The position numbers and the translations under genes are program-made. Below are positions 1-35,134 of a stretch of 35,134 bases of DNA, in pieces. Within the stretch, counting starts at the first letter, position 1. Every line of letters begins with the position of its first letter. The notes under the pieces are model-generated. The model had not been told where the DNA came from. It saw only the letters and a list, made by a program, of their open reading frames with translations, and made no database searches. The DNA comes from a virus, in IMG/VR virus record IMGVR_UViG_3300044491_000017, positions 1 through 35,134 of that record. One strand, given 5' to 3'.

Positions 1-1
1 A

Positions 2-172
2 ATGGCACAGGAAGAAACTGCAAACAAACGTAGTGTCGGGTCACTAAATCAATCACCACGTCCAAAGCTACGCCCAGAGGGTAATGCTAAAGGCGGCTAT
101 AAAACTAAAATGGCTAAAGGCGGCTATGCTAACTGTGGTGCATCTGTCCCAGGGACTCAAGGTAAGAAGTAA
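2..172 (+). CDS. Small glycine/lysine-rich protein (56 aa), unknown function
   Basis: An open frame of 56 codons with ATG at position 2 and a TAA stop at 170-172. The true start could lie upstream of the window. The protein is basic and rich in Gly and Lys. It contains SPRPKLRP (residues 18-25) and MAKGG, followed by a short tail with one Cys (YANCGASVPGTQGKK). The same SPRPKLRP string opens the 974-aa protein at 7375, and MA[KR]GG recurs in the virion proteins at 7375 and 24263. That suggests, by inference, a virion-associated or assembly-linked peptide. A purine-rich stretch at its 3' end (GGTAAGAAG) probably serves as ribosome binding site for the next gene. I do not recognise a named family. 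Confidence 0.6.
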   Translation: MAQEETANKRSVGSLNQSPRPKLRPEGNAKGGYKTKMAKGGYANCGASVPGTQGKK

Positions 173-176
173 TCTT

Positions 177-365
177 ATGTGGCTTGCAGTTGTTATGTTA
201 TGTACATCTCCTTCGGTTTATAACTGTAGTGTTATATCTAAGACAGATGAAATATTTGAAACATTGCAATCTTGTAAAAATGAAACAAATAAAGTTGTAG
301 ATTACCTTAAAGCAAAAGGTGCATATGCGATTCCTTATTGCATTAAAGTAGGAAATAATGTATAA
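177..365 (+). CDS. Small probably exported Cys-containing protein (62 aa), unknown function
   Basis: The frame is open further upstream (an ATG at 84), but that part overlaps the previous gene. The ATG at 177 follows GGTAAGAAG at a suitable distance, so it is the preferred start. The protein begins with a short hydrophobic segment (MWLAVVMLCTSP), which looks like a signal peptide or membrane anchor. A polar segment follows with three further cysteines (YNCS, QSCKN, PYCIK), which could form disulfides in the periplasm. It ends with TAA at 363-365, sharing one base with the next ATG (TAATG), so translation is probably coupled. Function unknown; a role at the cell envelope is only inference. Confidence 0.6.
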   Translation: MWLAVVMLCTSPSVYNCSVISKTDEIFETLQSCKNETNKVVDYLKAKGAYAIPYCIKVGNNV

Positions 366-586
366 TGCCAGTAGAAAAAGTAGAAGGTGGCTACCGTTGG
401 GGTAAGTCAGGTAAAGTTTATAAGCGTAGAATAGATGCTGTTAAACAAGGACAGGCTGTTATGGCCCAAGGATATAATCAATATAAAAGTGGGGGATATA
501 TTATGGAAACGTGTAAAGGATGTACCACACGTGGTAACTGTTTAGCAGCAGGTAAATGTTTAGGTAGTGAGAAAAAAAGCAAATGA
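365..586 (+). CDS. Small Cys-rich protein (73 aa), possible metal-binding, unknown function
   Basis: The start overlaps the previous stop as TAATG. The N-terminal half is basic with a GGYRWGKSGKVY segment. The C-terminal half has four cysteines spaced C-x2-C-x5-C-x5-C (residues about 50 to 65: CKGC, GNC, GKC), compatible with a small zinc- or metal-binding knuckle, though no known family is clear to me. It ends in ATGA overlap with the next gene (583-586), so it sits in a translationally coupled string of small genes. What it does cannot be said from sequence. Confidence 0.65.
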   Translation: MPVEKVEGGYRWGKSGKVYKRRIDAVKQGQAVMAQGYNQYKSGGYIMETCKGCTTRGNCLAAGKCLGSEKKSK

Positions 587-795
587 ACTTTACAGATTGG
601 AAAGATGAACTAGAAAAGTTTGGTTACGTAGTAAGTGCAAATACAATCACAACAAAGCGTGGAGATGTATTAGCAGGTAAAGATCCATACGGTGGTACAT
701 TTATTTCTGACTCACGTATTCAAGACATTCTTTCTAAAAAACCGACATGGACAGAAAAAGTAATTAAGAAAGTTACACGTAAGAAGAAAAAGTAA
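583..795 (+). CDS. Small basic-tailed protein (70 aa), unknown function
   Basis: Begins in ATGA overlap with the upstream gene. The first 50 residues look like a small alpha/beta fold (MNFTDWKDELEKFGYVV, then TITTKRGDVLAGKDPYGG). The C-terminus is a strongly basic run (VIKKVTRKKKK) that could bind nucleic acid or acidic surfaces. No signal peptide or membrane segment is seen. It closes the first group of coupled small genes. A 32-nt gap follows, with a good Shine-Dalgarno for the next gene. Unknown function. Confidence 0.65.
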   Translation: MNFTDWKDELEKFGYVVSANTITTKRGDVLAGKDPYGGTFISDSRIQDILSKKPTWTEKVIKKVTRKKKK

Positions 796-827
796 CTATT
801 GGATTAACACACACAGGAGACACACAC

Positions 828-1061
828 ATGAGCAATCCATATCAAATTCGTACAGACTTACTTGTTATGTCTAAAGAAATGTTAGACAAAGCATACGATT
901 CACAAATGGAAGTAGCACGTAAGGCTATGGACATCTACAAAGAGAACACTGAACAAGCACTAGAAGCTTGGCAACGATATATTCCTAAGATGTACACTCC
1001 AGAAGAAATCAAAGCCAAAGCAGAAGAGTTATACTCTTTTGTATCTAAGGATAATAAATAA
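828..1061 (+). CDS. Conserved small helical phage protein (77 aa)
   Basis: ATG at 828 is preceded by ACAGGAGACACACAC, a good ribosome binding site. The protein is almost entirely predicted helical (MSNPYQIRTDLLVMSKEML, then ARKAMDIYKENTEQALEAW) and begins with MSNPYQIR. From memory, proteins with this start occur in T4-like marine phages, usually annotated as hypothetical. It has no cysteines and no membrane segment. Its stop shares one base with the next ATG (TAATG). The role is unknown. Confidence 0.75.
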   Translation: MSNPYQIRTDLLVMSKEMLDKAYDSQMEVARKAMDIYKENTEQALEAWQRYIPKMYTPEEIKAKAEELYSFVSKDNK

Positions 1062-1420
1062 TGTCACTAGTATCGCAGGGTAAACCAGCACGTAGACGAT
1101 CTGTATGGGGCCATAATAATGGCACCACTACAGAGGACGTGTATACTTGCCCTGCTAACTGTGTTGCAGAACTAACCTATTTAATTGTTAATAACTCTGG
1201 CGGTAGTACCAATAGTGTTTCAGTAAAGTGGTACGATATCTCTGCTTCGTATGCTTCTGGTTTTGTAGAAGGTAGAAGTTTAAACGCAGGTGATTTTATT
1301 GAATTTGCAAATATAGAACTTGTATTAGAAGCAGGTGATAAAATTCAAATTACTCCTACTTCTGCTGGGCACATCGACTCCGTACTTACAGTAACAGAAA
1401 CATTTAATCCAGTAGGATAA
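1061..1420 (+). CDS. Beta-rich small protein, probable virion or accessory structural protein (119 aa)
   Basis: Starts by TAATG overlap with the upstream gene. The sequence is beta-rich and low in charge (for example VAELTYLIVNNSGGST, then VSVKWYDIS), typical of small phage decoration, fibre or adhesin-like domains. Residues near the end (LEAGDKIQITPTS) resemble the jelly-roll-like small proteins often found in marine phage structural operons. Function is inferred from composition and context only. It is the last gene before an intergenic region with a hairpin and a promoter-like site, so it probably ends a transcription block. Confidence 0.65.
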   Translation: MSLVSQGKPARRRSVWGHNNGTTTEDVYTCPANCVAELTYLIVNNSGGSTNSVSVKWYDISASYASGFVEGRSLNAGDFIEFANIELVLEAGDKIQITPTSAGHIDSVLTVTETFNPVG

Positions 1421-1440
1421 TGCATAACGGGGTTGCATTA
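1418..1440 (+). other. Short hairpin at the end of the first gene block
   Basis: TAATGCA (1418-1424) can pair with TGCATTA (1434-1440) around a 9-base loop, TAACGGGGT. It includes the stop codon of the preceding gene and overlaps the -35-like hexamer of the promoter candidate. There is no T-tract after it, so it is at best a weak terminator or an mRNA 3' end stabiliser. Confidence 0.35.
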
Positions 1441-1461
1441 TTAACGATAGTATAGTATAAC
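1433..1461 (+). promoter_or_regulatory. Candidate sigma70-type promoter upstream of the DUF1127/lysis genes
   Basis: TTGCAT (1433-1438), then 17 bases, then TATAAC (1456-1461). A second TATAAC lies 15 bases on, at 1471-1476. The same pattern (TTGACA, 16 bases, TATAAC, second TATAAC 14 bases on) is found ahead of the major capsid gene at 11675-11716. Being at the only two substantial plus-strand intergenic gaps that carry it supports a promoter role. The leader to the ATG at 1520 would be about 50 nt. No experimental support. Confidence 0.5.
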
Positions 1462-1480
1462 TATACATGGTATAACTATC
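1446..1480 (+). repeat. Paired TATAACTAT(A/C) element with inverted repeats
   Basis: GTATAGT (1450-1456) and ACTATAC (1460-1466) form a 7-bp stem with a 3-base loop. GATAG (1446-1450) and CTATC (1476-1480) flank it. TATAACTAT occurs twice (1456 and 1471). The same doubled word occurs at 11697 and 11711 ahead of the capsid gene. It could be a binding site for a phage or host transcription factor, or a part of a phage-specific promoter. Confidence 0.45.
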
Positions 1481-1519
1481 TTTGGTAATTAAGTTACCGT
1501 TAACATAAGGAGTTATACT

Positions 1520-1681
1520 ATGAACAGAATTAAAAAATTTGTAAACAAACTAATCGAAGCACGTCAACGTGAAGTTAATCGTAAGATTGCACTGAATCAA
1601 CTGTATAAAATGTCTGACCGTGAATTACAGGACTTAGGCATTGGACGTGGTGACATTCGTAGAATTGTATATATGAGCTAA
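1520..1681 (+). CDS. DUF1127 (YjiS-like) small protein (53 aa)
   Basis: The ATG at 1520 follows AAGGAG at 1507-1512, and the frame ends with TAA at 1679-1681. The C-terminal half, YKMSDRELQDLGIGRGDIRR, is the diagnostic DUF1127 pattern (helix, then L-x-D-[IL]-G-[IL]-x-R-x-[ED]-I). DUF1127 proteins are abundant in Alphaproteobacteria. Some have been linked to stress, phosphate or RNA-related regulation, but the biochemical activity is not settled. In a phage it may be a captured host regulator or RNA/protein adaptor. It is the first gene after the promoter-like site and lies directly before the lysis genes, 2 bases from the next ATG, so it would be expressed with them. The family call is strong; the role is inference. 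Confidence 0.85.
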   Translation: MNRIKKFVNKLIEARQREVNRKIALNQLYKMSDRELQDLGIGRGDIRRIVYMS

Positions 1682-1683
1682 TA

Positions 1684-1986
1684 ATGGTAGAAGACTACGA
1701 TCTAAATGGTAACGGTATTATTGATCCAGATGAACGTGAGATCATGTTGGAAGATCGTCGTCGTAAAATGGAAGATGCTGATAGCAAAAGGGATACACAA
1801 CGTAGACTTACTGTAGCTTGTGCTGCTGGAATGCTACTATATCCCTTTGCTATTTTAGTTTCTTCTGCACTAGGGCTTAATGAAGCTGCTAGTTTAATTG
1901 CAGATATTGCTACTGTATACGTAGTAGCTGCATCTGGCGTAGTTGCTGCCTACTTTGGCTTTAACGCAATGGAAGCAACAAAATGA
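1684..1986 (+). CDS. EF-hand-containing two-TM membrane protein, lysis-cassette member (100 aa)
   Basis: The N-terminus carries a canonical 12-residue EF-hand calcium-binding loop, D6-L-N8-G-N10-G-I-I-D14-P-D-E17. A charged helix follows (EDRRRKMEDADSKRDTQRR). Two hydrophobic segments come next, roughly residues 43-66 and 69-93 (LTVACAAGMLLYPFAILVSS and an AATVYVVAASGVVAAYF-like stretch). The gene overlaps the holin by ATGA (1983-1986) and lies upstream of the endolysin. A holin, antiholin or membrane-located lysis regulator is a reasonable inference, and calcium responsiveness would be unusual. From memory, similar proteins occur in other marine phages. Only one EF loop is present, so it would need to dimerise or pair for a usual EF-hand fold. 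Confidence 0.7.
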   Translation: MVEDYDLNGNGIIDPDEREIMLEDRRRKMEDADSKRDTQRRLTVACAAGMLLYPFAILVSSALGLNEAASLIADIATVYVVAASGVVAAYFGFNAMEATK

Positions 1987-2369
1987 TACAAGCACTTATT
2001 GGACCAATAGCAGAGTTAGCAGGTGGTTGGCTTAAAGGTAAAGCGGATCAACAAGCGGCTATAACAAATCTTAAGTTAGTAGAAGCAGAAGCTAAAGCTA
2101 CTATTATGAAATCAGCAGCTACGTCTGAAGCTGACTGGGATCGTATTATGGCAGAAGGTAGCCAGAACTCATGGAAAGATGAGTGGCTAACTATTCTCTT
2201 CTCGATTCCACTAATACTTTCTTTTTGTGGAGAGTGGGGACGTACAGTAACTGCTGAAGGATTTGCTGCATTGGAGACTATGCCTGAATGGTATCAGTAT
2301 ACTCTTGGTGTTATTGTAGCTGCAAGCTTTGGCATACGTTCAGCAACTAAATTATTTGGTAAGAGATAA
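1983..2369 (+). CDS. Holin, 3-TM / gene-transfer-agent holin-like (128 aa)
   Basis: Starts with an amphipathic, mildly hydrophobic segment (MIQALIGPIAELAGGWLKG). A charged helical stretch follows (LKLVEAEAKATIMKSAATSE), then two clear membrane segments: WLTILFSIPLILSF (about 71-84) and YTLGVIVAASFGIRSAT (about 106-122). The arrangement fits the GTA_holin_3TM type, which forms lesions in the inner membrane to release the endolysin. It overlaps its neighbours by ATGA upstream and TAATG downstream, so it is coupled to the M15 peptidase gene. Family assignment is from pattern and context. Confidence 0.7.
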   Translation: MIQALIGPIAELAGGWLKGKADQQAAITNLKLVEAEAKATIMKSAATSEADWDRIMAEGSQNSWKDEWLTILFSIPLILSFCGEWGRTVTAEGFAALETMPEWYQYTLGVIVAASFGIRSATKLFGKR

Positions 2370-2839
2370 TGGTATTTAAACTTTCTAAAAAATCTTTGGG
2401 CAAACTTGAAGGTGTACACCCTGACATGGTAGCAACAGTTAAACGTGCTATTGAGTTAACTAAGGTAGACTTTGGTGTTACCTGTGGACTACGTACTGTA
2501 GAAGAGCAGAAGAAGCTAGTAGCTGCTGGCAGATCACAGACAATGAACTCTAAGCATATACCACAGTCTACTGGTTATTCTCATGCGGTAGATCTAGTAG
2601 CGTATGTAGGAAAAGATATTTCTTGGGAACTGAATGTCTATGATGATATTGCAGATGCAATGGCAGAAGCTGCTAATGAAGTAGGTTGCGCTATGAAGTG
2701 GGGTGCTGCTTGGTCAGTAGGTGATATTACTAAGTACGTAGGTACAATGGAAGAAGCTATGATGGAATACATTGATCTTCGTCGTAGCCAAGGTAAACGT
2801 CCGTTTATTGACTCCCCCCATTTTGAATTGATTGTGTAA
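2369..2839 (+). CDS. Endolysin, M15-type zinc D,D-/L-Ala-D-Glu-peptidase (156 aa)
   Basis: Cuts the peptide part of peptidoglycan to lyse the host. The M15 signature is present: substrate-side CGLRTVEEQ (residues 39-47), then the zinc site S-K-H63 ... S-H-A-V-D75 and the C-terminal S-P-H151-F-E-L. H63, D75 and H151 are the likely zinc ligands by comparison with VanY/T5-endolysin-like peptidases. There are several extra residues between H63 and the AVD segment, compared with the usual SxHxxGxAVD. There is no signal peptide, so it needs the holin. The length of about 155 aa fits single-domain phage M15 endolysins. Confidence 0.85.
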   Translation: MVFKLSKKSLGKLEGVHPDMVATVKRAIELTKVDFGVTCGLRTVEEQKKLVAAGRSQTMNSKHIPQSTGYSHAVDLVAYVGKDISWELNVYDDIADAMAEAANEVGCAMKWGAAWSVGDITKYVGTMEEAMMEYIDLRRSQGKRPFIDSPHFELIV

Positions 2840-2848
2840 GGAAATATT

Positions 2849-3220
2849 ATGGCTCGTGAGTTAACAGAACAACAACAAAAATTTCTAGCTGTCTTGTTTG
2901 ATGAAGCAGGTGGTGATGTTCTCACGGCTAAAAAACTAGCTGGCTATTCAGATACTACAAGTACTACTCAAGTAGTAGCTAGTTTAAAAGAAGAGATCAT
3001 TGATGCCACACACATGTTTATGTCACGTAATGCGCCAAAAGCTGCAATGGCTATGGTAGGTGCTTTATATGACCCAACTGAGTTAGGTATCCGTGATAAA
3101 ATGCAAGCAGCAAAAGAGTTACTTGACCGCACAGGCTTAGTAAAAACTGAGAAGATGCAAGTTGAAGCCAAGGGCGGTGTTATGTTAATGCCACCAAAAC
3201 AAATGGAAGACGATGACTAA
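2849..3220 (+). CDS. terS: Probable terminase small subunit (123 aa)
   Basis: ATG at 2849 with AAGGAAATATT upstream. The N-terminal part, TEQQQKFLAVLFDEAGGD followed by TAKKLAGYSDTTSTTQVV, looks like the DNA-binding helix-turn-helix of small terminase subunits. Helices follow, then a C-terminal tail of Gly/Met/Pro and acidic residues (PPKQMEDDD) that could contact the large subunit. It lies two genes before the terminase large subunit and overlaps the next gene by 8 bases (ATGACTAA). In this role it would recognise the packaging site. The call rests on order and the HTH-like region. Confidence 0.65.
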   Translation: MARELTEQQQKFLAVLFDEAGGDVLTAKKLAGYSDTTSTTQVVASLKEEIIDATHMFMSRNAPKAAMAMVGALYDPTELGIRDKMQAAKELLDRTGLVKTEKMQVEAKGGVMLMPPKQMEDDD

Positions 3221-3638
3221 ACCATTAAAGCAATGGAAGTTACCCCAACCAACAGACATTAAAGAAGATAACGAATGGGTTCCTATACCCCGTATATCAA
3301 GAACAATACCCTTTGGGTATGACCTAGACCCCGACGATCCAGACGTACTACTCCCCAATGAACATCAGTTAGATATGTTGATGCAAGCACAACAGTATCT
3401 AAAACAATATTCTTATCGTGAAGTAGCCCATTGGCTTACACGAAATACGGGTAGAGACATATCTCATGTAGGTTTGAAGAAGCGGTTAGACAATGAACGA
3501 AGAAGAAAAAACAAAGCTGGAAGCCTACGCAGATGGGCAAACTATGCGAAAAAGGCAATCGCCAAAGCGGAAGAGATCGAATCAAAACGACTCGGAGCAA
3601 AAACAGATAGCCAAAGTAACGAAGGCAGCACAGCCTAA
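3213..3638 (+). CDS. HTH-like basic protein between TerS and TerL (141 aa)
   Basis: A short acidic/proline-rich N-terminal half (DLDPDDPDVLLPNEHQLD) is followed by a probable helix-turn-helix, YSYREVAHWLTRNTGR then DISHVGLKKRLDNERRRK (about residues 70-105), and a basic helical tail. It overlaps the gene upstream by 8 bases. Its last 146 bases are shared, in another frame, with the start of the terminase large subunit. It is likely a DNA-binding packaging accessory, possibly the real small subunit or a partner of the gene before it. Which of the two is TerS cannot be settled here. Confidence 0.7.
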   Translation: MTKPLKQWKLPQPTDIKEDNEWVPIPRISRTIPFGYDLDPDDPDVLLPNEHQLDMLMQAQQYLKQYSYREVAHWLTRNTGRDISHVGLKKRLDNERRRKNKAGSLRRWANYAKKAIAKAEEIESKRLGAKTDSQSNEGSTA

Positions 3639-5073
3639 ACCTGCACCAATTGTAAATGAAATACCAATTGAACAGGCACATAACGTAATCTTTAAACCTA
3701 ACGCTGGTCCTCAAACAGATTTCTTGGCTGCAGGTGAACGAGAAGTATTATATGGTGGCAGTGCTGGTGGCGGTAAGTCTTATGCTATGTTGGCTGATCC
3801 CTTACGTTTTATGGGTCACCCAGCTTTTTCTGGACTACTACTTCGCCATACAACAGAAGAACTTAGGGAGCTTATATTTAAGTCTCAAGAAATGTACCCT
3901 AAGATTTGGCCTGGAATTAAATGGTCAGAAAGAAAGATGCAGTGGACTGCGCCTTCTGGTGCGAGATTGTGGATGTCCTATCTCGATAAAGAAGATGACG
4001 TTCTGCGCTACCAAGGTCTAGCATTTAGCTGGATAGGCTTTGACGAATTGACGCAATGGCCCACACCATTTGCATGGAATTACATGCGGTCACGTCTACG
4101 GTCCACTGCACCTGATCTACCTGTGTATATGAGGGCCACTACTAACCCTGGGGGTAGAGGACATCACTGGGTTAAAAAAATGTTTATTGATCCTGCACCT
4201 GCAGGTAAGTCTTTTGAAGCTACCGATATTGAAACAGGTGAAGTATTACGTTATCCTGCAGGGCATGAAAAAGCAGGTAGACCTCTATTTAAACGTAGAT
4301 TCATACCAGCTAGACTAAAAGATAATCCGTATTTATCTGAGCAAGGTGACTATGAAGCAATGCTACTATCCCTACCAGAACAGCAACGTAGGCAGTTGCT
4401 AGAAGGTGATTGGGACATTAAAGAAGGTGCAGCATTTACAGAATTTGATAGAAGTATTCATGTAGTCGAACCGTTTCCAATTCCAAGTAACTGGGTTAAG
4501 TTTAGAGCATGTGACTACGGTTACGGATCATACAGTGCGGTACTTTGGTTTGCTGTATCTCCTAATGAACAAATAATATGTTATAGGGAACTATACGTAA
4601 GTAAAGTATTAGCTACTGATCTTGCAGATATGGTATTGCAACTTGAAGCCGAAGATGGTAATATTAAGTATGGTGTTCTTGACTCTAGCTTATGGCATAA
4701 GCGAGGTGATACTGGTCCCAGTCTAGCAGAACAAATGATTATGCGTGGTTGTCGCTGGCGACCATCAGATCGTTCCAGAGGCTCACGTGTAGCTGGTAAA
4801 AACGAAATACACAGACGTTTACAGTTAGATGAATTTACAGAAGAACCAAGACTAGTATTTTTTAATACTTGCACAAACATGATAGCACAGTTACCTGCAT
4901 TGCCTATTGATAAAAAGAATCCAGAAGATATTGATACATTATCAGAAGATCACTTGTACGATGCTTTAAGGTACGGTATAATGTCCAGACCACGTTTTAG
5001 TGTTTTTGACTTTGATCCTCACGGAAGACCCTCTACAGGAATGAGAATAGCAGATAGTACCTTTGGATACTAA
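3493..5073 (+). CDS. terL: Terminase large subunit (526 aa)
   Basis: The packaging motor ATPase and nuclease. Walker A is G-G-S-A-G-G-G-K-S at residues 88-96, Walker B is SWIGFDE with D184-E185, and ATTNPGG follows at about 216-222. Nuclease-domain acidic residues are visible in ACDYGYG, YGVLDSS and LYDALRYG. An adenine/Q-motif-like stretch, FKPNAGPQTDF, precedes Walker A, so the start must lie upstream of about residue 60. The two ATG choices, 3493 and 3544, both lie inside the preceding gene, giving an overlap of 95-146 bases. The first 50 residues are Lys/Arg/Gln-rich. The portal gene follows after 13 bases. Confidence 0.95.
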   Translation: MNEEEKTKLEAYADGQTMRKRQSPKRKRSNQNDSEQKQIAKVTKAAQPKPAPIVNEIPIEQAHNVIFKPNAGPQTDFLAAGEREVLYGGSAGGGKSYAMLADPLRFMGHPAFSGLLLRHTTEELRELIFKSQEMYPKIWPGIKWSERKMQWTAPSGARLWMSYLDKEDDVLRYQGLAFSWIGFDELTQWPTPFAWNYMRSRLRSTAPDLPVYMRATTNPGGRGHHWVKKMFIDPAPAGKSFEATDIETGEVLRYPAGHEKAGRPLFKRRFIPARLKDNPYLSEQGDYEAMLLSLPEQQRRQLLEGDWDIKEGAAFTEFDRSIHVVEPFPIPSNWVKFRACDYGYGSYSAVLWFAVSPNEQIICYRELYVSKVLATDLADMVLQLEAEDGNIKYGVLDSSLWHKRGDTGPSLAEQMIMRGCRWRPSDRSRGSRVAGKNEIHRRLQLDEFTEEPRLVFFNTCTNMIAQLPALPIDKKNPEDIDTLSEDHLYDALRYGIMSRPRFSVFDFDPHGRPSTGMRIADSTFGY

Positions 5074-5086
5074 TAAGGAAAAGTAA

Positions 5087-7231
5087 ATGGCAGAAGATAC
5101 AGATGTCTTTATTGAAGACGATGCAATCGTTTTAGAAGATTCAGAAGATACAAATATTGACGATGCAGATACATCTAAAATTATTCCATTTATTATGGAA
5201 AGATTTAGTCGTGCCGAAGACTATCGTAGACAAGACGAAGAACGTTGGTTACGTGCTTATCGTAACTATCGTGGTATATACGGTCCAGAGGTTCAGTTTA
5301 CGGAAGCTGAAAAATCTCGTGTATTTATTAAGGTAACTAAAACAAAAACACTAGCTGCGTATGGACAAATTGCAGATGTTCTTTTTGCTAAAAATGCTTT
5401 TCCAATTAGTATTGATCCTACGGAACTTCCAGACGGTATTGTTGAAGATGTATCGTTTGATCCAGCTTTACCAGAAGAATTACGTGAGGATAAAAAGTCA
5501 CAGCCTATATCTCCCTATGGCTATAGAGGTGATGGTAAAGAACTACCTGCAGGTGCTACTTCAAAAACACTACAGGAACTACTTAATCCTGAATTAAATA
5601 AAAAACTAGAAACAATTAATGGTGTTCAAGCTGGAGCAGGAACAACTCCTACATCAGTTACTTTTAGTCCTGCTATGATAGCAGCTAAAAAAATGCAGAA
5701 AAAAATTCAAGATCAGTTAGAGGAATCTTCTGCATCTAAACACCTACGTAATACTGCATTTGAAATGGCGTTATTTGGCACAGGGATCATGAAAGGTCCA
5801 TTTGCTGTAGATAAAGAGTATCCTAGTTGGAATGATGAAACAGGAGAATACTCTCCTATATTTAAAACAATGCCACAAGTATCACATGTATCAGTGTGGA
5901 ACTTTTACCCAGACCCCGATGCAAATAATATGGATGAAGCACAGTATGTTATTGAACGTCACAAACTATCACGTTCACAATTACGTGCATTAAAAAGACG
6001 ACCTTACTTCCGTGCGTCTGTTATAGAAGACGTAATTTCTTTTGGTGAAAATTACATCAAGTCTTATTGGGAAGATGATCTATCTGATTATGCACCAGAG
6101 TCTGGCGTAGAACGTTTTGAAGTACTTGAATATTGGGGCATGGTTGATGTAGCAATGCTTATGGATCAAGGCGTAGATATTCCTCGTGAATTAGAAGACG
6201 CAGATGAACTACAAGCAAATGTTTGGATTTGTAATGGTAAACTCTTGCGTATGGTTATGAATCCATTTAAACCTGCTAAGATTCCTTACATGGCTGCACC
6301 TTATGAACTTAATCCATATTCATTTTTTGGTGTTGGTATTGCTGAGAACATGGATGATACGCAGACGCTGATGAATGGTTTCATGCGTATGGCGGTAGAC
6401 AATGCTGTATTATCTGGTAATCTACTGATTGAAGTAGATGAAACTAACCTAGTTCCAGGTCAAGACCTATCAGTATACCCTGGCAAAGTATTCCGTAGAC
6501 AAGGTGGTGCACCAGGGCAAGCAATCTTTGGTACTAAGTTCCCCAACGTTGCAGGTGAAAACTTACAGTTGTTTGACAAGGCACGAGTACTTGCTGATGA
6601 GTCCACAGGCTTCCCATCATTTGCTCATGGACAAACTGGCGTACAAGGTATCGGACGTACAGCATCTGGTATTAGTATGCTAATGGGTGCAGCTACAGGC
6701 AGCATCAAGAATGTAATTAAAAACGTAGATGATTATTTACTACGCCCACTAGGTGAGGGCATGTTCCGCTTTAACATGCAGTTTGACTTTGATCCTGAGA
6801 TTAAAGGTGACCTAGAAGTTAAAGCTCGTGGAACAGAATCACTTATGGCTAATGAAGTACGCAGCCAACGACTTATGCAATTTATGCAAGTTGCATCCCA
6901 ACCAGCACTTGCACCGTTTGCTAAGTTTCAATACATTATTCGTGAAATTGCAAAATCTCTAGACCTTGACCCTGACAAAGTAACTAACAATATGAGTGAT
7001 GCTGCAATTCAAGCTGAGTTAATGAAATCATTCCAGCAAGAACAGCAACAGCAGCAAGGGGGAGCACCAGCAGGTGTAAACCCAATGGATACATCAGGAG
7101 CAGGTGGGGGTACTATAGGCATGGGCCAAGCACCTACACCGCAAGAGCAAGGATTTAGCGGTAATGCAGGACAGCAGGGAGCACCACAGCAAGCTGAAGG
7201 CACTGGTCAGCAACCAAGCCCAATGGCGTAG
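5087..7231 (+). CDS. Portal (head-to-tail connector) protein (714 aa)
   Basis: Forms the dodecameric ring at the capsid vertex through which DNA passes. Its size and its position directly after TerL fit. It has an acidic N-terminus, then AEDYRRQDEERWLRAYRNY, which resembles the N-terminal helix of podovirus portals. Later come a WNFYPDPDA segment (about 270) and a stem/wing region ending in TGVQGIGRTASGISMLMGAA (about 523-542), the usual late portal motif. The C-terminal 60 residues are low-complexity Gln/Gly/Pro-rich (QQEQQQQQGGAPAGVNP), probably flexible. The AAGGAAAAGTAA upstream is a good ribosome binding site. The last 68 bases overlap the next gene. Confidence 0.9.
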   Translation: MAEDTDVFIEDDAIVLEDSEDTNIDDADTSKIIPFIMERFSRAEDYRRQDEERWLRAYRNYRGIYGPEVQFTEAEKSRVFIKVTKTKTLAAYGQIADVLFAKNAFPISIDPTELPDGIVEDVSFDPALPEELREDKKSQPISPYGYRGDGKELPAGATSKTLQELLNPELNKKLETINGVQAGAGTTPTSVTFSPAMIAAKKMQKKIQDQLEESSASKHLRNTAFEMALFGTGIMKGPFAVDKEYPSWNDETGEYSPIFKTMPQVSHVSVWNFYPDPDANNMDEAQYVIERHKLSRSQLRALKRRPYFRASVIEDVISFGENYIKSYWEDDLSDYAPESGVERFEVLEYWGMVDVAMLMDQGVDIPRELEDADELQANVWICNGKLLRMVMNPFKPAKIPYMAAPYELNPYSFFGVGIAENMDDTQTLMNGFMRMAVDNAVLSGNLLIEVDETNLVPGQDLSVYPGKVFRRQGGAPGQAIFGTKFPNVAGENLQLFDKARVLADESTGFPSFAHGQTGVQGIGRTASGISMLMGAATGSIKNVIKNVDDYLLRPLGEGMFRFNMQFDFDPEIKGDLEVKARGTESLMANEVRSQRLMQFMQVASQPALAPFAKFQYIIREIAKSLDLDPDKVTNNMSDAAIQAELMKSFQQEQQQQQGGAPAGVNPMDTSGAGGGTIGMGQAPTPQEQGFSGNAGQQGAPQQAEGTGQQPSPMA

Positions 7232-7382
7232 CTTTGAAGATTACTTAGACTTTTTAATTAATCAACAACACCGTACTATGGAACAAACAAGTGAAATTGT
7301 AGCAGTACACAGAGCACAGGGTGCAATATATCAATTACGTAGACTTAAACTTTTAAGAGATGAGATTTTAAAGAATGGCTGA
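7164..7382 (+). CDS. Small helical post-portal protein (72 aa)
   Basis: A charged helical protein (WRSFEDYLDFLINQQHRTME, then AQGAIYQLRRLKLLRDEIL). Small proteins like this follow the portal gene in several marine phage groups. ATG at 7164 lies inside the portal frame and gives a 68-base overlap. There is no ATG after the portal stop that would keep the conserved WRSFEDYLD segment, but a CTG near 7203 preceded by GAAGG is an alternative start. The stop overlaps the next gene by 8 bases (ATGGCTGA). A head-completion or assembly role is inferred from position. Confidence 0.7.
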   Translation: MQDSREHHSKLKALVSNQAQWRSFEDYLDFLINQQHRTMEQTSEIVAVHRAQGAIYQLRRLKLLRDEILKNG

Positions 7383-10299
7383 CAAACTAGAAACTTCTCC
7401 CCGTCCTAAACTAAGGCCAGCGTATATGTCACGTAAAGAACGTGGACCTGACTTTGTTCCATCTAAAGAAGAGCAAGCAGGTTACGAGTTTTCTGATACT
7501 GAGTTTCGTGCTGATATGGATACTATATTATCAAAAGACCCAATTGCCAGACTCGGCTTTGATACAAATAGAATGCAATATGACGTTCCAGAAGGAACTA
7601 TAAACGCACACTATATGCAAGACTATGATCCTAGTAAAGGTGAGTATTACCAAGAAGTAGCTGGTGGTGAAATGGTCTTGCAGCCTGATACTGTTCACTA
7701 TGGTCCTGACTTTGGTAGCTCTAAAGATACTATTGCACATGAGACTAGGCACAGAGGTTTCTTTATGCTTAGGGATATGGAAGCAGAAGATCCTGAATAC
7801 TTTGAAAAGAAGTATGGAAAAGAAGCTGCACTTATGCTAGACCCTGATATTTTTAGTGACGAGTTTATTACTGAGATTTTTGATAATCCAGATGCAACAT
7901 ACGTAGAACCTAAAACAGGTAAAACAAAATCTATGGAAGCTTACTTTACTGAAATTGATCCTTCACATTTAAGAAAGCTAAAAAAAAGTGGTGCTCTTTC
8001 GGGTGGCACGACGCATCCAGAATTAGTTAATAAAGGCATGAGTGGACTACGCCGTGCCGCTGAAGACATACTAGAAAAAACAAAGTCTAGTAAACCTAAA
8101 GAAATGGCAAAGGGTGGAACTACAATGAGAGACCAAATGTCTATGTTTGAAGAGGGTGGCCTTAATGAAGAAGGCGGCATGGTAGATGAAGAATCTGGAA
8201 ATGAAGTTCCTAACGGAAGCACACGTAAAGAAGTGCGAGATGACATTCCTGCTATGTTAAGTGAAGGTGAGTTTGTGTTTCCTGCAGACGTAGTACGGTA
8301 TCACGGCTTAGAGAAACTTATGGAGCTTCGCCAAGAAGCCAAGATGGGCATGAAAAAAATGGAAGCTATGGGTCAGATGGGCAATGCTGACGAAGCTACA
8401 TTACCTGATGATATTCCATTTACTATGGACGATCTTATTATTATCGGTGAGCCTATAGAAAAAGAAGAGCCAGAAGAAAAAGCTTATGGCGGTGTTTTAC
8501 ACGCAGCTGCAGGTACTTTTGTTGCGGCTCAACCTCAACAACAACTTTCTACTGGTATTATAGGCAACCAACAATCTATGTATGCTGGTCCTAATGCGGG
8601 TATGCCGAATGTTAATTCAAATGTAGGATTTACTCCAGCAAGCTCTGTCATAGCAGCAACACCAACTATAGGTGTACCAACTCCTATAGCTCCACCTGCT
8701 ACTGGATATTCTCCAATGTATCAGCCTACACCTACTCCTACAGTTGCGCCTACGTTTGAGGCACCAGCTAGTAAATTTGTAGACGACGTTAGTGATGCAT
8801 ATAAAAAAGTAAAATATATTAATCCTGCTACTGGAGATACAATGATGATCGATGAGCATCTCGGTAATCCAGTACAAGCTGTACCTGCTGGATATATTAG
8901 ATATGATGACTACATTGCTGGTGGCGGTGCAGAAACTACAGATACTGGTCCTACTACGGTCGGGACTACTCAAACTATTCAACAATCAGATAGTAGTGAT
9001 AGACAACGGATTCTTGAACTAAAAGATTCTGCAGACCGTGAACGTGCTCAAGCTTTGTATGATGCAAAGCAAAAAGATTTAGCAGAAGGTACTGCAGATG
9101 CTCTTGTTGGTAGATGGCTAGACAATAAACGAATTTTAGGTGCTGGCCAAACTCTATTTGGTGTTAATCCACTTATTGGTGCTGCTACTAGTGCAGCAGG
9201 ATATAGAGAACAAAAACAACTTGAAAAAGCATTAGATGATCGTTATAGTGGGTGGCGTGAAGGCAAAGCTAAAGGTCTATCACCTGAAATGCAAAAAAAG
9301 TTAGCTGACTATCAAGAAGGTGGATTCTTTAGAAATACAAAAGCATTTGGTAATAAAATTTTTGATGACGTAAAAACTGCTGCAACAGGATTTACATCTA
9401 ATTTTACTAAAAAAGGACAAACTGCATATTACACAAAATATGCAAATGATGTAACTACTAAGGGTGCAAAGTATGATGTTGCTGATAACCCTTTAGCAGG
9501 TAACAATGCAACAGGATTTGTTGCTGTTAAAAATGCTGATGGTTCACTTAAGATGAACACAAATGATATGCCACAATCTGACGGGAACCTGTCAATAAAA
9601 GAACAACAAGCATATGATAATGCTGTTTCTAATGGTGATTCATCTACTGCAGATCACTATGCTGTTATCGCAAGCCATCGTGCAGGACAAGATGCATATG
9701 CAGCAGCAGTTAAAAATGGTGATACTGCATTAGCAGAAGCACTAGGTAAAAACATGTCTGCCGCAAGTAAAGCACAAGCAATTAAATATGGTGGTAGCGT
9801 TTTAAAAGCATCAGAAAGTGGAACTGCAAAAAAGACAAACACAAGTGGTACTGGCATTTTTTCTAAATACGAACCTGTAGAAGAAACCTCTACTACTACT
9901 CCTACTACTAGTAGTAAGGATAGTTCTTCCGATGTTGGCGGTGGTGGACTTTTTGGTGGCTATAGCTGTTATGTTGCAACAGCACTAAACAATAAAGGTT
10001 ATTGGCCTACCATTAAAAAAATTAAACTTATTAAATGGTGTATGGATGCAAAGCCTGAAGATAAGTTTGATACAAAACTATGGCGTAATGGCTATACAGT
10101 ATTTGGTAAAACAATTATTGCACCTCACGTAGACAATAAAATTATTCAGTGGCTGTCTGATGGTTTTTATGATTCAAGAGTTAAAAAGAAAAAAGATGTA
10201 AAATCTTTACTTGGCCTCTTGTTTTTCTATATTCCCTCATATACAATTGCATTATATAAAATGTTACGTAACGATCTAGTAGACATTGAAAGGACTTAA
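7375..10299 (+). CDS. Multidomain virion protein with HExxH motif and C-terminal CYVATA domain (974 aa)
   Basis: The N-terminus carries SPRPKLRP (8-15). A folded region follows with D-T-I-A-H122-E-T-R-H126, the HExxH zinc-metallopeptidase signature. Then come a linker with MAKGG, and a conserved block DDIPAMLSEGEFVFPADVVR (about 280-300) followed by a charged helix. From memory, this block is common in large pelagiphage and roseophage structural proteins. The middle is low-complexity (Pro/Thr/Gln). The C-terminus holds S-C865-Y-V-A-T-A, KWCMDAKP and a basic tail, resembling the CFI/CVIATA-type C-terminal domain seen in other phage and bacterial proteins. It lies between portal and scaffold, so it is probably incorporated in the head or injected. 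The peptidase activity is inferred from the motif alone; a third zinc ligand is not identified. Confidence 0.75.
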   Translation: MADKLETSPRPKLRPAYMSRKERGPDFVPSKEEQAGYEFSDTEFRADMDTILSKDPIARLGFDTNRMQYDVPEGTINAHYMQDYDPSKGEYYQEVAGGEMVLQPDTVHYGPDFGSSKDTIAHETRHRGFFMLRDMEAEDPEYFEKKYGKEAALMLDPDIFSDEFITEIFDNPDATYVEPKTGKTKSMEAYFTEIDPSHLRKLKKSGALSGGTTHPELVNKGMSGLRRAAEDILEKTKSSKPKEMAKGGTTMRDQMSMFEEGGLNEEGGMVDEESGNEVPNGSTRKEVRDDIPAMLSEGEFVFPADVVRYHGLEKLMELRQEAKMGMKKMEAMGQMGNADEATLPDDIPFTMDDLIIIGEPIEKEEPEEKAYGGVLHAAAGTFVAAQPQQQLSTGIIGNQQSMYAGPNAGMPNVNSNVGFTPASSVIAATPTIGVPTPIAPPATGYSPMYQPTPTPTVAPTFEAPASKFVDDVSDAYKKVKYINPATGDTMMIDEHLGNPVQAVPAGYIRYDDYIAGGGAETTDTGPTTVGTTQTIQQSDSSDRQRILELKDSADRERAQALYDAKQKDLAEGTADALVGRWLDNKRILGAGQTLFGVNPLIGAATSAAGYREQKQLEKALDDRYSGWREGKAKGLSPEMQKKLADYQEGGFFRNTKAFGNKIFDDVKTAATGFTSNFTKKGQTAYYTKYANDVTTKGAKYDVADNPLAGNNATGFVAVKNADGSLKMNTNDMPQSDGNLSIKEQQAYDNAVSNGDSSTADHYAVIASHRAGQDAYAAAVKNGDTALAEALGKNMSAASKAQAIKYGGSVLKASESGTAKKTNTSGTGIFSKYEPVEETSTTTPTTSSKDSSSDVGGGGLFGGYSCYVATALNNKGYWPTIKKIKLIKWCMDAKPEDKFDTKLWRNGYTVFGKTIIAPHVDNKIIQWLSDGFYDSRVKKKKDVKSLLGLLFFYIPSYTIALYKMLRNDLVDIERT

Positions 10300-10300
10300 C

Positions 10301-10720
10301 ATGGAAGAAGATCAACTACTACAAGAAATGGATTCTTCCATGCGGTCAGTCGAAGACATGTCTGTTAATGAGTATACAAATACTTTAGTTGACCGCATAA
10401 ATAATTTAACAGACGATGAAAAGTTTTCTTTATTAGATATGTTTGGTTCTGAAGAGTTTCAACTTATTGGTAAAATACTTGGACCTGAAGTTGCAAATAC
10501 AGTTGGAAAACAAATAAACTTTTTTGCAGAAGAAGCTGTACTAAATCCAGAAGGTGTACAGCCCGTGGAAGAGTTCCAAGGTCGGATGCAACGAGAAGAC
10601 GTAAACGAAGAAGGACCTCAAGACGAAACTGAAAGAATGCTCAGAGCACCTTCCCCAAACATGAGGCGTGAGTTTGAAATACAACGTCAATTGGAAGAAC
10701 AGCCTGACATGCCTGTGTGA
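10301..10720 (+). CDS. Small acidic protein, unknown function (139 aa)
   Basis: ATG at 10301 follows AAAGGACTTAAC, which is better than the in-frame TTG at 10286. The protein is strongly acidic (EEDQLLQEMDSSMRSVEDMS, then LTDDEKFSLLDMFGSEEF) and predicted mostly helical, with an Arg/Glu-rich C-terminus. There are no cysteines and no membrane segment. Its place between the 974-aa protein and the scaffold suggests a head-assembly helper. No family is recognised. Confidence 0.75.
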   Translation: MEEDQLLQEMDSSMRSVEDMSVNEYTNTLVDRINNLTDDEKFSLLDMFGSEEFQLIGKILGPEVANTVGKQINFFAEEAVLNPEGVQPVEEFQGRMQREDVNEEGPQDETERMLRAPSPNMRREFEIQRQLEEQPDMPV

Positions 10721-10742
10721 TAACAACACATTAACTTGTTAT
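10720..10742 (+). other. AT-rich hairpin after the acidic gene
   Basis: ATAACAA (10720-10726) pairs with TTGTTAT (10736-10742) around a 9-base loop. It begins at the stop codon of the preceding gene. No T-run follows. It may stabilise the 3' end of the upstream message or weakly attenuate; it is too AT-rich for a classical terminator. Confidence 0.3.
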
Positions 10743-10749
10743 ATTAGCT

Positions 10750-10786
10750 GGCTACCCATCCCCCTACCAACATGGCTACGGTGGCC
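10750..10786 (+). other. GC-rich hairpin ahead of the scaffold gene
   Basis: GGCTACC (10750-10756) pairs with GGTGGCC (10780-10786) with one G-U pair. The loop holds CATCCCCCTACCAAC and the start of a tiny reading frame. It is the GC-richest part of an otherwise AT-rich gap and lies 17 bases before the scaffold ATG. It could control translation of the scaffold or be a processing site. Confidence 0.4.
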
Positions 10787-10807
10787 CCAGTAAGGAAATC
10801 ACAATGA
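10772..10807 (+). CDS. Possible 11-aa leader peptide coupled to scaffold
   Basis: ATG at 10772 opens a frame MATVAPVRKSQ ending with TGA at 10805-10807, which overlaps the scaffold ATG as ATGA. Overlap of this type is used throughout the window for coupling. There is no good ribosome binding site before it (CCCCCTACCAAC), so it may not be translated. It is listed because of the exact overlap. Confidence 0.25.
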   Translation: MATVAPVRKSQ

Positions 10808-11670
10808 GTGAGAATATGGAAGTAATGGCTTCTGAAGTAGAAGCCCCTAAGAAAGTTGCATTTGCAAATCGTAAGTACTCAAATGCTGAACGCATTAAAA
10901 AAGAAGAAGAAGAATTAGAAGAACTAATTGCACAACAAAAAGCTGAAGCTGAACCAGTAGAAGCTGAACCACAAGGCGCAGAAGAAAAAAGTTTTAAGAA
11001 ACGTTATGGTGATCTACGCCGACACATGCAAGATAAAGAAAAAGAGTGGGAAGATAAATTTAATAAACTTCAATCTCAGCTTTCTGATGCAACTAAAAAA
11101 GAAATTCGCTTACCAAAGTCTGATGAAGACATTGAAGCATGGACACAAAAATATCCTGATGTAGCTGCAATAGTAGAAACAATTGCAATTAAAAAAGCAA
11201 AAGAACAAGCTGCTGAGTTAGAAGATCGTGTAAAACTAGTAGATGAAATGCGTATTACAGCATCTCGTGAAAAAGCAGAAGCTGAGTTAATGCGACTACA
11301 TCCAGACTTTGATGACATTCGTGATAGTGACGATTTTCACAATTGGGCAGAAGAACAACCTAAGTGGGTTCAAGATGCTCTTTATGAAAATGATGCGGAT
11401 GCACGATCAGCAGCACGTGCCATTGATCTTTACAAGGCAGACCGTGGCATAAACACTAAGAAACCACGAAGTACAGATAGGGATGCGGCACGTTCAGTAG
11501 GCACACGCAATAGTCGCAGCCGTCCTGAAACAGATGAAAGATCTTCGTACTATAAAGAATCAGACGTACAGAAGATGTCCGCTAGTGAATACGAAAAAAT
11601 GTCTGACGATATTATGGAAGCAATACGTACAGGCAAATTTATATACGATTTATCTGGTTCTGCTAGATAA
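10804..11670 (+). CDS. Capsid assembly scaffolding protein (288 aa)
   Basis: Directs assembly of the procapsid and is then removed. It is highly charged and coiled-coil-like: ERIKKEEEELEELIAQQKAE (about 30-49), then HMQDKEKEWEDKFNKLQSQL (about 74-93). A middle helical region with repeated Glu/Lys follows, and a basic Ser/Arg linker (STDRDAARSVGTRNSRSRPE) leads to a C-terminal helix (SASEYEKMSDDIMEAIRTG) likely to contact the coat protein. Its position directly before the major capsid gene is the usual one. The upstream sequence GTAAGGAAATCACA gives the ribosome binding site. Confidence 0.85.
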   Translation: MSENMEVMASEVEAPKKVAFANRKYSNAERIKKEEEELEELIAQQKAEAEPVEAEPQGAEEKSFKKRYGDLRRHMQDKEKEWEDKFNKLQSQLSDATKKEIRLPKSDEDIEAWTQKYPDVAAIVETIAIKKAKEQAAELEDRVKLVDEMRITASREKAEAELMRLHPDFDDIRDSDDFHNWAEEQPKWVQDALYENDADARSAARAIDLYKADRGINTKKPRSTDRDAARSVGTRNSRSRPETDERSSYYKESDVQKMSASEYEKMSDDIMEAIRTGKFIYDLSGSAR

Positions 11671-11674
11671 TCTA

Positions 11675-11702
11675 TTGACATATAGTTTTTTATACGTATA
11701 AC
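11675..11702 (+). promoter_or_regulatory. Candidate sigma70-type promoter for the major capsid gene
   Basis: TTGACA (11675-11680), 16 bases, TATAAC (11697-11702), with a second TATAAC at 11711-11716. The -35 is a perfect consensus and the -10 differs by one base. It is the only such site near the capsid gene, and it recalls the 1433-1461 site. Transcription would start near 11709, giving a leader of about 234 nt. Confidence 0.6.
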
Positions 11703-11717
11703 TATATGTGTATAACT

Positions 11718-11760
11718 ATAAGTGATATAGCCTCCTATACGGATTACCTATGTCACTTAT
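11718..11760 (+). other. Hairpin in the capsid-gene leader
   Basis: ATAAGTGATAT (11718-11728) pairs with ATGTCACTTAT (11750-11760), 11 bp with one G-U pair. The loop of 21 bases (11729-11749) contains the CTCCT segment complementary to the capsid Shine-Dalgarno. It starts only about 10 nt after the expected transcription start, so it would be a 5' end stabiliser or a regulatory hairpin. Confidence 0.5.
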
Positions 11761-11802
11761 TTAATATTTCAGCAAACAAAAATAAGTCTTTACGGATTAC
11801 CT
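11738..11802 (+). repeat. 12-bp direct repeat TACGGATTACCT
   Basis: TACGGATTACCT occurs at 11738-11749 and again at 11791-11802. The first copy lies in the loop of the leader hairpin. The second is followed by CCGTA (11815-11819), which can pair with the TACGG of the repeat. It may be a protein-binding or RNA structural element of the capsid leader. Confidence 0.45.
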
Positions 11803-11942
11803 GATAAGAGTGGCCCGTATACCATATAAAATATAACTGATCATTATATATTATAGAGTATATGCACCCATAGACTATTAGCCTCTAGTTAAATACTTGT
11901 ACAGTTTGCATCTGTAAATTCTAATGCTAAAGGAGAATTAAC

Positions 11943-13013
11943 ATGGCATTCGGAGCAGTTTCTGGTTACGGAAACTTACCAAACGGTAATTTCTCACCAG
12001 TTATTTACAGCAAACAGGTGCAACTTGCATTCCGCAAAGCATCTATTGCTGACGCAATTACAAATAATGATTACTTCGGTGAAATCGCAAACATGGGCGA
12101 CACTGTTAAAATCATTAAAGAACCTGAAATCTCAGTATCTGCATATCTACGTGGTACAACAATTTCACCACAAAACTTGACAGATAACGATTTCTCTCTA
12201 GTCGTAGATAAGGCGAACTACTTTGCCTTCAAAGTGGACGATATTGAAGAGGCACATAGCCACGTCAATTTCCAAAGCCTTGCATCTGATCGTGCAGCTT
12301 ATCGTTTGGCTGACCAGTATGACCAAGAAGTTCTTGGCTATATTTCTGGTTACAAACAGTCTGCACTTCACGCAAATGCTTCTGCAGTTAACGATGTTGT
12401 TAACGGCACTAAAGCAAACACATCTGCAGGTTCAGACGAACTTTTGACAGCAAACAAACTGCGTAAAGACTCGTTTGGCAACATCACCACAACTGGTGCT
12501 GGTGACCATTCTATTCCTGTTGCAGCACGTTTGCCAGGTGCAACTGCACTTCCAACTGCTTATGTTTCACCAGCTATGCTTGTGGCACGTATGGGCCGTT
12601 TGTTGGACGCACAAAATGTTCCAACAGCAGGTCGCTGGATCGTTATTGATCCAGTAATGATGGAAGTACTTCGTGATGAAGACTCACGTTTGCTACAAGC
12701 AGACTGGGGTGGCTCTGGTATCCAAAATGGATTGGTATTGAACAACTTCCACGGTTTCCGTGTACACGTTTCAAACAACCTTCCATCAGTAGGTACAGGT
12801 GCTTCAACAACAGGTACAGCAAACCAAAACACTAACTATGGTGTTATTGTTGCTGGTCATGATTCTTCTGCTGCAACTGCAGAGCAAATCAACAAAACTG
12901 AAACATACCGTGACCCTGACTCTTTTGCAGACATCGTTCGTGGTATGCACCTATATGGTCGTAAAATTCTACGTCCAGAAGCGTTGGTTACAGCTAAGTA
13001 CAACTTGGCATAA
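11943..13013 (+). CDS. Major capsid protein (356 aa)
   Basis: The coat subunit of the head. The N-terminus is MAFGAVSGYGNLPNGNFSPV, followed by a region typical of podovirus-type coat proteins (YSKQVQLAFRKASIADAITN, then MGDTVKIIKEPEISVSAYLR). The C-terminus ends YGRKILRPEALVTAKYNLA, as in many phage coat proteins. The gene has the strongest ribosome binding site in the window (AAAGGAGAATTAAC), a promoter of its own and a stable hairpin after its stop, all consistent with a very highly expressed protein. Codon use is more C-ending than in its neighbours (AAC, GAC, TTC), also usual for coat genes. Fold assignment to HK97-like is assumed from the family. Confidence 0.85.
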   Translation: MAFGAVSGYGNLPNGNFSPVIYSKQVQLAFRKASIADAITNNDYFGEIANMGDTVKIIKEPEISVSAYLRGTTISPQNLTDNDFSLVVDKANYFAFKVDDIEEAHSHVNFQSLASDRAAYRLADQYDQEVLGYISGYKQSALHANASAVNDVVNGTKANTSAGSDELLTANKLRKDSFGNITTTGAGDHSIPVAARLPGATALPTAYVSPAMLVARMGRLLDAQNVPTAGRWIVIDPVMMEVLRDEDSRLLQADWGGSGIQNGLVLNNFHGFRVHVSNNLPSVGTGASTTGTANQNTNYGVIVAGHDSSAATAEQINKTETYRDPDSFADIVRGMHLYGRKILRPEALVTAKYNLA

Positions 13014-13021
13014 TCTTAAGG

Positions 13022-13045
13022 GAGGGGCTGGGAAACTGGCCCCTT
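13022..13045 (+). terminator. Strong GNRA-loop hairpin after the capsid gene (attenuator or mRNA stabiliser)
   Basis: AGGGGCTGG (13023-13031) pairs with CTGGCCCCT (13036-13044) around a GAAA tetraloop, with two G-U pairs. It lies 10 bases after the capsid stop. Only two T follow, so it is not a complete intrinsic terminator. It could cut downstream transcription, or protect the 3' end of the capsid mRNA. It ends just 8 bases before the next gene, whose start has no visible ribosome binding site. Confidence 0.55.
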
Positions 13046-13052
13046 ACTGCCC

Positions 13053-13673
13053 ATGATATTTATTTCTAGTGACGATAAAATAGCCTATTACCACGCACCA
13101 AAAAATGGGTCACGTACAGTACTAGGTTACTTAGCACTAACTAAAGAACCTACTTTATTTGATACACACCCACAACATTTTCATCCAGTAAATGACGAAG
13201 TTTATAATGAACTCAGACGTAGGACACAAATACTTGGTAGACATGACTACGATCCACGGCTAGTACCAGTAGTAGACAATCCAATACGTATAGTAGTTAA
13301 ACGTGATCCTGTAAAAAGATTTATCAGTGGCTATACTAATAGAGTATTACACCACAATAAAATGCGAGATAAACCCGATTTTTCTGAGTTCATTATAGAT
13401 TTTGACAAATACCATGCAACGTATTCTGATATACAAACACACTTCAAACCTCAAGTACGTTTTTTTGGATTAGATAAAAGTATATATACACATATATTTG
13501 ATACCTCTGAGATGCACTTAGTTAAAGAATTATTTGAAGATACGTATCAAAAAAAGTTTCCTGATCTGCACTTACAACAAGGTGGCACAAACGAAAAGCC
13601 TACTGTTACAAAAGAACAACAGAGTTGGATTATGGAAAAATATAGGATTGACTACGATGCAGGGTGGTGTTAA
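13053..13673 (+). CDS. Sulfotransferase-family protein (206 aa)
   Basis: Would transfer a sulfo group from PAPS. The 5'-phosphosulfate loop is seen as H-A-P-K-N-G-S-R-T-V (residues 14-23), matching the PK[TN]GS[TR] pattern of Sulfotransfer_2 proteins. The 3'-phosphate site is seen as V-K-R84-D-P-x-x-R-F-I-S92-G-Y. A conserved HxHP-like segment (PQHFHPV) lies between. The start has no Shine-Dalgarno (ACTGCCCATG), suggesting low translation or coupling. It lies between the capsid gene and the decoration gene and is not needed for virion assembly, so it is an accessory gene. It could modify a host glycan, lipid or a phage protein; the substrate is unknown. Sulfotransferases are also known in cyanophages. 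Confidence 0.75.
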   Translation: MIFISSDDKIAYYHAPKNGSRTVLGYLALTKEPTLFDTHPQHFHPVNDEVYNELRRRTQILGRHDYDPRLVPVVDNPIRIVVKRDPVKRFISGYTNRVLHHNKMRDKPDFSEFIIDFDKYHATYSDIQTHFKPQVRFFGLDKSIYTHIFDTSEMHLVKELFEDTYQKKFPDLHLQQGGTNEKPTVTKEQQSWIMEKYRIDYDAGWC

Positions 13674-14043
13674 AATCTTACACTGTAAGACAAACAATTT
13701 TAATACTAAAATAATTGAATTAAAAAATATTAATTCTGTAAATGATAACCTACAAGATAAAGCATTTGATCATACATTAAAAACATCCATAAAAAATAAA
13801 GGTATGTTAAATCCTATTCTTGTTTGTACAGACATAGATTTTAAACATACAGACATAAGACAGTTTGAACGTAGACCTGTTCCTGAAAATATAACAGAAA
13901 CCTATAGATGTCTGATAGGTAATAACAGATATAAGTATGCTGTTGAGAATGACTATACACATATAGAATGTCACGTAGTTAGTACTTATGAAGAGGTACA
14001 AAAGGCTCACCTAAAAACTCAGATAGAGCCACGTAAGATGTAA
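13657..14043 (+). CDS. ParB/sulfiredoxin-like nuclease-fold protein (128 aa)
   Basis: The frame is open from 13534, but the ATG at 13657 with AGGA at 13645-13648 before it gives a sound start, overlapping the sulfotransferase by 17 bases. A ParB-like core is visible: HTLKTSIKNKGMLNPILV (39-56), then YRCLIGNNRYKYAVEND (83-99), where GNNRY corresponds to the GxxR box of the fold, followed by HIECHVV. ParB-fold proteins bind or cut nucleic acid, or use CTP; this one is short and has no HTH. It is coupled to the sulfotransferase, so the two probably act together. It is more basic and AT-richer than the surrounding structural genes. Confidence 0.6.
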   Translation: MQGGVKILHCKTNNFNTKIIELKNINSVNDNLQDKAFDHTLKTSIKNKGMLNPILVCTDIDFKHTDIRQFERRPVPENITETYRCLIGNNRYKYAVENDYTHIECHVVSTYEEVQKAHLKTQIEPRKM

Positions 14044-14055
14044 AGGAAATTAAAC

Positions 14056-14493
14056 ATGGCTATCACAACAGCAATGTGCACAAGCTTCAAACAAGAATTA
14101 CTTGGCGGTGTCCATGATTTGGATACTGATGTACTTAAGCTTGCACTTATCAAGCAGACACCTACAGGAACGTATGGTGCTGCCACTACTAACTATTCAG
14201 ACGTTACAGGTAACTCTGATGAAGCTTCTGGCACTAACTACACAACAGGCGGTCAAGCCTTAGATGGTGCTACTATCTCCGTAGACAGTACTACAGCTAT
14301 CGTAGATTTTACTGATGAAGTATTTTCTAATGTAACTGTTGCCTGTGACGGTTGTATCATTTATAATAGCTCCCAAGGTAACAAAGCCGTATGTGTTATT
14401 GACTTTGGTGGTACAGTATCTGCTACTGCAGGTGACTTAACTATTCAGTTCCCAACAGCAGATTCTTCTAACGCAATCATTCGTATTGCCTAA
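14056..14493 (+). CDS. Head-decoration or neck structural protein (145 aa)
   Basis: Beta-rich, low-charge protein (LDTDVLKLALIKQTPTGTYG, then ALDGATISVDSTTAIVDFTD, then CDGCIIYNSSQGNKAVCVID). The pattern, with a short Thr/Gly-rich loop and ending in SSNAIIRIA, is of a kind often seen in marine phage virion modules. It has an AAAGGAAATTAAAC ribosome binding site. Two cysteines close together (CDGC) are unusual for a phage cytoplasmic protein. A role in the head surface or neck is inferred. Confidence 0.7.
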   Translation: MAITTAMCTSFKQELLGGVHDLDTDVLKLALIKQTPTGTYGAATTNYSDVTGNSDEASGTNYTTGGQALDGATISVDSTTAIVDFTDEVFSNVTVACDGCIIYNSSQGNKAVCVIDFGGTVSATAGDLTIQFPTADSSNAIIRIA

Positions 14494-14503
14494 GAGGTAA
14501 GAC

Positions 14504-15358
14504 ATGGCGTTCTACAGTTCTACAGATGCCCTATACGGTATTGGTGTATATGGATCAGCACGATACGGAGTTGTAGAACCGGTAGTCACCCTTACAGGTG
14601 TAAGTGCAGTAGCTAATACTAGAACGCTTCACCTAGATGTTTTTGAAATTGATGTAACAGAGCCTATCTATAATGCACCAAGTGCCACAGGCTCTGTAGG
14701 TAGTTTAACCTTAGACACCACCGCAGGTATCACAAGCGTTGGCCTTACAGGTACTATCAATTCTGTAGGTGTAGGTGTAAGTGTACCACTAGCTGTTTCT
14801 GTAGAAGGTGTAGTAAGCACTAACACAGTAAAAGAAAATGTGACGTTAAAGCCAGATGGCTTAGGTGCTACATTTACTATAAACGATGCTGGACTAAATA
14901 TTAAGTCTATTAACCGTGTTCCTGTAACGGGAGTACCTCTGGTTGGTGCAATAGGTACACCAGAGCCTATCCCCACAGAAAGCCTACTCAGTGTATCTGC
15001 AACTGGTTATGTAAACGGCGTTACCGTAAATGTAACAGAGAACGTCGTCACCACAACTGCCCTATCAGGTTCTATTAACGGTGCAGTTACATTTAGTAAT
15101 ACACATAATACACAAAGTGTCTTAGCTAACTTTACTGTAGGAATACTCTCCCTTAGCGTAGACGAACCTCTCACAACTACACCTAGCCTTACTGTAAGTG
15201 CTTCCCCTGTTAAAGCAAACCCAACAGAGAAATTAAATAGTACATCTGCTGTAGGACAAGCTGGATCAGTAACAACAACAGCTGAGGTATTTGACTTCCA
15301 AGCAGTTAAGAACGAATACAGTCGCAAGCGTACTGTCATACTACCAAGAGCAGCCTAA
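14504..15358 (+). CDS. Repetitive beta-rich virion protein (284 aa)
   Basis: The N-terminus is MAFYSSTDALYGIGVYGSAR, with the YGxGxYGxARYG pattern. The rest is built of loose repeats of V-T-x(n)-A/G with many Thr, Val and Ser (for example SVSATGYVNGVTVNVTENVV), giving immunoglobulin-like or beta-helical fibre character. The C-terminus is YSRKRTVILPRAA. It is coupled to the next gene through TAATG at 15356-15360. Likely a head fibre, decoration or tail accessory protein. Confidence 0.7.
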   Translation: MAFYSSTDALYGIGVYGSARYGVVEPVVTLTGVSAVANTRTLHLDVFEIDVTEPIYNAPSATGSVGSLTLDTTAGITSVGLTGTINSVGVGVSVPLAVSVEGVVSTNTVKENVTLKPDGLGATFTINDAGLNIKSINRVPVTGVPLVGAIGTPEPIPTESLLSVSATGYVNGVTVNVTENVVTTTALSGSINGAVTFSNTHNTQSVLANFTVGILSLSVDEPLTTTPSLTVSASPVKANPTEKLNSTSAVGQAGSVTTTAEVFDFQAVKNEYSRKRTVILPRAA

Positions 15359-15528
15359 TGTCTACAGTAGCAGAAAGAACAGTACTCGTACCAGATCAGG
15401 TTAGGCTAGTCTTTATAGATCTGTTTGACGAAAATAGAATTGTAAATGTTAGAGCAGAAAACAGAACTGTAAACGTTGAGAGAAAACCTAACTCTGCTGA
15501 TAGAACAGTATATGCAAATGAGGATTAG
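15358..15528 (+). CDS. Small repeat-bearing protein (56 aa)
   Basis: An open frame beginning at the TAATG overlap and ending with TAG at 15526-15528, two bases before the next ATG. It repeats an E-N-R-T/I-V-N-V unit: DENRIVNVRAENRTVNVERK, then ADRTVYANED, with an earlier AERTVLV. The pattern looks like short beta strands. It is exactly placed between two structural genes, with coupled starts on both sides, so it is probably real. Function unknown, possibly a neck or fibre component. Confidence 0.7.
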   Translation: MSTVAERTVLVPDQVRLVFIDLFDENRIVNVRAENRTVNVERKPNSADRTVYANED

Positions 15529-15530
15529 AA

Positions 15531-15878
15531 ATGAGCTTTCGTTGGCCTAATAAAGACCCTGATGAAACATTAGACTACAGTGTTGACTGGTCAAGATTTC
15601 TTGGTACAGCAACTATTGCTTCAGTTAAATGGTACGTTAAGTCTTCTTTGTATGATACAAAAACACTATTACAAGTTGGCGATGATTTAACTACAGCATC
15701 AGGTGGTGCTACAACTGACGGTATTCAGAATGTGGCTGAGACAAACACAAGCACTGTTGCTACTATTAATATCGGTGATGGTCAGAATAATGTAGAGTAT
15801 ACTTTCTACTGCCAGATGATAGACAGTACAGGTAGTACAGCAGAACGTAGTATTAAGTTAAGATTAAAGGAACGTTAA
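15531..15878 (+). CDS. Ig-like small virion protein (115 aa)
   Basis: MSFRWPNKDPDETLDYSVDW at the start, a beta-sandwich-like middle (ATIASVKWYVKSSLYDTKTL) and VEYTFYCQMIDSTGSTAERS near the end, which resembles an immunoglobulin-like fold found in phage neck and tail genes. There is one Cys. It ends one base before the start of the tubular-A-like gene, so it is coupled. Inference: head-tail connector accessory. Confidence 0.7.
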   Translation: MSFRWPNKDPDETLDYSVDWSRFLGTATIASVKWYVKSSLYDTKTLLQVGDDLTTASGGATTDGIQNVAETNTSTVATINIGDGQNNVEYTFYCQMIDSTGSTAERSIKLRLKER

Positions 15879-15879
15879 G

Positions 15880-16596
15880 ATGGCGTATGATTATCTAGGT
15901 CTTGTCAATGACGTAAACCGTAGACTTAACGAAGTTGAATTAAACTCTACTAACTTTTCTACAGCTACTGGTGAATACTCAATGATTAAAGATGCAGTTA
16001 ATGCGTCTATTCGTTTTATTAACCAACATGAGTTTGAGTGGCCCTTTAACCATGTAGAGGAACAAGACGTTCTTACTCCAGGTATTGTTAGATATTCTTA
16101 CCCTGCCGATGCTAAAGTTCTAGACTTTGATAGTTTTAGAATTAAAAGAGATGCTACACTTGGTAATAACACTGTAAAATTAAAATCTATAACTTACGAA
16201 GAATACCTACAAAATTACGTAGATATTGAATATAATAGTACAACTTCTTTAAGAAGACTTCCAGCTTATGTAGTTAAAACACCAAGCCAAGAGTATGCTT
16301 TAGTATATGCACCCGATAAAGCATACACTGTTATTTACGAGTACTATAGACTACCTGTTGACTTAATTAATGCTACAGACGTTCCAAGTATCCCTGAGCA
16401 ATTCAGGTATGTCATTGTGAATGGTGCTATGCATTTTGCTTATCTATTCAGAGGCGAAAGCCAAGAGGCAGGTATAATGCAACAACGCTTTGAGCAAGAA
16501 ATAAAACAAATGAGAAGTTTGTATATTAATAGATACGATTACATAAGGTCTACAGTTATAAGTACTTCTTTTTCTGCGTCAACTAGAGCTTTTTAA
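15880..16596 (+). CDS. Tail tubular protein A-like / head-tail adaptor (238 aa)
   Basis: YDYLGLVNDVNRRLNEVELN at the N-terminus, AVNASIRFINQHEFEWPFN in the middle and a late helical region (QQRFEQEIKQMRSL) resemble the gatekeeper/adaptor (tubular A) proteins of short-tailed phages, which join the portal to the nozzle. The length is close to T7 gp11 (196 aa) but longer. The next gene is the nozzle-like protein, as expected. It starts at ATG 15880 right after the upstream TAA. Confidence 0.75.
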   Translation: MAYDYLGLVNDVNRRLNEVELNSTNFSTATGEYSMIKDAVNASIRFINQHEFEWPFNHVEEQDVLTPGIVRYSYPADAKVLDFDSFRIKRDATLGNNTVKLKSITYEEYLQNYVDIEYNSTTSLRRLPAYVVKTPSQEYALVYAPDKAYTVIYEYYRLPVDLINATDVPSIPEQFRYVIVNGAMHFAYLFRGESQEAGIMQQRFEQEIKQMRSLYINRYDYIRSTVISTSFSASTRAF

Positions 16597-16599
16597 TAT

Positions 16600-19008
16600 A
16601 TGCCTACTAATCGCCAAACATATCCTATTCAGTTTAGCGGTGGGCTTATTACTAATATGAGTCCCTTGCAGCAAGGTATTAACATGCCTGGTTCTGCACG
16701 TATCCTGAGAAACTTTGAGCCATCTATTGAAGGTGGTTACAGACGTATCCTTGGGTATACTAAGTATGATGATGCTATTGTACCACCATACGGTGCTCCT
16801 GTCGTTCATGGTGATGGTCAAACTGGTACATCTCTTGCTATAGCTAACATTAGACAAACACCAAAAGCTGGTGATAAACTAAAGCTAGTACATGCAACAG
16901 CAGACATTGACGGTGTTTCTATTATCAACACAATTAGTGGTCCTACTGCAGACGTTAATGGTGCAACTACAAATGATGACCAAGTAATCGTAGACAATGT
17001 TGTTGGTACTATCCAAGTAGGCCAAGAGATTACTGGTGTTGGTATTGCTGCTGGCACTACTGTAACTGCAGTTGTTGGTAATATCATTACTCTATCATCT
17101 AAGCTTACACTAGCAGATAACTTAGCTCTTACCTTTACGTATAAGACCACTACCTTTGATGTAGACAATGTTGTTGGTACTATTCAAGTAGGTATGGAAG
17201 TAGTAGGTAACGGTATTCCTGATGGTACTGTTATTACAGCATATAGTTCACCTACGATTACCTTTGGTACAGCTTCTTCTGGCGTAGCACTTACACTGGC
17301 AGATAACGTTGCACTATCTTTTAAGTCAGAATATACAATCGCAGCTGGTGGTGTTGTCTTTGATGATGATGAAAATAGAGCAACACTTACACTTACAAGT
17401 AGCTTAAACGTAACACCTTCTAATGGAGATGCTGTAGAGTTTAGCAGTACAGCTTCAAAGTATCTTATAAAAGGTTGTGGTGTTTTCTTAGACTCTGTTA
17501 TAGTTGCTCGAAATGAAAGCTTACTAAAAACAACGGGGAATGGATACTCTTTAGTTAACGTTCCTACTTACGGTACAGTCCTTGTAGATGGTGGCTCACA
17601 AACAGGAAGCAGCCTAGTTGTAGACGGTCTTAATGCTACTCCACAAATTGGTGATGTGTTTAAGATTGATGGTGTAGACCTTATATACACAATTACTGCA
17701 ACACCTACAGTAACATCTGGTGGTGCTACAATAGCGATTGATCCCGCCTTAAGTAGTTCTCCAGCAGACAATGCAGCTATAACTTTTTTAAGTACATCAA
17801 GAGAAATAGCTGGTAAAACTAGATTTTCTAGGTATAACTATACAGGTACAGAAAAAATAGCTATCGTAGATGGTACTAACGTTCCAGCCCTATACGATGG
17901 TACTACTTTTATAGCCCTTAATGACGCACCATCAGACGCAATAGGTGCTGAGTTTGTCACAAGCTTTAAGAGTCAACTCTTTTTTGCTAAAGATAACCTG
18001 CTTCTTTTTACTGCACCATTCTCAGATAATGACTTTACAGCTGCTGCTGGTTCTGGTACAATATCTGTCGGAGCAAACATCACTGGTCTAGTTGTATTTA
18101 GACAACAACTTATTATCTTTACTGAGTCATCTATATTCCAACTTGTAGGGAATACAATATCAGACTTCCAGCTGCAGCCTGTTACTATTGATATAGGTTG
18201 TGTTGACAAAGATACAATACAAGAAGTTGGTGGTGACGTTATGTTCCTTGGGCCAGATGGTCTAAGACTATTAAGTGCTACAGATAGAATTGGTGACTTT
18301 GGACTAGCTGTTGTTTCTAAGAGTATTCAGCAAGAAGTTACAGATCTCTACCAATACAATACTTCATTTACAAGTGTAGTTATCAGAAACAAGTCTCAGT
18401 ACAGATTACTAGGTTATAATGCAAATACTTCCCAAGAGAACGCACAAGGTGTCCTTGGTACACAGTTCGCTGGTCAAGGTGGCGAAGGAATGGCTTGGGC
18501 AGAAACAAGAGGTATTCGGGCTTACGTAGCAGATAGTAGATTTTATCAGAATGCTGAGACTATTGTATTTGCTAACGATGACGGTTATCTATATCAAATG
18601 GAAGAAGGCAATAGCTTTGATGGGTCTAACATCAAGACTACATTTGCTACTCCTTACTTACCTATCAATGATCCAAGGGTACGTAAGACATTCTACAAGA
18701 TGTTCTTATACACAGATCCAGAAGGTAGTGTTTCATTTGATGTAAGTTTAAAATTAGACTTTGACCAAAGAAACAGTGTACAGCCTACTAAGATAGACTT
18801 TAACAATACTACTGGCACTGTTGCTTTTATGGGACAAGCTGTATTTGGATCGACAGCAGTATTTAGTACTAAACTACAAACACTCTTTGAAACTCAAATT
18901 ATAGGGACGGGTTTTGTTGTATCTCTACAGTATACATCAGATAGTATAGACCCACCATTCTCATTGGACGCTATCACTCTAGAGTACAGCACTAACACAA
19001 GAAGGTAA
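16600..19008 (+). CDS. Tail tubular protein B-like nozzle (802 aa)
   Basis: The N-terminus, YPIQFSGGLITNMSPLQQGI then GSARILRNFEPSIEGGYRRI, is like the start of podovirus nozzle (tubular B) proteins. After it lies a long insertion of beta-sandwich-like units with internal duplication: residues about 131-181 and 188-243 repeat VDNVVGTIQVG and TLADN-A-L-F. Residues about 70-93 and 329-352 are another weaker pair (GxQTGxSL...PxxGD). The later part is a beta-propeller-like nozzle core (SSIFQLVGNTISDFQLQPVT). The length matches T7 gp12 (794 aa). The start has no strong Shine-Dalgarno (TTTTTAATATATG). Confidence 0.8.
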   Translation: MPTNRQTYPIQFSGGLITNMSPLQQGINMPGSARILRNFEPSIEGGYRRILGYTKYDDAIVPPYGAPVVHGDGQTGTSLAIANIRQTPKAGDKLKLVHATADIDGVSIINTISGPTADVNGATTNDDQVIVDNVVGTIQVGQEITGVGIAAGTTVTAVVGNIITLSSKLTLADNLALTFTYKTTTFDVDNVVGTIQVGMEVVGNGIPDGTVITAYSSPTITFGTASSGVALTLADNVALSFKSEYTIAAGGVVFDDDENRATLTLTSSLNVTPSNGDAVEFSSTASKYLIKGCGVFLDSVIVARNESLLKTTGNGYSLVNVPTYGTVLVDGGSQTGSSLVVDGLNATPQIGDVFKIDGVDLIYTITATPTVTSGGATIAIDPALSSSPADNAAITFLSTSREIAGKTRFSRYNYTGTEKIAIVDGTNVPALYDGTTFIALNDAPSDAIGAEFVTSFKSQLFFAKDNLLLFTAPFSDNDFTAAAGSGTISVGANITGLVVFRQQLIIFTESSIFQLVGNTISDFQLQPVTIDIGCVDKDTIQEVGGDVMFLGPDGLRLLSATDRIGDFGLAVVSKSIQQEVTDLYQYNTSFTSVVIRNKSQYRLLGYNANTSQENAQGVLGTQFAGQGGEGMAWAETRGIRAYVADSRFYQNAETIVFANDDGYLYQMEEGNSFDGSNIKTTFATPYLPINDPRVRKTFYKMFLYTDPEGSVSFDVSLKLDFDQRNSVQPTKIDFNNTTGTVAFMGQAVFGSTAVFSTKLQTLFETQIIGTGFVVSLQYTSDSIDPPFSLDAITLEYSTNTRR
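16990..17192 (+). repeat. 32-bp near-perfect direct repeat inside the nozzle gene
   Basis: The 32 bases at 16990-17021 recur at 17161-17192 with one mismatch, 171 bases (57 codons) apart and in frame. They encode VDNVVGTIQVG. Together with the similar flanks they mark a recent in-frame duplication of a beta-domain insertion. Confidence 0.8.
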
Positions 19009-19012
19009 TAAA

Positions 19013-22000
19013 ATGGGCACAGGTTACACTCGCAATGATACAGCAAATAATATTTCTGACGGTAACGTTATTAACGCTGCAGACTTTGACGGTGAATACG
19101 ACGCAATCGAAGCTGCGTTTAACTCCTCTACTGGTCACACACATGATGGTTCATCTTCTGAAGGTGCGCCTATTGAAGTCGTTGGTCCAGCACAGGATGT
19201 TGTAATTACAACTACAGCTATTCGCCCTAAGACAACCAATACTGTTGACCTTGGAACAGCTTCATTACTTTATAAAGATGCATTTATTGATGGTACAGCT
19301 ACACTAGGTGGGATTATTATTGATGATGCAGGTACGATTGGTTCTGCCTCGGATACAGATGCTATTACTATTTCTTCTGGTGGTGTTGTAACTTTTAGTC
19401 AGACACCTTTAGTTGATATTGAAAGTGCTACAACAAGCTCAAACATCAATACATTAACTCTTAGAGCACAATCTAGTGGTACTCCTGCTGTGGGTATTGG
19501 TACAGGTATGCAGTTCCAAGTAGAGACTGCTGCAGGTAACGTAGAAACTGGTGGTTCTATTCGTACTATTACAACAGGTCTAACACCAACAGATGAAGAG
19601 ATTGACTTAGTATTCTACTCAATGCGTAATGGTAGTCTTACTGAAGCATTTAGATTTGACAGTGATCTTGATGCTCTTAACATCACGGGTAACTTGTCCC
19701 TTGGCGACAACGACAAAGCCATCTTTGGTGCTGGGTCTGACCTACAGATTTATCACAACAATACATCAGGTGGTTCATACATAGATGAGAATGGTTTTGG
19801 TGATTTAAACATTCGTTCTGTTAATGGTGCTTCTATACGTCTTTACTCAGGTGGTACCGCCTCAAGCAATACAAGTCTTATAGCAAGCAGCAGCGGCGAA
19901 ATAAAACTTTATTATTCAGGCTCACAAAAACTCGCCACCACCGCCACAGGCGTAGACATCACGGGCACTTTGACTGTAGACAAAGGGTCAGCGGGAACGC
20001 TTGCAACCTTTACAGATGGTGTAAACTCTAACTTTGTAATAGAAACAGCCAGCCTAATTACAACTGTAGGGAACACTGGTGGCTCAACGGCTCTTGCGTT
20101 CAAGTCGGCTAATACAGAACGTATGCGCATTGACAACAGCGGAAATGTGGGTATTGGGACGGCTTCGCCTAGTGCTAAATTGCAGGTTGCTGGAACTACT
20201 CAGTTTGGTGCGGTTGGCACTGATGGTGTGGTGCAGTTCTTGCGATCTAGTGATGGTGGTGCTGTAGCGTCTGTTGCGTTCCAGAGTGGAACATCAGAGG
20301 TAAAACTAAATAATGCCATTTCTGGCCCAATGACTTTTTACACCAACAACACAGAACGCATGCGTATCGATAGCAGTGGTAATGTAGGCATTGGTACGAG
20401 TTCGCCAGAAAACTTTGCTGGGTTTACCACCCAAACTATCAACGGAGGCACAGGTTCTGTTCTTGCAATGCAAGCGGGTGGAGTTGGCAACACTGCACGG
20501 TTTGTTAAGAGTGCTTCAATATTCTCAATGGAAGCTGTTGCTGCAATCCCGATCCTGTTTACCACCAACAACACAGAACGCATGCGCATTGACAGCAGCG
20601 GTAATGTTGGTATTGGGACAGATTCGCCTAACTCAAAGTTGACGCTATCCACTGGGGACAAGATATTTGTTCCAACTGGTGAGGCTTTAAACTTTGGTCA
20701 CACTGATGGGTCTACCAACACAGAACGTATGCGCATCGCATCGACAGGTGAACTACTTGTAGGTACAACATCAGACACAATGCCAGCAGCGGCAGCGGCA
20801 GGTCAGGCTATTATGGCTGGCACAAGAACCTTTATTGCTACTGAAACAGGTGGCGATACTATTTTAGGCGGTACAACTGGTAGTAACTACACTGCTATTT
20901 ACCAAGGTGGCACAGAACGCATGCGCATCGACAGTAGCGGTAACGTTGGCATTGGGACGACTTCGCCTACAAACTTTAGCAATAGCAGTGTTCTTGAAGT
21001 TGCAGGTGGGGTTGGAACAGGTGCAGTTCTTGCATCATCTAATAGTGGAACTGTAATTGCAGAAATTCAGGGTAATAACTCAGACGGTTTAACATATTTT
21101 GGGTCGAGAACGAACCACCCTGTTGTGTTTCGGCAAAACGGCTTTGAAAAAATGCGCATCGACACCAGCGGTAATGTTGGCATTGGGACAGACAGCTTTA
21201 CAAGACGTTTGAACGTAGTAGACGCAACTAGCGATGGTTCTGGTGGTATCCTTATTCAAAACTATTTACCTACCCTTGAACTTGACGATGCAAGCGGAGG
21301 TGGCACGTCAACGATTATTAAGCACGACGGAACGAACACCATCATTGAGAATGGCGGTTCAGAAGCCATGCGCATCGACAGTAGCGGTAACTTGCTGGTG
21401 GGTAAGACGAGTGCAAACACGTCAACTGTTGGAGTTGAGGCTCTTGCCAATGGCGAGATGAATGCGACTGTTAACGGTGGTCGTGTGATTAGTTTAGATC
21501 GCTTGGGGAGCGATGGTGATATTATAAGGCTTCGCAAGTCTAGCACCACTGTGGGGAGTATTGCTTCTGAAAACGGATACACCAAAATTGTAAGCGGTAA
21601 CGGAACAGCGGGTTCTGGTCTAGGCTTTTACAACTATAAAGTTAGCCCAGTCAATCCTAATGGCAATGTTTCTGACAATGCTGTTGACTTGGGCGATAGC
21701 GATCAACGCTTCAAAGACCTCTACCTCTCTGGCGGTGTCTACCTTGGCGGCACTGGTGCTGCTAATTATCTGGAAGATTATGAAGAGGGGACGTTTATTT
21801 ATACATTAAACTGCTCAACATCAGGTTCTTACACTCCAAGAACTGGTTATACTACTGGGTTTTATACCAAGGTCGGAAGAATAGTCACGATAAATTTAAG
21901 GTATGAAAGCCTAGGTAGTAGTTCCCCCTCGGGTGCCATACAACTTGGCAATTTACCGTTTGTATTTATCTCAAGCATAACTGATGGATCACCCAGTTTT

Positions 22001-22195
22001 GGTGCGCCTATTCTTCTTAGAGGGGCAAACAATAACGGTGACTTTTCATCAGCATTCTTAGCGTTTGCGCCTGGTGACTCACACGCAACATTCTATAAAC
22101 AATTAGAAAATGGAACTTACGCATCGGTTTCAAACAATGATGTCGCAAGTGCAATAGAAGGATACGCCAGCTTTACTTATGTAACATCCGCATAA
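19013..22195 (+). CDS. Tail fibre / receptor-binding protein with repeats (1060 aa)
   Basis: The N-terminal 60 residues, with TRNDTANNISDGNVINAADF and the fibre motif HTHDGSSSEG, likely attach to the tail. Then come beta-rich sections and seven copies of a T-E-R-M-R-I-D-S-S-G-N-V-G-I-G-T unit (the first at about 20111, the last at about 21361), a pattern very common in marine phage fibres. The tip starts near YLEDYEEGTF and is likely the receptor-binding part (FVFISSITDGSPSFGAPILL). GC content rises from about 19900 on: 33 of 60 bases at 19921-19980 against 18 of 60 at 19261-19320. This suggests a foreign distal part joined to a native attachment domain. Confidence 0.9.
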   Translation: MGTGYTRNDTANNISDGNVINAADFDGEYDAIEAAFNSSTGHTHDGSSSEGAPIEVVGPAQDVVITTTAIRPKTTNTVDLGTASLLYKDAFIDGTATLGGIIIDDAGTIGSASDTDAITISSGGVVTFSQTPLVDIESATTSSNINTLTLRAQSSGTPAVGIGTGMQFQVETAAGNVETGGSIRTITTGLTPTDEEIDLVFYSMRNGSLTEAFRFDSDLDALNITGNLSLGDNDKAIFGAGSDLQIYHNNTSGGSYIDENGFGDLNIRSVNGASIRLYSGGTASSNTSLIASSSGEIKLYYSGSQKLATTATGVDITGTLTVDKGSAGTLATFTDGVNSNFVIETASLITTVGNTGGSTALAFKSANTERMRIDNSGNVGIGTASPSAKLQVAGTTQFGAVGTDGVVQFLRSSDGGAVASVAFQSGTSEVKLNNAISGPMTFYTNNTERMRIDSSGNVGIGTSSPENFAGFTTQTINGGTGSVLAMQAGGVGNTARFVKSASIFSMEAVAAIPILFTTNNTERMRIDSSGNVGIGTDSPNSKLTLSTGDKIFVPTGEALNFGHTDGSTNTERMRIASTGELLVGTTSDTMPAAAAAGQAIMAGTRTFIATETGGDTILGGTTGSNYTAIYQGGTERMRIDSSGNVGIGTTSPTNFSNSSVLEVAGGVGTGAVLASSNSGTVIAEIQGNNSDGLTYFGSRTNHPVVFRQNGFEKMRIDTSGNVGIGTDSFTRRLNVVDATSDGSGGILIQNYLPTLELDDASGGGTSTIIKHDGTNTIIENGGSEAMRIDSSGNLLVGKTSANTSTVGVEALANGEMNATVNGGRVISLDRLGSDGDIIRLRKSSTTVGSIASENGYTKIVSGNGTAGSGLGFYNYKVSPVNPNGNVSDNAVDLGDSDQRFKDLYLSGGVYLGGTGAANYLEDYEEGTFIYTLNCSTSGSYTPRTGYTTGFYTKVGRIVTINLRYESLGSSSPSGAIQLGNLPFVFISSITDGSPSFGAPILLRGANNNGDFSSAFLAFAPGDSHATFYKQLENGTYASVSNNDVASAIEGYASFTYVTSA
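20111..21410 (+). repeat. Seven imperfect repeats in the tail fibre gene
   Basis: Units start at about 20111, 20347, 20568, 20717, 20907, 21140 and 21361 and encode variants of TERMRIDSSGNVGIGT. Two of them share a 24-bp perfect match (20341-20364 and 20563-20586), exactly 222 bases (74 codons) apart. Units four and seven are degenerate (TGELLVGTT, SGNLLVGKT). Spacers differ in sequence. Good substrates for recombination between fibres. Confidence 0.85.
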
Positions 22196-22199
22196 CCAC

Positions 22200-22217
22200 C
22201 CCTGTTGGATCACAGGG
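22200..22217 (+). other. Hairpin after the tail fibre gene
   Basis: CCCTGT (22200-22205) pairs with ACAGGG (22212-22217) around a 6-base loop, TGGATC. It lies 5 bases after the fibre stop codon. No T-run follows. Possible mRNA 3' stabiliser or weak attenuator before the companion genes. Confidence 0.4.
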
Positions 22218-22249
22218 TAGTCAGTCCACTGCCATAAAGGAGATAAACG

Positions 22250-22501
22250 ATGGCACTAACAGAACGCACAGTCCAAGACAAAATCGAAATTGTCGGTGAC
22301 TTCAAGCACATCCAAGTACGCACAGCAACCGTGATTGAGCGTGACGGTGTAGAGATCAGCCGATCATTCTCACGCCATGTCGTCGCACCAAATGCAGACA
22401 TCACAGGTGAAAGCGCAGAGGTTCAAGCTATCTGCAATGCAGTACACACAGACGAAATCAAAGCAGCCTATGCTGCACACTTAGCCGCACAGGAGATATA
22501 A
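22250..22501 (+). CDS. Tail-fibre companion protein (83 aa)
   Basis: ATAAAGGAGATAAACG gives a strong ribosome binding site. The protein begins MALTERTVQDKIEIVGDFKH and has a short beta region (IQVRTATVIERDGVEISRSF) and an Ala-rich C-terminal helix (EIKAAYAAHLAAQEI). Similar small proteins often follow fibre genes in marine phages. The gene has 32 of 60 G+C at 22321-22380, higher than the surrounding structural genes, so it seems to have come with the fibre. The function is not established; a fibre-assembly role is possible. Confidence 0.7.
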   Translation: MALTERTVQDKIEIVGDFKHIQVRTATVIERDGVEISRSFSRHVVAPNADITGESAEVQAICNAVHTDEIKAAYAAHLAAQEI

Positions 22502-22504
22502 CCA

Positions 22505-22801
22505 ATGTCAGCTACATGGACAATCGCACAACTAGAACGCAACACTGCTGATGGTGGTGTTACAGTCGCACACTGGCGCTGCACAGCAGTAGACGGTGAT
22601 CACAGCGCATCTGCTTATGGCACTTGCAGCTTTACACCTGACGCATCTGCTGCTGGCTTTGTGCCTTACGAAAACCTGACCGAAGCTGACGTATTAGCTT
22701 GGGTTCACGGCAGCGTCGATAAGGACGCAACTGAAGCTGCATTGACTGCAAAGATTGATGCAGAGAAAAACCCAACAACTGAGGCGGGATTGCCTTGGTA
22801 A
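22505..22801 (+). CDS. Tail-fibre companion protein with NPTTEAGLPW tail (98 aa)
   Basis: A single domain with a beta-rich core (DGGVTVAHWRCTAVDGDHSA, then ASAYGTCSFTPDASAAGFV), a helix (ENLTEADVLAWVHGSVDKDA) and a conserved end, KNPTTEAGLPW. Proteins of this type lie beside fibre genes in many marine phages, from memory. It has GC-rich codons like its upstream neighbour. It is likely expressed with the fibre, with an unknown role. Confidence 0.75.
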   Translation: MSATWTIAQLERNTADGGVTVAHWRCTAVDGDHSASAYGTCSFTPDASAAGFVPYENLTEADVLAWVHGSVDKDATEAALTAKIDAEKNPTTEAGLPW

Positions 22802-22826
22802 TTTGAAACCTAAAAGGAGAAAACAA

Positions 22827-23048
22827 ATGGTAGAGAAAAAAACAACGCCTATTGTTATTGATGACGTAGAATACGCATTTGAAGACATGACACAGGAACA
22901 ACAAGTTCTTATCAATCATGTTGCAGATTTAGATCGTAAGATTCGGTCTACACAGTTTAACCTAGATCAGCTAAACGTAGGGCGTAATGCCTTTATGAAT
23001 TTGCTGACAGGTTCTTTGCAAGATAAACATGAAGAAGAGGCAGCATAA
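22827..23048 (+). CDS. Small helical protein (73 aa), unknown function
   Basis: The frame is open from 22755, but the ATG at 22827 follows AAAAGGAGAAAACAA, so it is the start. MVEKKTTPIVIDDVEYAFED at the N-terminus, then a helical coiled-coil-like region (AFEDMTQEQQVLINHVADLD, then LDRKIRSTQFNLDQL). It has no membrane segment. The downstream gene has only 3 bases of gap. Possibly an internal chaperone or virion assembly helper. Confidence 0.7.
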   Translation: MVEKKTTPIVIDDVEYAFEDMTQEQQVLINHVADLDRKIRSTQFNLDQLNVGRNAFMNLLTGSLQDKHEEEAA

Positions 23049-23051
23049 ACT

Positions 23052-23321
23052 ATGCAAGAGAGTTGGCACTTATCTAAATCTGTACCTATTAGTTTTATTA
23101 TTGGTATTTTAATGCAAACAGTTGCATTGGTTTGGTATGTGTCAACTCTTGACTCTGCCATTAGAACAAACACTCGTGATCTTACTAAGCATGAGACACG
23201 TATAGAGACTCTTGAGAAAACTGTACATACACAAGCTGTAGCTCTAGCTCGTATAGATGAAAACATTAAAGCTATTCGTGATCTAGTAGAGAAGATGGCT
23301 GAGAATAGACAGGTTAAGTAA
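23052..23321 (+). CDS. Membrane-anchored coiled-coil protein (89 aa)
   Basis: The N-terminus is MQESWHLSKSVPISFIIGIL followed by MQTVALVWYVSTL, a single membrane segment of about 20 residues. A coiled-coil follows (TRDLTKHETRIETLEKTV, then RIDENIKAIRDLVEKMAEN). Orientation and layout are like holin/spanin-type accessory proteins, but no lipobox or holin signature is seen. It is coupled to the next gene by TAATG. From memory, close relatives exist in other marine phages. A lysis or envelope-interaction role is inferred. Confidence 0.65.
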   Translation: MQESWHLSKSVPISFIIGILMQTVALVWYVSTLDSAIRTNTRDLTKHETRIETLEKTVHTQAVALARIDENIKAIRDLVEKMAENRQVK

Positions 23322-23683
23322 TGGAAGACTTTAAGCTACCTATAGCATTAGTTGCAGCAATGGCTGTACAGCTTACTGGTGGTGTCTGGTGGGTCAGTCA
23401 ACAGGCTGCTACCATTTCTTCATTAGAGGAAACTGTTAGTCAACTTGGTAGTCGTATGGCTATAGAAGATAACGTCAATCTTAAACGTGATGTGCTAGAC
23501 AATAGCCTAGAACTGTCTCATGTCTGGGATGAAACAGACGATCTGTGGGAAGAAGTAAATGCTATGGCTACTCATATAATGCAGATTGTTGCATTACAGC
23601 AAAGAGTAGCATTACTAGAAAATGAATTAAAGTATATTGGAAGAGATCACACTAATATGCTTAATGGTAAGGATGGTATGTGA
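23321..23683 (+). CDS. Membrane-anchored coiled-coil protein, second of pair (120 aa)
   Basis: A single N-terminal membrane segment (LPIALVAAMAVQLTGGVWWV), a coiled-coil (ISSLEETVSQLGSRMAIEDN), an acidic segment (VWDETDDLWEEVNAM) and a second coiled-coil (IMQIVALQQRVALLENELKY). It has the same architecture as the gene before it, so the two may be an interacting membrane pair. There is no lipobox, so a classical outer-membrane spanin is unlikely. Confidence 0.65.
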   Translation: MEDFKLPIALVAAMAVQLTGGVWWVSQQAATISSLEETVSQLGSRMAIEDNVNLKRDVLDNSLELSHVWDETDDLWEEVNAMATHIMQIVALQQRVALLENELKYIGRDHTNMLNGKDGM

Positions 23684-23780
23684 CTGTAAGTCATACAGTT
23701 ACAAGTACCCTAATAACAAAATAGAATACCACTGGGTTAATCCTAATTATATTTGTCCTAAAGAGATAAGGTTAAAATGA
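23673..23780 (+). CDS. Tiny Cys-containing protein (35 aa)
   Basis: ATG at 23673 (with AAGG directly before it) opens a frame of 35 codons ending with TGA at 23778-23780. It overlaps the previous gene by 11 bases and the next ATG as ATGA. It begins MVCDCKSYSYKYPNNKIEYH and ends with PNYICPKEIRLK. The Cys spacing C-x-C...C and the aromatic content are suggestive of a small folded or metal-bound domain. It fills what would otherwise be a 93-base gap, which supports that it is real. Confidence 0.55.
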   Translation: MVCDCKSYSYKYPNNKIEYHWVNPNYICPKEIRLK

Positions 23781-24250
23781 TTGATCCAGTTACAGCAGTA
23801 GGTCTAGCTACATCAGCATTTAACGCCATCAAGCACGGTATATCTGTTGGTCGTGACATACAGGACATGTCTGGTCAACTTGCTCAGTGGGGTAAAGCAT
23901 TTTCTGATTTTAGTTACGCCGCTGATAAGAAGACTAACCCACCTTGGTATACCTTTAAAGGATCAGACCAAGAGACAGCACTTGAAGTCTTTGCACAACG
24001 CAAGAAGATGGAAAAGATGCGTAAAGAGATTAAAGATTTTATCAGTTGGCATTACGGACCAGCAGCTTGGGAAGAAGTACTTCATATAGAAGCACAGATG
24101 CGTAAACAACGTAAAGAAGAATTGTACCGTAGGCAAGAAATGCAAGAAACAATCATAGAATGGGTTGTTGGATTATTAGCTGGTGCATCAGGACTTGGCC
24201 TTGTCGCAGGAATACTCTGGCTCATTGGTAGAAATCAAGGTAAGTGGTAA
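23777..24250 (+). CDS. Virion-associated protein with terminal membrane segment (157 aa)
   Basis: MIDPVTAVGLATSAFNAIKH at the N-terminus, a helical basic middle (RKKMEKMRKEIKDFISWHYG, then AQMRKQRKEELYRRQEMQ) and a C-terminal hydrophobic segment (VVGLLAGASGLGLVAGILWL). Proteins beginning like this are seen in marine T4-like and podovirus-like phages. An internal virion protein that is ejected into the envelope is a reasonable inference. Confidence 0.7.
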   Translation: MIDPVTAVGLATSAFNAIKHGISVGRDIQDMSGQLAQWGKAFSDFSYAADKKTNPPWYTFKGSDQETALEVFAQRKKMEKMRKEIKDFISWHYGPAAWEEVLHIEAQMRKQRKEELYRRQEMQETIIEWVVGLLAGASGLGLVAGILWLIGRNQGKW

Positions 24251-24262
24251 TAGGAAAATAAC

Positions 24263-26140
24263 ATGATTCAGTTTCAAGGATTTAAACCAGAGGCAATGCC
24301 AAAAATTGCAAACAGTCTCGGTTATCAAGGTGATATGCAAGGCTTTCAACAGTACTTAAATCAAAACCAAGATAAAAAACAAATCATGGATCAATACATG
24401 AAAAAAGCAGAAGAGATGGCTAGAGGTGGATCAGTACAAAGATTTGCTGGTGGCGGTACTCCTTCTCCTGCTGTATTGCCACAACAAATTATTCCTCAAG
24501 CTAATATTGATGCTGGTGCAAATTTACAACAAGCGATGGTTCAACAGGCTACTAGCCCAGGATTGCCTGTTGGTTCAGCCGTTGTTCCAGTAGGTACACA
24601 GGTTGATGCAAGTCAACTTGTAAGTACGCAATCTGGTCAAGTAATTGGTCAAGTTGCTGTTCCTACTGCACTAGCAGGTACTGCACAGGCTACATCTCAG
24701 GCGCAGACACCCACAGCGCAAATGCAAGCTACACAAGTTGCTCGTCAAATACAAGGTGCTACAGCACAGCAAGACCAAGTGTCTCAACAGGCACAGACAC
24801 AAGCAGCTACTATGTCACCTCAACAATTAGCCCAACTAAATTTACAGGCTGCACAAGGACAAGCTGCTACAGTACAAGGTGCACCTACTCGTACTCTACA
24901 AACAAATGAAATGATTTCAGGTTCAGCCGTTGATCAGTCACAAGTACAGCAAATATTTGGTCAACAACCACTAGAAGCTGCTACAGTACAAGGTGAAATG
25001 GCACAGCTTATGCAGCAGTTTCAGGGTGGTGCTACTCCTGCTTGGGCTGCAGGGGCTATGCGTAGTGCTAACGCAGCATTAGCTGCACGTGGATTAGGTG
25101 CTTCATCTATGGCAGGGATGGCTGTTGTACAAGCTGCTATGGAATCTGCTCTGCCTATCGCACAAATGGATGCATCCAATAAAACTCAAGTTGCTATGGA
25201 ATCGGCACGTCAACGTGCCTCTTTCTTGAACATGGAGTTTACACAAGAGTTTCAAGCTAAGGTACAAAACGCAGCTAAAGTTTCTGAAATTGCTAACATG
25301 AACTTTACTGCCGAACAACAAGTTGCTCTTGAAAATGCTAAAATGGCACAGACTATGAACCTAACTAACTTGTCTAATAGTCAAGCTAAGATTATGGCTG
25401 ATGCAGCTGCTATGTCTCAAATGGATATGGCTAACTTAAATAATCGTCAACAGGCTGCTGTACAAAATGCACAGGCATTTTTGCAGATGGACATGACTAA
25501 CTTGAGTAACCGTCAGCAAACAGAAATCTTTAATACACAACAACAAGCTCAAGCGTTGTTCACAGATCAAGCTGCGGCAAATGCTGCTAAACAATTTAAT
25601 GCATCTTCGCAAAATCAAGTTGACCAGTTCTTTGCAAGTCTAGCTGCTAATACATCACAATTCAATGCATCACAATTTAATGCTCAAGCTCAATTCAATG
25701 CTGGCCAGCAAAACGTAGTTGAACGTTTTAATGCTGAAATGAATAACCAACGTGAGCAATTTAATGCACAGAACCGTTTAGTAATTGATCAAAATAATGC
25801 TCAGTGGCGTAGAGAAATTGCAACTGCAGACACTGCAGCAGTTAACCGTGCAAATGAAATTAATGCTGGTGCTCTACTAGGTGTGTCACAAACTGCATAC
25901 AATAACTTGTGGCAAAGCTACTCAGATAACATGGAATGGGCATGGACATCTGCTGAAAATGAACGTAGTCGTATTAGCCGACTTGCTGAAGTTAAGTTAC
26001 AAGCAGATACTTCCTTTGACGCACTTAAATATAAAGCAGATGCGGATGCATCTGCAGGTTTTGGTCAATTGGTTGGATCACTATTTACATCTGACCTAAG
26101 CAAGACTCTTGGCGGCAGCATCCTTGGCCTAAGATTTTAA
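24263..26140 (+). CDS. Gln/Ala-rich virion protein with repeats (625 aa)
   Basis: The N-terminus includes MIQFQGFKPEAMPKIANSLG and the MARGG motif. The middle is very rich in Gln, Ala, Thr (ATSQAQTPTAQMQATQVARQ). The later half holds a repeated helical unit (MTNLSNRQQ-like, at least three copies between 25360 and 25520) and then QFNA repeated about six times (25590-25770). The pattern of long helices suggests an elongated, possibly trimeric, internal or tail protein. Its position in the internal virion block fits. No enzymatic motif is seen. Confidence 0.7.
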   Translation: MIQFQGFKPEAMPKIANSLGYQGDMQGFQQYLNQNQDKKQIMDQYMKKAEEMARGGSVQRFAGGGTPSPAVLPQQIIPQANIDAGANLQQAMVQQATSPGLPVGSAVVPVGTQVDASQLVSTQSGQVIGQVAVPTALAGTAQATSQAQTPTAQMQATQVARQIQGATAQQDQVSQQAQTQAATMSPQQLAQLNLQAAQGQAATVQGAPTRTLQTNEMISGSAVDQSQVQQIFGQQPLEAATVQGEMAQLMQQFQGGATPAWAAGAMRSANAALAARGLGASSMAGMAVVQAAMESALPIAQMDASNKTQVAMESARQRASFLNMEFTQEFQAKVQNAAKVSEIANMNFTAEQQVALENAKMAQTMNLTNLSNSQAKIMADAAAMSQMDMANLNNRQQAAVQNAQAFLQMDMTNLSNRQQTEIFNTQQQAQALFTDQAAANAAKQFNASSQNQVDQFFASLAANTSQFNASQFNAQAQFNAGQQNVVERFNAEMNNQREQFNAQNRLVIDQNNAQWRREIATADTAAVNRANEINAGALLGVSQTAYNNLWQSYSDNMEWAWTSAENERSRISRLAEVKLQADTSFDALKYKADADASAGFGQLVGSLFTSDLSKTLGGSILGLRF

Positions 26141-26153
26141 CTAGGAGAATAAA

Positions 26154-26369
26154 ATGAACGTAGGTTTTATGGTAATGAATAATCTTCAACTGCCTAATGA
26201 TGATGAGGCTGAAGAAAAAGTACAGCCACAGAGTAGAGGGCTACTTCTACGCAAACCAAAAACAAATGCTCCTAAAAACATTATGGATATGGAGCCTCGT
26301 GAAAGAATTGCACGGTACGTAGGAGATATTCGTAAAGCAAGAATGGGACTAAGAAATGGTAGAGGCTAA
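26154..26369 (+). CDS. Small basic/acidic protein (71 aa), unknown function
   Basis: MNVGFMVMNNLQLPNDDEAE at the start and MEPRERIARYVGDIRKARMG near the end, with a basic middle. It overlaps the next gene by 14 bases. The AGGAGAATAAA before the ATG is a good ribosome binding site. It is probably part of the internal virion cluster; no family is seen. Confidence 0.6.
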   Translation: MNVGFMVMNNLQLPNDDEAEEKVQPQSRGLLLRKPKTNAPKNIMDMEPRERIARYVGDIRKARMGLRNGRG

Positions 26370-26883
26370 TTCAATATCTTTTGAAAGACCAATTCCAGGT
26401 CAAGGACTTACTGCAGAGTTGGGTGCTAGACCTTGGCAAAACCCACCTGAATATAATACTGTAGAAGAGGCTCTTGACTACTACGTTACTAGACTTGTTA
26501 ATCCAGAGTTCACAGAAAATCTTTTAGATGTAATTGAAACAGGGCTTCCGCTTACAACTATTGCAGATGCAATACAGAACGCAGGTGTTATGGAAGGTAA
26601 GCATACTATTGATGTGGGTATCCTGATTATGCCTGTGCTTATTGAAACTATGGCGTACTTAGCTGAAGAGGCAGATATTGAATATGAAGCTGGATCAAAT
26701 AAAACTATAGATAGTGATCTCATTTCTCCTGCACGTATTGCTCTAGCTAAACAGAAAATGGCTGACAAAGGCAAGTTGATGGAAGAACCAAAAGAACAAG
26801 AGCAAATGATGGAAGAGCCACAACAGGAACAAGAACAGCCAAGTGGTGGTTTAATGTCACGGAGAAGTGCAAATGGCGTTTAA
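26356..26883 (+). CDS. Helical virion protein with Glu/Gln tail (175 aa)
   Basis: MVEANSISFERPIPGQGLTA at the N-terminus, then EYNTVEEALDYYVTRLVNPE, two hydrophobic helical stretches (GILIMPVLIETMAYLAEE) and a low-complexity tail rich in Glu, Gln and Pro. The C-terminus is SGGLMSRRSANGV, resembling the SRGLLLRK segment in the gene upstream. It overlaps the next gene by 11 bases. Probably a virion core protein. Confidence 0.7.
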   Translation: MVEANSISFERPIPGQGLTAELGARPWQNPPEYNTVEEALDYYVTRLVNPEFTENLLDVIETGLPLTTIADAIQNAGVMEGKHTIDVGILIMPVLIETMAYLAEEADIEYEAGSNKTIDSDLISPARIALAKQKMADKGKLMEEPKEQEQMMEEPQQEQEQPSGGLMSRRSANGV

Positions 26884-28105
26884 TTTTATGGCGGCTCTTG
26901 GGGGCTTTGGTAAACAAGTTTCGGCAAATATTGAATCGGCAAAAGAGTTTCAAAGAGAAAAAGAATTTAAACTTGAATTGCTTGCAGAGGAAGAAGCAAC
27001 TAAGATGCGTCTTGCACGTGCTTCTGAACGCCGTGCTACACGACAAAAAGATGCAGAGAACTTAGCATTTCTACAGTCAATGGGATACTCACCGACTAAA
27101 GCTGCGTGGATTATGAAAGGTGGAAGTTCTGCAATTTCAAAGTATGCAGATTGGGGCGGTCAAGCTGTTGCACGTGGTATTAGCCCAGATGTATTGCTAG
27201 GTAGTAAACAATTTGGGGATGATGCAAATGACCCTCGTAATGAAGCTGCTCTTTCTGCAATGTCTGGATCAGATAGGGTCGGTGAAGGATTTGATTTAAA
27301 TTTTGAACAACTTTCTGCTGCTCTTGGCGATCTTCCTAAAGAACCAGATATTTATTCTTCTATAGCTGAAGGTCATGCCTCCACATTTTCTCGTCTACAA
27401 AATGAAAAGAATAAAAAGAATCCAGACCAAGCTGTGATTACTATGTTAAATGAGGATTTAGCTGAATGGGCCGAGAAGTTAGACGAAGATATTAAAAAAC
27501 GTGACACAAGTAAACCTGATGTTAAATACTTTACTGATGGATCTCGTCCTCAGATCGTATCAAACGCTAAAAGAGATGCATTGCGTGACCAAGATTTTCA
27601 AACTGATTTAGAAGGTAACATTACAAGTAAATTGGAAGGCCGTGAAGGACAAAAAATAATTGCTAACCTGAACGCTGCAGATTCAATCATGTCTCAAGCA
27701 CAGATTAAAAAGGCAGATGGTAGTATTGTAGACACGGATTGGCGGCTATACAATGAGGGTAATCAGTTATTAGAAAAAGCTGAACGTAATCTCACTACAT
27801 ACGGTCAAGGCCAAGTACAAAGTAAAGATGTAAGCACGTCACCTAGTAAGTATGCTTATGTAAAAAATGAAACAACGGAAGATGGCAGATTCCAGCCAAT
27901 ATCAATTAGCCAAGCTATAGAAAACTCTCGTAGGGGTATGTATAAAGCTGGTGACGTTATCATCGTAGCTAAAAGAGAAAACAATATTATCGTTCAAAAA
28001 GTTTTAGTTTACACGGATAGAAAAAGGCTAGGGGACCAAGGTATTGAAATAAACGGTACAACATATTATAATATGTTCCACGATGCGGGTATGTATAACA
28101 ATTAA
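26873..28105 (+). CDS. Internal virion protein (410 aa)
   Basis: ATG at 26873 is preferred over a GTG two codons upstream, since GGAG lies 8 bases before it. The N-terminus MAFNFMAALGGFGKQVSANI is followed by a long charged helix (ESAKEFQREKEFKLELLAEE, then TKMRLARASERRATRQKDAE). Then come a globular middle and a beta-rich C-terminal part. Proteins with a membrane-like N-terminal start and long helices are common among ejected internal virion proteins. No lytic domain is seen. Confidence 0.75.
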   Translation: MAFNFMAALGGFGKQVSANIESAKEFQREKEFKLELLAEEEATKMRLARASERRATRQKDAENLAFLQSMGYSPTKAAWIMKGGSSAISKYADWGGQAVARGISPDVLLGSKQFGDDANDPRNEAALSAMSGSDRVGEGFDLNFEQLSAALGDLPKEPDIYSSIAEGHASTFSRLQNEKNKKNPDQAVITMLNEDLAEWAEKLDEDIKKRDTSKPDVKYFTDGSRPQIVSNAKRDALRDQDFQTDLEGNITSKLEGREGQKIIANLNAADSIMSQAQIKKADGSIVDTDWRLYNEGNQLLEKAERNLTTYGQGQVQSKDVSTSPSKYAYVKNETTEDGRFQPISISQAIENSRRGMYKAGDVIIVAKRENNIIVQKVLVYTDRKRLGDQGIEINGTTYYNMFHDAGMYNN

Positions 28106-28114
28106 GGATTAACA

Positions 28115-31100
28115 ATGGCTGGTCTAAGTCAAGACGAACTTCTTTCTGATGAAGAGTTGCAAGAGTATCTTTCCTCACAACCTAGTCCTGTGATGGATAA
28201 ACCTGTAACACAGGCACCTGATGCTCCTGAATTAACCACTACTATGCCTGAAGAAAAGAGTACACTAGAAACTATTAGGGAATCTGGTGTACCTGAAACT
28301 ATTGGTGGTGGACCTGAATTTTCAGAAGAGGATTTAATAGATCCCTTTGAGCCAGTTGCACCAGAAGTGCCTGATCCATACGAAGAAGAACGTGTGATTG
28401 AAGAGCTTCCTACTACTACACTTCAAGATGCGTACACATCTTTACTAGATCGTTATGATATAGCAGCAGAAGATACAGCTAAGATACTTCCAACTATGCG
28501 TATAGACGCAGAGGCTGCTATGGTAGCACGTGAAGACTTAACTGCTGCACAACTACAGTTGTTATTGCCTGATATGCCTGATGTTCAACGCAGTCGGGTT
28601 TCTCGTCGTGCTGACATGTCTCTTCCCGATGTTGTAGAAGACTTGAGGTTACAACGTTACGAAGAAATAGATAAAGGTAAAGGCATAATTAGTGAACAGT
28701 TAGCGGCAGATGCAGAAGATAAAGTTCTCAACTATGATCGTACTTTTGAAAATATTAAGCGTCGATTTGATGCTGGTGTTATTGATGAAGCTGAATATAA
28801 CAGGCGTGTAGAAGAAGCCAATCGTAGATACGAAGCTAAAGAAGGCGGCACACTGTTTGCTAAATCTCCTAAAGAAGCAATGACATTTGCAGTGCAAGAT
28901 GAACAGGAACGTGTTGATAGAGCATTTGAGTCTGCAGATTACTTCCTAAATAACCGTAACATATATCTAAGAAATGCTGCACGTCAGGCGTTCATACCTG
29001 TACAAGAAGGTATAATGTCAGTTGAGACTTTCAATGCTGTAATGATGGCAGATGAAACGTTTGATCCTATTGCTGCAGTAGCCGAGATTCCTTGGAACTG
29101 GGCAGACATGCAGGAAGAACTACGTAAAGGTAACGTAAAGGGTGCTGCATTTGAGGGTGCAATGGCTGCAGTAAACTTGGTGACTGCAATTCCTATGGCT
29201 AAAGCCCTCAGTGCTGGTATTTCTAAAGGATGGAAAGCAATAGGCGGTGGTAAGGGTGCCTACAACGATGTAATGACTGCTATGGCGGCTGAGAATAAAC
29301 AGGCTTACCTAATTAAAAAGCAAGCACGTGGTGTTGCAAACCAAAACCCAGATGTTCGTAATCAAATTATTAAAGAGTTTGAAGAACAATTTGATGTTAC
29401 AATATCTGTAGCTGATGATGCAGGTAACTTACAGGTTGATCCTAAACTTGTACGTTCTACAGGTAAAAAGAAAATCAGTGAATACTTCAGTGACATGGGT
29501 TATGTAGGTACAGATGGCAAAACCGTCAGTCTAACAGATTATGCTATCAATGATGACGCATTGGCTATACCTATTCTTAACCCAGATAAGATGGATATGT
29601 TTGTTGCTACGGTAGTAGGTCTGAAAAAGAACCCTAAGTTTGCAGAGGCTTTGGAAACAACTGGCAATGAACGCCTTGTAGATAAACTGTTCGATCTGAC
29701 ACTAAACAAAGACCTGCTAGGATCAGAAGAGTTACTCGAAGAACTCACTAAGAATGGTCTAGCATTTGAAGAGTACGTTCTTGGTGTAGTTGGTTCAGGC
29801 TCAGACGCTGGTAAAATCTTGAACCAACTGTCTCAGTTAAAGAGAATGAAACCTAAGTCAGTTAAAGACGCACAACAAACTAAAGCTAAGATAGAAACAC
29901 AAAAAGCATTTGGTAGACTGTGGACAGGTACAGTATTACGTACAGAAAATGTTCGGCGTGGCTTGATGGTATCTTCCTTCGCAACAACAATGCGAAACCT
30001 ACAGTCAGGTTTTATCCGTGCTCCTATGGAAAGCCTAGCTGATGTAATGGATACGTCTATACTTACTTACCAACTGGCAAAACAAAGTGGTGCATCAACA
30101 CCAAAGGCTCTACTAAAATTCCACAACTCTATTAATCCGCTTGTACGTGATGGTACATGGGGCGGTGCATTTAATAACATGCGGTACATATTCAAAGACC
30201 AACAGGTTGCTGAACAATTTACCAACTATATATTAGATCGTCCTGAGTTAGCTGAACAAATGGAAAAGATGTTTCACAACATCAACGAAATTCAAGAGTA
30301 CACTGGGCGTGGGCAAGCACAGACTATGATAGGTAAGGGTGCAGATAATGTCATGTCACGTGTAGAGGATATGGTGTGGACTCTCAACGGCCCTAACCGT
30401 TGGCAAGAACACATGATTCGTCGTGCTACATTCTTAGCTGAGTTAGAACGTCAGGTAGGTTTGAACTGGAACATTGATCTAAAGACTGCTCTTAAAGAGG
30501 GTAAGATAGATGAAATGCTACGTGATGCACCCAGTGTACGTCCTGCAGATAGCAGAAACTTTATGGATATGGTTGAGGATGCAACCAACAAAGCATTGGA
30601 TGTTACTTACGCAAAACAGCCAGACTTCAAACCGTTTAAAGCGGTGTCTGATACTATCACTAAGTCAGGTCTGACAGTTGTTGTTCCGTTCCCACGCTTT
30701 ATGTTTAACTCTATGGAGTACATGGCACAGAATACTGGTGGTGCTTTGCTTGTACCTATTCGTAAGGCAATCAGTAAAGAGTCACGTGCTGCAGGTATCA
30801 CTGCTCGTGATCGTCAAGACATTACACGTAACCTAGTTGGTATTGCTACCATGTCTGCGTTCTATCAAATGCGTCAGAATGGTTTTGGCAGCAATGATTA
30901 TACAATGGTTACTGACGGTGAGAATCAAGTAGATATTTCAGCACAGTATCCGTTACGTCAGATGGCTTGGATCACTGAGTTCTATGCCCGTCAACAAGAG
31001 GGTACTCTTGATACATGGTATGGTATGGAAACTAAAGAAATAGCTGAAACATTCTTAGGCTCTACTCTTCGTACAGGTACAGGCAATGTGTTTGTTGATG

Positions 31101-31912
31101 AAATCACAACCATGATTGAAGGTACAGAGGATATTATAGACGAAGAAAGAAGATCAAAAACAATTGGTCGTCTAATTGGTCAATATGCAGCTACGTACCT
31201 TACTCCTATATATCAGTTGACTGAGGCGCAGCGTGTGCAGGGTGCACGTGGAGAAGAGGCCAAAGACTTCAGAGGCAGTATCTCCCCTGAGTCTGGTCTA
31301 TATGCAGCAGAGCATCCTAGTGTACGTGCTATATATGAAGTGTTTGCACAGCGTGGTTTAGCTGCACCTTCTTTTGAAGAAGAGTTACCTCAACGTGTAA
31401 ACATTGTACGTGGTAAGCAGCAACGCCCAGACAGTGCTGCACGTTTGTACGCAGGTCTCACTATAACTGAAAGAGATAGTGATGTAGAGGACTATCTAAA
31501 AGAAATTGGTTACGGTGAACCAACATTCCAATTGGGCAGCAAGTCTCGTGTACCTGCTAACCAAATAGCTGAGAATGAATTTATCAGTGCGGTCTTACCT
31601 ACAATGGTAGAGGTTGTTCAGGAATTGGCAGAAACTATGGAGCCTAATGATAAGAACGCCAGAAACCTATTTGCTAGAAAAGAAATTAAGAATGTTGCAA
31701 ACGAACTAAGGCAAGAGTTTAACGATCCTTATTTAGGTGATGTGTCTCCTGCTGCTGTACTAGTGGATGAATTGTCTCGTCTAAGTAAAGAAGATCGTCA
31801 GTACGGTATCGTTACGTTTAAAAGAAACAATGATGGACGACTACCTAACATAAGAAGTCTAGATGACTTAATGGAATATGCAGAGTACTGTAAAATAAAT
31901 TACTTGAAATAA
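28115..31912 (+). CDS. Large internal virion / ejection protein (1265 aa)
   Basis: The largest gene here and the last in the plus-strand operon. The N-terminal 100 residues are acidic and Pro-rich. The middle is helical (AAMVAREDLTAAQLQLLLPD, then DKGKGIISEQLAADAEDKVL). A hydrophobic helical region lies at about 350-375 (EGAMAAVNLVTAIPMAKALS). Later there is a long part with many aromatic and basic residues (NVRRGLMVSSFATTMRNLQS). Size and position match the core proteins of short-tailed phages that are ejected to form a channel. No transglycosylase motif is seen. A terminator follows 5 bases after the stop. Confidence 0.8.
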   Translation: MAGLSQDELLSDEELQEYLSSQPSPVMDKPVTQAPDAPELTTTMPEEKSTLETIRESGVPETIGGGPEFSEEDLIDPFEPVAPEVPDPYEEERVIEELPTTTLQDAYTSLLDRYDIAAEDTAKILPTMRIDAEAAMVAREDLTAAQLQLLLPDMPDVQRSRVSRRADMSLPDVVEDLRLQRYEEIDKGKGIISEQLAADAEDKVLNYDRTFENIKRRFDAGVIDEAEYNRRVEEANRRYEAKEGGTLFAKSPKEAMTFAVQDEQERVDRAFESADYFLNNRNIYLRNAARQAFIPVQEGIMSVETFNAVMMADETFDPIAAVAEIPWNWADMQEELRKGNVKGAAFEGAMAAVNLVTAIPMAKALSAGISKGWKAIGGGKGAYNDVMTAMAAENKQAYLIKKQARGVANQNPDVRNQIIKEFEEQFDVTISVADDAGNLQVDPKLVRSTGKKKISEYFSDMGYVGTDGKTVSLTDYAINDDALAIPILNPDKMDMFVATVVGLKKNPKFAEALETTGNERLVDKLFDLTLNKDLLGSEELLEELTKNGLAFEEYVLGVVGSGSDAGKILNQLSQLKRMKPKSVKDAQQTKAKIETQKAFGRLWTGTVLRTENVRRGLMVSSFATTMRNLQSGFIRAPMESLADVMDTSILTYQLAKQSGASTPKALLKFHNSINPLVRDGTWGGAFNNMRYIFKDQQVAEQFTNYILDRPELAEQMEKMFHNINEIQEYTGRGQAQTMIGKGADNVMSRVEDMVWTLNGPNRWQEHMIRRATFLAELERQVGLNWNIDLKTALKEGKIDEMLRDAPSVRPADSRNFMDMVEDATNKALDVTYAKQPDFKPFKAVSDTITKSGLTVVVPFPRFMFNSMEYMAQNTGGALLVPIRKAISKESRAAGITARDRQDITRNLVGIATMSAFYQMRQNGFGSNDYTMVTDGENQVDISAQYPLRQMAWITEFYARQQEGTLDTWYGMETKEIAETFLGSTLRTGTGNVFVDEITTMIEGTEDIIDEERRSKTIGRLIGQYAATYLTPIYQLTEAQRVQGARGEEAKDFRGSISPESGLYAAEHPSVRAIYEVFAQRGLAAPSFEEELPQRVNIVRGKQQRPDSAARLYAGLTITERDSDVEDYLKEIGYGEPTFQLGSKSRVPANQIAENEFISAVLPTMVEVVQELAETMEPNDKNARNLFARKEIKNVANELRQEFNDPYLGDVSPAAVLVDELSRLSKEDRQYGIVTFKRNNDGRLPNIRSLDDLMEYAEYCKINYLK

Positions 31913-31917
31913 ACAAA

Positions 31918-31946
31918 GGGGGCCATCACAGCCCCCTATTTTTTTT
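31918..31946 (+). terminator. Rho-independent terminator, probably bidirectional
   Basis: GGGGGC (31918-31923) pairs with GCCCCC (31931-31936) around a 7-base loop, followed by TATTTTTTTT (T-run 31939-31946). It ends the long late operon. Read on the minus strand the same stem is followed by TTTGTTTATTT, so it may also end the convergent minus-strand operon whose last stop codon is at 31945-31947. Confidence 0.9.
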
Positions 31947-32307
31947 ATCTACTGTCACCGCTACCTTGAATGACTCCCCTGACTTTACGATCATGCAACT
32001 TACGCAAGTTGTTTGTTGCGAGTTCTTTTAAGTCAACATTCAAGTCTCTACACAGTGCAGCAATGTACCACAGACAATCCCCCACTTCATCTGCAATAGC
32101 ATTCCTATCAAACTTACCATCACGTAGTATCTTTTTTACTTTGTTGGCTACCTCACCTGCTTCTGCTGCAAGTCCTAGTGCAGGATATATTACCTGATGT
32201 TCTGATTTATATATAGCAGTCTCTGCTGCCATGTCTTGGTATGATCTGAAGTTTAGGTTTTCGTACTTCTGTTCCATGTACTGTCTAGCCTCTTCCTCTA
32301 ATTTCAT
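31945..32307 (-). CDS. mazG: MazG-like nucleotide pyrophosphohydrolase (120 aa)
   Basis: Hydrolyses nucleoside triphosphates to monophosphate and pyrophosphate. The all-alpha NTP-PPase metal motif is intact: E49-A-G-E52 (LAAEAGEVANKVKK) and E74-V-G-D77 (IADEVGDCLWYIAA). Single-domain length (about 100-120 aa) is usual for phage MazG, against about 260 for the bacterial two-domain protein. It begins inside the upstream gene (23-base overlap) with GAGGG before the ATG, and is the last gene of the minus-strand operon. Phage MazG proteins have been proposed to adjust nucleotide pools or ppGpp; the substrate here is unknown. Confidence 0.9.
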   Translation of the reverse strand: MKLEEEARQYMEQKYENLNFRSYQDMAAETAIYKSEHQVIYPALGLAAEAGEVANKVKKILRDGKFDRNAIADEVGDCLWYIAALCRDLNVDLKELATNNLRKLHDRKVRGVIQGSGDSR

Positions 32308-32515
32308 ACTGTTGTACCCTCTTTAATTGCTCGTAGTAGGCATCGTTGAACCCTCGTTCCCATTCACGATATTGCATCGTATCTTCGTGGAAGGGATTGC
32401 CTACACGTCCATTCCTAAAGTCTGCATATCCTTTATCGTACTGCATACGCAGTGGTGCATCATACTTACCTAGTCCACGTTCTGCTCGTGTTAATCGTTT
32501 AGTCGTAGTATTCAT
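32285..32515 (-). CDS. Ribosome modulation factor (RMF)-like protein (76 aa)
   Basis: The pattern Y-D-K-G-Y-A-D-F-R-N-G-R-x3-N-P-F-x6-Y-R-E-W-E-R-G-F-N-D-A-Y resembles the RMF family (GYxxGxxGRxxxxxPYx5-Rxx-W-x2-GWREA). The protein is of RMF size plus a basic N-terminal extension (MNTTTKRLTRAERGLGKYD). RMF dimerises and inactivates ribosomes in stationary bacteria by binding near the 16S 3' end. The phage protein may modulate host ribosomes, or be a structural relative with another use. It overlaps the nuclease upstream by ATGA and MazG downstream. GGAGAGG before the ATG is a strong ribosome binding site. The family call is by pattern only. Confidence 0.6.
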   Translation of the reverse strand: MNTTTKRLTRAERGLGKYDAPLRMQYDKGYADFRNGRVGNPFHEDTMQYREWERGFNDAYYEQLKRVQQYEIRGRG

Positions 32516-32967
32516 GCCGCCTCTCCCATAATAATTAACTCTGCTTCTGTGTAAGGTATATGATAGAATTGCTCACCCTTCATAATGTTACGTCCAAATG
32601 CTTCACGTAATCTATCTTCTGTCAGGCTGGTATCTTTAATGCGCCATGCTTGTTTTAGATCTTTACGAAAGATGTAAAAGTTTAGTACACCATTCTCGCC
32701 TTCGTACTTTTCTAACAGCCGCCCCTTACGTGCAGGGATACGTATGTCTTCCCAGTGTGTAGGCCAGTCACCACTCCATGCAACCTTGACCTCTGCTTCA
32801 TTAAAGTATGTATAGTCTTTCTTTGTAGAGACTACATCTACAAAATAATTCTCCTCTGTGTTTTTAATTTCATGTCCTACACTTTCTAGATATGTTACCA
32901 GTTTATCTTTTGCTGGTGCATCATATGCATCGTATAGTGCTCTGCTAAATTGCTTACGTACTGTCAT
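32512..32967 (-). CDS. PD-(D/E)XK nuclease-like protein (151 aa)
   Basis: The frame extends to 32991, but that part lies in the tRNA 3' end. The ATG at 32967 with TAAGGAGTAC (32971-32980) before it is the clear start. The N-terminus is MTVRKQFSRALYDAYDAPAK. A D...E-x-K core is visible as YFVDVVSTKKDY followed by NEAEVKVAWSGDWPTHWED, fitting a PD-(D/E)XK fold, with a basic IRIPARKGRLLEKY segment after it. A conserved WSGDWPTHWE box is notable. Host DNA degradation, phage DNA repair or recombination are possible. Activity is inferred from the motif. Confidence 0.6.
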   Translation of the reverse strand: MTVRKQFSRALYDAYDAPAKDKLVTYLESVGHEIKNTEENYFVDVVSTKKDYTYFNEAEVKVAWSGDWPTHWEDIRIPARKGRLLEKYEGENGVLNFYIFRKDLKQAWRIKDTSLTEDRLREAFGRNIMKGEQFYHIPYTEAELIIMGEAA

Positions 32968-32983
32968 TGTGTACTCCTTATGT

Positions 32984-33060
32984 TGGCCCACCCCACAGGA
33001 CTCGAACCTGTAACCTACTGATTAGAAGTCAGTTGCTCTATCCAGTTGAGCTAGGGGTAG
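32984..33060 (-). tRNA. tRNA-Arg(UCU): tRNA-Arg (anticodon UCU)
   Basis: A full 77-nt cloverleaf with encoded CCA. The acceptor CTACCCC pairs with GGGGTGG. The D arm is GCTC/GAGC, the anticodon stem ACTGA/TCAGT has the loop CTTCTAA (anticodon TCT), the variable loop is 5 nt, and the T arm is ACAGG/CCTGT with TTCGAGT. It reads AGA codons, which occur often in the phage genes. Its 5' end overlaps the last 23 bases of the glutaredoxin frame, whose TAG stop is nucleotides 21-23 of the tRNA. The next gene's ribosome binding site lies 4 bases after CCA. It is therefore cut out of a polycistronic transcript. Confidence 0.95.
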
Positions 33061-33283
33061 TAATTAAAAATTGCTTCAGTTCTGTGTATCCACCAATATG
33101 TTTTCCCTCACTATCAAATATCTGTGGTACTGTTTGTATACCAGATAGTTTTAAAAGATTCAATAACCATTTACTACTACCACTTTGAATATTATATTCT
33201 ACGTATTGTTTACCAGATCCTTTTAATAAGGCTTTAGCATCGTCACAAAAGTTACACTGGTTTCGGCTTATCACTACCCACAT
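33038..33283 (-). CDS. Glutaredoxin (81 aa)
   Basis: A dithiol-type thioredoxin-fold protein: ISRNQC10-N-F-C13 is the active site (CxxC), followed by TVPQIF (the cis-proline loop, about 50-55) and IGGYTELKQF (the GG motif for glutathione binding). Typical length is 80-85 aa. It probably reduces the phage class II RNR or other oxidised proteins. It overlaps DUF1289 by 32 bases upstream. The last codons, ...TTPSSTG, and the stop are encoded by the 5' end of the tRNA-Arg gene, so the C-terminus is constrained by tRNA sequence. Confidence 0.9.
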   Translation of the reverse strand: MWVVISRNQCNFCDDAKALLKGSGKQYVEYNIQSGSSKWLLNLLKLSGIQTVPQIFDSEGKHIGGYTELKQFLITTPSSTG

Positions 33284-33461
33284 TCTGTTGTCTCCATATT
33301 AACTCATGTTTCAGTTTTGTTTGTTCGTATTCACTCATTATACTCCACTCTCGTATCTCGTCAAGGGTTCGTTTACACCCTGCACAATAACCGTGTTCAA
33401 TACGACACACTAAAATGCAGGGTGATGGAACTTTACCTACGTTAGGTCTACGATTTCGCAT
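33252..33461 (-). CDS. DUF1289 protein (69 aa)
   Basis: The family signature is present: S-P-C15-I-L-V-C19-R-I, then G-Y-C26-A-G-C29-K-R-T-L-D-E-I-R-E-W. The four Cys suggest an iron-sulfur or zinc site. DUF1289 proteins are widespread in Proteobacteria with no firmly established function. The gene starts inside the end of the RNR gene (25-base overlap), so it is translated in its wake and may assist or regulate redox maintenance of RNR. The C-terminal part (LKHELIWRQQNVGSDKPKPV) is specific to this protein. Confidence 0.85.
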   Translation of the reverse strand: MRNRRPNVGKVPSPCILVCRIEHGYCAGCKRTLDEIREWSIMSEYEQTKLKHELIWRQQNVGSDKPKPV

Positions 33462-35134
33462 GAGTCACCAGAGCAAGCAAGTGTCTGACTACCAGAAGTA
33501 TTGTCCTCTTTCTCGTACTCAGATAGCTTTGACCAGTCAATAGACTTAGGCATTTGTTTTAGCATAGCTGTGTATGTTTCCTTGTCTACATCCTGATATG
33601 GTGCCTGTTGATACGTGTGTTCATTGTAGGGTAGGAATGATACACCCGACATTTCATCGAAGTGTTCATACACAAATGCACCTACTTCAAACCATTCGTC
33701 TTTCTTAACGTTGATAGTGACAGATGGTTTGTGTTCACACCAGTGACGTTGATACATCAGCCACATTTCTAGTTGGTCAATGGCAGATAGATCTGACGTG
33801 ACTACTGCCTTGTTAGGTGCCTTAACAGGAAAGCTGAACACTGTAGTTTGATCAGGCTTAAATACATCAGGCTCGTTTGGAATACCTTGATCCTTCATGA
33901 AGGTGGTAAGAGGGTCTTTGTTATCTCCTCTAACGGTTCTAATGTAATAAGGTGAATGTCGTGCATGTATCCCAGAGGCAGAGTCAACAAGTTGTGATAC
34001 AGTTCCGCTTGGTTTGACACAGCTGATGGCAGCAGCGACAGGAATACCAAGATGATCAGCCCACTCAGCATTGGTAGCAACTGCAACATTACGTAACCTT
34101 TCTAACGTTTTATCTAGACCAGCATTCTTTGTAGTCATCAGTGGGTTGTCCATTATCCCCGTGAGAGACACACCAAGCAGTCGTTCTTCCTCGGTATTTC
34201 GTTGCCACACCTTTCGCAAGTACGGGAACTTCGTATACGCAGATTGTATAGTGCCAAGGATTGTTGCCAGACGAACTTTATTTTCCAGATCATCGATACT
34301 ATCCGTCGATCTGACAACAACCTCTGTGAGATTGCAGAACTGGTAAGGCCGTAAGATAATTTCAGAGCAAGGATTGGTGCCAAATTCCCAATTTGTATCA
34401 CGCCTATTATTCTTTGCAGCTTGTTTGATAGATGCTTGACGATTGAAGATACCACGTTCACCACTCCCCGATTCTACTAATGCCATCCATTCACGCATGA
34501 AGGATAGACTGTCTGGTTTTTCTGTATAGCTTACTGAGTTATTAGCAAGTGCACGTTGTGGGTTGTTAGTCCACCAGTCACCTGACTTAGCATGACGCAT
34601 ACGATCATCACTTAGGTTAGACAGTGAGATCATAGCACTACGACGTACACCGCCAACTACCACAACCTCACCTATCTTACACATGATGTCGTGACATTCG
34701 ATGGATGATAGCTTACGTCCCTGAGCCTCTTTGAAGATCTTGATAGTGAAGTTGAATAGATCAACTAAAGGTGCTGGTCCGCTTGCACGTCCACCAAACG
34801 TCTTCAGTCGTGCACCTGCTGGACGTACTAAACTTACATCCCACTTAGGAATCTCACCAGCCCAGAGGAGTGCAAGCAATTGTCTGAACGCCTTAGCCCA
34901 ACCTTCCTTACTGTCCTTGACGACAATCATTGTGTCGCTGTTGAACAGCTCTGGTACTTCTGGAAGCTTGCTAACAAACTGACGTTCGACACTGAACCCA
35001 ACACCAGTACCGCACAACAGGATGAACATAGCCTCATCGAAAGATTTAGGATCATCTACGGGTAGGTAGCTACAGTTATAACCTGCGGTGTTGTCACGTT
35101 CGAGTGCAGGTCCAGCTGTCATCAATGCTCTCAT
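33437..35134 (-). CDS. nrdJ: Class II (adenosylcobalamin-dependent) ribonucleotide reductase, 5' end cut by the window
   Basis: Reduces ribonucleotides to deoxyribonucleotides using a cobalamin-derived radical. The fragment of 565 aa has the monomeric RTPR-type active site: C21 (AGYNCSYL), N254-P-C256-S-E258 with the radical cysteine and glutamate, and C267 (FCNLTE), at the same spacing of 11 as C408/C419 in the Lactobacillus leichmannii enzyme. The C-terminal redox pair is C554-S-G-D-S-C559. The first residues seen correspond to about residue 100 of that enzyme, so roughly 100 residues lie outside the window; the M at its edge is not a start. Nearby glutaredoxin would reduce it. Activity needs B12 from the host. 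Confidence 0.93.
   Translation of the reverse strand: MRALMTAGPALERDNTAGYNCSYLPVDDPKSFDEAMFILLCGTGVGFSVERQFVSKLPEVPELFNSDTMIVVKDSKEGWAKAFRQLLALLWAGEIPKWDVSLVRPAGARLKTFGGRASGPAPLVDLFNFTIKIFKEAQGRKLSSIECHDIMCKIGEVVVVGGVRRSAMISLSNLSDDRMRHAKSGDWWTNNPQRALANNSVSYTEKPDSLSFMREWMALVESGSGERGIFNRQASIKQAAKNNRRDTNWEFGTNPCSEIILRPYQFCNLTEVVVRSTDSIDDLENKVRLATILGTIQSAYTKFPYLRKVWQRNTEEERLLGVSLTGIMDNPLMTTKNAGLDKTLERLRNVAVATNAEWADHLGIPVAAAISCVKPSGTVSQLVDSASGIHARHSPYYIRTVRGDNKDPLTTFMKDQGIPNEPDVFKPDQTTVFSFPVKAPNKAVVTSDLSAIDQLEMWLMYQRHWCEHKPSVTINVKKDEWFEVGAFVYEHFDEMSGVSFLPYNEHTYQQAPYQDVDKETYTAMLKQMPKSIDWSKLSEYEKEDNTSGSQTLACSGDSCEIVDLT

Follow-up and report, generated by a model that had tools for sequence, protein, structure and literature searches.

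The ParB/Srx fold serves as a module for NTP binding (PMC12704722). Phages encode short single-domain ParB-fold proteins as well as fusion proteins that join this fold to a Methyltransf_23 domain (PMC12704722, Kaljevic et al. 2025), and the same paper covers bacterial ParB-SAM-methyltransferase fusions that bind ATP, phage proteins in which ParB folds are fused to DNA methyltransferases, and the ParB-like DndB. The function of phage sulfotransferases, the second protein family of interest here, was called unclear in a related marine-phage paper (PMC10580990), and ParB, sulfotransferase and methyltransferase all go unmentioned in the paper on the diversity of HMO-2011-type phages (PMC9038755). 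The open-access literature (subscription papers and preprints lay outside the search) yielded no paper that links ParB-like proteins, phages and sulfotransferases in the sense described below.

The window, that is, the whole stretch of DNA that was analyzed (35,134 nt), is a 35-kb virus fragment from an HMO-2011-type marine podophage, and its capsid protein shares 87% identity with the coat protein of roseophage CRP-1 and 71% with that of HMO-2011. The features of the region are the following:

11943..13013, + strand: major capsid protein gene (PHROG 267 major head protein, E 4e-60), the upstream border of the slot
13023..13044, + strand: GC-rich stem-loop directly 3' of the capsid gene, with a 9 bp stem and a loop of 4
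13053..13673, + strand: gene for a putative sulfotransferase (ST) of the PAPS-binding type, 206 aa, the exchangeable partner
13657..14043, + strand: gene for a predicted single-domain ParB/Srx-fold protein (PB), 128 aa, the constant piece of the cassette
13657..13673, + strand: overlap of the ST and PB reading frames, 17 nt, with the geometry of translational coupling
14056..15878, + strand: three structural-region genes (phrog_644 and two others), a separately variable block outside the cassette
15880..16596, + strand: tail gene (phrog_10775 tail protein, E 2e-32), the downstream border of the slot and used as such in the survey

Both cassette genes are AT-richer than the window (GC content of 0.34 for ST and 0.29 for PB, compared with 0.405). 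The first-pass annotation had described the pair as interrupting the order of capsid and decoration genes. The pair indeed lies 3' of the capsid gene and its hairpin, but the wording is loose, as the genes that follow (14056-15878) are optional and are missing 3' of PB in L003, L010-L014 and CRP-9. The presence of these three genes, always as a unit between PB and the tail gene, does not depend on the enzyme, and the group of loci that combine a decoration gene with PB has them as well. A scan of positions 11600-16000 for promoters and terminators gave a number of sites no higher than in shuffled sequences. Elsewhere in the window, a minus-strand gene for a B12-dependent ribonucleoside-triphosphate reductase (33437-35134; below the equivalog cut-off) reaches the window end and is adjoined by a glutaredoxin-like gene (33038-33283, minus strand).

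The hairpin at 13023-13044 (-19.2 kcal/mol, z -2.2) was discovered through the comparison of loci, not through the promoter/terminator scan. Every distinct locus in which the capsid gene is not followed by a decoration gene (67 of 67) has a stem of at least 8 bp, a stem length that is reached by 14% of shuffled sequences, and five of the nine consensus pairs have changes on both sides. In the 10 loci examined that do have a decoration gene at this place, the hairpin is located 3' of the decoration gene. The cassette lies just 3' of the hairpin in all podophage loci examined. Possibly, the hairpin is a terminator- or attenuator-like element, or an mRNA 3'-end element, that marks the insertion slot; as a partial terminator or mRNA 3' end, it would hold the expression of the capsid gene above that of the cassette. 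Further hairpins in relatives have the coordinates 6072-6134 in L121 and 6027-6098 in L125, among others.

The upstream gene of the pair had been proposed to encode a sulfotransferase with PAPS-binding motifs, and this proposal held. ST matches the Pfam family Sulfotransfer_2 with 43 bits (E 8e-11), above the curated cut-off of 22. Lys17 (APKNG), which binds the 5'-phosphosulfate, and the 3'-phosphate motif R84-D-P-x-x-R89-F-x-S92 do not vary among 21 homologues, which reach down to about 21% identity. The AlphaFold2 model of ST has a pLDDT of 88, and in the PDB fold search sulfotransferases take the first 16 places, with a best E of 5e-3 and no match below E 0.001. The predicted fold is that of a P-loop sulfotransferase, and ST is a putative PAPS-type sulfotransferase. 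The STs found in the slot are 65-98% identical among themselves, and the closest ST outside of the slot, in contig L019, is about 41% identical. Altogether, 18 distinct distant STs occur without PB, and a ParB_N match sought in 16 records with distant STs was found in none of them, so that the pairing of ST with a ParB-fold protein is not general. In L019, the region 1554-7270 includes a carbamoyltransferase gene, and a P-loop kinase and a cytidylyltransferase-like ORF lie 3' of ST; these genes are possibly a PAPS-making or a nodulation-like modification set. Their resemblance by eye to APS kinase and ATP sulfurylase was set aside as evidence, because Pfam gave only a sub-threshold APS_kinase match and a general cytidylyltransferase-like match.

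PB starts at a conserved ATG at 13657, whereas the longer listed frame opens at a TTG at 13534, outside of the conserved protein. With 18.6 bits against ParB_N, PB is sub-threshold (cut-off 26.3); seven of 18 PB homologues match ParB_N at E values up to 0.01, the best at 6.6e-5. All six matches of a 51-sequence PB profile to the PDB are ParB, albeit with weak E-values, and in the profile alignment the GNNRY of PB is in register with the GERRW of the ParB chains. For the PB model (pLDDT 89), the structure search gave sulfiredoxin, ParB and Noc (E 5e-5 to 1e-3), with KorB and SbnI among the further matches. The predicted ParB/Srx fold of the short GNNRY protein, already named in the first-pass annotation, is clear despite the sub-threshold Pfam score, and the structure predictions for both proteins that had been recommended there as a check agree with the two family assignments. 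The P-motif of PB is GNNR in 61 of 69 distinct PB ORFs and GNQR in another 4, with R91 as its arginine; D30, D34 and E104 are also conserved.

PB has its fold in common with sulfiredoxin, SerK and SbnI, enzymes in which the ParB/Srx fold is the single domain or the N-terminal one, as matched in the structure search. However, PB has an asparagine at the position of the catalytic cysteine of sulfiredoxin box II. Box II of sulfiredoxin is a Cys-containing motif of the GCHR type, and the motif of the free serine kinases SerK and SbnI is of the GHHR type and goes with a catalytic Glu. Because GNNR differs from both, neither sulfiredoxin nor SerK chemistry can be assumed for PB. A pattern scan of bacterial and archaeal genomes for PB relatives led to none that was confirmed, and thus there is no host operon from which the function of PB could be read. 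In T4-like marine contigs (L004, 6001-6629, and L005-L009), two tandem overlapping ParB-fold genes are flanked by genes that resemble those of the small and large terminase subunits (terminase names by eye).

The place behind the capsid gene was surveyed in IMG/VR contigs and named phages; slot enzymes were searched with close patterns, which more distant slot enzymes could escape, and the ST carriers are mostly short metagenomic contigs. The slot is empty (16-116 nt) in CRP-1, CRP-13, CRP-2, CRP-235, CRP-738, CRP-3 and many contigs, and empty slots with the same capsid flank account for 29 of 126 distinct rows. A decoration-type or other gene occupies the slot in HMO-2011, CRP-345 and others. 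ST together with PB is present in the window, L003, L010-L015, L164 and L177, while in L016-L018 the ST is cut off by the contig end. Isolate CRP-9 and about 30 contigs have PB with an alternative partner, a SAM methyltransferase of the Methyltransf_23 type (MT; 44 bits, cut-off 27). The view of the pair as an accessory cassette is right; the slot contents are patchy among relatives and often absent altogether. The pair itself, which was to be sought in other phage genomes, recurs in further contigs, but ST and PB are not fixed partners: in the 62 rows with PB, the overlapping partner is MT in 33 and ST in 7, whereas PB occurs without an enzyme in 9 rows on its own and in 12 rows behind a decoration gene. 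The loci with a decoration gene and PB form a separate PB clade. The solitary and the decoration-linked copies, together with the T4-like copies of the terminase region, imply that PB can act without ST or MT. A role of PB in making PAPS, which would be specific for ST, was rejected, as PB is commoner with MT and is also found alone.

The reverse does not apply, as PB is located directly 3' of all 40 distinct slot enzymes (32 MT, 8 ST) that have at least 250 nt downstream, a set that includes near relatives and falls into fewer clusters. The 17-base overlap reported for the window was confirmed at 13657-13673 and is in the same frame in related loci. The overlaps range from 23 to 62 nt for MT-PB and from 17 to 32 nt for ST-PB, and the relative frame is always the same (an overlap of 140 nt for the window and near copies is obtained when PB is counted from the TTG start). 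In none of the MT-PB loci seen are the two fused into one polypeptide; MT and PB are encoded by separate genes that overlap. Where dS is unsaturated, dN/dS is 0.05-0.12 for ST and 0.08-0.20 for PB, so that both genes are under purifying selection, and these values (0.05-0.2), together with the conserved overlap frame in related loci, exclude a chance origin of the ST/PB overlap. Other genes are also found in this neighborhood. HNH-type endonuclease genes lie at or beside the same capsid-adjacent place in L111 (2391-2810), L130 (4315-4884) and L242 (5516-5992), and an HNH endonuclease-like gene is present at or near the slot position in ctYwJ313. A different methyltransferase gene is found further upstream, behind the long gene that precedes the scaffold-like gene, in L122 (2739-3434; CRP-13) and L123 (2905-3609; CRP-345).

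The distribution of the enzymes follows the phylogeny of neither PB nor the capsid protein. The seven ST carriers are scattered in a tree of the 62 PBs, where a single ST clade is rejected (AU p 1.9e-6), and at least three changes are forced for ST (starred branches) and at least five for MT. On the capsid tree, the slot contents are equally patchy. The capsids nearest to that of the window (93% identity) go with MT, near-identical capsids are found with ST, with MT or with nothing, and L150 and L151 have PB whereas L048 has an empty slot, although the capsids are 97-98% identical. The borders of the exchange can be read from L012 (ST) and L179/L186 (MT), which share 88% DNA identity until about 25 nt 5' of the ST start, and in which homology is back exactly at the ST stop codon (3821), with 80-84% identity onward. 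Because identity breaks before ST and resumes at its stop codon, these alignments show that the enzyme ORFs are swapped whole between constant upstream and downstream flanks, while PB stays.

The capsid as a substrate of ST or MT is unsupported: capsids that hardly differ go with ST, with MT or with nothing in the slot. Exclusion matched to the tail fiber is also unsupported; in the only comparison possible, window versus L003, the STs are near-identical and the tail fibers have about 36% identity. A virion-specific substrate is argued against, because the ST allele tracks neither the capsid nor, in this one comparison, the fiber, and the evidence leans towards an ST target on the host side. 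In cyanophage ACG-2014f, ST relatives cluster with genes for a GDP-mannose dehydratase, an epimerase and glycosyltransferases, and the relative in L020 is adjoined by an epimerase and glycosyltransferases. MT relatives adjoin GT8, GT9, GT2 and annotated sialyltransferase genes, and in two phages they lie inside the structural gene region. As the relatives of both enzymes lie in glycan-tailoring neighborhoods, our best guess is that a glycan is capped with sulfate or methyl. Modification of a glycan or of the cell surface, the latter being one of the functions suggested in the first-pass annotation, is the option we prefer. Late expression of the cassette is likely, because the slot lies within the structural gene order.

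We tentatively favor, at somewhat less than even confidence, a late, swappable tailoring cassette that places sulfate or methyl on a glycan-like target and has a nucleotide-binding ParB-fold partner. The cassette would occupy a recombination slot 3' of the capsid gene, and the enzyme would add sulfate (in the window) or methyl (elsewhere) late in infection to a host-surface glycan, a virion glycan or another small hydroxyl-bearing molecule. The modification would change how the cell or the virion is recognized, for instance by other phages. PB would bind a nucleotide through its GNNR P-motif and regulate, dock or activate the enzyme from the overlapping gene. A nucleotide-dependent enzyme partner is favored for PB because the fold is NTP-binding, fusions to Methyltransf_23 are known, and MT belongs to the same Pfam family. 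It is possible, but rather less than probable, that the ParB-fold NTPase-like protein is a shared subunit that regulates or docks interchangeable STs and MTs, with the enzyme swapped as a whole gene; such a two-part system with exchangeable partners appears undescribed in the open-access literature searched. The one-way dependence, in which no slot enzyme occurs without PB but PB often occurs without an enzyme, fits PB as an enzyme partner.

The same dependence also fits an alternative in which PB is a mere downstream crossover flank. PB and the enzyme would then be functionally separate, PB being an old resident of the slot with an assembly, packaging or NTP-related role, and ST or MT a free-standing moron that recombination places only between the homologous flanks of capsid gene and PB, so that the pairing is a by-product of the crossover sites. 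The 9 and 12 PB rows without an enzyme, the PB homologues that T4-like contigs have between putative terminase genes, the exchange of enzyme for enzyme with homologous flanks on both sides, and the distant STs without PB all agree with this explanation. However, none of the 40 distinct slot enzymes lacks PB, although empty slots are common (29 of 126 distinct rows) and those with the same capsid flank could have taken up an enzyme alone; moreover, all pairs keep the same overlap frame, and in other phages the ParB fold is found fused to a methyltransferase of this family (PMC12704722). We regard functional separation as a doubtful but serious possibility.

It is quite improbable that the slot is spread by PB acting as a nuclease or mobility protein with a ParB fold, in the manner of free-standing homing endonucleases, with the enzyme as cargo. 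The patchiness of PB at 97-98% identical capsids (L150/L151 versus L048) would be expected of such a protein, and HNH endonuclease-like genes occur at or near the same place in L111, ctYwJ313 and ctDrO704; in the latter, an HNH_3 gene precedes and abuts the MT homologue. Yet no nuclease motif was identified in PB, and the name of one weak PHROG is the only link to a nuclease family; GNNR, the type of motif on which NTP binding relies, is intact, and the fold is treated as an NTP-binding module (PMC12704722).

DNA modification and a defence or counter-defence module, both also raised in the first-pass annotation, fared no better. An enzyme that modifies nucleic acid or a defence metabolite, with PB recognizing DNA, would be in line with the ParB folds fused to phage DNA methyltransferases and the ParB-like DndB (PMC12704722), and one PB profile match is phrog_498, a DNA methyltransferase. 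This explanation is nevertheless quite improbable as well: MT is of the Methyltransf_23 type, relatives of both enzymes accompany glycan genes in other phages, PB, with only 128 aa, has no match to an HTH domain, and no PADLOC model matches ST or PB, while MT has one weak match (17 bits), so that a convincing match to known defence models is missing. A partition (ParABS) role for PB has no support; PB comprises only the N-terminal fold of ParB, without the HTH DNA-binding and C-terminal dimerization domains, and no ParA is annotated in the CRP-9 record.

The exchange of the enzymes and the pairing of ST with a ParB-fold protein appear to be undescribed in the open-access literature searched. 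The slot ties phage sulfotransferases to the short single-domain phage ParB-fold proteins, which have no assigned job (PMC12704722), and belongs to a widespread group of marine phages with a cultured member, CRP-9, that carries the MT version. It also holds natural controls in one place, namely the empty slot, PB alone, MT with PB and ST with PB, which make it possible to ask directly if tailoring enzymes are switched by a ParB-fold protein and which molecules they decorate.

Compared with known systems, the slot ST belongs to the same family as the Sulfotransfer_2 enzymes of phage glycan clusters (for example cyanophage ACG-2014f, phrog_3542), with the same PAPS motifs and about 27% identity over the full length; however, the ACG-2014f-type STs reside in glycan biosynthesis clusters without PB, whereas the slot ST resides in a structural operon together with PB. 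Similarly, MT is homologous (31-38% identity) to FkbM/Methyltransf_23-type enzymes of Caulobacter phages, ctDrO704 and Tetraselmis viridis virus S20, which have glycosyltransferase genes nearby and no recognized PB adjoining. The closest parallel to PB is found in the study of Kaljevic et al. (2025; PMC12704722), which includes very short single-domain phage ParB-fold proteins like PB and, as in MT-PB, a link between the ParB/Srx fold and Methyltransf_23 in phages. Those fusions are one polypeptide, whereas the slot has separate overlapping genes with an exchangeable partner, and a sulfotransferase, the partner of PB in the window, is not mentioned in that study (0 occurrences).
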